Origin: Rhizophagus irregularis
Taxonomy: Eukaryota > Glomeromycota > Glomeromycetes > Glomerales > Glomeraceae
NCBI RefSeq assembly: GCF_026210795.1
Contig: NC_089433.1
Location: forward strand, 4,179,001-4,243,000
Reading direction: 5' to 3'
DNA length: 64,000 nt
Shown piece after piece: positions 1-64,000 of the stretch (its first letter is position 1; each line of letters starts with the position of its first letter). A program made the position numbers and the translations under genes. The notes under the pieces are model-generated. The model saw only the letters and a list, made by a program, of their open reading frames with translations, was not told the DNA's origin and did not search any database.

Positions 1-78
1 TTTTTTGATAATTTCTTCCGTTATTAATTGAATATTTACTAACTCGTGTCAAAAAAAAATTTTTTTATTTTTTTGAAG

Positions 79-767
79 ACTCTTATTGCCAGATTTAACG
101 CCAAATATTGGATTATTTTGGTATTTTTTTATCGAAATGTTTGATCAATTTAGAAGTTTCTTTTTGGTGGTTTTTCAATTACACGCGTTCGTATTTATGG
201 TACCAGTTTCAACAAAATTTAGGTAAGTTATAATTATTATATTAAATATTTTTTATTATAATTATACTAAATCATTTTTTTTTAGAAAACATCCGTTATT
301 TTCAATTTTTATATTGAGCGGGATAATGGCAATATTTAAATCATATCCATCAATTGGAGATGCTTCTCTTTATTTGGCATTTCTTCCAATTTATTCGGAA
401 ATAATAAAATGTAATTATTGATTTATTTCTTGTTTTATTCATATGATGAATAGTAGAATTTTAATTCTACAGTCACTTTAAATTAATACTTAACATCCAA
501 TGTTTCTCCCTTTTCTTTTTTTTTTTAGATATGCGATATAATTTTTTAACAACTAATATATTTTGTTACTGTTCAATATTATCACCAATATTTTATCATT
601 TATGGATATACGCAGGTAGCGGGAACGCTAATTTTTTTTACGCTATCACTTTAGTTTATACTATTGGTAATATCATTTTATTAGTTGATGCTACCTTTGC
701 TATGTTTAGAAGGGAATTTGATATTTGGAATCCTGATCTTAAAAATTATGAAATTATTCAAAAATAA
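79..767 (+). CDS. PIGU: PIG-U (GPI transamidase subunit), 3' exons only
   Basis: These are the C-terminal exons of the PIG-U/CDC91 subunit of the GPI transamidase complex, a multi-pass ER membrane protein that helps attach GPI anchors to proteins. Exons read as 79-222, 286-410 and 529-767 (stop TAA), joined by GTAAGT/GTAATT...TTTAG introns in consistent phase. Recognisable family blocks are [25 protein letters not shown] and, near the end, [17 protein letters not shown], which is a hallmark of the family, followed by a hydrophobic last helix and a short polar tail. The 5' part lies outside the window, so the gene is truncated by the window edge rather than broken. A decayed second copy lies at 34463-37265. 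Confidence 0.9.
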
Positions 768-3300
768 AAATAGTAATAAAAAAAAAAGAAAGTAAAAAAA
801 TTTAACGTAAATGAATCATAGATAGATTATTGTAAAAAAAAAATAACGCAAAAAACGTGAATCACGTATTTGAATTTTATAGATTATTGTAAAAAAAAAA
901 ATGTAATTTTATATTTAATAAAATGATTTTGACTTTGTTCATTATAATTTTTTTTTTTAAAAAACAACGGAATTTGTAGTAATATCACGTAAATAAATTA
1001 AAAGCATCACAGTAACTTGTGTATAACAATATAACATAAATACAGTATATAGATGCTGTTGAAATTCTTGAATTACGGCAGTAATTACGGTGTCGGAGTT
1101 ACGGTATATGCCGAAATTATTCAAAATGCCATGACCGTAAAAAAAATTACAGCATTGCAGCATTACGGAATAAGCTTAATCAAATTTCGCAGATGTGCGT
1201 ACCGTACCCGTGACGACACCTATAGCATTAAATACAGTACCGTATAACGGGGCCGCAGTACCCCGCGTATGATGTAGATTTATTAGTAGATATGTATAAA
1301 ACTTATTTAATAATTGGGTATTTATCATGCGTAATACCTAGGTATTTATTAAATTATTTTAAATAATAAAATCGGTAGAAAATGGGAGTTGTATATAGAG
1401 TACTGTACGGGGGGGTACTGTGGCCCGCAAAATACGGTATATTGAATTTTTTGATGATCGTACTCGTTAGTATTTTCTGTATTGTTCAGGGCAAAAGGGT
1501 AATAATTACTGTATCACCTCGATAACGAAAATATGGAATTATAAATATTGAAATACGTTCCTAATAGAAATAAAAAAAAAGATACAATCACGTGACTTTG
1601 GGCCTAACATCACTCCGGGTTGAATATGCATATATCACGTGAATGCTACTTTTTTCATTGCGAAAATAATTGATAATATCGAGCAATAACATGATGCATT
1701 GATGCAATATCATACAATACTTTCTCAAAATTTTGTTTAATAACAAAATATAGTTAAAAATCAATTTTTTTCCATTTAGGGCTTAATGATAATATATATA
1801 TTTTTTCATTGTAAACAAATAAAAACGGAAAAAAATATATAAATACTAAAAAAGTCATTTCCATTTGGTTTTTTCACATTATAGATGGTTAAAATGTAGA
1901 TGAAAAATCTATTAATTTGGAAAAATTAGGTGAAAAAGAAGAAGAGTTCTAGGTTAAAAGATCTCCATGAGCTATCTTAGTAGGGACAATTAAATACGCT
2001 CCTTTTTTAATTGACCAAGGTACGGAAGAAATGAAAATATTTGACTAATTTCAAATAATTATAGAACAATTCCATATTTTACATCTTAAAGCAATAACAC
2101 TAAGAACTTTTGAGATGAAATAACTCCATCATAGATGACTCCTAGATGGCTTTATTTAAATAATTAACTATCCTGTTCTTCACGTTGTTCTGAATTCCTT
2201 TATTAATAGTCCCATTAATAATATTATTAATAACTATATTCATGGTAGGAATTTGATTAACTTTAGTATTAAAAAATTGGTTTATGGTTGAGCTATATAT
2301 TTATAAATGTCATAAAAAAGTTCATATTTTGATAATTATTTTCAGTAAAATATAAATAAAAATTAAAAAAATTCTCCCTTTTTATGAAATACTAAGTGTA
2401 TTTTATTTTTCCTTAAAAACAAAAAGTTTTTTTTATTCAACTGATTCTCCTATATCATAAAATTCTATTATTAACATATGTATTAATAAATAGATCAAAC
2501 ATGATATATTAAATAGTTATACAAAAACTCATAGTATGATGGTGAAAAAATGTGCTAATTAATTTATATCCAGCATTAACCCATATAAGATTATTATGTG
2601 TCATTATTTTTGAATTCAAGAAAGATTTTTACTTAATTTAAAATTTTGAAGCCAATAAAATTTTAATTACTTAATGACTTTAATGTTATCGGCTCTTGAA
2701 AATGGAAAAATGGAGAAAAATTTTCTTAACAAAAATCATAATTTTGCTTGATTTTAAATATCTGACACAGTATAGTTTTTAACGAAAAATTAGAAATGTA
2801 AATAAGATTAAATTTTAAAGCGGTATAAGTCCAATAATCCATTAGTCCACTAGTCCATCACTGTAATATCAGTCCGATTACAGGACACTGCGTTACGATG
2901 GAAAAAGTTCAAAATGGAGTGACTCAAATCGGTTTTGGAGCAGAACGTTGGAACCATTTTCGAGCCCTCAAGTGGAACGAACGATTCCATGAGAGTAGAC
3001 TACGGAAATCGACTCTGAAAGTCAAGTTGATTTTTTTTATTCCCTATCACTCGTATATATATTTCTTGCTTCTTATGCTAATTTGCTTCTCTTTCAATTG
3101 CTCATTTGGCGAGCTTTTATCAAAGTTTTTCAACATAAATTCTCGTCCATTTTACTTTTTCTAACTCCCCGATACTAATCTTGAGCTCTGTTTAATGTTA
3201 TGTAGCAAATGTTATGTAACACGCAAAAAATAAATACAAAACAAGAGACTTTTGCCCATGATACATAACGTCTATGCCAATGTAGCCTTTCGGCTGCTGA
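768..3300. other. Intergenic, no gene recognised
   Basis: AT-rich sequence downstream of PIG-U with no ORF I can defend, apart from the insertion at 1036-1440. The part from about 2880 to 3170 is less AT-rich and contains an 88-codon open frame (2898-3164, +) of unknown origin. It ends in a hydrophobic tail and may be a transposon scrap. Confidence 0.5.
1036..1440. repeat. GTAC/ACGGTA-rich insertion in the PIG-U 3' flank
   Basis: The PIG-U downstream flank (about 900-1570) matches the flank of the decayed copy at 37040-37265. The match is broken here by about 400 bp present only in this copy. The extra DNA is rich in GTACCGTA/ACGGTAT words and ends near ACAGTATAT on the left and ACGGTATAT on the right. 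No coding sense or target duplication is evident. It could be a worn MITE. Confidence 0.4.
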
Positions 3301-4018
3301 TTATTCTTTAATATATAATTTTGTCCTTACCCTCTTACAATATCTGGAGAACCAAGACTTCTACCATATTCTTCAACAAACCAACGATTACCTCCATAAC
3401 TTCGATGAAGTTATACATCATCTTTCATTATTTCCTTGGTAAACACTATGTAATAGTCGGCTTTCGAGCAATAAATCCCTTTCAGTGCATACATGAGGAA
3501 GTATTAGTCTGAGGCTGAAATAGAGAAAGTACGAGCTAGTAACGCCTACATCCCTCATTTGCTAATAAAAAGAATATTTTACCTATGGTAGGTAGTCGAA
3601 CCCATCATGGCCACAGATGCCTTCCTTTTCCTCATGATCGTATGGTAAGAGCTCTTGAACTGCAGCACGCTCTACATTAAACCCGCCGCTGAATCCTTTT
3701 GTTTATTCTTGGTCATGGTATCAACCCACAACTTCGAACTGAAGATCTATGGTAATTCCTTTCACGGTGATTCTTATTGGGCCCTCAACTTTTTCTCTTT
3801 ACTTTCCTTAGCAAAATCCACAAGCTTTAAAGCAGGTCCATCCTTAATACATAATTTCTGAGCTTCTGCTCGGGCATCTTGAGGAAAGCATGACTGTCAA
3901 TCTTTTTTGCGAATAATACTTAAGTCGTTATCGTCAATGTTCAAGTCTTATTCCTTACAAAAAAGTCATTTCCAGCAGTAGTAGAAGTAGAGGCAGGTGT
4001 ATTTATTTTAGGCATAGT
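3300..4018 (-). pseudogene. SAM-domain protein pseudogene (frameshifted)
   Basis: Read on the minus strand, the segment opens with a possible ATG (MPKINTPASTST) near 4018. It then gives, in shifting frames, LNIDDNDLSIIRK, FLKMPEQKLRNY and GPALKLVDFAKESKEK. These match in order the SAM domain of the intact gene at 23981 (LKLDEDDYEIIRREK, LTNEELRDLGM, GPAKRLLNFASEIKEK). At least two frameshifts and in-frame stops interrupt it. Coding-like scraps continue to about 3300. This is a decayed member of an expanded SAM-domain family; assignment of the downstream part is inference. Confidence 0.65.
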
Positions 4019-4828
4019 GCTTTTATAGGTAGTTTAGCTCGGATAAAAAATTGTGTTGCGCTTGGGAATGAAATTTTATGTCGTACAGATAAGTGGATTT
4101 TGCATCATTGAACAAGATATCTTTTAAATGTTCAAATACTATAATTCATCTCTAAAAAATATTATATTGAGATTACCTTTCAATGTATTGATAGGTTTTT
4201 CTGCGGATTGTTGGGATAAGATAATAGCATCAGCCAGTATCTAAAAAGGTAGACGTGGTAAATTAGATATTAATCAAAAAATCAAGACTTATTGTGCTCC
4301 GATATGATATCGATTTAAGATTTCAAAGTACTTTGATTAATGAAATATATTACACTATATTACACTCGAGAATATGATGGAGAATATTGTGATGATCCTG
4401 ATATGAAGCAATAATATTTAAATAGAATTTATCACAAAAGGAAAAACCTACACGATTATTTGACCTTTTTATATATATTTCGGGTTCTACTTGCTCCCGA
4501 AAAGAGATGCTTAGAGTTAAATGAGTTTGCGAAAACTTTATTACGAAGTCGGAATTATGATAATTTTGGTCAGTATCCAAAAAAGGTAATAGCTTTCCAC
4601 AAGGAATTATCTGTAAAGGAAAGATTTTCATGATTTTTTAGCTGGTTATAATTCTGTCAAGAAAATTATTTCCTTTTCTAGGTACTGGCCCAGGTCCCTG
4701 AAATATAAATAAAAGGAAAGATATACGTGAACTCATTCTAACAATCACTTTCAGCGATTGACGTAATGATGCATGTTGCAGCTTAAAATTGATGCACGGA
4801 TCTCATGTGTAACGTCACTCATGCGACA
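4019..4828. other. Intergenic, nothing recognised
   Basis: AT-rich spacer between the SAM pseudogene and the kinase-Sel1 gene. A 93-codon minus frame at 4350-4631 has no recognisable domain and no supporting context, and is not called. Confidence 0.5.
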
Positions 4829-4836
4829 TATAAATA
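4829..4836 (+). promoter_or_regulatory. TATA-like box of the kinase-Sel1 gene
   Basis: TATAAATA lies 34 bases before the ATG at 4870. A CRE-like AACGTCACTC lies 19 bases further up. The position would imply a very short 5' leader. Sequence match only. Confidence 0.4.
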
Positions 4837-4869
4837 CACAAGTTTTAAACTCCAAAAGCATTTTAGAAA

Positions 4870-7800
4870 ATGGCAAGCAGTTCCAATAAAAAAAATATTG
4901 ATACAGACAAATTTATTCAATGGGTCGAGGGTGGCGTTGCTGAAGATTATATCAATTGTCATGTTTATAGCGAATTTAAAGATATTAGATTTATAGGTCA
5001 TGGAGCATTTGGTAAAGTATATAAAGCTACTTGGAAAAATTCAAATACTATTGTCGCATTAAAATCTTTTGAGAGAAATAATCTTATTATAAAAGAAATT
5101 GTCAATGAGGTACTGTCGTAATGTTTGTTAGCAGTTACTAGCTAGTAATACTGATTTATCAAATTTCTATGTATAGATAAAATTATTGCATAAAGTTAAT
5201 CTTCATGTAAATATTATTCGGTTTTTTGGTATCGCTAAAAGAGAAAGTAAGTACTAATTATACAAATTTAATTGAAAGATCAAATATAATGATTTAAATT
5301 AATTTATCCATTTTTTATTTAGACAATGAAGATAATATAGATCCAACTTCAAATTATTTGCTTATCCTTGAGTATGCAGATAGTGGTACATTAGGAAATT
5401 ATTTGAAAGATAATTTCAGTAAATTAGATTGGAACGTAAAATTGCAATTTGCAATTCAAATTGCTGATGCAGTCTCATGTATACATCAAAACAATATCGT
5501 TCATTGTGACTTAGTAAGTATTCTATGAACTTCTGATTTTTATTTTTAAATATAAATATACTAATTTAATGTTGCTTTATTAATAAATAGCATTCAGATA
5601 ATATATTAATTCATCAGAATATAGTAAAATTAGCAGACTTTGGACTTTCACGTAAATTAGCTGAAGTATCAACTCAAAATCATATATATGGAAAAATAGC
5701 TTATATTGATCCACAACATTTTCAAGAACAAATAGATAAAAATAATAAAGTTGGTTATCACTATAAACCAAATGAGAAATCAGACGTGTATAGTGTTGGT
5801 GTACTTCTATGGGAGATATCATCTGGGGAAAAACCATTTAAATCATATAATTGTTTTTATCACCAACCAAAATTAATGTTGGAAATTTCAGAGGGAAAAA
5901 GAGAGACACCCATTCCTAATACGCCAAATGATTACATTAACATTTATACAAGTATATTATAAAATATTTGTTTTGATTTACTAATATTAATTTACTAATA
6001 TTTATTCTAACTTATTTTCACAATTTATTTTCTTTTTTAGAATGTTGGAAAAATAACCCAAGTGATCGACCAGATATGCAACAAGTATTGTCAAATCTAA
6101 AATTAGTTAATTTGAATATAATTGACACAAACACTTTATTAATCAATGAAAACGATACTATAATTGCTATTGAAAACAATAAGTCACTCGGTAATGATAA
6201 TATTACTAATAATCAATTAAATTTTAATAATGAAGCTAATGAGCAGATTAATAATATTGATTTAAATAATGAAAATATCATTAATGAGTTATTGTCACTA
6301 TATGAAAATGCTATTCAAAGAGGAATTAGTAAAGAAGATTTTATTCAACTAATTAAGCAACACATAATAATGAAAAATAAAAGCAAAAGAGAAATATTTA
6401 ACTATTTATTAGATAACATGAATAAGCTACAAAATATTTTTCTATTAGCAATTTTTTATCATTATGGAATCATAACTAGTGCAAATGAAATTAAAGCATT
6501 TGAATTATATAAAGAAGCTACTGAAAAAGGTCATAATAATTCTATGAATTATCTTGGAAATTGTTATAAACATGGGATAGGAACTGAAAAAAATGAAATT
6601 AAAGCATTCGAATTATACAATGAAGCAGTTGAAAAGGGTCAAGTTAATGCAATAAGTAACTTAGGATATTGCTATCAATATGGAATAGGAATTGAAAAAA
6701 ATGAAATTAAAGCATTTAAATTATATAATGAAGCAGCTGAAAAAGAATATATTGATTCAATTAATAATCTTGGATATTGCTATCAACATGGAATAGGGAC
6801 TAAAAAAAATGAGGTTAAAGCATTTGAGTTATATAATGAAGCAGCTGAAAAAGAATATATTGATTCAATTAATAATCTTGGATATTGTAATCAATATGGA
6901 ATAGGAACTGAAAAAAATGAAATTAAAGCATTTGAGTTATATAATGAAGCAGTTAAAAAAGGGCATGTTATTTCAATATATCAACTTGGAAAATGTTATC
7001 AACATGGGATAGGAACTGAAAAAAATGAAATTAAAGCATTTAAATTATATAATGAAGCAGCTGAAAAAGAATATATTGACTCAATTAATAACCTTGGATA
7101 TTGTTATCAACATGGAATAGGAACTGAAAGAAATGAGGTTAAAGCATTTGAGTTATATAATAAAGCAGCTGAAAAAGAATATATTGATTCAATTCATAAT
7201 CTTGGATATTGTTATCAACATGGAATAGGAACAGAAAAAAATGAAATTAAAGCATTTGGATTATATAAAAAAGCTGTTGAGAATGATTATATTGATGCAA
7301 TATATAATCTTGCAGAATGTTATTATTATGGAATAGGAACTGAAAAAAATGAAAATGAAGCATTTGAATTATATAAAAAATCAGCTGAAAAAGGAGATAT
7401 TGGTGCAATATATAGACTTGTGGAATGTTATTGTTATGGAATAGGAACTGAGAAAAGTGATATTAAAGCATTTGAATTATATAAAAAGTTAGCTGAAAAA
7501 GGAGATATTGATGCAATATATAATCTTGCAGAATATTATTATTATGGAATAGGAACTGAAACAAATGAAATTAAGGCATTTGAATTATATAAGAATGCAG
7601 TTGAAAATAATCATATTGATTCAATGAAAGATCTTGGATATTGTTATCAACATGGAATAGGAACCAATAAAAATGATATTAAAGCATTTGAATTATATAA
7701 AAAAGCTGTTGAGAATAATCATGTTGGTTCAATGAATGATCTTGGATATTGTTATCAACATGGAATAGGAACTAAAAAAAACGAAATTAAAGCATTCGAA

Positions 7801-9576
7801 TTATATAAAAAAGCTGTTGAGAATAATCATATTGATTCAATGAATGATCTTGGATATTGTTATCAATATGGAATAGGAACTGAAAAAAACGAAATTAAAG
7901 CATTTGAATTATATAAAAAAGCTGTTAAAAATAATCATATTAATTCAATGAATGATCTTGGATTTTGTTATCAACATGGAATAGGAACTGAAAAAAATGA
8001 AATTAAAGCATTTGTATTATATAAAAAAGCTGTTGAAAATAATCATATTGATTCAATTAATAATCTTGGATATTGTTATCAACATGGAATAGGAACTGAA
8101 AAAAATGAAATTAAAGCATTTGGATTATATAAAGAAGCAGTTGAGAATGATTATATTGATGCAATATATAGACTTGCAGAATGTTATTGTTATGGAATAG
8201 GAACTGAAAAAAATGAAAATGAAGCATTTGGATTATATAAAAAGTTAGCTGAAAAAGGAGATATTGATGCAATATATAATCTTGCAGAATATTATTATTA
8301 TGGAATAGGAACTGAAACAAATGAAATTAAGGCATTTGAATTATATAAGAATGCAGTTGAAAATAATCATATTGATTCAATGAAAGATCTTGGATATTGT
8401 TATCAACATGGAATAGGAACCAATAAAAATGATATTAAAGCATTTGAATTATATAAAAAATCAGCTGAAAAGGGAGATATTGATGCAATATATAGACTTG
8501 TAGAATGTTATTGCTATGGAATAGGAACTGAAAAATGTGATATTAAAGCATTTGAATTATATAAAAAGTTAGCTGAAAAAGGAGATATTGATGCAATATA
8601 TAATCTTGCAGAATATTATTATTATGGAATAGGAACTGAAAAAAATGAAATTAAAGCATTTGAATTATATAAGAATGCAGTTGAAAATAATTATATTGAT
8701 TCAATGAAAGATCTTGGACACTGTTATCAACATGGAATAGGAACTGAAAAAAATGAGATTAAAGCATTTGAATTATATAAAAAAGCTGTTGAGAATAATC
8801 ATATCGATTCAATGAATGATCTTGGATATTGTTATCAACATGGAATAGGAACTGAAAAAAATGAAATTAAAGCATTTGAATTATATAAAGAAGCTTCTAA
8901 TAAAGGTTATATTACTTCAATGAATGATCTTGGATATTGTTATCAACATGGAATAGGAACTGAAAAGAATGAAATTAAAGCATTTGAATTATATAAAAAA
9001 GCTGCTGAGAAAGATCATATTATTTCAATGAGTAATCTTGGATATTGTTATCAACATGGAATAGGAACTATAAAGAATGAAATTATAGCATTTAAATTAT
9101 TTAAAAAAGCAGCTGCAAAAGGTCATATTGATTCCATATATCAACTTGGGGAATGTTATTATTATGGTGTAGGAACTGAAAAAAGTAAAATTAAAGCATT
9201 TGAATTATATCAAGAAGTTGCTGAAAAAGGTCATATTGATTCAATTAATGATCTTGGATATTGTTATCAACATGGAATAGGAACTGAAATAAACAAAATT
9301 AAAGCATTTAAATTATATAAATTAGCTGCTAGTAAAGGCCATATTGACTCAATGAATAATCTTGGAGAATGCCATCAATATGGAATAGGAACTGAAAAAA
9401 ATGAAATCAAAGCATTTGAATTATATAATGAATCTGCTGATAAAGGTCACATTTACTCAATATATAATCTTGGATATTGTTATGAAAATGGAATAGGAAC
9501 TGCAAAGGATGAGGTTAAAGCATTTGAATTATATGGGGAATATGAAAGTAAATTATTATTACCTATAAAACATTAA
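4870..9576 (+). CDS. TKL-type protein kinase with about 29 C-terminal Sel1-like repeats
   Basis: Predicted 1465-residue protein. Exons are 4870-5109, 5177-5246, 5323-5513, 5591-5951 and 6041-9576; every junction keeps frame. The N-terminal kinase domain shows the glycine loop GHGAFGKV (residues 43-50), VALK lysine K65, a catalytic loop HCDLHSDNIL (D166, N171; Cys replaces the Arg of HRD), DFG at 183-185 and YIDPQ in place of APE, so it looks catalytically competent. From about residue 410 to the end run 36-residue Sel1-like repeats (consensus LGYCYQHGIGTEKNEIKAF), which normally form a TPR-like solenoid for protein binding. Kinase plus Sel1 fusions of this kind are typical of Glomeromycotina; they are assumed to be signalling proteins, with substrates unknown. 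The repeat part is one giant exon, while the kinase part has four introns. Confidence 0.9.
6436..9540 (+). repeat. 108-bp tandem Sel1 repeat array with higher-order copies
   Basis: About 29 in-frame 108-bp units. Larger blocks are also duplicated: the segment starting GGAGATATTGATGCAATATA occurs at 7501, 8257 and 8581, i.e. 756 bp (7 units) and 324 bp (3 units) apart. The first two copies are nearly identical for roughly 200 bp, which points to recent unequal exchange. Confidence 0.9.
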
Positions 9577-9635
9577 TAATACAGTCAGCCCTCTATAATT
9601 GCACACTATGTTGACTTTTAATTGAATTTTTTGAA

Positions 9636-10788
9636 TTATATTGTCAATTTTTTCACTTCACATGTCCAGTTTGTAAAATTGATTTTCAAATCAATTTTTA
9701 ATTGTATTTTTTGAATAAACTTGTCAATTTCTTTATTTCCACTAGTCCAGTTTACAAAATTATTTTTTAAATCATTTGTTAAACATGTTTTACACCATTT
9801 ATCTCCTATATTAGTATATTGATCGCCACATTTTTCACAAAAATATCCGCTTGGGAAAACCATAATATAATCTTTTGTATATAAATTTCGAGATATCCCA
9901 TATATATTAATGTCACGTGAATAACAGTAATTTGTATATGCCCTAACCTATAAAATTTTATAATTTTTAAATATTATTATATAAAAAGTGATCAAATTTA
10001 TAAAAAAATTAAAAAAATTTCATACCACATTTACAAATCCATTAGTAATACTTTGTGAGTTATATAAACATTTTAAAGTAATTATTTCATTTCGATCTCT
10101 ATTATATAATGAACCATTCTTCCATATTGCTGAATATACTTTATCAAAATCTCTTTGTCCTATTTCTTTAATATAATTAAATTGATTGTATGGTATCCAA
10201 TTTATATATTCATAAGAATCCATTATTAATTGAATTTCTTTAATTCTATATTCGCTGATCCGGTTTGTAAAATTGTTTCCTAAATCTGGTACGCAAAATT
10301 CTTTTGTAATAATAGAAATAATAGATTGATCATCCCATTTTTCATAATAATGTTCATTAAAGAAAACCATAAAATAATCCTTTGTATTTGGATTTTGAGA
10401 AATTCCATACAAAATATTATTAACATTACTATAACGACATTTAATTGAATATTCTTTAACCTATTAAAACGCAAAAATTAAAAGATTGATATTGAAAAAT
10501 ATAATATATATATGTACTATATATGTATATAAAATTCATTAAAAATTAAAAATTTCATACCTTATTTATAAATTCATTTGTAATATTTAAACATTTTAAG
10601 GTAACTGATTTATTTTGAATTTTACAATATTTGTAATCATAAGCATTCTTCCATATTGCTGAAAATACTTTATTTGGATAATCTCTTTCTCTCGTTTCTT
10701 TTATATTATCAAACTGATCGTATGGTATCCATACAAATATATCATAAGGAGTATCATGCTCAATTTTTTTTATTTCCATTGGTGTCAA
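9636..10788 (-). pseudogene. Kinase N-lobe module array without a C-lobe (array C relic)
   Basis: Three exon-like modules of the same kind as in arrays A and B: 10561-10788, 10026-10460 and 9636-9947, joined by GTATG...TTTTATAG or ..ATTAATAG introns in phase 0. The middle one has YGISQNPNTKDY, a zinc ribbon that has lost its cysteines, WIPYNQF and KVYSAIW...ITLK. The last has an intact ribbon (CEKC...CKTC) and NWTSGN, then a small internal duplication of the INFTNWT stretch, and stops before any N-lobe. The first lacks the ribbon. No kinase C-lobe follows; the next gene, the kinase-Sel1 gene, is convergent. Most likely the remnant of a full array. A short C-lobe-less protein of 324 residues is formally possible. 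Confidence 0.6.
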
Positions 10789-12485
10789 TAAATTTTGAAG
10801 TATAATTTTTTTTTTTCAGTGAAAAGATCGAAAAGATCGCGACTTTATTCTGATTTGATCCCGTGTTTTTTTTTCGAATGTAATACTAGTGTAACGTATT
10901 CAACGTATTCATCACGGAAATATGATTGAAATTTTCAGGTTGATTTTGATATACTATATTAAGTAAATTTCATTTCAGATCTACATTTAAAAGTTATGTA
11001 CAACAATTATTTTTACTGTTACAGTACGATCAGACAATCAGTACATGTGCTAACTAAAAGAATAAAGAAAAAGAAAAAAGAAATTTAACGCCAAGATAAA
11101 TTGTGTAACTTCATTTGTCCAAATTACTTTCATTAATTAACTGAAAATCAATTTTAAAAATGTAATTATAAATTTCTTTTTAAGAATACGAATCGAGTTT
11201 AATAATGTGCACAGACGAATCAAAAAAATTTAGATGCATATTACAATTATAATTATTACATGTATTTTTTTTTTTTTTTTTAGTAAGGATTATATTAAAC
11301 TTATTATTATTTATCTCTTTCTTTTATCTTATTTAGAGAACAAAAATTTTTTATTATTCACACAAAATTGGGTAGAATTTATTATTATTATAAATTTAAG
11401 AGCGGGTAAAGCTTTTTTGAATAAAGGATTATAATACTATCATTAGATTTCATTGTTCATTAATCATCATGCGATTTTGAGGCCTATTCCCAATGTGAAT
11501 TATATAAATGTCCTATTAAGGAAGTAATTTTACAATTATGGCCCTTTCAATAATATCTCTATGTACCACAAAAATACGTGATTTTTTTTTTATTGGAACC
11601 GCAGCTCATAGCGCAATTAAGAAATACTAAATAACCTCTCGGATCAAAATTTTTCACTCAAAGAGGAGTGAAACAAAATGGGTGGCTTTATTGTGTAAAG
11701 TTATGAGTAAGCAATTTTTAAAATTATAAATGTTCCTATAACTTGATTGCCATGCTTATTATTAAAAGGATACCGATAACAAAATAAATGTGTAGCGAAA
11801 AAGTCATGAAAAAATTGATGATACACTTACTATATTAATTCAAATAATAAAATCAAAGCCGTATCAGTTAAGAAAAAACGTCAATTAAATATAATTTATC
11901 GAATCGAACTCCAACGTTAATATACATTCATTGACGAAATATTATTTAATAATTTTAGATCTTTAGAAAATTTTACGATTATGAACGTCATTATTTCCGT
12001 AAAAAGAAAAAATTTTTTTTTCTATTTATGATATTATAACGAAAAAAAGTATATGAAAAATTCCTAATATCTAATTTCATAAAACGATATCGTGTAATCT
12101 TTAATTGCAACAATTTCATAGATCAGTTTTTGATTTGATGCTACAGAATTTGGAAAATTCGTTACGATATTATTTATTAAAAAAAAGTTACAGTACATAT
12201 AACAATAATCATCTCAACGTTGATTTGCGCTTCAAAAATTTTGCGCATCGAGAATCTGGTCTTTTGTTGATATAATTAGCCAAAATTTTTATATACGCAG
12301 TAGAATATATTTATTTTAACTGATATTTAAATTTTTTTTATTAACGTTAATGTATAATTAATTAATAATATATAACAATACTTTTGGTGATAGGTAAAGT
12401 CTATATAATATATATAAAAATTTTTTTTTTTATCTATAGTAACTCTATTTTTACGGATTTAGTTATTAGTTTAATTTCACTATTT
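10789..12485. other. Intergenic, nothing recognised
   Basis: AT-rich spacer between array C and the hydrolase. A 66-codon frame at 11234-11434 is low-complexity and hydrophobic, and is not called. Confidence 0.5.
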
Positions 12486-13727
12486 TTAATCATACAAGAA
12501 CTTTCCAATATATTTAATAGATCTTTCATATGCACCATCTCTACTTGTTGCTTTTCCTACAGCATAATCATGAAAATTAGTATCTTCTATAACCAATTCT
12601 GCTTTTACATTATTTTGGATCAATTTTCCAATAAAATTTTTAATATCATCCAACAATATTTCGTAACCTCCTGCACAAGCCCATACTTTTGGTAAACCTG
12701 AAAGTTGATGTTCAAATACGGGAGAAACCATTGAACAAGATGGAAGAAGATTTGAGTCGCCTATATATGCATCCATACAACGGTGTAACCAAGTAGGATC
12801 TAGACTATCATATGAAGCATTATCAATGACTGATTTGGTATTCAACATTCCCTAAAAAAATTAAAATTATAATTTAAAATATGAATTAAAATATAATGAA
12901 AACTAAATAATTTTAACGATTATACTTACAGAAAGAAAAGGTGATAATAAAACAATAGCTGCAGGTGGATCGATCGAATATAAATATGGGTTATTAACAA
13001 GGTAAATTGCACTAACTATAGCCAAATTTCCACCCGCACTATCACCAGCTAAATTTAATGTAAAAAAAAAAAAATTAAAATTTGTAATGATTTTTTTTTA
13101 AAAAAAATAATTTATTAAGATACGTTACCAAAAACAATTTTAGATGGATCAATATTCTTTTCCGTGACAAGCCATTGATAACACGCTAATATATTATCTC
13201 TTGCAGCCGGGAATGAATACTTTGGTGATAATCCTATCAAGTAAATTATGAATATTAAGTAAACTTATATTATAATTATTAATTTAATAAATCTTAAATT
13301 TAGCTTACTGTATTCTAAAGACAATATCTGTGTGTTAACGCCATGATTTAATTTCCATGTTTTAATCCAATCGATGAACATTTCCAAGGGTAATAAAGCA
13401 TCACCAAAAACAAAAGCTCCTCCTATTTTATTATAAAAGACGAAAGAATTAATGATAAACGTGACGCAGTGAATCAACACTACAGTATAAAGTAAATTTA
13501 CCATGAGCGTATAAAATAATCATATCAGCATCTTTTCCAATTTCTGAATGTTCAACATTTTCTGCAATTAAATAGCCTTCCCATTCATCTTTTTCGTTAC
13601 TCGCATCCAATTTTTTTACCCAACGCCTTCCTTTAACTCTACGGACGATCTTACTTAACATTCTAAGTATTATTTTTAACAGAAACGTTGGTAAATATAA
13701 TTCCAAAATTCTTGATGTAGTGGCCAT
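12486..13727 (-). CDS. Alpha/beta hydrolase, HSL family (abhydrolase_3)
   Basis: Predicted lipase/esterase of the hormone-sensitive-lipase type, 309 residues from the ATG at 13727. Exons on the minus strand are 13502-13727, 13309-13422, 13129-13233, 12930-13048 and 12486-12851, all in frame. Family marks are the oxyanion-hole HGGAF at 75-79, YRLSPKYSFPAA, the nucleophile elbow GDSAGGN with Ser152, the acid in GGYEILLDD (Asp256) and the catalytic His282 in NFHDYAV. The triad is complete. Coding sense continues upstream to an acceptor-like site at 13819 (AFKIPIEIFAHFKSF), so an extra 5' exon is likely and the true N-terminus is uncertain. Substrate is unknown; an ester or acylglycerol is expected for the family. 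Confidence 0.85.
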
Positions 13728-13831
13728 TATACGTTGAGATAAGGTTGGTTGTATACGTTTATTATTATTAAAGAAGAAGGACTTGAAATGAGCAAAAATT
13801 TCTATTGGAATCTTGAATGCTACATTAAAAA

Positions 13832-15125
13832 GTTTTTAAAAAAAAAAAATTTAGTTTGGAATGTAACATCTTAAAAAAAAGAAACAAAATTATTTAATTT
13901 CTTCAATATTTACACAAGATCAAGGTACAACAAAACAAAGATATGATAGAATTCATCGTATTTTATTATTCCAGGAATCAATAATTTTAACTTAATCATT
14001 TTTGCGTTTAGTGTTTATATATAAAATTATTTATATTAATCAATAAAAAAAATAAATAAATAAATAAAAAAAAATTAAGAATTATAAATAATTTGGGTAA
14101 CTGGAAAAAGAAATGTCTCATGGTTATCTCCCTAAAAATCGCGTGCTTTCTTAAACGAGGTGTTACCTTTGAATAACGAAAAGAAAGTTCGGTGATCAAG
14201 TTTCACGAAATTGGACGAACCAATTTTTGTTGATCAACGGGGAGAGATAAACAAATATGCAGTTTAAACGGAGTTTGGCGTTAGTTGATATTCTGTGTTA
14301 CACATTTATTCATTGACATCAATAACACGTTATTGAAAATGTCAGAGCCGTGCATTTTACTCAGCCCGCCATTTTTCCCATTTTGATTAATTGGTTTACT
14401 GCGCCCCAATTAATTGAAACCTGTTTCATTTAGTTATATTCATGTGATAAAATGATTCGGGTAAAATTTTAAATTAACTTAAATGGCACATTTTTCATAC
14501 ACAAACCGGTCCTTAGTTTTGTTTTTTCCTTTGACGTAATAATTATCCATAAAAGTACAAGGGTTAAAATTCACATTGTCATCATAATTGTACATCAATA
14601 TGTAAAAATATATTATTATGAAAAAAAAAGATCTTTATTTTGTTGTTTTTGTAAAATATATTCCATAAAAATACAATTATTTTCCGGAGACTAGAATAAT
14701 CAATTCGATTTCATAATATAATTAATATAATTTAGCATGTGAAATAATGAACACGATTAAATTTAAAATATATCAACTAATTATAGATTTTTTTTATTGC
14801 ATGTGAAAGGAGTTTCGATTTTGGAGATGAATTCTTTAATGTTTAATAAAACAAACTTTTTGTGATTCAAAGAAAATTTTGCGTTTTATACAATAATTAA
14901 AACATAAATATTCATTATAAATCTATTATGAAAAATAGAATGATTTTTATAATTTATAATTGTTATTAATTTAAACAATGGAAAATTTACAACAAAGTAA
15001 TTATAATTGTTCAAATATGAATGAATTAAGTACGTCTTAAATAGTTAAATTTACTAATTTGAGAATTTCCATAAAAATCACAATGAAGTTGCTACAATGT
15101 AAAATATTACATAATCATACTAGTG
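13832..15125. other. Intergenic, nothing recognised
   Basis: AT-rich DNA upstream of the hydrolase. May contain a missing first hydrolase exon. No other coding signal seen. Confidence 0.4.
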
Positions 15126-15129
15126 ATGT

Positions 15130-15240
15130 ACCGTATATAATATTTCAAGTCGAATTATTATATTCATTAATATACTTCCTGCATGAAAATCACGATGAAC
15201 CATTTTTTTTCATGTATTTTTAACTAATAATGTTTGTTAA
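15130..15240 (-). pseudogene. Kinase catalytic-loop relic
   Basis: Minus strand reads MVHRDFHAGSIL, matching HRDFHTGNIL of the array B kinase. It is preceded, after a 1-nt frame slip, by the KIHEKK lead-in seen in array A (IHEKQL). Nothing else of the C-lobe is legible around it. Confidence 0.6.
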
Positions 15241-15791
15241 GACTCCTATACTAACTATATTTAATCAAATTTTATCCAGTAGTAAAATATGCTTTGACGC
15301 ATAAATATATGGACTGTAAATGAGTATATAGTATTTAATTATGGTACGATATTATTTTATGGTACGATATTATTTGAAAGGTAAGTTATATGTACGATCA
15401 ATTATGTATAGAAAATCATACCGATATAAGCGAATAATTAATGGCGATCATTTATTTTACGTTTTCGGGTACGCTTGAGACTCCTTTTTGATCACATTTT
15501 CAATTTGTACCTGTGAATCACAATAATTTATCATCAAATTTTTTTTATATATAATGAGTTTGTTGATCGAAAAATTTTTTTCTTTCTCTTTATTAATTTT
15601 TTCTTCACTATTATTATTATTATAACAATAAAATATAAATATATAATTATGTCTACGTAGAAGAATTTGATGAACCGTTAGAATATGATCCTTTTGTAAG
15701 TAAAAAAGTAAAAAAAAAATGGGAAATAAATTTATTTACTAAAAATTTATTGAAATTAATTTTGAGCGTTATTGTATAATAAATGTAAGAT

Positions 15792-15836
15792 TACCGTACC
15801 TACAACATTGATACAAACATTGTTGTGCGTACGGTA
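15792..15836. repeat. Imperfect hairpin with TACCGTAC / GTACGGTA arms
   Basis: The arm TACCGTACCTACAACA pairs imperfectly with TGTTGTGCGTACGGTA across a short loop. It sits in a segment (15790-15960) rich in GTACCGTA words like those at 1036-1440. Confidence 0.45.
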
Positions 15837-16059
15837 TGATCATTAGTACCTGCATAAATCTGAACGTACCGTAACCAAATGAGTAGATCGTACCATAACC
15901 ATTTAGGTAATACCTACTGTAAATTGCAGAAGAAATATACAGTACGTCATTTAAAATATAGGAAATATTCAGCATTTTTTTAATCTCCAATCATGAAATA
16001 AAAATTAATAAAATATAGACAAATCTCTTTTTCATGAAAGAATATTATTTAATTTGATA

Positions 16060-16430
16060 GAAATATTTGATTTTTAATACGCATATTTAATTGTTATAAG
16101 AGAATTTCAAGAAAGGGAACGTTAAAAATGTTTAAAACATTTATAATGAATTACATTTATTTATTGTCATAATTCCCGGTGTTTCATAATGTTTATTATC
16201 TTTTTTTTTTAATATTAATACTATAAAATGAAAATTTTAAATTTTATTGTATCATAAAAATTTGATTTCATCATTTGTAAAAGCTATACGCTATTAAACA
16301 AGTTTACATGTAATCTATAATCAGTTGAACAAATTAATATATAATAAGTAAATTATAATTTGCACTAAGAGCTTAAACATTCAGAATATTTTGGATGAAA
16401 TTTTATAAAGAGTTTAAGGAATTGTTGGTG
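16060..16430 (-). pseudogene. Relic of a kinase-array 3' end and 3' flank
   Basis: This segment matches the end of array A and its downstream flank in the same orientation. AAACATTCAGAATATTTTGG near 16375 corresponds to the last coding bases at 29050. Flank words such as TTTACATGTAATCTATAATC at about 16303 recur at about 28888 and, more diverged, about 37880. The rest of that kinase copy is missing. Confidence 0.6.
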
Positions 16431-16479
16431 CTTGCGGTTTGCCAATCCGAAAAAGATGCCATTTCGGTATTAATTTTAT

Positions 16480-17205
16480 GGAAAATCCGCCGAAACGGCA
16501 TTTTTTCTTCATATTGATTTCATGAAAAACCCTTTCGAAACGACATTTCTTATTTTAATTTATGAATAAATCCGTAAAATAGCGATTTTTTCATTTTACT
16601 TAATGTAAAAATCGCCAAAACGGTGTTTTTTCACCATTTGGCTTCTTTTATTTTATTTTCTGAAAGAAATGGCGGTTTCTCATTTTATTTGATGGGTATC
16701 CGTCGAAGTCTATTTACCAAAACACATTTCGCCGAAGTCATTTTACCGAAGGGGATTTTCGTCGAAGGACTTTTTGTTTCACCGAAAATTTCATATCATA
16801 TTTTCCAAAATATTCATATTGATATATATGATATTTACGATTATTACTAAAAAATATTATTTAAATATTATTTAAATAATATTTATTTCAGTTTATAGTT
16901 TAATATTTATTAATAAAAAATCGTGTATTTTTAATGATAAAATGTCAATCGCGAAATGTTCTATAGATTTCGGTGAAATGGATGATTCGGAGAAAAGGAT
17001 TCGACAAATATCTATTCAGCGAATTTCTATTCGACGAAATGTCCCTTCGGCGAAAAATCTTTTCGATGAAATGGCTTCTCCCCGGCGAAATGGAATTAGG
17101 CGAAACGTACCGTAACCCATTTAATGAAAAAACCGCTGAAACAGTGTTTTTTCATATTAATTTTGTGAAAAATTAAAACGCCGAAACGGCTTTTTACATT
17201 ACTTG
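16480..17205. repeat. Degenerate tandem repeat (CCGAAACGGC units), split by a foldback element
   Basis: Loosely repeated units of roughly 45-60 bp combine CCGCCGAAACGGC with a TTTTTTCATATTAATTT spacer. At least four copies precede 16694 and two follow 17118. The foldback element at 16695-17117 has landed inside the array. Confidence 0.55.
16695..17117. mobile_element. Foldback MITE, Mutator-like (copy 1)
   Basis: A 423-bp element with no coding capacity. It begins GGTATCCG and ends CGTAACC. Both arms are built from inverted runs of the word CATTTCGCCGAAG: the forward arm at 16700-16790 and its complement at 16970-17105. It is flanked by an imperfect 9-bp duplication, TATTTGATG / CATTTAATG. 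Long repetitive inverted arms and a 9-bp duplication suggest a Mutator-superfamily foldback element. A second copy is at 44557. Confidence 0.65.
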
Positions 17206-18341
17206 AATACTTTCGTCAAACTGGTTGGAACAGTTACCTGATCCAATCTGACCTGGCCCACGCAACCAGAACTCTGTTCGGTGCTCTAAGTATCAGTCTG
17301 AAGGAAATAGTGGTTCATAAATTTTCTCCTTTAAAGAAAATTAGTGAAATCTTTACTGAAGTTCATGATATATATTCATATGATTGTTGAAATACCAAAT
17401 ATGGCTTTGTTGTTTTCCAAACCTTACTGCTCTTTTATATATATTTAATTTTCTATGATCTCTAATATCTTTTGAATTGCTTTTACACTAAAGTCTCAGT
17501 TTTCTCTTCCTGATGACATCATGCGAAAAATAAATTTTATTTATAATTATATGGTAGATGATACTGAAACCATTACATTCTCAAATATTAATTCCAGTAA
17601 ATTTCAACAATTTCTCAATTTTACCGAATTGAACATAAAGAATGTAGAATTTTCTGGAAGAATATTTAGAGCAGGCTGGTATAGCTTCCATTAAGTGGAT
17701 CCAGGCCAACGAAATTCTCAAATATTGCAGAAGATAACCTAAAATGCCACTTTCCTGACGGAATTTATTTAACTCATAATAATTACAAATGTTTCACTGA
17801 CAACAACAGAATCATCTCACCGACAGGTCATCTCACTGTCAAATATTGTAATTTTTAAACATTATCTGTTATAATAATATTAAATATAATTTTTCTTTAA
17901 AAAAAATAATAATAATAAATTTATATATTATAAAAATAAAAATTTTTCTTTTTTCTTTTTAATATTGTCCTAATTTTAGTGATTAATCTCTATTTTTTTT
18001 TTCCACATATCAGTTTATATTTTTAGCGTGATGAGCAATAAACTATAAAAATACAATTTAAATTTTCTTTAATATAGCTTTGTACTGGAAATATGTGAAA
18101 TGATTCAATAATCACGTGATTTTCTTATATCAAACTAAATAATATTTTAATATAAACCATATTATGTAAAGTACGTAAAACGGTTTCCGGAAAAAATGAA
18201 CTCGTTACTGAAGGAGAAAAGGAGTAAGAAAATATTACAAAAAGTCAACAAACTTATTAAATAATACACCTTTTTTTCTTACAAAAATCACTTTTTCGAC
18301 GCCAAAAACACTTATTTCATATACCACTTGTATATAAAAAC
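17206..18341. other. Intergenic, nothing recognised
   Basis: A stretch at 17220-17300 is less AT-rich and has no readable frame. The remainder is AT-rich spacer before the LINE. Confidence 0.45.
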
Positions 18342-21300
18342 ATGTCCGTCAGTAACGTCTCTAGTAAAAGAAGAGCCAGAAACTTGTCAAAAGGAGCAGC
18401 CTCCTATTTAGACAAATATATCGTCAACGATACTTACTTTCCATATGATAAAGAACAGAGTAACGTCAATACAAAGCTACAAAGGCTAGATAACACTTTG
18501 AAAGACACCCCTGAAACCTCTCCTAACGATATGGAGGATATTATAGAAACTTTTACGAAACTTCTCAACTCCCTGCGCAAAAAGATAATCACGTGACACT
18601 ACGTCTGATCACTCAAATCAAACGCCAATAGAAGGCCAGAATCCGGACATTTCCACTCCTGGAGGTCAGCAGGCAAAAAGAGAAAGAAGTAGCAAACAAT
18701 GATAATTCCGAACCTAAATTCAGATTCATCGCCACATGTCAATACTATCTTTGAAACCTACATTCCGAGGAACTCCTTCCATAAAGACCAAACCACACAC
18801 GAGATTTTTGACCCGCCTTTATTACAGAAAATGATTTTGTTAGGGTATATACACGAAGTTACATATCATATCAATTCTTTGTAATCCAATTTAAAACACT
18901 TGAATAAAAAGAGCAATACATCAATCGTCCCTAAAATCGATAAGATTTTACGATTACATAGACACTAATGTCAAGATCCTTGCAAAGTCCAAATTTGACA
19001 ATGTCGATAACTGTGTAATTAAGGTATTGGATATACCAATCAACTACGACGCAAAGCTCATCGTACAACACCTAGCAAAACAAAATAGGATTCATCATAA
19101 TGAAATTATTAAAACAAACAAACCCAGATTCCACAACAACCAAACAATACCCAAGCCTCAACATCCAAAGTTAATTTTAGGCTGTCTAGAACATCCATAC
19201 GTAAACCACAATATAAACAATTGCTGATCAGATTTGAACACGAAAAAGCGGTCCAATATCTATATGAAAATGATATCTGGAACCTCTTCATAGAAAAAAA
19301 CTTCTTAGCCAGATTCATACCCGGTAATCCCAAACATTATCCTGAATATGAAAATAGAACATCATGTCATTACAAAATAATGGGAAATGCGGATGCCAGA
19401 AACCTAGCACCTGTTATCACTCATCATCTTAAAGAACGTACATGCACCTTTATACAAACAACAAGAAACTCTTGCACTAAATCCTCTTACGTATAAGTAG
19501 CAAAAGATGATTACCCTCACGATACAAAACAAGTTCAGAAAACGGACTTATTCGGATCAACTCTATACATATACCCAAAAAACCATGAAGGAAATTCTTG
19601 CTTTGATTCATCTGCGGCAGCCTAAACACACAAACCAACATTGAGACACAAAGTTGCTTCAAATAATCAAAAGATTTACAAAAAAAGCGTTCTTACGAAG
19701 ACAAAGAACCAGACTCACCATAACACCAGAGCTCTCCAACAAATATAATCACATCTTCATTACAAGTGTATAACCACTTCAATTAAAAACATCCAACATT
19801 GAGAAGATAACATCAAACACCACTTCAAATCCTCATTAGTAGGCTATCTAGACGATACCACTTGGTTTGGATCGTCTATCCAACAAATCAACCACAAATT
19901 ATCAATCGCTAATTCTTTTTATAAATTTACCAAAATCCAAATTAACTTTCACAAATACAAAATCCTCACAACTCAACATCATGACACCCAACTATAGATT
20001 TAAATATTAACGACCAAGATGTCGCCGCTATTACTGTATATCGTTCAACAAACAAGGTTAGGTCTTTATATTAACATTACAGATCGCCAACAATAAACCA
20101 TCAACAAGGGTGTCAGCATAATATACTCTCACTATATGACCATGAAAAACAAAAAAAATTGAGCCACGATCATATAGCTTATATTATCAACAAATAATAA
20201 TCCCTCAAATTGGAATAATATACACAATTTTGACGTACAGACAGTACCAATACCTTTAACACCTCTCAAAAAGCCGTTCAAATTACGTCTACATCTTCCT
20301 ACCAGCACAGCAGACAACGTTATATACAACAACCTTTTTCCACATATCGACAATTTCTTCGATATTCAAGTCAAAATCCCAACTCAATATATTATCTGCC
20401 CTTTTTAACACGCCCTGTTGCTTTACAAAAATTAGACATTTTAACCCAAGAAATCTGGTACCCACCATATCACATAATATACACGAATTCAAATGTTCTA
20501 GTGAACACAAATTGTCCAACAAAAAGATTATCTCCCCTTATTTTATTGCTACTAAACCTTTACATACTTAAAACACATAGCTTATGAAAATTTTTTAATT
20601 TTGAACAACATTAATCATCCCTTTCGACGGTCATACCGTAAGTAATGACGATATATCCTCCTCGTTACGACTCGTCCATCGACAAATTCGCCAAGCTCTC
20701 ATTTGTAAAGAATACTTGAAAGACCAACTAGTTGAAATTTCGACACAATTTTCGTCCGCATCTAATTTCACCATCTATACAGATGGATCTGTTAAACAAA
20801 TCGGCACTCAACACTTATGGCTGGCTACAATGCTACCCAACAACTTCAAAGTTGAATTCAAAGGCTCCACTGTATTCTTACTCTCATCCACAAAAAGTGA
20901 ATCACCACCCTTCCTTACAATAGTACCTGCACCATTTATACGGACTCAGCGAATTGTGACAAAAATCTCCGATCTTCAGCCCTAGATGACGTTTAAAACA
21001 AAACAATTTCTCATTTGGAATTAATTTTCTGGATTTAAATATAGAGAACCGCCACCTATACATTAACTTAAAAGTCAAACATACGATAACATACCTTACA
21101 ACGAACGAGCTGATTGGCTGGCTAAAAAGGGATCTAAGGGATCTAACATACGAGACCCTATTATTGTGAATTTTAAATTTTTCCATCAAGTTTTTTTAGG
21201 GTTTATCAAATGGAACAACATATACGTAATAGATCACAATGTCCGACAATGGAGCAATAACGTTATCCAACCACGTAACTTCAACTCGATTATTAATAAT

Positions 21301-22376
21301 TCGGCATTGAAAAACATCGAACGGCATATCCTCGAAGGCGTGATTGATTGGGAATTCACTAAAATATGGATCAATTATAACCATTCAGATTCACCGACGA
21401 ATTTACACCTTTCACGTTCACGCACTCTCGTATCAAGAAATATAACTTCATTTACAACAGTTGGCATCCTCCCACGCAATTATCCTCGTCTTTACCCGTT
21501 AGGTCATGTACCATGTATTGAATGCTCCGCACATCATGACTGTAATGATCACATTGGACTTTGTACCACCCTTCCGCAAAATTACTCTTTTAATGTCTAA
21601 ATCTAAAAAACTTCCTTTGGACACTATTTTACGATATGCTAACAGCTCAACCTTTGACCTAGAACAAAGAATAAATGCCTCCACAACCTGATCCCGGCTG
21701 AATTAACAGCCATATTCTACAACTACATAGGTAAACGTAAGGATCGCGTACAAGCTTTCAAACATTTTATCTATGAAACTATGACCGTAGTATTTGGAAC
21801 GACCGCGCTACTGCATTTAAACAGTGGGAATTAACGCGAAGTACTATAACGCGCAAGAAAAAGAAACGTTACCACCACTATTTCAACAAACCCCACTGGA
21901 TTCAAATAATTCTCGGTCCATCACCGAGTCGCATACCCCTAATCTATTATCGTCCTGTACGGCTACGTCTCCATATGACCGTCATAAGTCACGTATAGAT
22001 TTTACTGCCCATATTAGATGTACTTCAAGCAACTTTTTACACTCGGTTCTTGGGAATCACATAAAGATAATTTACTTTTTGATAACATAAATTTATTCAT
22101 TTTTTTTATGATTTTTCTTTCACTCATGTTTATCCTCCTACAACTTAAAATAGTATTTTTATTTTCTCACCTCCTTTTTTCTAACCTTAGTGTCCAAAGG
22201 TCGGAAGGTGTCCTTAGGATACCTTTATTCCTTTTTCATTTATTTTCTACCAAGATGACATCGCCATGTAGCGCTTTGGTTATTTGTGATTAGAATTACT
22301 TTTGATTTAGTTTTAATTTCTGTGTAATTTGTACTAATACCTTGTTCATTTTGAACAATAAAATAAAAATAAAATA
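18342..22376 (+). mobile_element. Decayed non-LTR retrotransposon (LINE) with RT and RNase H relics
   Basis: Broken coding blocks lie in LINE order on the + strand. An 84-codon basic start (18342) and ORF1-like blocks at 19027 and 19221 (LIRFEHEKAVQYLYENDIW) come first. The reverse transcriptase active site VGYLDDTTWFG is at 19839. The RNase H start FTIYTDGSV is at about 20767, with its end YNERADWLAKKG at about 21090. A C-terminal CIEC...HIGLC knuckle follows at about 21515. Frames shift and stops occur throughout, and most of the RT is unreadable. The element appears to end at an A-rich tail (AATAAAATAAAAATAAAAT) near 22376. It is surely inactive. The 5' limit is uncertain. Confidence 0.75.
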
Positions 22377-22559
22377 TACTGCAATATAAGTAAAGGGAAA
22401 GTAATTAAAATTCACTTTACGCTCCATACCTTTTTGAGGGAAGTAACTTAAGTAAAATGTGACATTACGCTACTCACTTAACCATACGTTACTTACTTTT
22501 ATATTTCACTAGGTAATTTCAGCCCTTACAATACAACTACCCCAGCCGGCAATTTTTGC

Positions 22560-22735
22560 ACAGATGTCGCATATCACATAATATCAATCCCGTGATTTTG
22601 AAATTTGCTTTGGTTGACACTACAACTTTAGTCTCCATTTTACGCGTCTCTAATATACAAGTTTAAATAAAAAACTTTTTTATTTATGAAATTCGTTAAA
22701 TTTTCAATAAAACACTTGTATTTCGTTAGTTCATA
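22560..22735 (+). repeat. Inverted duplicate segment, left arm
   Basis: Sequence around ACTTTAGTCTCC...ACAAGTTTAAATAAAAAAC and ACACTTGTATTTCGTTAG recurs in reverse orientation at 23400-23560. Arms diverge by small indels. Confidence 0.6.
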
Positions 22736-22988
22736 CATACTTATCTTAACTTTGGGAATGCTTTTCTTTAATAAATTACAATATACAATCATTGAACGGA
22801 TAGACAAAAATTCGCACGTAAGTTTCTTTGCTTTTATATTGATTTTGATTCTGGCTATAGTGCTTATAATTTTTTTCTTGCTTTTTTTAATTACGAAATG
22901 TACATTTGGTTTATTGGAATTAAATGTTATATGGACTTATTATCTAACACAGAACAGTATCATTAATTGTTACGGTATTACAGCATAA
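22686..22988 (+). CDS. Hypothetical small two-helix membrane protein
   Basis: An open frame of 100 residues starting inside the left arm of the inverted duplicate. It has two strongly hydrophobic stretches (about residues 12-28 and 46-70) and no recognised domain. The start sits in a segment that, in the other copy, looks like an intron with a TTTCGTTAG acceptor, so the true exon may begin later. Possible gene or chance frame in AT-rich DNA. Confidence 0.25.
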   Translation: MKFVKFSIKHLYFVSSYILILTLGMLFFNKLQYTIIERIDKNSHVSFFAFILILILAIVLIIFFLLFLITKCTFGLLELNVIWTYYLTQNSIINCYGITA

Positions 22989-23025
22989 ATACTAAATAAA
23001 ATCAAATTTATTCAATTATTTTTGA

Positions 23026-23580
23026 TTATTCAAGATACATTGTTGAATTTATATTATTATCTTTCCAACTTCGTGGGTTGGTAATTCGTCTATTAAACTT
23101 TGTAATATCATTAATAAGCTTTCGATCCCTATCAAAATTCTTATCCACTGCTTTTATCCTTCTGTGGTTGTTTAAAGCATGTTTGTTCATGTACAATTGA
23201 TATTGCCTGATCAAGATAAGACTCGATTTCTTTAAACTTTTATTCCATGTTTTTTAATTTTTTATTTATAATTAAATTAATTAATATTAGATATATTTTA
23301 AAAGGAAAAATTTTAAAAATTACTCCTGTTATTTAAATACCTTTCATCCTTTCTACTCCTTCTTCATCTTCTGTATCTAAAATAGTTTTGCACTTCTCTT
23401 GCCATTTAATGTATAAACTAACGAAATACAAGTGTTAAATTGAAAATTTAACAAGATTTATAATAAAAAGTTTTTTACTTACAACTTGTATATTTAATAG
23501 AGACGTAAAGAAACGAGACTAAAGTCGTAGTACAAAGATATTAAAATAAAACCATCGTTCATACAAATCAACCATAAAAG
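23026..23580 (-). other. Possible decayed minus-strand gene (includes right arm of the inverted duplicate)
   Basis: The minus strand shows an exon-like block after a TTTCGTTAG acceptor (LYIKWQEKCKTILDTEDEE, ending at GTATTT near 23340). A second charged block follows (FKEIESYLDQAISIVHEQT). The frames do not join into one open protein and no start is clear. The right arm of the inverted duplicate lies at 23400-23560. Confidence 0.3.
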
Positions 23581-23792
23581 GCAAAGCATATTATTGGAAT
23601 TATTGTCAGCAGTAGTACTTTCTTTGTTGGGAAAATGTATTTCGAAAATTTTATCGTGTAAAAGTGATTCATGATGCATAATTTTTTTTACTATGCTATC
23701 TATATTTATTTGCTATATTTCGTAATAACAAGTCACCAATCGAGAAGTGACAAAATTGAAACAATCATATATTGATTATATTGTTATAATGA

Positions 23793-23958
23793 TATAAAAT
23801 AACGCAACCCACTTTTTTTTCATCCGAGTTTACTAAGCCTCATTAAATTTCTCATTTCTTAACAACTCATCGAGTAAATATACCGAATTTCCATTGGTCT
23901 CATTTTACCCAATTTTAAGTTATAAAATAACGCAACACACTTTTTTTTTCATCCGAGC
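23793..23958 (+). promoter_or_regulatory. Duplicated promoter block of the SAM gene
   Basis: The core TATAAAATAACGCAAC followed by CACTTTTTTTTTCATCCGAG occurs twice, at 23793 and 23921 (128 bp apart). The second TATA-like box is 60 bp before the ATG at 23981. Confidence 0.5.
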
Positions 23959-23980
23959 TTAATATTCCCTATAAACATCA

Positions 23981-25533
23981 ATGTCTGAAATTAGTTCACC
24001 TGGATATGAGTGGTACACATTAACCGAAATTAAAAAATATGGAACAAAAGAACTTATCGATTTCTTGTGCACGAAAAAGGACTTGAAGCTTGATGAAGAT
24101 GACTATGAAATAATTCGCAGGGAGAAGATTATCGGCTGTGACCTCTTTAACTTGACCAATGAAGAGCTTAGAGATTTGGGAATGGCTGGCGGACCTGCAA
24201 AAAGACTCTTGAATTTTGCTAGTGAGATTAAGGAGAAAACGTCAAGGGCATTCTCCTTGTCAAATACGTCTTCTGAAACACTGGCATCTAACAATAAATA
24301 CGTATTTTCTGAAACACTGAAATCTGTTAATAAATATTTATTTTCTGAAAAACCGGTATCCGAACACATGCACTCTGAAAAATTAGTATCTATCAATCAA
24401 TACGAAGATGAAAATGAATGGTACTCTATTTATAAAGATTTAAATTGGCGGACAAGCCCAACAGTAAAAGTAGGAATTATTAACAAAATTTCTGAACCTT
24501 ATAATAAGCCCGCCGAAGGGTTGGCTAAGATGGGGAAAAAGGTTCTCGAGTTCATTAAAAGTGAAAAAAACTTCCAAGTTTCGTACAGAATTGAATTGCG
24601 CCCTATTATTAATCAAGAAAAATGGGAATATATTATGCAGTTAGATTCTACTGCATGGTTTGATATGCTACTTCAAGTAACTAAAAACTTACCGCTTACA
24701 TTAAGAATTGCAAGAAATTACGTAAACAACATCATGAGCGTACATAATTCATTTGAATATGTTCAATCTACTAAAATTTCAATACTTTCTAGAGTATACT
24801 GTGGGCATCATGCGGATTGTAAGTATCCACCTCCTAATACAAATAATAAAAACAATAATATGGGTGAGTGTTCAATCAATTGTATTATCATTATGCAATC
24901 ATTTTTGATGTAATATATTACTATAAATAACATAATCAAAAAACAGAACGTCCTAGTAAGAACCATAACTTAAGCTATGCGGAACCTCCTATTTTTTGCG
25001 CGGGATTGACTCCAACACAATTTCAAACTGCCCGATACTGCAACTGGTACGTGGAGAAGGAACGTATTGTTTTGGTAAAGGATGGTTGGGTTTGTGTTTC
25101 TCATCAAGATGATGTTCGGGATATTCTTATATGTTCTAATCCAATGTATGGCATGATTCATAAACCTGACAATCATAAAACAAATAAGGACTTAGTAATA
25201 GATGGAAAATTTTGGGAATGGGTATTGAGTTATTTCATGTCCTCATATCTGACAGAAACTATTTGTGGACAATGTATCAGTAATCCAATTGAACTTTTTG
25301 CGTTAAATTTTGGACGCTTGGAATCTGATGAAGCCAAAGATAGTCAAGCGAAAGAGTGTCATGGGCATTTACATGTTCATATAAAACCGGAGGTAGTTAT
25401 AGCATTTGAAAAAGCTGGAAATATTGCGATGTATGGAAAGATAGGTCAACCAGGAGTGTACGCTATACAAAATTGTATGGAATTGGAGCTTTATCGTTTG
25501 ATGAGGTTGGAAATGGAACAGGGTAGGATCTAA
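23981..25533 (+). CDS. SAM-domain protein with C-terminal HIT-like domain
   Basis: Two exons, 23981-24863 and 24947-25533, are joined at G|GTGAGT...AACAG in phase 1 and give 489 residues. Residues about 12-85 form a sterile alpha motif domain (LTNEELRDLGM, GPAKRLLNFASEI), usually a protein or RNA interaction module. A short serine-rich linker (85-130) contains four imperfect repeats of the type FSETL..NKY. The C-terminal part has LNFGRLES...CHGHLHVHIKPE; H435-x-H437-x-H439 fits the HIT motif HxHxH, and the upstream Asn-x-Gly is at the expected distance, so a HIT-like nucleotide-binding fold is inferred. No catalytic claim beyond that. A decayed relative lies at 3300-4018. Confidence 0.75.
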
Positions 25534-28161
25534 AAATTAACGAGATAGATCTGGAAATTAATGAAATGGGTCTAAAAGTTGACACGATATTGAAGAAATT
25601 AAAATTTTAGAAATGTCTTGTAACATGTTTTTTTACATTTCGATCACAATAAAAGAATACTACAAATATTTAGTCAGATAATTTATGCGCAGTTACAATT
25701 TGAAAAAGTAATAAAACGATATGCCGATATAATGTGATGTTGTTCACTTTAGTGAACTGGTAATACGCAAACATGATGAAGCTTTAAGGGTCAAAGATCT
25801 CACCTTTTGGCCTATGCTACGATCTTGAACTCTAAATTTACTCGCTTTCTGAACATATAAATTATACTTTGCGCAGTATTTGACGTACAAGTAACAAGTA
25901 ACACAAAAATGTAATATTTTGATGTAAATCATGTTTGCAAAAATAATGCTTAGATTAGTTAGATAATAAATACATACTTTACATCGTGTATTAATTTTTT
26001 TATCATTAATTAACTAGACTCATAGTGCTAGGGCCGGCCAGGTTTAAATATATTAGTAGATTGTCTAGTATGCAATAATATGTATATAAAATAATAAATG
26101 TAGTTTATTTTTTTTATTAATATGATATTATATGTAAAATAGAATTTTAGAATTGTAATATATTATGGGTTTATGAAATAGGAAGTAGTTGTGATGCTAC
26201 TTATTTTAAACGTAAATATTCTTAATTACATCTGGATTTACCTACTTAGATTAATTATTTTAATGTTTTTATGAAAGTGAATTTTATAATATTTTATTGT
26301 GTTTCAGTTATGTTTTGGAAATAGAGAATTTTCTAGCGATTATATAGTGAAATTTGTTAATTTTTAAATAAGCGAAATAAATAAATAATTTAGTAATTTA
26401 ATTTTTTTTTTTAATTTTATTAAAACTTTTTTTAAAAATATCTAACATATAATATATCTGTGTCTGTATCTATTACAAATTTTTATAGTTAAAAATATCA
26501 CACACATAATTTTTCTTTCTTAGTAAGATTTTTAACATTCTTATATTTTTTTTCAATAATATTGTGTGAAATTATTTTCTTAGAAAGCTTTTTTTTTTAA
26601 ATAATGTTGCTTCTAATCAATAAGCCACAGATAATTTTTTGGTTTTAAAAAAATAAATATATTATAGATAAAATATATTTCCATGATACTGCAATACTTA
26701 TTTAATAATGTATATTTTAGTTTTAACTTTAATATAAAACTGTTTTTAAATAATCTATAACCAAAAATTTTGATATTTAGATTACTCTGGATAAATAATT
26801 TTTGTATAACGTATGATAAATCTGCATCTGATATATTATAAATTGTTATTAAAAAAAATTAATAATTATGATTTGTTAATTTTTTTGGTTAGACTAACTG
26901 ATACTAATCTTGATAAATAAAGTGAATTTTTTTTTCAACAATATCGCATAATTTTTTTTTCTTAGTGAGATTTTTTTTTTCAATAATATCAACAATATCA
27001 ATTTTTTCAACATTGTTTCTTTTAAAATTGTATAAGGTACAATTTGATTGGTAATTAGTAATAATTATTTTTGGTTAGACTAATGAGCCTGTTCTACTGA
27101 TACTAATCTTGATAAGTAATAGTTAATTGATTATTCCCAATCAATAAATCACACGAATAATTTTTTTTAACAATATGGATGATTTTTTACTTAAGAATTT
27201 TTTTTTTCAACAATATCACGCATAATTTTTTTCAATATTGTTTCCTTAATCGTTTTCTTAAATTTTTTTTCAATAATATTGTTTCCTAACCAATAAATAA
27301 ATCATACTATGTATAATTTTTTTTTTGGACTTTTTTTCAATAATATCACACATAATTTTTTTTAACATTGTTTCTTTTAAATTATATAATGTATAATAAA
27401 TTTGCGTTAAAAAAATTTGATCGGTAAATTGATAATAATAATTTCTTGATGGAGTTATGTAATCTTTTTTTATTCCAAAAAAAAAAAATCTTTTTTATCT
27501 ATTTTTATCCAAGCTTAAATGTAACAAAACATTTTCACTTTAAGTGTTACAGATCTTTGACGTAATAAATGTAAATGAATTTATGAGGAAATTAAATGCA
27601 ATAAAAGCGGTTATTATTGTTCTACTAATTTTCTTAATACAATAATGCCTAAAATTCTAAGATCTATGTATAGTAAACTCTTTTTCGTAATGATAAATTT
27701 AATATTTATCACCACATGGTGATAAATAGTTATTCATATTGACAATAATTATCTATCACAAAGAATCTTAAAAAATACGATATTGTTGTAAGTGAAAAAG
27801 CTTTAAAAGCTTTAAATTTAATAATTGCTTAATTTACTGTATTGAAATATTGAAATCAATCCATAAGTTGCATTTTACTGCATTTACAAAATAATTTATA
27901 AATCGAAATTTTTTATACCCGGGATATCTTAGTCAGTGCTATACGGTAAATATTCTTTACACATGGTCATAAGTAGACTATAGTGTGGTAATTTGTGCTG
28001 GGCCAAAATCAAATTCTGACCGAAATTAAAATGGCGCAAAATTAAATAACTTCAGCCAAATCGGTAAAGTGTTGACCAATAATATTAGTGTAACCTAAAA
28101 TATCGGTATATGTACATACTTATACACTACAAACGGTACATATTACAGGGCGTCCTTAACG
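25534..28161. other. Intergenic AT-rich region with degenerate repeats
   Basis: No gene. Between about 26480 and 27480 the phrase TTTTTCAATAATATCACACA followed by TAATTTTTTTT recurs about six times in degraded form. GATACTAATCTTGATAA occurs twice (26901, 27099). This looks like a worn tandem or dispersed repeat. Confidence 0.45.
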
Positions 28162-28419
28162 TACAGTCGTACAGTGGGGTGTACGATGTTAACTTACGAA
28201 CTGGCCCAAGTTCAGGTGTTATGCATTTCACGTGATAGCGTTAACGTTAACTCCGTTCGTACGTCAATATTGTACACCCCATTGTACATTAAGGAACCCA
28301 TGTTATATCGCGAAATTATACTTAATATCGGTGAGATTTTTTCATTAATTGTGAAATTGGTCATGAAAATTTATCAGTACATGGTACATAGGGTATCAGT
28401 ACATTGAGGTTTGACTGTA
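28162..28419. mobile_element. Nested Tc1/mariner-like MITEs
   Basis: The outer element begins TACAGTC and ends GACTGTA, with TA at both borders. Inside it, 28170-28286 is a compact 117-bp element beginning TACAGTGGGGTGTAC and ending GTACACCCCATTGTA. Its terminal inverted repeats extend about 32 bp with few mismatches. No transposase remains. Superfamily is inferred from the TA borders. Confidence 0.55.
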
Positions 28420-29036
28420 AGTGTTTTATATCTTTATAATCATATGGTTTTTGGATGAATTTGATAATTTAATTGAACGATGAATTTGTCATCTTATTTA
28501 ATGAAATTGCAGACAAATAAAATTTACAAATTATATTATTTATTTTGATAAGTTAGAGCGTACTGTAAAAGCATTGCACGTCAGTAATTAATTTTATTTT
28601 TCTTTTTTGTTATTGTTGTTGAAATATTAATTTTTAGTATACAAATTTATTTATTTATTTATTTACTATATGAACATTTCAAGTAATGAGATTGTTAAAA
28701 TGTTCAAAATATTTAAAAATCACAAGTCAATTAATGACATTTATTTATCACCATAATTTCTGGTATTTCACAATATTAATATTCTGTTATTCAGTTGTTC
28801 TTTTTTATTTTATTAAATAATAAAAATTGCCTTATTTCAGTTATTTGTAAAAACTGTTTGCTTAATTACAAACTGATCTATTCATGTTTACATGTAATCT
28901 ATAATCATTGGCATATACAGTATGTATATTATCATTTACACCAAGAACTTTTGAATTTTCTCAGCAAATTTAATTCTGATCCATTTCATTGTTTCAAATA
29001 TAAATATTTGCATTTTTTTTTAATAAACAAACAATT
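28420..29036. other. 3' flank of kinase array A
   Basis: AT-rich. The part from about 28680 is shared with the flank of array B (about 37680-37930) and with the relic at 16060. No gene. Confidence 0.5.
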
Positions 29037-32000
29037 CTATATTTCGCAGTCCAAACATTCAGAATACTTTGGAAGATCATTTGTAAAGGAATTAAGTAAT
29101 TGTGATGTATAAACAGCTTGTGGATGAGTAATTGATTGTCTTCTTTCCTCAAAAAATGTTTTTTTGTATTCTTCTACTTTTTTAAATTGCTGCTCAATAT
29201 CATAATGTTGCTGTTTTTTTTCTCCAAATAACAAACTTGAATCTGGCACATAGGATTCATGAAATAACTGAATAAATTCTACTATTTCAGTTGCCTTTGG
29301 TCTGTAATCTGGATTTGAATTCCAACATTTCTTCATTAATTCAGTATAACATTTTGGTACTTCTAGCTCATTTATTTCAGGTCTAATTCCCTCACAGATA
29401 TCTAATGCTAACATTTCATTATGCGCACAATTGAAAAAAGGTTGGTTTCCTGTTGCTACAAAATACATAATCATACCAAAGCTATATACATCTGCTGTTT
29501 GAGTATAAGGTTCTCCTCTTAACACTTCAGGAGCCACGTAAGGCATAACTCCATAAAGTTTTGTTTTGTCTGTATTGTCAACTCTTCCACATAATCCCAT
29601 ATCTGATATGCACATTAAATTATAATTATCCAAGGTAATATACATTGATAATATATTTCCTGTATGAAGATCACGATGAACCAGTTGTTTTTCATGAATT
29701 TCTTCAAGACCAGTAATAATATTAAATAATGTATTTATTTTATATGACCAGTCAAATTTACTATAGTGTTTGTTTACCCAATTATATAAACTTCCACCTT
29801 CTGCATAATCAAGAACCATAATATAGTCATTTGTGTTAGGATTTTGAGATAACCCATATATTGAAAGAACATGATTAAGTTCTTTGATGGAATATCCTTT
29901 AATCTATTAAAGTATAATAATAATTATTATTATATTGAAAAGTTTTAAATTGGATAAAAAATTTCATACCTCATTTAAAAATTCAATAGTAATATTTTGT
30001 GAATTGTATAATTGTTTTAAAGCAACTTTTTTCTGATTTCTTGAATATTCATATTCATTATAAGATGATGGTCCATCTTTCCATATTGCTGAATATATTG
30101 TAGCAAACCCACCTTTACCTATTTCTTTAATATTACTAAATCGATTGTGTGGTATCCATTCAAATATTGTATCATCTGCATTATTAATTTTTAATTGTAT
30201 CTCTCGTATTAAATTATCAATTTTTATATTTTCACTAGTCCAGTTTGTAAAATTTCTTTTTAAATCATTTATTTTACATGGTTTACACCATTTATAATAA
30301 GTATCTGTATATTCTTTATCACATTTTTCGCAATATTTATTTTCAATTACTATAATATAATCTTTTGTATTAGGATCTCGAGATATTCCATATATATTAC
30401 TAATTGAATATTCTTCAACCTATTAACATTAAATGTTATTATTAAAAATATATATATATGAATAACATGATTATTTAAATAGAATTTATGGAAAATTACC
30501 TCATCAATAATATTTTGTGAGTACTTTAAAGTAACTCTTAATTTCAGTCTTCTTATCTGATCTTTACTATAAAGATTATCATAATATAAAAAATCATTCT
30601 TCCATATTGCCGAATATATTCTAGTAAAATCATCATTTATTTTCTTAATATTACTAAACTGATTGTATGGAATCCATTCAAATACCATATCCCATTTGCT
30701 ATTAATCTTCAATTGCATATTTTGGATCAGATTATCAATCTTATCGTTATTACTGGTCCAGTTTTTAAAATTTAATTCTAAATAATTTACTTGACATTTC
30801 TTACACCATTCAAATTTAAAATTATTTTCTGTATATTCTTCACCACAACTTTTACAACACAAATCATATTGAAAAACAATAATATATTTTAAATCTTGGT
30901 TTTGAGATATTCCATATACTGGATTATCATTTCTTGATAAATATTTTTTAACCTATAAAGACAAAAAAAAAATAAATTATAATATTTTCCAAAAAAAAAG
31001 AAATTAAAAGTTTTAATACCTCATTTAAGAATTCATCAATATTTTGTAAATTATATAATTTCAACGAAACTTTTTTATTTGATTCTCTTGCCCATTTCTT
31101 ATTATTATGAAGTAATGGACCATCATTCCATACTGCTGAATATATTATTGTACAATTAGTTCTATTTATTTCTTTAATATCATTAAATCGATTGTATGGT
31201 ATAAACTCAAATATTATATCTATAAAAAAGTTAATTTTCAACTGCTTTTGTTTGACTAAATTATCAATTTTTTCATTTCCACTCCAATTAAATAAAAATT
31301 TTTTCAAATAATTTTTGTAGCACAATAAACAAATATATTCTTTAATTTCACCACATTTTTCGCATATTCTACTAAATCCATTTTCAAGTACTATAATATA
31401 ATTTTTCGTGTATGGATTTTGAGAGATTCCAAATATTTTACCATAATATTTATTTAAGTCTTCCTTAATCTATTAAAGTATAAAATTTAATTATTATTAC
31501 CATATTAAATAAAGTATTTAAATTAAATAAAGAAAAATATACCTCATTTAGTAATCCACTATATAATTTTAAAGCAACCTTTATATCCTGCAAATTTCTT
31601 GTATATTCATTTTTATATTTATCAAAACCTAATGGACCATCATTCCATATTGCTGAATATACTTTATCAAAACCTTCTTCACCTATTTCTTTAATGTCAT
31701 TAAACTGGTTGTATGGTATCCATTCAAATATAATATCATCTAGTTTATTAATTTCTAATTGCATTTCTTGAATTAAATTATCAATTTTTTCATTTCCACT
31801 GGTCCAGTTTGTAAAATTTTGTTTTAAATTATTCGTTTGACACGATAAGCACCATTCATAATTTGCATCAAATCTACCTTTATATTTTTTATCACATTTT
31901 TTACAATATAACTTTGGAAAAACTATAATATAGTCTCCCATATCTGGATTTTGTGACACTCCATATATATTAAGACATTTATCAAACTTAATCTATTAAA

Positions 32001-33026
32001 AATAAAAAAAATTAATAAAGAATATTTTCAAATTACGGTACATCTAATCCAAAGAATTCATACCTCATTTAAAAGTTTAATAATATTTTGTGAATTATAA
32101 AAATATTTTAAAGTAACCACTTTATTAGATTTTCTTGCCCATTTCTTCTTGTAATATAATGGGCCATCATTCCATTTTGCAAAATATAATGTATCAATAT
32201 CATCATCACTTATTTTATTTATTTTATGGATATCACTTAATTGATCGTATGGTATCCATTCAAGTACCCATGCTGATTCATAATTGACGCCTGATTGCAT
32301 TACCTGAATTAAATTATCAATTTTTTCATTTCCACTGCCGACCAAATTTTCTTTAAAATAAACTATTTGACATGATTCACACCATTCTTTAATTATATTT
32401 GTATACTTTTTACCACATTTTTTACAATATATTTCTTGAAAAACAATGATATAATCCATTGTATTTGGGCATTGAGATATTCCATACATTCTAAGAACTT
32501 CGCCAATATATGTTATCGAATATTTTTTGCCCTAATAGACGAAAAATAAAAAATATTCTTAATAAAAGATACAATAATTAGGGGTACGAAGAAATTTTAT
32601 TATTACCTGATCTGGCTGATCAATAAAAAATTCATCAATGATATTTTTTAAGTTATATAATTTTAAAGCAACTTTCTTATTCGGCTGATTTCTTGTATAT
32701 TCATTTTTATATTTATCATAATCTAATGGACCATCTTTCCATATTGCTGAATATACTTTATCAAAACTCTCTTCACCTATTTCTTTAATATTATTAAATT
32801 GATCAAATGGTATCCATTCAAATATTAAATCATCCAATTCATTAATTTCTAATTGCATCTCTTGAATTAAATTATCAATTTTTTCATTATCACTGGTCCA
32901 ATTTATAAAATTCTTTTTTAAATTATTTATTTGACATGATTTACACCATTCATACTTTGCATCATATTTACTCTTATATTTTTCGTCACATTTTTTGCAC
33001 TGACCGTAGTTGTCTTGATATGACAT
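29037..33026 (-). CDS. Modular kinase A: six tandem zinc-ribbon/N-lobe exons and one C-lobe
   Basis: One gene model of 1185 residues from seven phase-0 exons: 32607-33026, 32064-32531, 31543-31992, 31020-31469, 30500-30952, 29970-30419 and 29037-29903. Exons 1-6 each carry a ribbon (CxxC...CxxC; C10, C13, C28, C31 in exon 1), usually NWTSGN and KIDNLIQ, then FEWIPYNQF, the IKEIG...VYSAIW strands and a VALK-like lysine. Exons 2-7 start with YGISQNP.T.DYIIV, the strand and hinge after helix C. Exon 6 alone has a good glycine loop (GKGGFATIY). Exon 7 continues the hinge into the C-lobe: HRDLHTGNIL, SDMG in place of DFG, APE. The last module plus exon 7 resembles an ordinary TKL kinase; the first five N-lobes look like pseudokinase halves. 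Several shorter genes or alternative splice forms are possible. Confidence 0.7.
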
Positions 33027-33194
33027 TTATACAAAATTATTAATTTAAATTTTGAGAGAAATTGTAAATGAGTTTATTTCACAAAAAAAAAAAAGAAAAA
33101 AAGGAAAGTAATAAAGAACCTATTTTAAAACAGTTTGTAAGACCATTAATTATTATTTATTATGTTCTTGTATTACTCTTCCTTGTGTAATCAT

Positions 33195-33576
33195 TCAGCT
33201 CAGATCACTTGTTAAAACTTGTAAAACTGTAAGACGGAATTGTAAAACAGAAATGTGACACAGTAACACCTGACGAAAATCGCCAATTTCTTATTAAAAA
33301 TTTCTTTTGCAAGTATATTTAAGATAGAGGTTTGCATATACTAACTCATAATTTGTTTTATATTCATATAAATAAATAAATATATTTATTTATTTAATTT
33401 TGTAAGAAATCACAAATGAGAAATATACTGTATATAAAAAAAAATCAGAGACTGCCAAAAAAATTTTACAAATCAATAGATTTCCACCAGTAACTATTTA
33501 AAAAAGGAATGGATTTTTTTGGCGCAAACTCAAAACTGATCTTTTCATGTATACTTTTCGGGTCCTCAAATGAAAC
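33195..33576 (+). repeat. Direct repeat, copy 1
   Basis: About 380 bp from CAGCTCAGATCACTTG to TCGGGTCCTCAAATGAAAC, upstream of kinase array A. Recurs diverged at 34116-34462 in the same orientation, about 920 bp away. Confidence 0.75.
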
Positions 33577-33639
33577 AAATATTTATTGGTTATAGAGTAT
33601 GCTGGTTGTGACTTGTGAATTACCACAATTCTATTTAAA

Positions 33640-33990
33640 AGAGAATTTTAATAAACTCAAATAGAATGATAAATATAAATTAGCACTAAAACTTGCAAAT
33701 TCTGTAAAAATGTTTGCATAATAAGGGAATTGTGATTTGTTAATATAATAATTTATTTTATATTGATTTTTTTTTATCAAGCAATAAACCAATATATATA
33801 TTCATTTTAGCATACTTGTACATCAAAATAATATAAAGTTGGCAGACTTTAGTTACTAATGCATCATATAATCTAGTAGATGTCCTTGGTGTAGTTCCTA
33901 TATTAACCAAAATATTAAATAATATTAAAAATAAAAGCCAACACCATAAATTAAATACAATCAGCTATTGAAATGGTCATAAAAATTTTA
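33640..33990 (+). pseudogene. Kinase relic between direct repeats
   Basis: The + strand reads ENFNKLK*NDKYKLALKLANSVK, then GNCDL (for VHCDL). After an intron-like gap ending TTTTAG comes LVHQNNIKLADF, followed by stops. The order and wording match the kinase part of the 4870 gene (KDNFSKLDWNVKLQFAIQIA, HCDL, NIVKLADFG). It is badly broken. Confidence 0.65.
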
Positions 33991-34115
33991 CATTAATTAT
34001 TTATTTTAATTTATTCATTGGAAATGATTATTATTTGATAATTTATATTTAACAATTGGAAAAGTTAGAAAAGATTTATTTAAATTACAAACTAAGAAAT
34101 TTGTAAAATATTTAC

Positions 34116-34462
34116 CAGTTCGGATCACCTGTAAAAACTTGTAAAACGGAATTGTAAAACGGAAATGTGATTATGTGACGCAGTAACACCTCGTCAATGT
34201 CTTAATTAAAATGTAAGTGTATTAAGATGGAGATTACATATATTGGTTCATAATTTGTTTTACATTCATATAAACAAAAAAAACAATATTTTTACTTAAT
34301 TTTGTAAGAAATCACAAATGATACCCATAATATATATAAAAAAATCTACAAAGCGATAAATTTTCACCAGTAATATTTAAGAGGAGAGAATTTTTTTGGC
34401 TGGTTGTACGCAAACTCGAAACTGACCTTTTCATGTATACTTTTCGGGGTCCTCAAATGAAA
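34116..34462 (+). repeat. Direct repeat, copy 2
   Basis: Second copy of the repeat at 33195-33576. It ends directly against PIG-U homology at 34463. Confidence 0.75.
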
Positions 34463-34517
34463 TCTATCAATTGGAAATGCTTCTTTCTCTTTATTTGGCA
34501 TTATTTTTATTTATTTA

Positions 34518-36255
34518 CTAGCAGGATGCCCGCGTTTCACGCGGGCCTGGCTAATTAAAATTATGAAAATCAGATACCTTTCTGCTAAACTGTTATATAA
34601 AGTCTAGAATGGTTATTAGCATTAATTTGGAATTTTGTGGTAAATAGGGAATCCATAGCTGTGTATGGCAAGTGATTTTACATTACATTGACAAAATAAA
34701 ATAATAATAAAATATAAATAATATGCAATACATTTTTTTATTATAATAGTTATTATAATAGTTATAGTGGTTCATTAGGAAGCTGGGAAAATCTAAAAAA
34801 ACATCCAAAGAATCATTAGACCTAAAAAAAGGTACCAAACTTTAAAAAAAGAAAAGAAAAAATGATTAGTAATTACGAAAAAGAATTTTTTAAAATATAA
34901 TTCAAACTAACCTTCACTCTGAAAGGTACCACTAAAACCTAAAAAAGAGAAAAGGGTGGTTCCCTACAAAAAAAAAAGTTAACTTAGTGACATTTTTTTA
35001 AAGTTTAAAATTCATTTTCAGAACTTACTCAAAGTTCTCAAAAATTGATCATCTACTAAAAAAAAATAAAAGAATGAAACATCAATAATGTTTTGTTAAA
35101 GAAATAATGTTAGGAAAATTTTATTTACCAAAATTTACATCTGTCCAAGATGTTGCAGTACTGTCTAAACTACAAAATATAGAACACGAAATAGTTAATG
35201 TTTAATTTCATTAAGGAATAAAAAATTAATGAAAAACACTTACAAATTCCACGTCTGGAAAGATCCAAAGAGCCACCCTACAGAATGCAAAAATAAATAT
35301 TAGTAAAACATTTTGTTAACTAACATTATGTTAAAAGAAGGATTTTAAAAGAACCCACTAAAATTTCACACGTCCAGAATCATGAACAAACCATATAAAA
35401 AAGGAAGAAACATGATGTTAGTAAATGTTTTGTTAAAAAATTTTTCAAAGAAAAAATACTCACCACAATTCTGTTCGTGTATAAATTATTCCTCATCTAA
35501 AAAAATGAAAAATCAAACTGTTAGAAATGTTTGATTAAAAGAAATGTATTACTAAATCCTTCCTTACCAAATTTCCACGCATCTGAAGACAAACCAAGAA
35601 AACCACTGAAACCTAAAAAGAGAAAGACTTTATTTTTTTGGTTTTTTTTTTTGGTTTTTTGCATAGTTATTAATACCTGTAATTGCTGTTATTAGAAATG
35701 TTCAATTCCCTGGGTAAAATCCTACTTTGAGAGGTGTGCAGGGATTAGAAATTAAAAATTAAATGTAAAAAGAAAAGGTGTATTTTTTTTTAAAAGAAAG
35801 GGATTTTTTTTTCGTCGTGTGGGAAAATTCAGAAACTGAAAAATATTTTTTTAAAAAAAAAATCGTCATATGGGAAAATCCAAAAACAAATTTTTTTTTA
35901 AAGAAAACAATGATGATTACAATGATGATTTCTCATGTGAAGAATTTCATTGTTACGATTAAATTATTTTTATAGCTTAATAAATTTTTTATATTTTATA
36001 TTACAATTACAAATTGGATTAGTTCCTATAATTTGTTTTTGCGCCAATCATTTATGCAGCCTAATTCAAAATTGTATTGGGATTAGAGCTGCCCAATTAA
36101 GCTAATCAATGTCAAATGATGCCACTCCGAATCCTGCTGTATAACAATCTGTAGCACAGGGAGCAGACACATGATGCTGGACGATCCAATTTAAATCCAC
36201 CTTTTTATGCAGGGTAGTCTTAACGTCACGGTCGCACAATGCTTTTTTTTATAGA
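34518..36255 (-). mobile_element. Non-autonomous Helitron
   Basis: On the minus strand the element starts TCTATAAAAAAAAGC and ends with the hairpin GCCCGCG-TGAAA-CGCGGGC, 6 bases, then CTAG. It is inserted exactly between A and T of the host PIG-U intron edge with no target duplication. These are the defining ends of Helitrons. No Rep/helicase coding region is visible in its 1738 bp. The interior contains spaced blocks that look like mini-exons (see findings). Confidence 0.8.
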
Positions 36256-36413
36256 TATATTTTCGAAATAATACATGTAATATTAATTTTTTAATTTTGT
36301 TTTATTTCTTTGAGTTAATTAATGTTTAAAATCCACCGTTTCCCTTTCCTTTTTTATATAGATATGCGATAAGTTTTTTAACAAATAATATGTTTTGTTA
36401 CTATTCAATATTA

Positions 36414-36553
36414 CTAGGAAACGGAAACCGTTATGAGTCCGGAGCGATTGTACCATCTATTATTCTATTTTTATCGTTTTATAGCACAAAATTTTAGGAC
36501 GAAACGGACTTCGCCACGCTCTCTAATATGTGATTAACATATATAGTTGGACA
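36414..36553. repeat. Small insertion in the PIG-U pseudogene last exon
   Basis: About 140 bp absent from the intact exon, containing GTCCGGAGCG on the left and CGGACTTCGCCACGCTCT on the right. The word resembles CCGGAGCGTAGCGAAGG in the tandem repeat at 54913. Borders are approximate. Confidence 0.45.
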
Positions 36554-37265
36554 ATCATCAATATTTCATCATTTGTGAATTATACACTATCACTTCAGTT
36601 TATATTATTGATAATATTGTTTATTCCGTTGATGCTATACTGCTATGTTTAGAAGAGAATACTTATTTAGAATCCTGATCTTGGAATTTATGAAATTATT
36701 CAAATAATAATAAAAAATTAAAAATAAAAATAAAAATAAAAATAAATAGCGTAAGCGAAATTTATAGAATTTAGAGTTCGTAATTGATTAAGACGATTAA
36801 TCGGTTAATGTTATACATAGGGTGCAATTATCCAAATAATTCGGAATTAAGGCGGCGTTATATCACACCTAATTTTTTATTCAAATATTCATATTATCGT
36901 AAAAGCATTGCACCAATAATAAACCGGTATAAGGCTTAAAACTTAATTTACCCGTGTATAATAGGTTAAGGTATCACAAAAATTGATAAACTATTTAAAC
37001 TATTAGTAGGTTCTATAAAAAAAAAACAAAAGAAAGTATAAAATGATTTTGAATTGTTCATTATAAACGAAATTTGTAACCATTATATATATTGTTACAT
37101 AAATAAATTAAAAGCATACTATAAATTGTGTATAAAATATTATCTAAAATTTTTGATAACCGTACTCGTAGTTTGAATCCAGATGTGAGAAAATTAATTA
37201 TTGAATCACCTAAATCACAAAAATATGGAATTATAAATATTGAAATACATTCTATTTATAAGATT

Positions 37266-38020
37266 ATTAAGATACAAGTAAAAAGACAGTAATTGTGATG
37301 ACATAATGAGACTACCACAATAATTTAAACGTAAAAATTCACATATAATTGCGGTTTTCTCAAGGCATCTCAAGAATTAATAAATTGATATACAAATTTT
37401 TTTTAAAAAAAATTGAATTATTAAATTTGATCTCAAATAAAATAAAAATTATTTGAAACATTATTTTGATTTTGTTTTTAATTTTCGATCATGAGATAAC
37501 TGATAAAATTTGTCTATTCTTTCATATTATTTAATAACATGTGGACAAAATAATATTTTCAATATCACTTATTTTCATACAAGAATAATACTTTAAGCAA
37601 AAAAATATTGAACTATTCATTATTGTATATTAGTAAATAATTATCTTCTTTTTTAGCGATTGTACAATATTGATTTTTAATATGTATATTTATTTAATTT
37701 TTTTCATCAGAGGGCGTTAGTATGTTAAAAGTATATAAATTCACAGGTTAACGAATTACTTTTTTTTTTTTATAATAATATTATAAATTGGAAATTTTAT
37801 AGTTTATTTGATTTATTTGATTCTATTTGTAAAAAAACTATTTGCTCAATTACAAACTGATTTATTTATGAAAAAAAGTTTACATGAATACTATAATCAG
37901 TGTTGAACAAATCAAATATACAAGTTTATAAGAATAAAATAGAATAATACTGATAAATGCTGAGTCAGTTTAAGTCATCATACATATTAAGGACATTACC
38001 TAATTTAATTTCAACTCATT
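37266..38020. other. Intergenic; 3' flank of kinase array B
   Basis: AT-rich. The right half matches the array A 3' flank. No gene. Confidence 0.5.
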
Positions 38021-39441
38021 TTAATTTAACTGCTTGTAATAAATAAAATTATTGCTTGATATAAATAATTCACAGTCTAAACATTCAGAATTAAGATCAT
38101 ATTTTGGAAGATCTTTTGTAAAGGGATTAAGTAATCGAGATGTATAAACAGCTTGTGGATGAGTTGCCGATTGTCTTTTTTCCTCTAAAAATAAGAAATT
38201 TGATTCTTTGTATTCTTCTGCTTTCTCAAATTGCTCATTAATATCAAAAGATAACAGCTCATCTTTTTCACTTTTCAAATTGGAGCTATAAGAATCATAA
38301 AATAACTCAATTAATTCTTTTATTTCAGTTGCTTTTGGTCGGTTGTTTGGATTTGAATTCCAACATCTCTTCATTAAATCAATATAACATTTTGGTGCTT
38401 CTGGTTCGTTTATTTCAGGCCTAATTCCTTTGCAGATATCTAACACTAAAATTTCATCATGCGCACAATTGCAAAAAGGTTTCCTGCCAGTTGCTACATA
38501 ATACATAATCATACCAAAGCTGTATATATCTGCCGCTTGAGTATAAGGTTTTCCTCTCAACACTTCAGGAGCTACATAAGGCATAACTCCATAAATTTCC
38601 GTTTTATCTGTACTATCAACTTTTCCACATAATCCCATGTCTGATACGCATATTATATAATTATCTAAGGTATTATACATTGATAATATATTTCCTGTAT
38701 GAAAATCACGATGAACCATATTTTCCTGATGAACTATTTCGAGACCTTCTATAATACTTAACAATGCTTTAATATTATATAACCAATCTAGTTTATTATA
38801 ATATTTGTTTACCCAATTATATAAATCTCCACCTTCCGCATAATCAAGAACCATAACATAATTTTTTGTATCAGGATTTTGAGATATTCCATATATTGAA
38901 AGAACATACTTAAATATTCCAATAGAATATCCTTTAACCTGTTATAACATAATAATTGTTAATGATTATTAAAAGTTATAAATTAAATGAAAGAAAAAAT
39001 TCATACCTCATTTAGAAATTCAATAGTAATGTTCTCTGAATTGTATAATTGCTTTAAAGCAACTTTTTTCTTATCTCTTATATATTCGCAATCATAAGAT
39101 AATGGTCCATCTTTCCATGTTGCTGAATATATTGTAGCAAAACCACCTTTGCCTATTTCTTTAATATTACTAAACTGATTATATGGTATCCATTCAAATA
39201 TTATATCATAGCGGGAGTTAATTTTTAATTGCATCATTTGAATGAAATTATCGATTGTTATATTTCTACTAGTCCAATTGGTAAAATTTTTTTTTAAATC
39301 ATTTATTTGACATGATTTACACCACCACTTATTGAAAGTAGATGTGTATTTTTCATTACATTTCTCGCAATATTCATTTTCAATAACCATAATATATTCT
39401 TTTGTAATAGGATCTTGAGTATAGTTGTTTCCGAAATTCAA
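38021..39441 (-). CDS. Kinase B, surviving single-N-lobe form
   Basis: Two exons (39007-39441 and 38021-38938) give 450 residues from an ATG that lies inside the terminal repeat of the MITE at 39420-40137, then read into array B module 6 in frame. Order: ribbon CEKC...CKSC, NWTSRN, FEWIPYNQF, glycine loop GKGGFATIY, VALKQL, then hinge YVMVLDYAEGG, HRDFHTGNIL, SDMG (DFG variant), APE and RPKATEI. This is a complete ordinary TKL-type domain and probably able to fold. Whether the MITE-borne ATG is used is unknown; the alternative is that this is the inactive tail of a broken array. The C-terminal tail repeats that of kinase A (THPQAVYTS, SECLDCE). Confidence 0.65.
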
Positions 39442-40137
39442 TTGGCAAATCCGAAATCCGAAATTACGAAATCGTAATTAATTACGTATTCCGAAATTCC
39501 GAAATTTGCATAATAGTGCGAAATTGCGAATATCTCGGGATCTAGTGATCAGATTTCAATGATCTTACTACCATTCGATTCGTCTCATCGAGACGAATCT
39601 AATGATATGTGTTTCATTTCTATAGCACCGATATTGATGGAGTTAATTTACTATAAACATTTAATGAATTTTTGTGTCGGAGCACGATCTAGTGATTAGA
39701 TTTGAATGAATTTACCACCATTCGATTCGTCATGACGAGACGATTCTAATGGCGGTAAGATCATCTTTCTAGCATTGAAATTGACGGAGCTATTATGCTA
39801 TAAATATTTAAAAGTTATTGGTATCGGAGCGCGATCTAGTGATTGGATTTAAATGATCTTACTACCATTAGAATCGCCTTATCGAGACGAATCAAATGGT
39901 AGTAAGATCATCCAAAACGGATCACTGGGTGCCGAGTTATTATTTATTAAAGTTTTTATATATAAATCGGCAAAAATTAAGGCTAATTCTGGCCAAATAT
40001 TTTCGTAATACGAAATTAATTACGGAGTCCGAAATTAATTACGGAATACGGAGTTTTTCTAATGAATTACTTAATAATTACAGAATTACGTAATTACGTA
40101 TTTCCGTAATACTAAAATAATTTCGGACACAAGTATA
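39420..40137. mobile_element. hAT-like MITE in kinase array B exon 6
   Basis: A 718-bp element with 19-bp terminal inverted repeats, TATAGTTGTTTCCGAAATT against TATACTTGTGTCCGAAATT (2 mismatches). It is flanked by a perfect 8-bp duplication, ATCTTGAG (39412-39419 and 40138-40145). An 8-bp duplication fits the hAT superfamily. It is non-coding. It holds three direct units of about 147 bp beginning near 39541, 39688 and 39835 (TCTAGTGAT...), each with a hairpin centred on GATTCGTC...GACGA. Confidence 0.8.
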
Positions 40138-42790
40138 ATCTTGAGATATTCCATATTTTTTATGACTTGAATATTTTTCAACCTATTAAAATTTAAAAAT
40201 TATCATATTAAAAATAGTAAAAGTTTTATTTTGAATCAAAATTATGAAATTACCTCATAAGTAATATCTTGTGAATATTTTAAAACAACTTTTGATTTTA
40301 GTTTTCTTATATATTCCTTTTCATAAAGATATTTACAGTAATAAAAATCATTCTTCCATATTGCTGAATATATTTTAGTAAAATCATCAACCTTTATCTT
40401 TTTGATATTACTAAACTGTTTGTAAGGTATCCATTCAAATACTATATCAAATTTGTAAATTTTTAATAATTGCATTTTTTGGATTAAATAATCAATTTCA
40501 TCATCATCATTTTTGCTGGTCCAGTTTGTAAAATTTAATTCTAAATTATCTGATTGACATTTTTTACACCATTCATATTCAATATCAAGTTCCATATATT
40601 CTTCACCACACCTAACACAATATAATTTATATCGAAAAACAATAATGTAGTATCTTGCATCCTGACTTTGAGATATACCATATATTGGATTATTATTATC
40701 TGATAAATATTTTTTAACCTATAAAATTGAATAAAAATACATTACATAAAAATATATGTTTAACAACTTAAGAAATTTTACTATACCTTATTTAAAAATT
40801 CATTAGTATTTTGTAAATAATATAATACTAAAAAAACTTTTTTATATGATTCTCTTGTCCACTTCTTATCGTAATAACATAATGGACCATTATTCCATAT
40901 TGCTGAATATTGTGAAACATAACTATTTTTATTTATTTCTTTAATATCATTGAAGTGATTATATGGTATGAACTCAACTATTGTATCATGCACAGAGTTA
41001 ATTTTTGATCGTTTTATTTGAATAAAATTATCAATTTTTTTATTTCCACTGGTCCAATTTATAAAAAACTTTTTCAAATAATTAATGCAACATAGTCTAC
41101 ACCAACTAAAATATGTATCTAAATACTTTTCATCACACTTATTGCATTTTTCATTATATTCATCTTGAAGAACTATAATGAAATCATTGGTATATGAATT
41201 TTGAGAAATACCAAAAATTTTACCATGATATTTATTTAAATCTTCTTTAAACTATTAGAGTAAAATAATTAATTATTAACGAATTAAAATTAAATTAGAT
41301 AAAGATAATCTCATACCTTATTTAAAAATTCATTATTAATATTTCGAAAGCTATGTAACTTGAGGGTAACCTTTATGTCCTGTTTATTTCTTGTATATTT
41401 ATTTTTAATTTTATCATAATTTAATGGGCCATCCTTCCATATTGCTGAATATTCTTTAATAAAAATTTTTTCTTTAATACTATTAAACTGATTGTACGGT
41501 ATCCATTCAAATATAATGTCATCTGATTCGTTAATTTCTAATTGTATTTCTTGAATTAAACTATCAATTTTTTCATTTCCACTGGACCAGTTTGTAAAAT
41601 TCTGTCTTAAGTTATTTATTTGACACGATAAGCACCACTCATAATTTGCATCAAATATACTTTCATATTGTTTATTACACTTTTTGCAATATATATTTGG
41701 AAAAATCATGATATACTCTTCCGTATATGGATTTTGTGATATTCCATATATATAATCGCAATAAATCTATTAAAATAAAAACAATCAATAAAGAATATTA
41801 TTTTCAAATTAAACTTATAATTAAAGAATTAATACCTTATTTAAAAGATTAATAACATTTGGTGAATCATATAAATATTTTAAAGTAACCACTTTATTAG
41901 ATTTTTTTGTCCATTTCTTCTCATTGTAATATAATGGGCCATCATTCCATTTTGCAGAATATAATGTATCAATATCATCTTCACTTATTTTATGGATATC
42001 ACTTAATTGATCGTATGGTATCCATTCAAATATTATACGTGTATTATAATTGATATTTAATTGTAATTTTTGAATTAAATTATCAATTTTTTTCATTTCC
42101 ACTGCCGACCAAATTTTCTTTAAAATAAACTATTTGACATGATTCACACCATTCTTTAATTATATTTGTATATTTTTTACCACATTTTTTACAATATATT
42201 TCTTGAAGAACAATAATATAATCCAGTGTATTTGGATATTGAGATATTCCATACATTCTAAGAAATTCAATATATGTTGTTGAATATTTTTTACCCTAAT
42301 AGACGAAAAATAAAAAATATTATTAATAAAAGATGCAATAATTAGGGGTACGAAGAAATTTTATTATTACCTGATCTGGCTGATCAATAAAAAATTCATC
42401 AATGATATTTTTTAAGTTATATAATTTTAAAGCAACTCTCTTATTCGGCTGATTTCTTGTATATTCATTTTTATATTCATCATAATTTAATGGTCCATCT
42501 TTCCATATTGCTGAATATACTTTATCAAGACCTTCTTCATCTATTTCTTTAATATTATTAAATTGATCAAATGGTATCCATTCAAATATCACATCATCTA
42601 GTTCATTAATTTCTAATTGCATCTCTTGAATCAAATTATCAATTCTTTCATTATCACTGGTCCAATTTATAAAATTCTTTTTTAAATTATTTAATTGACA
42701 TGATTTACACCATTTATACTTTGCATCATATTTATTCTCATATTTTTCGCCACATTTTGTACACTGATCATCGTTGTCTTGATATGACAT
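40138..42790 (-). pseudogene. Modular kinase B, modules 1-5 and start of 6 (disrupted)
   Basis: Exons matching array A one for one: 42371-42790 (420 nt, as in A), 41836-42295 (460 nt, frameshifted), 41317-41766 (450), 40787-41251 (465), 40254-40718 (465) and the first 45 nt of module 6 (40138-40182), which ends at the MITE. Ribbons and FEWIPYNQF-like lead-ins persist in all modules. Module 2 carries one extra A in the run after GGAAATG (seven T on the + strand near 42086, six in array A), giving a stop after GNEKN. Between that frameshift and the MITE, the full-length product is lost. Modules 1 and 3-5 remain open individually. Confidence 0.7.
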
Positions 42791-43283
42791 TTATATAAAA
42801 TTATTATCTTGAACAAAAAAATGTAAAGGTTAATGAAATGAGCTTATGATATAAAAGAAGAAAGAAAGAAAGAAGAAAAGGAACAAAGCCGATTTAAAAA
42901 CTGTTTGTGTAGCTAAGTAGCTTACAAAATTGATGATCATATCCTGAAATGCATTAATGAAAATTAAAAATTGGGCGTATTTTTAGATTAGATTCAACAT
43001 TTTTAATAACACAAATCCCAATTTGGACGCAAAAATTCTGATTAATTTTTTTCTTTTCGTAATAAAAGAAGGTGGCACAAAAATTCAAAAATTATTCAAG
43101 ATGAAATGGAAATTTTTGATTTATCATTTTCTCTTTTTGCAAGAAAAAAAGTCCGTCTCACTTTCCATTTTTGATTTAATTTTTAAAATTTATCTTGATA
43201 TATCAATATCTTTTATTCTTCTTTTTGCAAAAGAAAATTCTCAATATTTCACAACAGTTGTAACTATAATGATCAATTTTAAG
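42791..43283. other. 5' flank of array B and AT-rich spacer
   Basis: The first 130 bp match the upstream flank of array A, confirming that the duplication includes the promoter side. The open frame at 43023-43391 is hydrophobic and low-complexity and is not called. Confidence 0.45.
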
Positions 43284-43506
43284 GTGATGAGAGTCGTTCC
43301 TTATATGGTACTATTAGTAATTGTGGTGATGGAGATCAATGTTGGGATATTTTATTCATGGTTTACGCCTATGCTACAACTGGTAAGTTAATTAGTTTTG
43401 AAAAAAAGATACATCAATAATTTCAGATAAGCGAATAGTAAATTTATTATTTTTTGATTTGTTCAGGATCCAAACAAATATTAACTAGGAAAACAGAAAC
43501 ACGCTA
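43284..43506 (+). CDS. Possible 3' exons of an unrecognised gene
   Basis: An exon-like block at 43284-43382 (LYGTISNCGDGDQCWDILF) is bounded by TTTTAAG and GGTAAGT. It joins in frame to 43467-43506 (after TTGTTCAG), which ends at a TAA after SKQILTRKTETR. Composition looks coding. No upstream exon or start was found, and no family recognised. Confidence 0.25.
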
Positions 43507-44556
43507 AAGGTTTGTCGCAACTGAGATTAAGTTCAACTGAAAATTCGTCAAATTTTTGTTATACGATATTGTAAAAAAAAATATTATGGAGATTATACGC
43601 AGTAGTGATTTTTGTGGAAGGACGTTTTGCAGGGGATAGACAAAATTTACAATTTCGTTTCCTCCGTTTTGCTCTGAACAATAATACTTAGATACTTAAA
43701 TAAAGAAATTGTTTAAAGCCCTTATTTAAATCTCTAACTATATTAAATCTATATTTAAAGATTGTAGTATTCTTCATACATCTTACTTAAAAGTTTACAT
43801 TTGTGAACGTTATCTGAATTAAAATTGCGTATAGGAAACATTCACGTTTCAGTTTTATTATTAACATCAAAATTGAACATAATAATCAACGCTGCTATGA
43901 TAAAAAGGCTTCTAGTTCCCCTCAATGATTTGTATTTTTTTACTCTTTTTAATAAGAATTGTGACGTTGCAACCTAATGAAATTCCTATTAAGAAGCGTA
44001 ATTAGCACATTAAATTAGTGAGTGATGAAACTTTTTTTTTATATTACCATTTTTTTTTGGTATTAAACCAACTTTTTTTAAAAAAAAGAAAAATTTCCGC
44101 TTTAAAAGTTGTTTCGTTACCTTTTATTTAAATATTTGTTAATTTTGTATTATTCGCAAAAAAAAAACAACAAAACAAAAGACGCCAAATTTTATTATGG
44201 TGATAATTAATGCAATGAAGAATGAAAGTCAACAGTATATGTACGTAATCACTATCTTATTTTTTAACTCGAAATAGTACCAGAAAGATGGATATTTCAG
44301 AAAATAGGAACTAAAACTATAGATAATAGCATAACTTCAATTTTCTCATTTTCTCGCAATACTCGCATTAATAAACATTCTAAGTACGTGTATGGATACA
44401 CAATTTCGTTAAAGTCCGTTATTAATATAATTTTTTATTCTTTCTACTATAATATATATACCTACAAAAAAAATCCAGAAATGTACTAGAAATTAGAATA
44501 CAATTTCACGTGGAGATTATATGCGATTAAGTCACTGCCCATATGCCCATAAAAAA
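43507..44556. other. Intergenic, nothing recognised
   Basis: AT-rich, with homopolymer runs around 44030-44170. No coding signal. Confidence 0.5.
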
Positions 44557-45079
44557 GGTATCCAGACTTTTCGTCGAAGTCCATTTCACCGAAACCCATT
44601 TCGCCGAAGTAATTTCGCCGAATGGATATTTCATCGAAGTGCCGTTTCGCCGAAGCCATTTCGGTGAAGGGCATTTTGTCGAAGATATGAAATTTTTTAA
44701 TTTTCCTTTTCTTTTTTTTAGAGAAGACAAACGAATTTACTAAGTCGCGTTTGATTATTTTAATTAAAGAAAATTTGTTTTAATTGAAAAATTCATCGTG
44801 TTCATCAATTTTCGAAACAAGGGAAAATAAAATAGTTAAAGAAAATTTGTTCTTTGAACAATTTTTATTTTCTTTGTATCAAATTTATCTAAGGAAATAT
44901 ATTAATTAACAACATTTTCAGTGACTTCGATGAAATGGACGTTTCGGGGAAAAGGATTCTGCGAAATATCCATTTGACGAAATATCCATTTGACGAAATA
45001 TCCATTCGGCTTCGGTGAAATATCCCTTCAGTGAAACTTCCTTTCAGCAAAATGGCTTCGGCGAAATGTACTGTAACCC
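44557..45079. mobile_element. Foldback MITE, Mutator-like (copy 2)
   Basis: Begins GGTATCCAG, ends CTGTAACCC. The left arm (44575-44685) repeats CATTTCGCCGAAG-like words and the right arm (44930-45070) carries their complement. It is flanked by a perfect 9-bp duplication, CATAAAAAA (44548-44556 and 45080-45088). The centre is AT-rich and non-coding. Same family as 16695-17117. Confidence 0.7.
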
Positions 45080-47455
45080 CATAAAAAAATACATAATACG
45101 ATATGAACGAAAAAAAGTTTTTTATTTTTCAATACTGCAACAAGTTTTTTAATATTGTTAATTTGATGATAACCTGGTCTCATTAAATTTTAGCTTACAC
45201 ACTAAATTTATCGTTTAAAATTAAGTTTACCAAATTATTGAAAGTTCCTTCTTAATATTCATCTTGCTTCGACTTCTTCAGCATGTCCACAAATACCAAT
45301 TACTTGTTACCAATTATTAATACAACCTGAGAATTCTTCGATAATAGGGAATTATTTTCCATTTTTTTTTTGTTATGAAGTATTTGGAAGTTACGATTGA
45401 ATGTTGTGTAGCACATTATTGGAACATGCAATATAATTACTGCTATTAATGGTATTAAAGTGCCTCAGAAGTCTCCGAAGTTATTGAAAAGTTTAATTAT
45501 TTCGTTAATATTAATTATTAAGTAAAGAAAAGTAATGCACGATATATAATAACAACGATTTTGTTTTTACGCTCCAGTAAAAACATTAGAAACAATACAG
45601 AGGAATAGAAATAGGACATAAAACTAAGAATTTATACCCAGTTCTTGTAGCCCGGACCCCGGAACACGTAATTGGCATTGATTTCTAATAGTTTCTTTTA
45701 CCATTCTGAATACTTGGTCTGTGATTAAAACCACGCCCTGCTTCAATTTTACACCATTAAAAGAATGGCAGGACATCGTTAATAAAATATCTTGTCGTTA
45801 TTTTCTCTACGCTATGTATTATAATAATTTTATTTCTTTCATAATTATTCTTTCCTATCTTTCTGTCGCAATACGATATAATGAAATTTCAGCTAATTTT
45901 TGAGCGATTATTCATAAATTATTTTGAATTATAGGCAATCATACATCTTCCTAGTTTTTGGTAATGGAACGATCTATCCGTTTCTTCTTTAATTAGTTCT
46001 TTAATCAGGAAAGATAAATCAAGTATGTGATGGAGACGCACTTGTAGAACATAAAAGGATAAAGTAAAAAAAGTAGCATTAAAAACGTTACAACTTCAAA
46101 AGTACATACTGATATAACAAAGTACTGGAACGGTTATCTTAATAAAGGAAATGTGTTAAATTCTGGAGAGTTCCGAAGGTAGAGAATAATTTCAGAAGTT
46201 TCACTAATATACAACTTTGTTTTTCTTAAAAATGTTCCAACTGTAACCTATAGGAATGTATAACTTAAAAGGGTACATATATTACAAGGGATTAAATGGA
46301 GCAAATATTTAGATCGCGTTACAAAGCGGCCGTTTAATAATATCAGTGACAGGTATTACAGTATGCTGATTCATCATTTTTTTAAAAAAAATATCAGCTC
46401 GAAATATCAGTAAGAAAACTCAGCATAGTGTACCGCTAAACCCAAACTCTCAAACTCAGATGATGGTGTCACTGTGAACAATCATAAACATGTAATAATA
46501 TTTCCTTATTTAAAATGAAGAGTATAACTTTGTAATTCTCAAAAATATATAAATACTTCCTCTCCTGTATTTTCTCGGCTTATCGCCTTTCCTTCTGCCA
46601 AACTTTTATAATATAGAAACCGCTTGTCACAGTGGGGAGTGTTCTGCGGGTTATCGACTACTGGTAAGTTAGTCGGTCTATCTTCGGCCACCTTCTGGGA
46701 CAGGTATAATTTGTATTGTGTAAATTTTAAACGAAAGAAAAACACTTGAGTATGATCTTGGAAAAGCAACAATAGAAGCAGCACTCTTATTATTTGCCGG
46801 TAACACCATACCACCCGACAATACAGTGATATAAATTTTTTATTTTTTAAAAGGTGGCCTTATCCGCAGAGTGGGTCTTTAGTAATTGAGGGCTAGTCCT
46901 TGTGTCTAGTTTTCAGTGAAGTAAGGGGGCCCCGCATATGATAGATGTACATGTAACCATTTGTGACAAGCTTGCCTCCCTCTTAAAAAAAAATACTCTG
47001 CGCAGCCGCCTTGCTATGCTGTGTTGTTTGATTTGTTGTATTCTTTGTGTTGTTTAACAATATATACTTTCTCTTTCTTTCTATAGGTATCGTTTTGATG
47101 TTGTGGTTTATGCTGTTTTACCATTCATCTTTTGGTTCTTATGGCAATGATGAGATAAAGGACGCATCTTGCGATCTTATTGTATTTTTGTATTACAATA
47201 TTTAAATTCTGAGCCATATCCAAAAATTTTATAAACATCAAAATGTTCCATTGAAGGTATATTTGATGAGAATACAATATATCAAATTATATGGCCAATC
47301 ACTTTTTTTTTGTTATTTTAAGCACGTGACTTGAAACTTGAAAGTGACAAAAAAAAAGTTTCTCAGTTAAACAAGTTATTTGATTATTGAGGTTTATTTA
47401 AAATATTACCGTCAATTGAATATACAATAATATACTAATATGCACTTTTAATTTT
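45080..47455. other. Intergenic; possible transposon 3' end around 46840-47200
   Basis: Mostly AT-rich spacer. A less AT-rich stretch (46540-47170) contains a 91-codon minus frame (46539-46814) and text resembling a retroelement tail, but no domain can be named. Confidence 0.35.
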
Positions 47456-47760
47456 ATTTTATTTTTTTTTTTAAGATACCAATTTGAAAAAAATTGAATC
47501 GAATTAATATTTATTATTGATACACTATCGTAATTTTTTTAATCTTATTTTTTACATACTTTTTGAATAAATACTTTTTTTTGCGTCTACTAATCTTATC
47601 CTTTTTTGTTATTATTTTTTTTTTAAGAAATCAATAATTTTTTTCCAATCGAATTAATTTATTGATACAGTGGCCATATAATTAATCCTATTTTTACACA
47701 TACTTTTTAAATAAATACTTTTTTTTTACGTCTACTATCCCACTCTTTTTTTATATTACT
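47456..47760. repeat. Two-copy degenerate tandem repeat
   Basis: A unit of about 155 bp, from TTTTTTTTTTAAGA through AATCGAATTAAT and TTATTGATACA to AAATACTTTTTTTT-CGTCTACT, occurs twice in tandem just past the 3' end of the gene at 47773. Confidence 0.55.
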
Positions 47761-47772
47761 AAACGATAATTT

Positions 47773-49277
47773 TTAGCCAAGCATACTGGTCGGTTTAAAT
47801 CCACTGGATAGCAAACTATTTAAACCACCACTCAGGTTTGCTTCTCGAACCTTCTTTGAAATTCCTTTTTGATGACGCACCTTAAATGCTTGATTATCAA
47901 GTATGTCAAGGTAATTAAACGCTTGACTACCAATAAAACCTGCTCTTGGTGCTTCAGATATACCATTTATCTAAAAGAAACAAAAATACATTGAATGTTA
48001 AAAGGTAGGAAGGTTCTCAAATCAATATATATATATATATATTAACTTACATTTGAGATTTTTTGATAGCCCTTTCCTCCTTCAATTTTTTTTGGAATAG
48101 TCCGTAGAACTTCTTTACCCTTTTCTTTGCCTTCAAGATTTTCAGGTTGAGCTACTTCTAACTTAGATTTTTCATTTCTGAATTTCATAATTAAATCGTT
48201 AACATTAAAATTCGCGAAAGAAACTATGGAAAAAGCATAAAGTTCTAATTCTTACTTCTTTTCGGTTGTCGGTTTCTTTAGATCTTCATCTGATGCAGCG
48301 TCTTGTTTTTTTGATTTAGGCTTCGCAATTTTTCGTGAGGTCATTGTGACCTTAGACTATAATAAAAGAAAAATAATAAATTAATTTGGTTAATACTTAA
48401 TAAATATAAAAAACTATTTTTTATTAAAAAAAAAAATCTTTTTGTACATTATCTGAAACTAAAGATAACGTTTTTAAATCCTCAATTATATTATCATCAA
48501 ACTAAGACACAAATATAATAAAACACATCACACAATATAGTTAATTAATTATTTGCGTTAGGATACGCGACGATAAAATTCAGTTATATTTACCTGCAAT
48601 TCTATTGTTGATGTTAAATCATTGTCATCACAGACTTGTAATGATGGAAAAGTATCATTGTCACCTATATAAAGAAATTATAAATTAAATTGAATAGACT
48701 ATTAAAACTTGAATGAAAGTTGATTTAATTCAAATAAAATTATTTTCAAAACTAAATACCTTCTTCTTCTTCGCTGCTTTCACTAGATGATGTGTCACTT
48801 GATGTAACCGTCATTGATAATAAAGGTAAAGGTTTATAATCATCGTCAAAAGAATCAATCCTTCTTCTTTTTGATGATGATTTTGTTGACAATTTGTTTG
48901 ATCTAGGAGATTTAATTCCTAATGATCTTTCAATTTCAATTTCTTCAACAAAAGGATTATGAGAAGTCCAAACTATAAAATCACAAAAAAAAAGAAAGAT
49001 AGATTGTTAATTTAATAATCACATATTAAATATATTAAACAAGAATTCATTTAAATTTTAAATACGACTTACTTTCGTCGTTAGATTCCTCAAACTTTTT
49101 TGTGAGTGGTTGAAAAAATACATCTAAATTATTCAAAGGATTTTTTGGTTGTCTTTCTTGTAATTCAGTAAAAGTATCCTCAACGTTATAATATTCTTCT
49201 TGAGAAAATTCTTTTGTACAAGGTTTGAAATAAGAAGCCAATCTATCCAAAGGATTCGATCCTTGAATTGAATCCAT
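47773..49277 (-). CDS. Unrecognised Ser/Lys/Asp-rich protein, probably nuclear
   Basis: Six exons (49073-49277, 48760-48972, 48594-48664, 48256-48356, 48051-48177, 47773-47970) join in frame to 304 residues. The N-terminus holds two related motifs, NPLDRLASYFKP and NPLNNLDVFFQP, a short internal repeat about 35 residues apart. The middle has a basic KSSSKRRR cluster, an acidic SSDTSSSESSEEE tract and KKPTTEKK, suggesting nuclear localisation and phosphorylation. The C-terminus (GFIGSQAFNYLDILDNQAFK, NSLLSSGFKPTSMLG) looks conserved but I cannot place it in a family. The consistent intron structure makes this a real gene; function unknown. Confidence 0.7.
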
Positions 49278-51520
49278 TACTCAATTGTTACACAGCAATA
49301 GAAAATTAAGAAACGATTACAATTATCGACTAGATCTTGGACTAAAATGAAATAATACAATTTTTATTTAATAAAATTTGGAGAAAAATAGATAACTTTT
49401 TTTTTATTTTAATAAGAACTATTAATTCAAATACTCGAATAAGTATAATGTTACAACGAAGAATTTAGAAAGAAATTTTTTTTTTTAATAAAATAATAGT
49501 AAACTAGTTATAATAAATAAATTTGTTTTTGTAACAAGAAATCATAGAGATCGTTTGCTCTGCTTGAGAGTTAGAGAATTAACTTCTCTAGGAAAAAAAA
49601 AAAATTTTTTTTTTTTTAGGATCAAAAAAAATATTGTTTGGTGTTACAAAATTAGCGCTCCACATAAAATGATTGGCGCATGGTCTCAAGTGAGGTCCAG
49701 TGATATGCATATGATGCATTCAACTTAATTAAATCAAGAAGGTAATCAGGATAAGGACATAAAAAGAAAAGAATATTTAAAATAAAAAAATTTTACAATA
49801 TAGTCGAACTTTTCTAATGCATCAAACGATTCATAACGTAATAAAAGAAATATGATAATAATTACTAAATTATAACATCCGTCTGATTAAATACTTCTTT
49901 TTGACTTCAATTAAATTTGTGCTACATTTAAAATGCAACATACATGTGCGGAATGCCCCGATCCAAGCAAATGGCACAAACGTATAACTGATAAGTACAC
50001 ATACGTATAAAATGCGTAAAAATCACGTGAGATATACGAAATCATGTGATATTAAATTTACCAATGCTACATATCAAAAATTTCGGTTTTTTTCTATAAA
50101 AATGACTTTCTTTGAAATTAGAAATACTTTCTTCTCGAAACTACGAAATTACGAAATTACATATAATAATATTGTCATTTTACCAGAATTATGATCTAAA
50201 TCCAAAGAAATTTAAGACACTGATAATAATCACCACGCTTTGTAGTATTTTTGAATTGATAATAAATGATAATAAATCATTAAATCAACTTCCAACATTA
50301 TAAATCTTTTCTTTTTCGTATTTGATGTTATTAATGAAATTATATGACGGAAAAAATGTCTAATTTTTTTTTTCTCATTTTTTTCACATCACTAAGTAAA
50401 TTTAGTTATGGCAATTTTTATAATATTTTAAGCTCATTTGTTTTTATTTAATAAAACCCATCATGTAATAGTTCTGATTTCCATATGAGCTATAATTTTC
50501 TATTTAAATAATTTTCAAGAGAAACTAAAATTAAATAACGTCTATGAGATTACTTTAATTGTATAAGTGAAAATAACATGCTATCTTATTAAGGATATTC
50601 CATACCCAAATCTTGTCTTACATGTCAATTTCGAACATCATTTCCTTAAAAGAGTCTAGTTATTCTAATCAGAGGGCTTATTATTTGTCTCGTGGCCGTG
50701 TAAGAATCGAAAAATACTCCGCCGCATTTAAAGGGTTTCAAAGCCTCAAATTTATAAATTACACGATATTTGATACGTGTTCAAAGTTAATGCATTTAAT
50801 CAATCTTTTTTTTTTTTTTTTTGTAACCGTAAAATCATTATCGTATAATCAATCGTATATACGACAATTGTGAAATTGCGAAATTCGTAGTTTCTTGAAA
50901 AAAAAAAACATTCCTTGAAAAGATTAATTAATTTAGTAAAATGTAATTAATTATAATGAATTTGATTGACTGAATGAATCATTTTTGTTGGAAAAAAAAA
51001 AGTCTTTCCTCAACGCAAAAAATGTTATCAAAACTAGCAGATATTTATACTAACGAAATGAATTAAACCATAATGAGAAAAATTCAATCCTAAATTTAAA
51101 AAGTTCTCACGATTTTCTCTTTTAAATAATGAAAACATTTGTTTCTATGAATAAATGAAAATCCAAAAATGTGAAAATCATAGAAAATCACTTAAACAGG
51201 TTCTTCCATGATTTTTACCTTATTTGGAATAAAATTTCATACTAGTACCACTGACGAAATAACTATGAAAAGATTATGAATATTATATATATAAAAGCCT
51301 CAGTCGGGTAAGCACAGCCCGTTTTTTTTTATTACAAAACCAGATATAAGGATCCCATTATAACATAAACTTTTACAATTTTTACAAAAAATTGATTTAA
51401 TTCTTGTTCCATTAATATCCTTTAAAAAAGGAGAAATTTCTTTTCGCATGATTATTATTTAAAAAAAAAAATTAAAATCAACAATTACGAGTAAACAAGT
51501 GTATATAACTATATATAAAT
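49278..51520. other. Intergenic between divergent genes
   Basis: Upstream region of both the 47773 gene and the b561 gene. AT-rich. Short frames at 50012-50303 and 50613-50873 are not convincing. GC-containing text at 51297-51325 (CAGTCGGGTAAGCACAGCCCG) can form a small stem. No further feature seen. Confidence 0.45.
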
Positions 51521-52957
51521 ATGAAAAAACGAATATCAATTTTATTTTTAATTGCCATAGTTGTTTTCTTACAAGGTAAGGGAGAATTTATCTTAAAATG
51601 ATTTCACATGACGCAGTAAATTAATTTTCATTATCAATAAGGCGGGGTATATGGTCAGTCATCAAAATGTGTGGACCATGGATTTTGTTTTAAAATAACT
51701 CCACCAGCAAGTGTTAATGATCCTGTAAGCTTATACACTTTTGAATTAGAAGCTCCAGCATCTATAGGGTAATTTAATATACCGTATTACGCTAATAATT
51801 TCTAAGGATTCTCAAATTAAATAACCTTTTCTATTATAGGTGGGTCGCACTTGGAGTTGGTCCATCTATGATTGGAAGTTACATAATAGTAAATATTATT
51901 TTTTTTCTCACTATAAAATAAAAAATCCTATTTATTCAAATCGTAATTCTATTTCTTTAGATGGCTTGGCCTTCAACGAATGGATCAGCTATAATTACCC
52001 AGCGTATTGCGGAACGATATAGTGTACCGAGAGTCACATCTCAACAAAGTGATCTTAGTTTAGATGCCACTTCCAGTGGTGTAAAAAATGGAAAATTCAT
52101 TGCAAAATTCACTCGAGCAGTTTCGGTTGCTGGATCATCGATTGAATCAAGTGGACAAGATTTTGTTTGGGCCCTTCAGACAGAAGAAAGACCTCCAGAT
52201 GATGCATCTACTCGTGACATTTTTATTCATAATAGTAAAGGTCGTTATACCTATGTCATGGATGCAAATGCCGTTGGAATTAGTAGTTTAAGCAGATATG
52301 ACAAGTACATCTTGGCTCACGGAATTATAATGTTCGCTGTATGGGGTTTCTTGGTACCGGGTGCTGTTTTTATCGCAAGATTTACAAGAAATATTATTCC
52401 ACAAAAATGGTTCAAACTTCATTGGGGAATTCAGCAATTCTTAGCATCTCCTTTAACTTTGATTGGATTGATATCGGCATACGTAGCGGGTGTGAGATTT
52501 CATGCTGCTAATACCCATCATTTTCTTGGAGTAGTTGTGTTTGGAGGTTTCATATTTCAACTTACTCTCGGATGGATTCATCATAAACTTTTTGATCCAT
52601 CCAGAAAACATTTTCCATGGTGGACCAAACTTCACTGGTAGATGATATTTTTTTTTAAAAAGAAATATAAATATATCTATACTTAATATAATAACTATGT
52701 TACCAACTTTCTTTAGGTGGTGGGGACGCATATTGATTCTTTTGGCGTTTATACAAATTCTTTTGGGATTACAACAATATAATGCATCTCACGGAGTCTT
52801 CGTTGGATATTATATCTATGTTCTATTTATCCTGTCATCCTATGGAGGTATATCTTATTATTTATACAGGAGGAGGAAGCGCGATTTAGAGACGTTCGCC
52901 AAATCGGATGTCCTTTACACAGGAATACGTCAAGATGATGTAGAGCAACAGAGTTAA
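51521..52957 (+). CDS. DOMON / cytochrome b561 membrane protein
   Basis: A 382-residue protein from five exons (51521-51575, 51642-51768, 51840-51888, 51961-52637, 52717-52957), all in frame. Residues 1-19 form a signal peptide (ISILFLIAIVVFL). Residues about 25-175 match a DOMON domain (GWVALGVGPSM, then IIMAWPSTNGSA, and DFVWALQT), an extracellular heme or sugar-binding fold. Residues about 195-360 form a b561 core of helices with the expected histidines: H197 (LAHGIIMF), H231 (KLHWGIQQF), H263/264 (THHFLG) and H284/285 (IHHK). Such proteins move electrons across membranes and are linked to ferric or copper reduction. The tail after the last helix is basic (YRRRKRD) and cytosolic. Confidence 0.85.
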
Positions 52958-53166
52958 GTGGAATTTTATTATGATGTGTATATTAAAAGTGTATATTAAT
53001 AGGAATATATATCATTGTATCATGTATTTTTAGTCTTTGTAATATATAATATCATTTGTAGTTTAAGAATATATCCTCATATTATCTAATTCATTTTCTC
53101 TCTTCATTTTATTCTAAAATCTCGCCAACCTTGTCGGAATTTTTTATTTTTTTTTCATAAATATAG

Positions 53167-53416
53167 GTCTTTTGATTACTTCTACGTAAACCAACAAAAC
53201 TACTATACTCCATTATATTCAACACCTTCAGATCAATATAATATCAACGGTGGAAGTGCTAATTATTTCTTATATCAATTAAGATTTAATATGTTGGATA
53301 ATTTAGGCATACAATATGAAGCTACTCTATTTTGTATTTTATTATTATTTGTTATACTTTTTATTGTAGGAATCTTTACATTAATTTACATGAATAGTGG
53401 TTTGTTATTCTCATAA
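53167..53416 (+). CDS. Orphan 3' exon with one membrane helix (possible alternative last exon)
   Basis: After an acceptor-like AAATATAG, an 82-residue frame is open to a TAA: SFDYFYVNQQNYYTPLYSTP, a polar stretch, then one strong hydrophobic helix (FCILLLFVILFIVGIFTLIY). No ATG precedes it. It starts in phase 2 like the last exon of the b561 gene just upstream, so it could be an alternative terminal exon of that gene, or the tail of a separate gene whose start I could not find. Confidence 0.35.
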
Positions 53417-53710
53417 TTATTATCAAAAAAAAAAAAATTTAAAAAATTTTAGTTTTATTTATGGTCATATATATACATGTAATTCGAGTAGAAAATATTG
53501 GTCAGGGAAAGAAAATCCTCATTGTACATACACAACTATCAAAAGACTTATATTTTGAAAATAAAAAATTCCGTCACTTAAAAATGAAACGTAGATCAAT
53601 CGCGCGAAAAATCGTGATGATGGATGTATGTAACACAAAATGATTAGATAAAATTAAGAAATTAAAATAAAAATTATCTTTTTTTTTCTTTATATTTTTT
53701 TTAAAAAAAC

Positions 53711-56804
<3,094 letters not shown>

Positions 56805-58283
56805 TAAACAATAATGTGCAGCAATTAAATGAATAAACGGATGAGGTAAATTGACGAAAAAAAATTATTGGAAATAGTATAAAGAAGGGGTGGTGGTGTG
56901 AGCGTGATATGCTAAGTCATGCAATGATGTACGTTATGATGCGACCATAAAAAGGAATATGTGTGTACTCATAATAATTTTAGAAAGAGGTTCAAGATCT
57001 ATTTTGAATACAAAGAGTTGAGTTATTTATTTATGATTTAAAATAAATCAAATCAAATAAAAATCATTACCTTCTAATACCTAAAATTATAAAGTTTTGT
57101 CTTTTTGTCTTTTGAAAATTTTTTAGCTATACAAAATTATTTACAAAAAGTAATAAAGACAACTTTAGATGCTAGAATTTAATGCTTTCGTAAAAAAACC
57201 TATAAAATTTGATTAACTGTTAATTGCACAAATTTTGCATTGATCATCATTAACGTAAATTTAATTAATTTTGCAAAACATTACATAAACAATTAATACA
57301 AATTTTAAAAACAAACAAATTTTACAAATAATAAATTTGTGGTCAATTATTATATAAGATAAGAGAATTACACCGCCAAGACTTACTCCGCTCACAAGGG
57401 AAATTTTGTTTAATTACAACACCAACGAAATAAGTGCACATTAATATTCATAAGTTGAAAGCTTCGCATACCACACAAGAAACCAATCGATTAAGATTTC
57501 ACGAAATTTTTAATTGGTTATTACATTATTTACGAGATATTTTGAAAACATTAAATTTAGATTTAATCAATATAATGTATTAATTAACGATTTAATGTAT
57601 TAATTAACGATTAATAGCGAAGTTGAAATCATAAAAAAAAATTATCAAAAAAAAAATTGATTCAACTTCGAACACCCACTTTTTATTTATCCTACTTATA
57701 ATAGACTATATTTTTACACAAAAAAAAATAACCTTAGTCTTTTTTTAGATAATTAACGAGTTTCAAGTTTCATAAAAATCATATTATGTAGATAAACATG
57801 AAATTCTCACATTCATCATTGACTGATTGATTGATATGATTTGATTAATTAATAATAATAATGTACCGCGTATCAATTTGCGGCTGCAACGCTGCAACGA
57901 TAATTTTTAATTTGATGATCAGAAAATTTAATAATTTTTATTTGCACAACAAACAAAAATAATTTTTAAAATTTATGAATGGTCAGATAAATTTTTATCA
58001 GTTTAGTATACAAAATTTCAAATAAACATTAATAATTCCCGTATCCCAAATATAATAATGACAATTGATGCAATGCTTCACAAAAAACATGGTACTAACT
58101 TTTTTTCCCCAATCCTCATCAGCGAATACTTGCGCAGAATTCCTATTATACCTATTTTTGGTAAAAGTTTAGTAACATTCAAGCAATGAGATTAAATTCC
58201 GTAAAACAAAAATAAAAGTTTGATAATTAAAATTAATGTTTATCTTTAGCATAAAATTAAAAATTCGATGCAGTGATAAAAAT
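56805..58283. other. Intergenic, nothing recognised
   Basis: AT-rich spacer. A 20-bp tandem duplication (AATGTATTAATTAACGATTT) lies at about 57575-57613. No coding signal. Confidence 0.5.
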
Positions 58284-58291
58284 TATAAAAG
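58284..58291 (+). promoter_or_regulatory. TATA-like box of the secreted protein gene
   Basis: TATAAAAG lies 55 bp before the ATG at 58339, in otherwise mixed AT sequence. Confidence 0.45.
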
Positions 58292-58338
58292 GTCATTAAC
58301 TGGGCAATCTCAAATTTTTTTTCAACAATAAAAAAAAA

Positions 58339-59008
58339 ATGAAATTCCAATCTACTCTTATCCTTGTCGCTCTTTGCATCCTCTCTACCTTCTCTGCTTC
58401 TGTAACTGAAGCTAAACAATGCTTTCAAAAACAAAACGCTAGAGAAGCTACATTACTTAATAAAAAATTTGACAAACTTAACAAAAACTCCCCATGCAAA
58501 ACTGGTGAGACTGTTTGTATTAAAGGACAAGTCGCCCAATGTGATCAAGGAAAATTTGTTCTCACTTCTTGTGGTCCTACAACAGAATGTTTTGCACTTC
58601 CACTCGTAAATAGTCCCGGTACTAGCATAGCTTGTGACAAAAGCGAAGATGCTGCTAATCGTATCAAACTTGCTCGCCAATGTAAGTGTCTTATCTTTAT
58701 CCCATAGGTATTATGTATACACCGACGGATTTTTTTGTCAATTACTCCACTGGATTAAAAAAAAGTATAAACAAGTATAAAATCCATCGGCGTATACGTC
58801 ATACACAATGAGATAAGTCTGTTATTTCATGGATATCTAATAAATACTCCATATACACCGGCCCCCAAGGCATCGGTGAATATTTTAGTTATTCATTGAT
58901 ACCCATGGAATAGCACGTATTTATTCTACAATATACAAATAAACTTTTATACTAAATGTATTTAATTTTCTTTTTTAACATATTTTAGGTCGAGGAAAAA
59001 CCGGTTAA
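58339..59008 (+). CDS. Small secreted cysteine-rich protein, CBM19-like
   Basis: Exons 58339-58681 and 58989-59008 give 120 residues. A clear signal peptide (residues 1-25, LILVALCILSTFSASVTEA) is followed by a mature chain with eight cysteines. The spacing around TVCIKGQVAQCDQGKFV and TSCGPTTECFAL resembles chitin-binding module family 19; that assignment is by pattern only. The last exon adds only CRGKTG, which supplies the eighth cysteine. Codon use is less AT-biased than the surroundings, suggesting good expression. An apoplastic or cell-wall protein, or a small effector, is the likely role. Confidence 0.75.
58715..58797. repeat. Inverted-repeat element in the intron (1)
   Basis: A 19-bp arm GTATACACCGACGGATTTT (58715-58733) pairs with 58779-58797 with two mismatches. 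It lies inside the secreted-protein gene intron. Confidence 0.7.
58819..58916. repeat. Inverted-repeat element in the intron (2)
   Basis: The arm CTGTTATTTCATGGATATC (58819-58837) pairs imperfectly with GATACCCATGGAATAGCAC (58898-58916). Same intron as the previous element. Confidence 0.6.
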
Positions 59009-59531
59009 TCAAAAAGCAAACGATAAATTTTATTATCCGAGATAATTAGATAATTTGAATAAATTATTTTGCTTTTCCTTTTTTTTTCCTTAAATTTATT
59101 TTGCTTTTCTTCTTTTTTTCCTTAAATTTATTTTAGCTTCTATTAGCATTTGTTTTAGACTTAAACCTGTTTCATTTTTTTTTCTTTTAGCATTCAGAAA
59201 TACGAGAAAATTACACTCTTTTTTTTTTTTTATTAGAGATAAAGAAAAAAAATTTTTTATATTTCTCATTTTCATCATCCTTTTCGTATCAATAAAAATA
59301 CGAAAAAACTTTTACATTCTTTTTATTAGAAATCTTCATATTTATACTAATAGATATCAATAAACATGACAGAGATTATTCATCATTGATAATCTTTGCC
59401 TCTTTTTATATAAAAAATTTTTTTTTTGAAATTATAAAAATTTTAATAATTATTATCAGCTAAAATATCCAAAATTTTAAAAAGAGTGACATATTTCGAA
59501 TTTGATCAAAAATAGATCTTAACCTTTTACC
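59009..59531. other. Intergenic spacer after the secreted protein gene
   Basis: AT-rich, with long T runs. No gene seen. Confidence 0.5.
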
Positions 59532-59831
59532 CGTTCACTTTTCCAGGGGGAAAGTCCTCGATTCCATTATACTAGTAGGGACAATCAATGGAAGTTCCAA
59601 TTCACGAATCCGGACAGCCCCTTCAAGGGAGAATATCCAAAGATTGCCCATTCTTACTGGCACATGGTCGCAAAACAACCTCGGTGATGTTCAGCGCATC
59701 AACACGAATGGGTTCGTTCAAGAGAAGCATTCAGACAAGCACTTATTACTTGCCCAGATGATGCATCCACAACTCTAAAGGCTTTCAAGTTTGAGACCTC
59801 AGGATACTGCTGCGTGAAGAACGCTAACTAG
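59532..59831 (+). pseudogene. Coding relic of unknown origin (one internal TGA)
   Basis: A frame of 99 codons is interrupted only by a TGA at 59685 and ends TAG. Readable parts are RSLFQGESPRFHYTSRDNQW, EYPKIAHSYWHMVAKQPR and, after the stop, WVRSREAFRQALITCPDDA. The stretch is markedly richer in G+C than its surroundings. Not recognised; a transposon or transferred scrap is possible. Confidence 0.45.
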
Positions 59832-60461
59832 GTTATTTTATTTTTTCTGGACTAGTGAGCTGACAGTGTAATTGAACAGACCTGTGGAATATATAATCCA
59901 ATGATCATAAATTAAGACGAGTAGATTAATTGTTCGTATTCAATACTTTATTTTAAAATAATCCTTGATCTCCAAAACCAAAAATTTAAAAATGAATAAA
60001 AATTAATTTTGACCAAAATTTACAATAATTCCGGCCATGTTTTTTTTAAAAAATCATACCGTTCTTAACTGTTAAGCTAAAATCGTTAATGACAATTTAG
60101 ATCATATGACGATATCCAGTTACGCGCGTCACGTTAAAATTTTTAAATTTTTCCAATTTTTCTAAACATATTGAAATTGAACTAATTCTCAAAAATAAAA
60201 ATTAACCAAGGATTTCACTTTAGTTTATATATAATAGCAGATAATAATTTCCATTTATTAGTTTAATCACCTTAAATTAGAGGTGCAAACTTTACCGACG
60301 TAACTTCCGTAACAAAGTTACGTCAATAACGTCACTGCAGATGCATTTTATAATAATTTATATAATATCGAGCTACGTCACAAGTTACAACCTTTCGTTG
60401 ACTTAATGAGTGACGTATCTAACAAAAAAGAAAAAGTATGCACCACTACCTTAAATCATAT

Positions 60462-62700
60462 TCACGAAATCAGTTAAGAATGGGAATTTGTCATAAATTA
60501 AGAATTTAATTGACGAGTTAAATTAAAATTAAATTGAAAACTTATATTTAGATAGATAGCCCTATTAAATTTATCACGTTACCGACTTAGCGATGCATTA
60601 CATAATTTTTTTTAAATAAATAAATAAATAAATAAAAATGTCTTTTCTCTCTCACTTTTTTTTTGTTATCCAAAGTGAAAATAAGTGAAAATAAGTGCAA
60701 ACTATGTGGGAAATCATTTAAAAAAAATTATACAACACAAATCTTATCTTTAACGAAAACATGGCAATGGTATTACAAAATAGCTTATTCTAATTAAACC
60801 AATATTCTTTGTATTTTAATTTTCAGATAACAATGTGATACAATGTGATACAACCGAAATTTTTCGGATAAAGAACTTGGACACATTTTTCTTTTATAGA
60901 TCCTATCATTTAAACACTATCATCATTTTTAAAAATTTGTTTAACCGTATTTTATAAGTCCTATCATTTATATCTGTTTAATTTATATTTGTTTTGTTTA
61001 ATCATAGAACTTATACAATTAAATTATATTAAACTTATCAATTGAATCATATAAAACTTATCAATTTAATCATATTATAGAACTTATCAATTATTATAGA
61101 TCGATGTGAAAATTACCAAAGCTGTTAGGAGGCGTAAAAAAAAAAAAGATATCATTGTATTTTATAAATGATATACGAAATTACTATTCCTAGCAATCCT
61201 AATAACCTAAATTTTTTCACCAAAAAACTTTGTTTACCTATCGTTGTTGATCTTACCATATTATTTCTTCAAATTTTTTTTTGATCTCATTTCGACTCAA
61301 TTATGAATTTGAATCAAAAATTTTGTGATCAGTGTTGACTGACATGATTGTACGTTCGGCCAAAATAATTTGAGTAAAGAATTAATAAATAATAATATCA
61401 TAATTGACGAGTACAAATCATGGATTGGATTCAGAGAAATAAATACATCACATAATAATTAATAATAGAAATAACGATACAATAAACCATATCACATAAT
61501 AATTAATAATAATTAATAATAATAAGAAAACATGATAAATAACGATACAATAAACCATATTTAGAAATCAATTAATCACAAATGGGGGATTATTTATCAA
61601 AGAATTAAATTTAAACGAAAAACTTTAAATTTTCTGTACTTTTTCTTTTTCACGGAATACTATGAAAAGAAATCCGAAAATACCGAAAATTTGGGGTGTT
61701 TTTTTTTTATTAATAGAAAATAAATGTTACGGATAAAAGAAATTTCATCATCGATTTTTCTACAAAAATATTCTAAACTTAATAAGAATAGTAGTGAAAC
61801 ACAAATAAACTACTCGAATTGAATCAATACTACTTCTCTCTAATCAGATAAAAAGAAATTTCAAATGTGACACGACAGAAATTTTTTTCGTGGTAAAAAA
61901 CTTAAAATTCTATCATAAGAACATAATATTTATAATGTAAATTCATTGATTTGAGAGGCGTTTAAAGATGTAAAGGATAAATTAAAATATTTTTCACACG
62001 AATGCACGACCATTTTCTTGTAAACAATAATTATAATTTGTTGTTTATCATTGAGTATTATATTAAAATATTTTTAATCAAATATGATGAAGATCTTGCC
62101 ATTTAATTTATACAGTATTTTTTTCAAATTCTTTGAAAAACTTTTTCCTTCACTCCGAAAAAGAGCGATCACACATTTTGAATTTGTGTAGATCTTTCGA
62201 TTTCGATTAAATTGACTGGATATTATATAAAAACTATTATAAAGACTATGATGCATAGAGCTAATAGTAATGAGCCGATCTCATTCGGGTCCTAATATCA
62301 TATCATGGGCTAAATTGCACATGAACAGTAATCAATAACCATATTCATGAAATCAATTAATCATGAATGGAAATTGTTTATCAATCAAAAGTTAAATTGA
62401 CGAGTTAAAATTGAAAACCTAAAATTTGTACGATGTCACGAGACATTCATACTATGGTGAGAAATCGATAAGTCCATTTTTAGAAAAAAAGAATAATAAA
62501 TAAAATAAAGTAAAAAACTTTAAAAAACTTTTTCATTATTTCAATTGGTTTATTAAAAAACTTTTATTTATTAACTAAAATAAAAATAGTAATGAATTAC
62601 TATTTCAAGTTGAAATACTCCTTTTATTATAGATAACGATATATTATTTAAACTGTTAATGTGATACAACAGAAATTTTTTTGGGTAAAAGAACTCGATC
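60462..62700. repeat. Three diverged direct repeats of about 370-430 bp
   Basis: Copies at about 60462-60890, 61550-61910 and 62333-62700. Each begins like CATATTCACGAAATCAATTA, passes through AAATTGACGAGTTAAAATTG (weak in the middle copy) and ends like ATGTGATACAACAGAAATTT. Non-coding. Confidence 0.55.
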
Positions 62701-63542
62701 ATATCGAATCATTTTTAACGTAAATAATTATTATGTAAAAGTTCACAAGGCGCAATACTATTGTATTCTACACATGGTACAAGAGAATACCATTCTTAGT
62801 AGTAACCCGAAATTTTCAAAAAAATCCCGAGACCGAAACTTTTAAGTTTTTCCGAGTATTTTAATAAAATGGTTAATGTTAATATATTCTTTACCGCATA
62901 CATTAAAATATTATACCATACAATATATTGTAAATCAAAACCCAAAAATATAACAATTAATAATTAGGATCAAAAATATTTGCTCGCGTGACTGATTATA
63001 ACCAATGAAATATGCGAGTGTCACTCACGGAAAAATTTTATTATTATTGCTAACTCAAAAAAGAAATATCATGACGCATACTCATATTTACTTATTGAGA
63101 AATCCCTTTGCAAAATAAATTCATTCCCATTACCAAGAGAAAATATTAGGGAGTAAAAAAAAAAATTTGTATTTGATTATTTTGGTCTTGAATTTTTAAT
63201 TTTCTAAATATGTTATTATGAATAATGATGATTAGTTTGATTATCTTTGAATCTAATCTTTTAAACATAACAACAAATAAAAAATAACGATTTTTTTAAC
63301 TCTGAATGCGTTTAAAATCACGAATCACGTGAAATTTAATTTTATTAAAAATTTTTTTTGGAATTTTTTTTTTTTTTTACAAATAAAGTATTTTATACAA
63401 AAAAAAATTTCTTTTGAATACTACAAGTGAATATTATTAGTTTTTAATATTTTAATTAATAAAAATATATTTATGTTTTTTTTTTTTTTTTTTGACCAAC
63501 CCAACCTCTTCCCCTTCCGCTTTTTTTAATTTTAGCTAAATT
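62701..63542. other. Intergenic, 3' side of the MYND gene
   Basis: AT-rich, with long T and A runs. No gene recognised. Confidence 0.5.
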
Positions 63543-64000
63543 TTAGCTCTTTTTATTGTGTGTTGCCAAATGAGCCGTCAAACATTCTCTGGAACATGCA
63601 GCGACAACTTGGCATTTACTACATACTAGCAATTTCCAGATGTCACTTAACTCTTTAGGCTCATAGTCACAACTTACACAGATTGGCTTCACTTTTGGAA
63701 TTTTGCTCTTGAGCTCCTTCATTTTTGATTGTGACTTGTTCACCAACTTGTTTGCAGTTTTGAAATTGCACTCTCCAATTCGTCTGCAAGTTTCATATAA
63801 TCGTATCGCTTCGTCATATTCTTGATCAGCTTCGGCTGTCATGGCTAAACAATAATTAATATGTATTCTTATAGCCCGACATTTTTGAAAATCGCTTTGT
63901 CTTAATTTCTTTATTACTGCGGGATCTTGCAATGTTGACTCAATGTGTCTCATGGCACGAATTCCGGTCATCCAGATATCGTCATCCTTCTTTCTATGCA
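63543..64000 (-). CDS. MYND-type zinc finger protein, C-terminal part
   Basis: The open frame enters from the right window edge and ends at TAG 63543. The last 45 residues form a MYND-like finger, ICVSC...LLVCSKCQ...ACSRECLTAHLATH. Its final ligand is His where most MYND fingers have Cys. Before it is a helical, TPR-like stretch (AMRHIESTLQ, YDEAIRLYETCRRIGECN). MYND fingers bind proline-rich peptides and occur in transcription co-regulators and SMYD enzymes; here there is no SET domain in view. Start lies outside the window. Confidence 0.75.
   Translation of the reverse strand, partial: HRKKDDDIWMTGIRAMRHIESTLQDPAVIKKLRQSDFQKCRAIRIHINYCLAMTAEADQEYDEAIRLYETCRRIGECNFKTANKLVNKSQSKMKELKSKIPKVKPICVSCDYEPKELSDIWKLLVCSKCQVVAACSRECLTAHLATHNKKS

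Follow-up and report, generated by a model that had tools for sequence, protein, structure and literature searches.

How can a single gene hold six protein kinase N-lobes and only one C-lobe? This question is raised by gene A, which lies on the minus strand (33026-29037) of the 64-kb stretch of Rhizophagus irregularis DNA analysed here (the window). Gene A consists of seven phase-0 exons, all with lengths divisible by three, and six GT-AG introns of 66-80 nt, all in phase 0 and all of the form GT...TAG. The spliced product of 1185 aa comprises six modules, each made up of a zinc ribbon and an N-lobe, followed by a single C-lobe, which bears out the tandem architecture described in the first-pass annotation. 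At the DNA level, the modules form in-register repeats with a spacing of about 520-570 bp.

Exon 1 (32607-33026) provides the ATG, a zinc ribbon (CxxC..CxxC), a linker and the region from beta1 to alphaC of module 1 (M1), with the loop GEESFD. Behind intron 1 (32532-32606; 75 nt), exon 2 (32064-32531) starts with beta4-beta5 of M1 and continues with the zinc ribbon and beta1-alphaC of M2, whose loop is degenerate (NKDDID). The same order is found in exon 3 (31543-31992; beta4-beta5 of M2, then M3 with the loop GEEGFD), exon 4 (31020-31469; beta4-beta5 of M3, then M4 with NRTNCT) and exon 5 (30500-30952; beta4-beta5 of M4, then M5 with N-DDFT). These exons are separated by intron 2 (31993-32063; 71 nt), intron 3 (31470-31542; 73 nt) and intron 4 (30953-31019; 67 nt). 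Intron 5 (30420-30499; 80 nt) leads to exon 6 (29970-30419), which carries beta4-beta5 of M5 and then M6 with an intact loop (GKGGFA), VALK and FLNE. After intron 6 (29904-29969; 66 nt), exon 7 (29037-29903) adds beta4-beta5 of M6, the hinge, the C-lobe with HRDLHTGN, DMG and APE, and the stop codon. The last codon of exons 2-6 encodes a Glu, which, from alignment to Src, we take to be the alpha-C Glu. The junctions, previously placed after helix C, are thus located within it, directly behind its conserved Glu. Exon 1 has a different end (..FFIDQPDQ). The earlier equation of one exon with one module also had to be revised, as every exon from exon 2 onward carries beta4-beta5 of the preceding module. 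Because the next exon supplies its beta4-beta5, each module in the protein is a complete beta1-beta5 N-lobe plus zinc ribbon.

Which of these N-lobes could serve the C-lobe? All six modules possess the beta-3 Lys, and only M6 has a proper glycine loop while those of M1-M5 are eroded, just as first read. The active unit combines GKGGFA, the VALK Lys, FLNE, HRD and APE with a DxG motif that reads DMG instead of DFG. M6 together with exon 7 matched the Pfam model PF07714 (TKL/TK-like) with 147.2 bits at a curated cut-off of 23.1, and in the whole protein the match spans residues 844-1107 (151.3 bits). When Pfam kinase models were applied to M1-M5 singly, as the first-pass annotation had proposed, none of the five matched at E values up to 0.1, leaving M6 plus exon 7 as the only match. 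A PDB profile search with M1-M5 returned four matches up to E 10, none of them a kinase. Homology of internal cores to M6-type cores was found in 203/203 cases, compared to 0/203 for shuffled sequences, the test taking those of the 209 internal rows that were long enough. A structure predicted for exon 3 alone was of moderate quality (pLDDT 72.3), and in this model beta4-beta5 of the previous module precedes the module's own beta1-alphaC, so that the domain order is not the natural one. Kinases made up 48 of the 50 Foldseek matches listed (best E 0.41), and VIA gave a best Z of 4.1 over 62 residues. Both values are weak, and the predicted model therefore does not suffice to prove a kinase N-lobe fold.

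Gene A is not the single odd gene it had been taken for, as the array recurs through one kinase clade of the same genome, where we examined 50 arrays (34 mapped and 16 further ones). Genome scans for tandem runs, in which 150 of 4669 and 150 of 2194 candidates were scored, detected such runs on many contigs and thereby ruled out a single-gene oddity. The 34 mapped arrays have 4-13 N-lobes followed by one C-lobe each; their 243 module matches include halves of split modules and correspond to 237 modules once merged. C-lobes chosen away from junction matches might have belonged to ordinary single-module kinases; this proved wrong, as 12/12 turned out to be arrays. By pattern, the C-lobe HRD is present in 28/34 arrays, and four others have HHD or HCD, in which the Asp is preserved; the C-lobes of L018 and L019 are partial in the loci as taken. 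The EWIPY codon pattern of the module gave 2472 matches in the genome, which also take in other, single-N-lobe kinases, compared to one match for the reversed control. Isolated EWIPY sites on contig C1 yielded three such kinases (L048-L050; 3/3 fetched). They share the EWIPY linker and the N-lobe with the arrays, have several CxxC pairs upstream, and past FLNE their reading frame ceases to be conserved, just as happens at the array introns. Unlike the arrays, they have one N-lobe with an intact loop (3/3), and the 2.0-2.2 kb retrieved for them contains no array. The window itself holds a second copy of the array, gene B (38024-42790, minus strand), whose module 2 is split over two frames and whose module 6 is preceded by about 0.8 kb of other sequence; its last module has GKGGFA and its C-lobe is open. 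A cluster of N-lobe pieces lacking a C-lobe is also present in the window at about 9.7-10.8 kb.

Across the 34 mapped arrays, phase-0 introns close 227 of the 243 junctions near one expected place, although this sameness is partly built in, as the junction rule prefers sites near that place. All junctions close in 24/34 arrays, and 10/34 have at least one unclosed junction, split module or shared frame; modules are split across frames (BROKEN) at 5/243 steps. As a control, the same rule was applied to 237 junctions in nine phase combinations. Phase 0/0 was found at 227, scored at least 3 at 214/237 and was the best of the nine at 205/237. Phases 1/1 and 2/2 reached this score at 1/237 and 0/237, respectively, a phase-0 donor with a phase-1 or phase-2 acceptor at 70 and 62 junctions, and the remaining combinations at 0-6. 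Among the 227 closed junctions, 13 score below 3 and 10 have introns longer than 120 nt. These data bear on the idea that M1-M5 are separate short genes or dead remnants beside a kinase gene, which the fragment cluster at 9.7-10.8 kb might suggest. However, exons 2-6 start at splice acceptors, the phase-0 introns recur in 34 arrays, and purifying selection acts on each module (see below). In addition, the intron separating the last two modules has been lost from locus L033, where both lie in one retained frame of 330 aa. We therefore consider the chance of separate genes or remnants to be close to negligible.

The modules differ markedly by position. The second loop Gly is present in 49/50 last modules compared to 19/261 others in all 50 arrays, in 33/34 compared to 11/209 in the mapped arrays, and in 12/12 compared to 6/38 in the arrays found from C-lobes. 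For the 16 further arrays, loop counts include only rows covering the loop region, and a gap at the Lys was scored as not Lys. Within the mapped arrays, both loop Gly occur in 30/34 last and 5/209 other modules, the beta-3 Ala in 32/33 and 40/202, and the alpha-C Glu in 31/32 and 118/195, the latter omitting rows without a resolved donor (two last, 14 others). Modules of the M1-M5 type have thus lost conserved nucleotide-site residues in the manner by which pseudokinases are recognized. In contrast, the zinc-ribbon Cys are similarly conserved in last (94-100%) and other modules (93-97%). The beta-3 Lys is retained in 179/202 non-last modules (gapped rows, one last and seven others, omitted), which is not predicted by a simple loss of ATP binding. 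The penultimate module of L036-L040 still reads GKGHF or DKGHF. A tree-corrected sign test had only two supported independent pairs (17 on all branches) and no power. As far as can be judged from these residues, the data support that only the last module can complete an active site.

The loop pattern also speaks to whether the N-lobe exons are alternative cassettes, with one exon or a subset being spliced variably or mutually exclusively onto exon 7 to yield isoforms that differ in N-lobes or array length. All internal exons are phase-0 symmetric and their ends are equivalent. Any subset would hence stay in frame, exon 1 joined to exon 7 would give an ordinary kinase layout, and at the 173/227 junctions with a TAG acceptor intron retention would stop translation. 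Mutually exclusive use, however, needs a working loop in each module, and the rarity of the second Gly outside the last position rules it out as the main mode; L033, moreover, fixes two modules in one exon. The loop argument leaves plain exon skipping with the last module always kept, and cassette use as a whole appears quite unlikely to us.

Using up to five paralogs, we obtained omega values of 0.17 for M1, 0.31 for M2, 0.34 for M3, 0.52 for M4 (exon 4, the weakest constraint), 0.43 for M5, 0.28 for M6 and 0.27 for the C-lobe. Each module and the C-lobe fit better than omega 1 (2dlnL 10.2-65), gains that are slightly generous as only three kappa values were tried for the null. Two modules were omitted, the frame-split module 2 of gene B and module 5 of L001. 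The 48 reciprocal pairs include one unusable internal pair, and dN was below dS in two of three mixed-position pairs. Every module is under purifying selection. Could the extra N-lobes still lack any function, having arisen simply because their exons duplicate easily and staying open only because a lost frame or a misfolded module would ruin the kinase that follows? The variable copy number (4-13), the occasional frame-split module and the omega of M4 would fit such a scenario. On the other hand, M1 is more strongly constrained than the C-lobe, and losses fall mainly on nucleotide-site residues while conservation exceeds 90% at the ribbon Cys and at several Trp and core positions in the 34 arrays, a pattern of which a folding-only burden could give part. 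We judge a mere by-product to be unlikely.

In a tree of the modules (8/243 gappy rows omitted), the nearest neighbour of a last module was another gene's last module in 26/34 cases and a module of the same gene in 1/34, whereas 67/167 internal modules had a same-gene nearest neighbour. Clustering by gene only, as for recent independent arrays, is ruled out, since the partner of a first or last module is mostly the module at the equivalent position of another gene. M3 of gene A is closer to its own M1 (87% nucleotide identity) than to M3 of any of four paralogs (81-85%). This might hint at internal modules serving, similar to silent cassettes, as a donor bank from which other modules are changed by gene conversion. 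With a same-gene neighbour in only 1/34 last modules, however, there is no sign of the active module being rewritten from such a bank, which makes this role very improbable.

Taken together, gene A is probably one colinear TKL-type kinase carrying at its N-terminus an array of N-lobes that are dead at the nucleotide site and may act as docking or regulatory modules. The array architecture is well supported; its function, the splicing and translation at full length and the route of origin are inferred. One mRNA would join the six modules to the single C-lobe, with M6 and the C-lobe forming the catalytic domain. In M1-M5 a large part of the nucleotide pocket is gone, namely the loop Gly and, family-wide, the beta-3 Ala together with, in many cases, the alpha-C Glu. 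Zinc-ribbon Cys, linker helix and N-lobe core are retained, and purifying selection maintains these modules, presumably in a non-catalytic role. The array may have originated in a fusion of the sequence behind beta5 to the start of a zinc ribbon. The resulting symmetric phase-0 exon, made up of beta4-beta5, zinc ribbon and beta1-alphaC, could be copied or removed with the frame left intact. Growth would then have occurred mainly among internal modules, with the first and last staying fixed. Most speculatively, the dead N-lobes might offer docking or allosteric surfaces to the active domain or to partners, much as TKL kinases like RAF and RIPK make use of N-lobe contacts. JAK-type pseudokinase-kinase pairs and GCN2 contain an active kinase regulated by a dead kinase-related domain on its N-terminal side, but there it is one pseudokinase domain and not a series of half-domains with zinc ribbons.

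Plant tandem kinase proteins (such as Yr15/WTK1 and Lr9/WTK6-vWA) likewise unite functional kinase and pseudokinase material in one chain (PMC10260399). They repeat kinase or pseudokinase domains, typically one of each, whereas the R. irregularis arrays repeat only the N-lobe module, 4-13 times. The plant type has at least two domains with both lobes, and the arrays do not fall into it, as each of the 34 mapped ones gave a single C-lobe match, located behind the last N-lobe. Among the fungi studied, kinase-related MLKL-like pseudokinase homologs are reported to be exclusive to Glomeromycotina; these carry Sel1 repeats, and the available sections mention neither zinc ribbons nor repeated N-lobes (PMC8778642). 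A kinase expansion in R. irregularis has been reported (PMC6123716, PMC10234402; PMC4219462 cites Tisserant 2013 for it), and the last module and C-lobe of gene A match PF07714 as do the expanded TKL/PF07714 kinases. Nanopore RNA-seq data have been produced from spores of this species (PMC10234402). In the accessible parts of the expansion reports kinases are counted, and N-lobe arrays are not among the content. We found no description of an N-lobe array in the open-licence literature as far as it was accessible, and Kwon et al. 2019, a survey of pseudokinases cited in PMC10234402, may bear on the point.

Kinase evolution is usually told in whole domains, with both lobes inherited together. 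Here, at numerous loci of one genome, one lobe is uncoupled and repeated before its lone partner lobe, and the loop Gly is retained almost solely where a module can meet the C-lobe. The arrays thus provide a natural series of 4-13 modules for asking what an N-lobe does without a C-lobe. They also sound a warning, as array genes may be cut up or joined together in the kinase counts and gene models of genomes of this kind. Tentatively, they may represent a kinase class of perhaps, roughly, a few hundred genes, in which a catalytic domain stands behind a tunable series of zinc-ribbon/N-lobe modules with dead nucleotide sites. The symmetric exon cut in helix C would let array length evolve freely, and the dead N-lobes would be a selected platform for docking or allostery that controls the one active domain, probably in signalling related to symbiosis or the environment. 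The arrays give structure to the known, unexplained kinase expansion of arbuscular mycorrhizal fungi.

Gene A (window positions 29037-33026) reads on the minus strand as successive stop-to-stop frames, with exons of 420, 468, 450, 450, 453, 450 and 867 nt, all multiples of three, and introns of 66-80 nt that are GT...TAG and phase 0. The spliced product comprises 1185 aa, and the seven phase-0 exons with one C-lobe proposed in the first-pass annotation are borne out. Since the introns are in phase 0 and end in TAG, their acceptors are at the same time in-frame stops in the unspliced RNA; TAG acceptors were found at 173 of 227 junctions across the wider array set. Exons 2-6 run from β4-β5 of the preceding module through a four-cysteine ribbon, a helical linker and the motif EWIPY to β1 and on to the middle of helix C, where the final codon is Glu. 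From this order it follows that the protein consists of six units of zinc ribbon and β1-β5 (modules M1-M6), followed by hinge and C-lobe. Exons 2-6 do end at an equivalent point, as had been claimed, but the cut lies in the middle of helix C at the Glu codon and not after the helix. The modules share 66-87% DNA identity among themselves. Upstream of the gene, two 111-nt repeats (33332-33442 and 34234-34344) are 82% alike.

About 5 kb from gene A lies gene B (38024-42790, minus strand), a second six-module array. Module 2 is divided between two frames there, and some 0.8 kb of additional sequence lies ahead of module 6; the last module and the C-lobe are open. Three degenerate N-lobe pieces with no C-lobe match (about 9.7-10.8 kb, minus strand) are likely the remnant of another array, and at 4881-5944 on the plus strand another kinase is represented by weakly matching N-lobe and C-lobe fragments.

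The window corresponds to C5:4179001-4243000. Searches of the genome (146,748,485 bases, 32 contigs) with the M6 N-lobe and the β5/zinc-ribbon junction gave 4669 and 2194 candidates, respectively; many of the best 150 scored in each search lay in tandem runs, and the best 150 junction matches (of 2194 candidates) fell into 70 clusters, 31 of them single. From these N-lobe and junction matches, 32 loci were chosen; genes A and B brought the mapped arrays to 34, each of which showed 4-13 N-lobe matches followed by one C-lobe (median six modules per array, range 4-13). As a check for selection bias, 12 C-lobes away from junction matches were taken from the best 150 of 3612 C-lobe candidates, and each of the 12 had at least three N-lobe matches upstream; five of them are located on contig C16 and resemble one another. 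Close C-lobe relatives among these best 150 of 3612 are densely clustered at 2.2-4.7 Mb of C16. A codon pattern for EWIPY occurred 2472 times in the genome, compared to once for the reversed control, and recovered 156 of the 243 known module matches; 52 of the first 100 places listed (all of contig C1 and part of C2, not a random sample) lay in runs. Very roughly, the counts, the recovery rate and the share in runs suggest about 2000 array modules in a few hundred arrays genome-wide. A different subtype (L051, C2:393000-396000, with the run extending to C2:399748) has 11 EWIPY sites in a row, a reduced cysteine ribbon (CKQCNNICNA) and AKGGFG in the last module; the preceding three modules are degenerate.

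Between neighbouring features of the 34 arrays, 227 of 243 steps can be closed by a phase-0 GT-AG intron, the median length being 72 nt. The other 16 comprise ten steps not closed by the junction rule, five modules split across frames and one case of two matches in one frame. Every junction closes in 24 of the 34 arrays, and 13 closed junctions score below 3. The rule favours sites close to the expected place; in a phase control on 237 junctions (score at least 3), 214 closed in phase 0/0, compared to one in phase 1/1 and none in phase 2/2, and phase 0 is therefore genuine. At L033 (C5:3319500-3325500), a single open frame of 330 aa spans the final two modules, and the intron usually found between them is absent; one more junction is also without an intron, and the frame breaks elsewhere in the gene. 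As such intron loss is usually ascribed to a spliced RNA copy, this is an indirect sign that neighbouring modules are joined in mRNA. At L034 (C2:1574500-1580500), the start of an exon has grown into a long acidic Asp-rich repeat ahead of β4 (locus positions 1601-2396).

The contrast claimed for gene A, a proper glycine loop only in the last module, which adjoins the C-lobe, holds almost throughout the 34 arrays: 33/34 last modules have the second loop Gly, compared to 11/209 others, counted over related modules that are not independent (a tree-corrected test rested on just two supported pairs). In the others, the position is mostly Asp, a gap or Asn. Both loop Gly were found in 30/34 last and 5/209 other modules, the β3 Ala in 32/33 and 40/202, and the αC Glu in 31/32 and 118/195; the latter position is Lys in 63/195 of the others (an AAR codon, likewise usable as a donor end). 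The loop Gly count of the last module exceeded the mean of the remaining modules in 33 of 34 genes, and in 16 additional arrays the second Gly occurred in 16/16 last and 8/52 other modules. The dozen most differing columns lie in or beside the loop, the VALK Ala or helix C, with the exception of column 90, a weakly conserved position of the insert. The ribbon cysteines, by comparison, are similarly conserved in both classes (94-100% of last modules, 93-97% of the others). The β3 Lys is still present in 179/202 other modules, which counts against a simple 'no ATP' reading. So do the penultimate modules of L036-L040 on C16, which have a GKGHF or DKGHF loop and VALVC, VALLC or VTLLC where VALKC is expected. 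These modules are without the β2-β3 insert, and the matches of the earlier modules begin after the zinc ribbon.

Pfam kinase models matched the gene A protein only within residues 842-1107, corresponding to M6 and exon 7. Taken singly, none of M1-M5 reached a Pfam kinase model, so that this check, proposed in the first-pass annotation, was negative for all five. A profile of last-module cores recovered 203/203 internal cores tested (cut from the family alignment with insert residues taken out) and 0/203 shuffles; by sequence, M1-M5 are clearly homologous to the M6-type core. Structure prediction for exon 3, using an alignment of 11 window sequences, yielded seven strands at a mean pLDDT of 72.3. 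With this model, kinases made up 48 of the best 50 of 608 Foldseek matches, which were weak (best E 0.41; 0/608 reached E 0.001), and VIA gave a similarly weak match (best Z 4.1 across 62 residues); such values fall short of establishing the fold.

In a tree of 235 modules, built without the motif columns and with support for few branches, the row closest to the last module was another gene's last module in 26/34 cases and the row closest to the first module another gene's first module in 23/34, while 67/167 internal modules had a same-gene nearest row. This pattern suggests that the ends of the arrays are old and stable and that the middle expands. In gene A, part of M3 seems to have been overwritten by M1 sequence. 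Three kinases at isolated EWIPY sites on C1 (L048-L050) each have only one N-lobe, with its loop intact (3/3), and conservation stops after the same FLNE as at the array introns. The helix-C intron therefore probably predates the arrays.

The kinase expansion of R. irregularis is already known, one study giving 2,533 kinase genes (PMC10234402) and another naming PF07714 as the most frequent motif that it counted (PMC6123716). MLKL-like homologs with Sel1 repeats are reported only from Glomeromycotina among the fungi studied (PMC8778642), and the repeated unit of wheat tandem kinases is made up of kinase and pseudokinase domains (PMC10260399). A literature search among open-licence papers returned no description of N-lobe arrays.

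The evidence best supports a colinear kinase in which a conserved, non-catalytic array of N-lobes accompanies a single active domain; according to the main rival explanation, the array is a useless by-product kept open by frame constraint. Codon models on the five paralogs whose six modules are arranged in register (gene A, gene B, L001, L002 and L003; four of the five usable for M2 and for M5) gave ω values, with 2ΔlnL against ω = 1 in brackets, of 0.169 (45.9) for M1, 0.308 (18.2) for M2, 0.344 (23.9) for M3, 0.523 (10.2) for M4, 0.428 (12.9) for M5, 0.278 (33.1) for M6 and 0.269 (65.0) for the C-lobe. Among reciprocal nearest pairs across genes, dN was below dS in 9/9 last, 24/26 internal, 7/9 first-module and 2/3 mixed pairs. 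Thus, the internal modules are maintained as protein, M1 most strongly. For the colinear kinase, the array would be predicted to act through docking or allosteric contact, either on the active N-lobe or on partners. TKL kinases elsewhere are controlled through N-lobe contacts, and the modules, despite having lost much of the pocket, have kept their core; for these reasons, we consider docking or allosteric contact to be the most likely role of the array.
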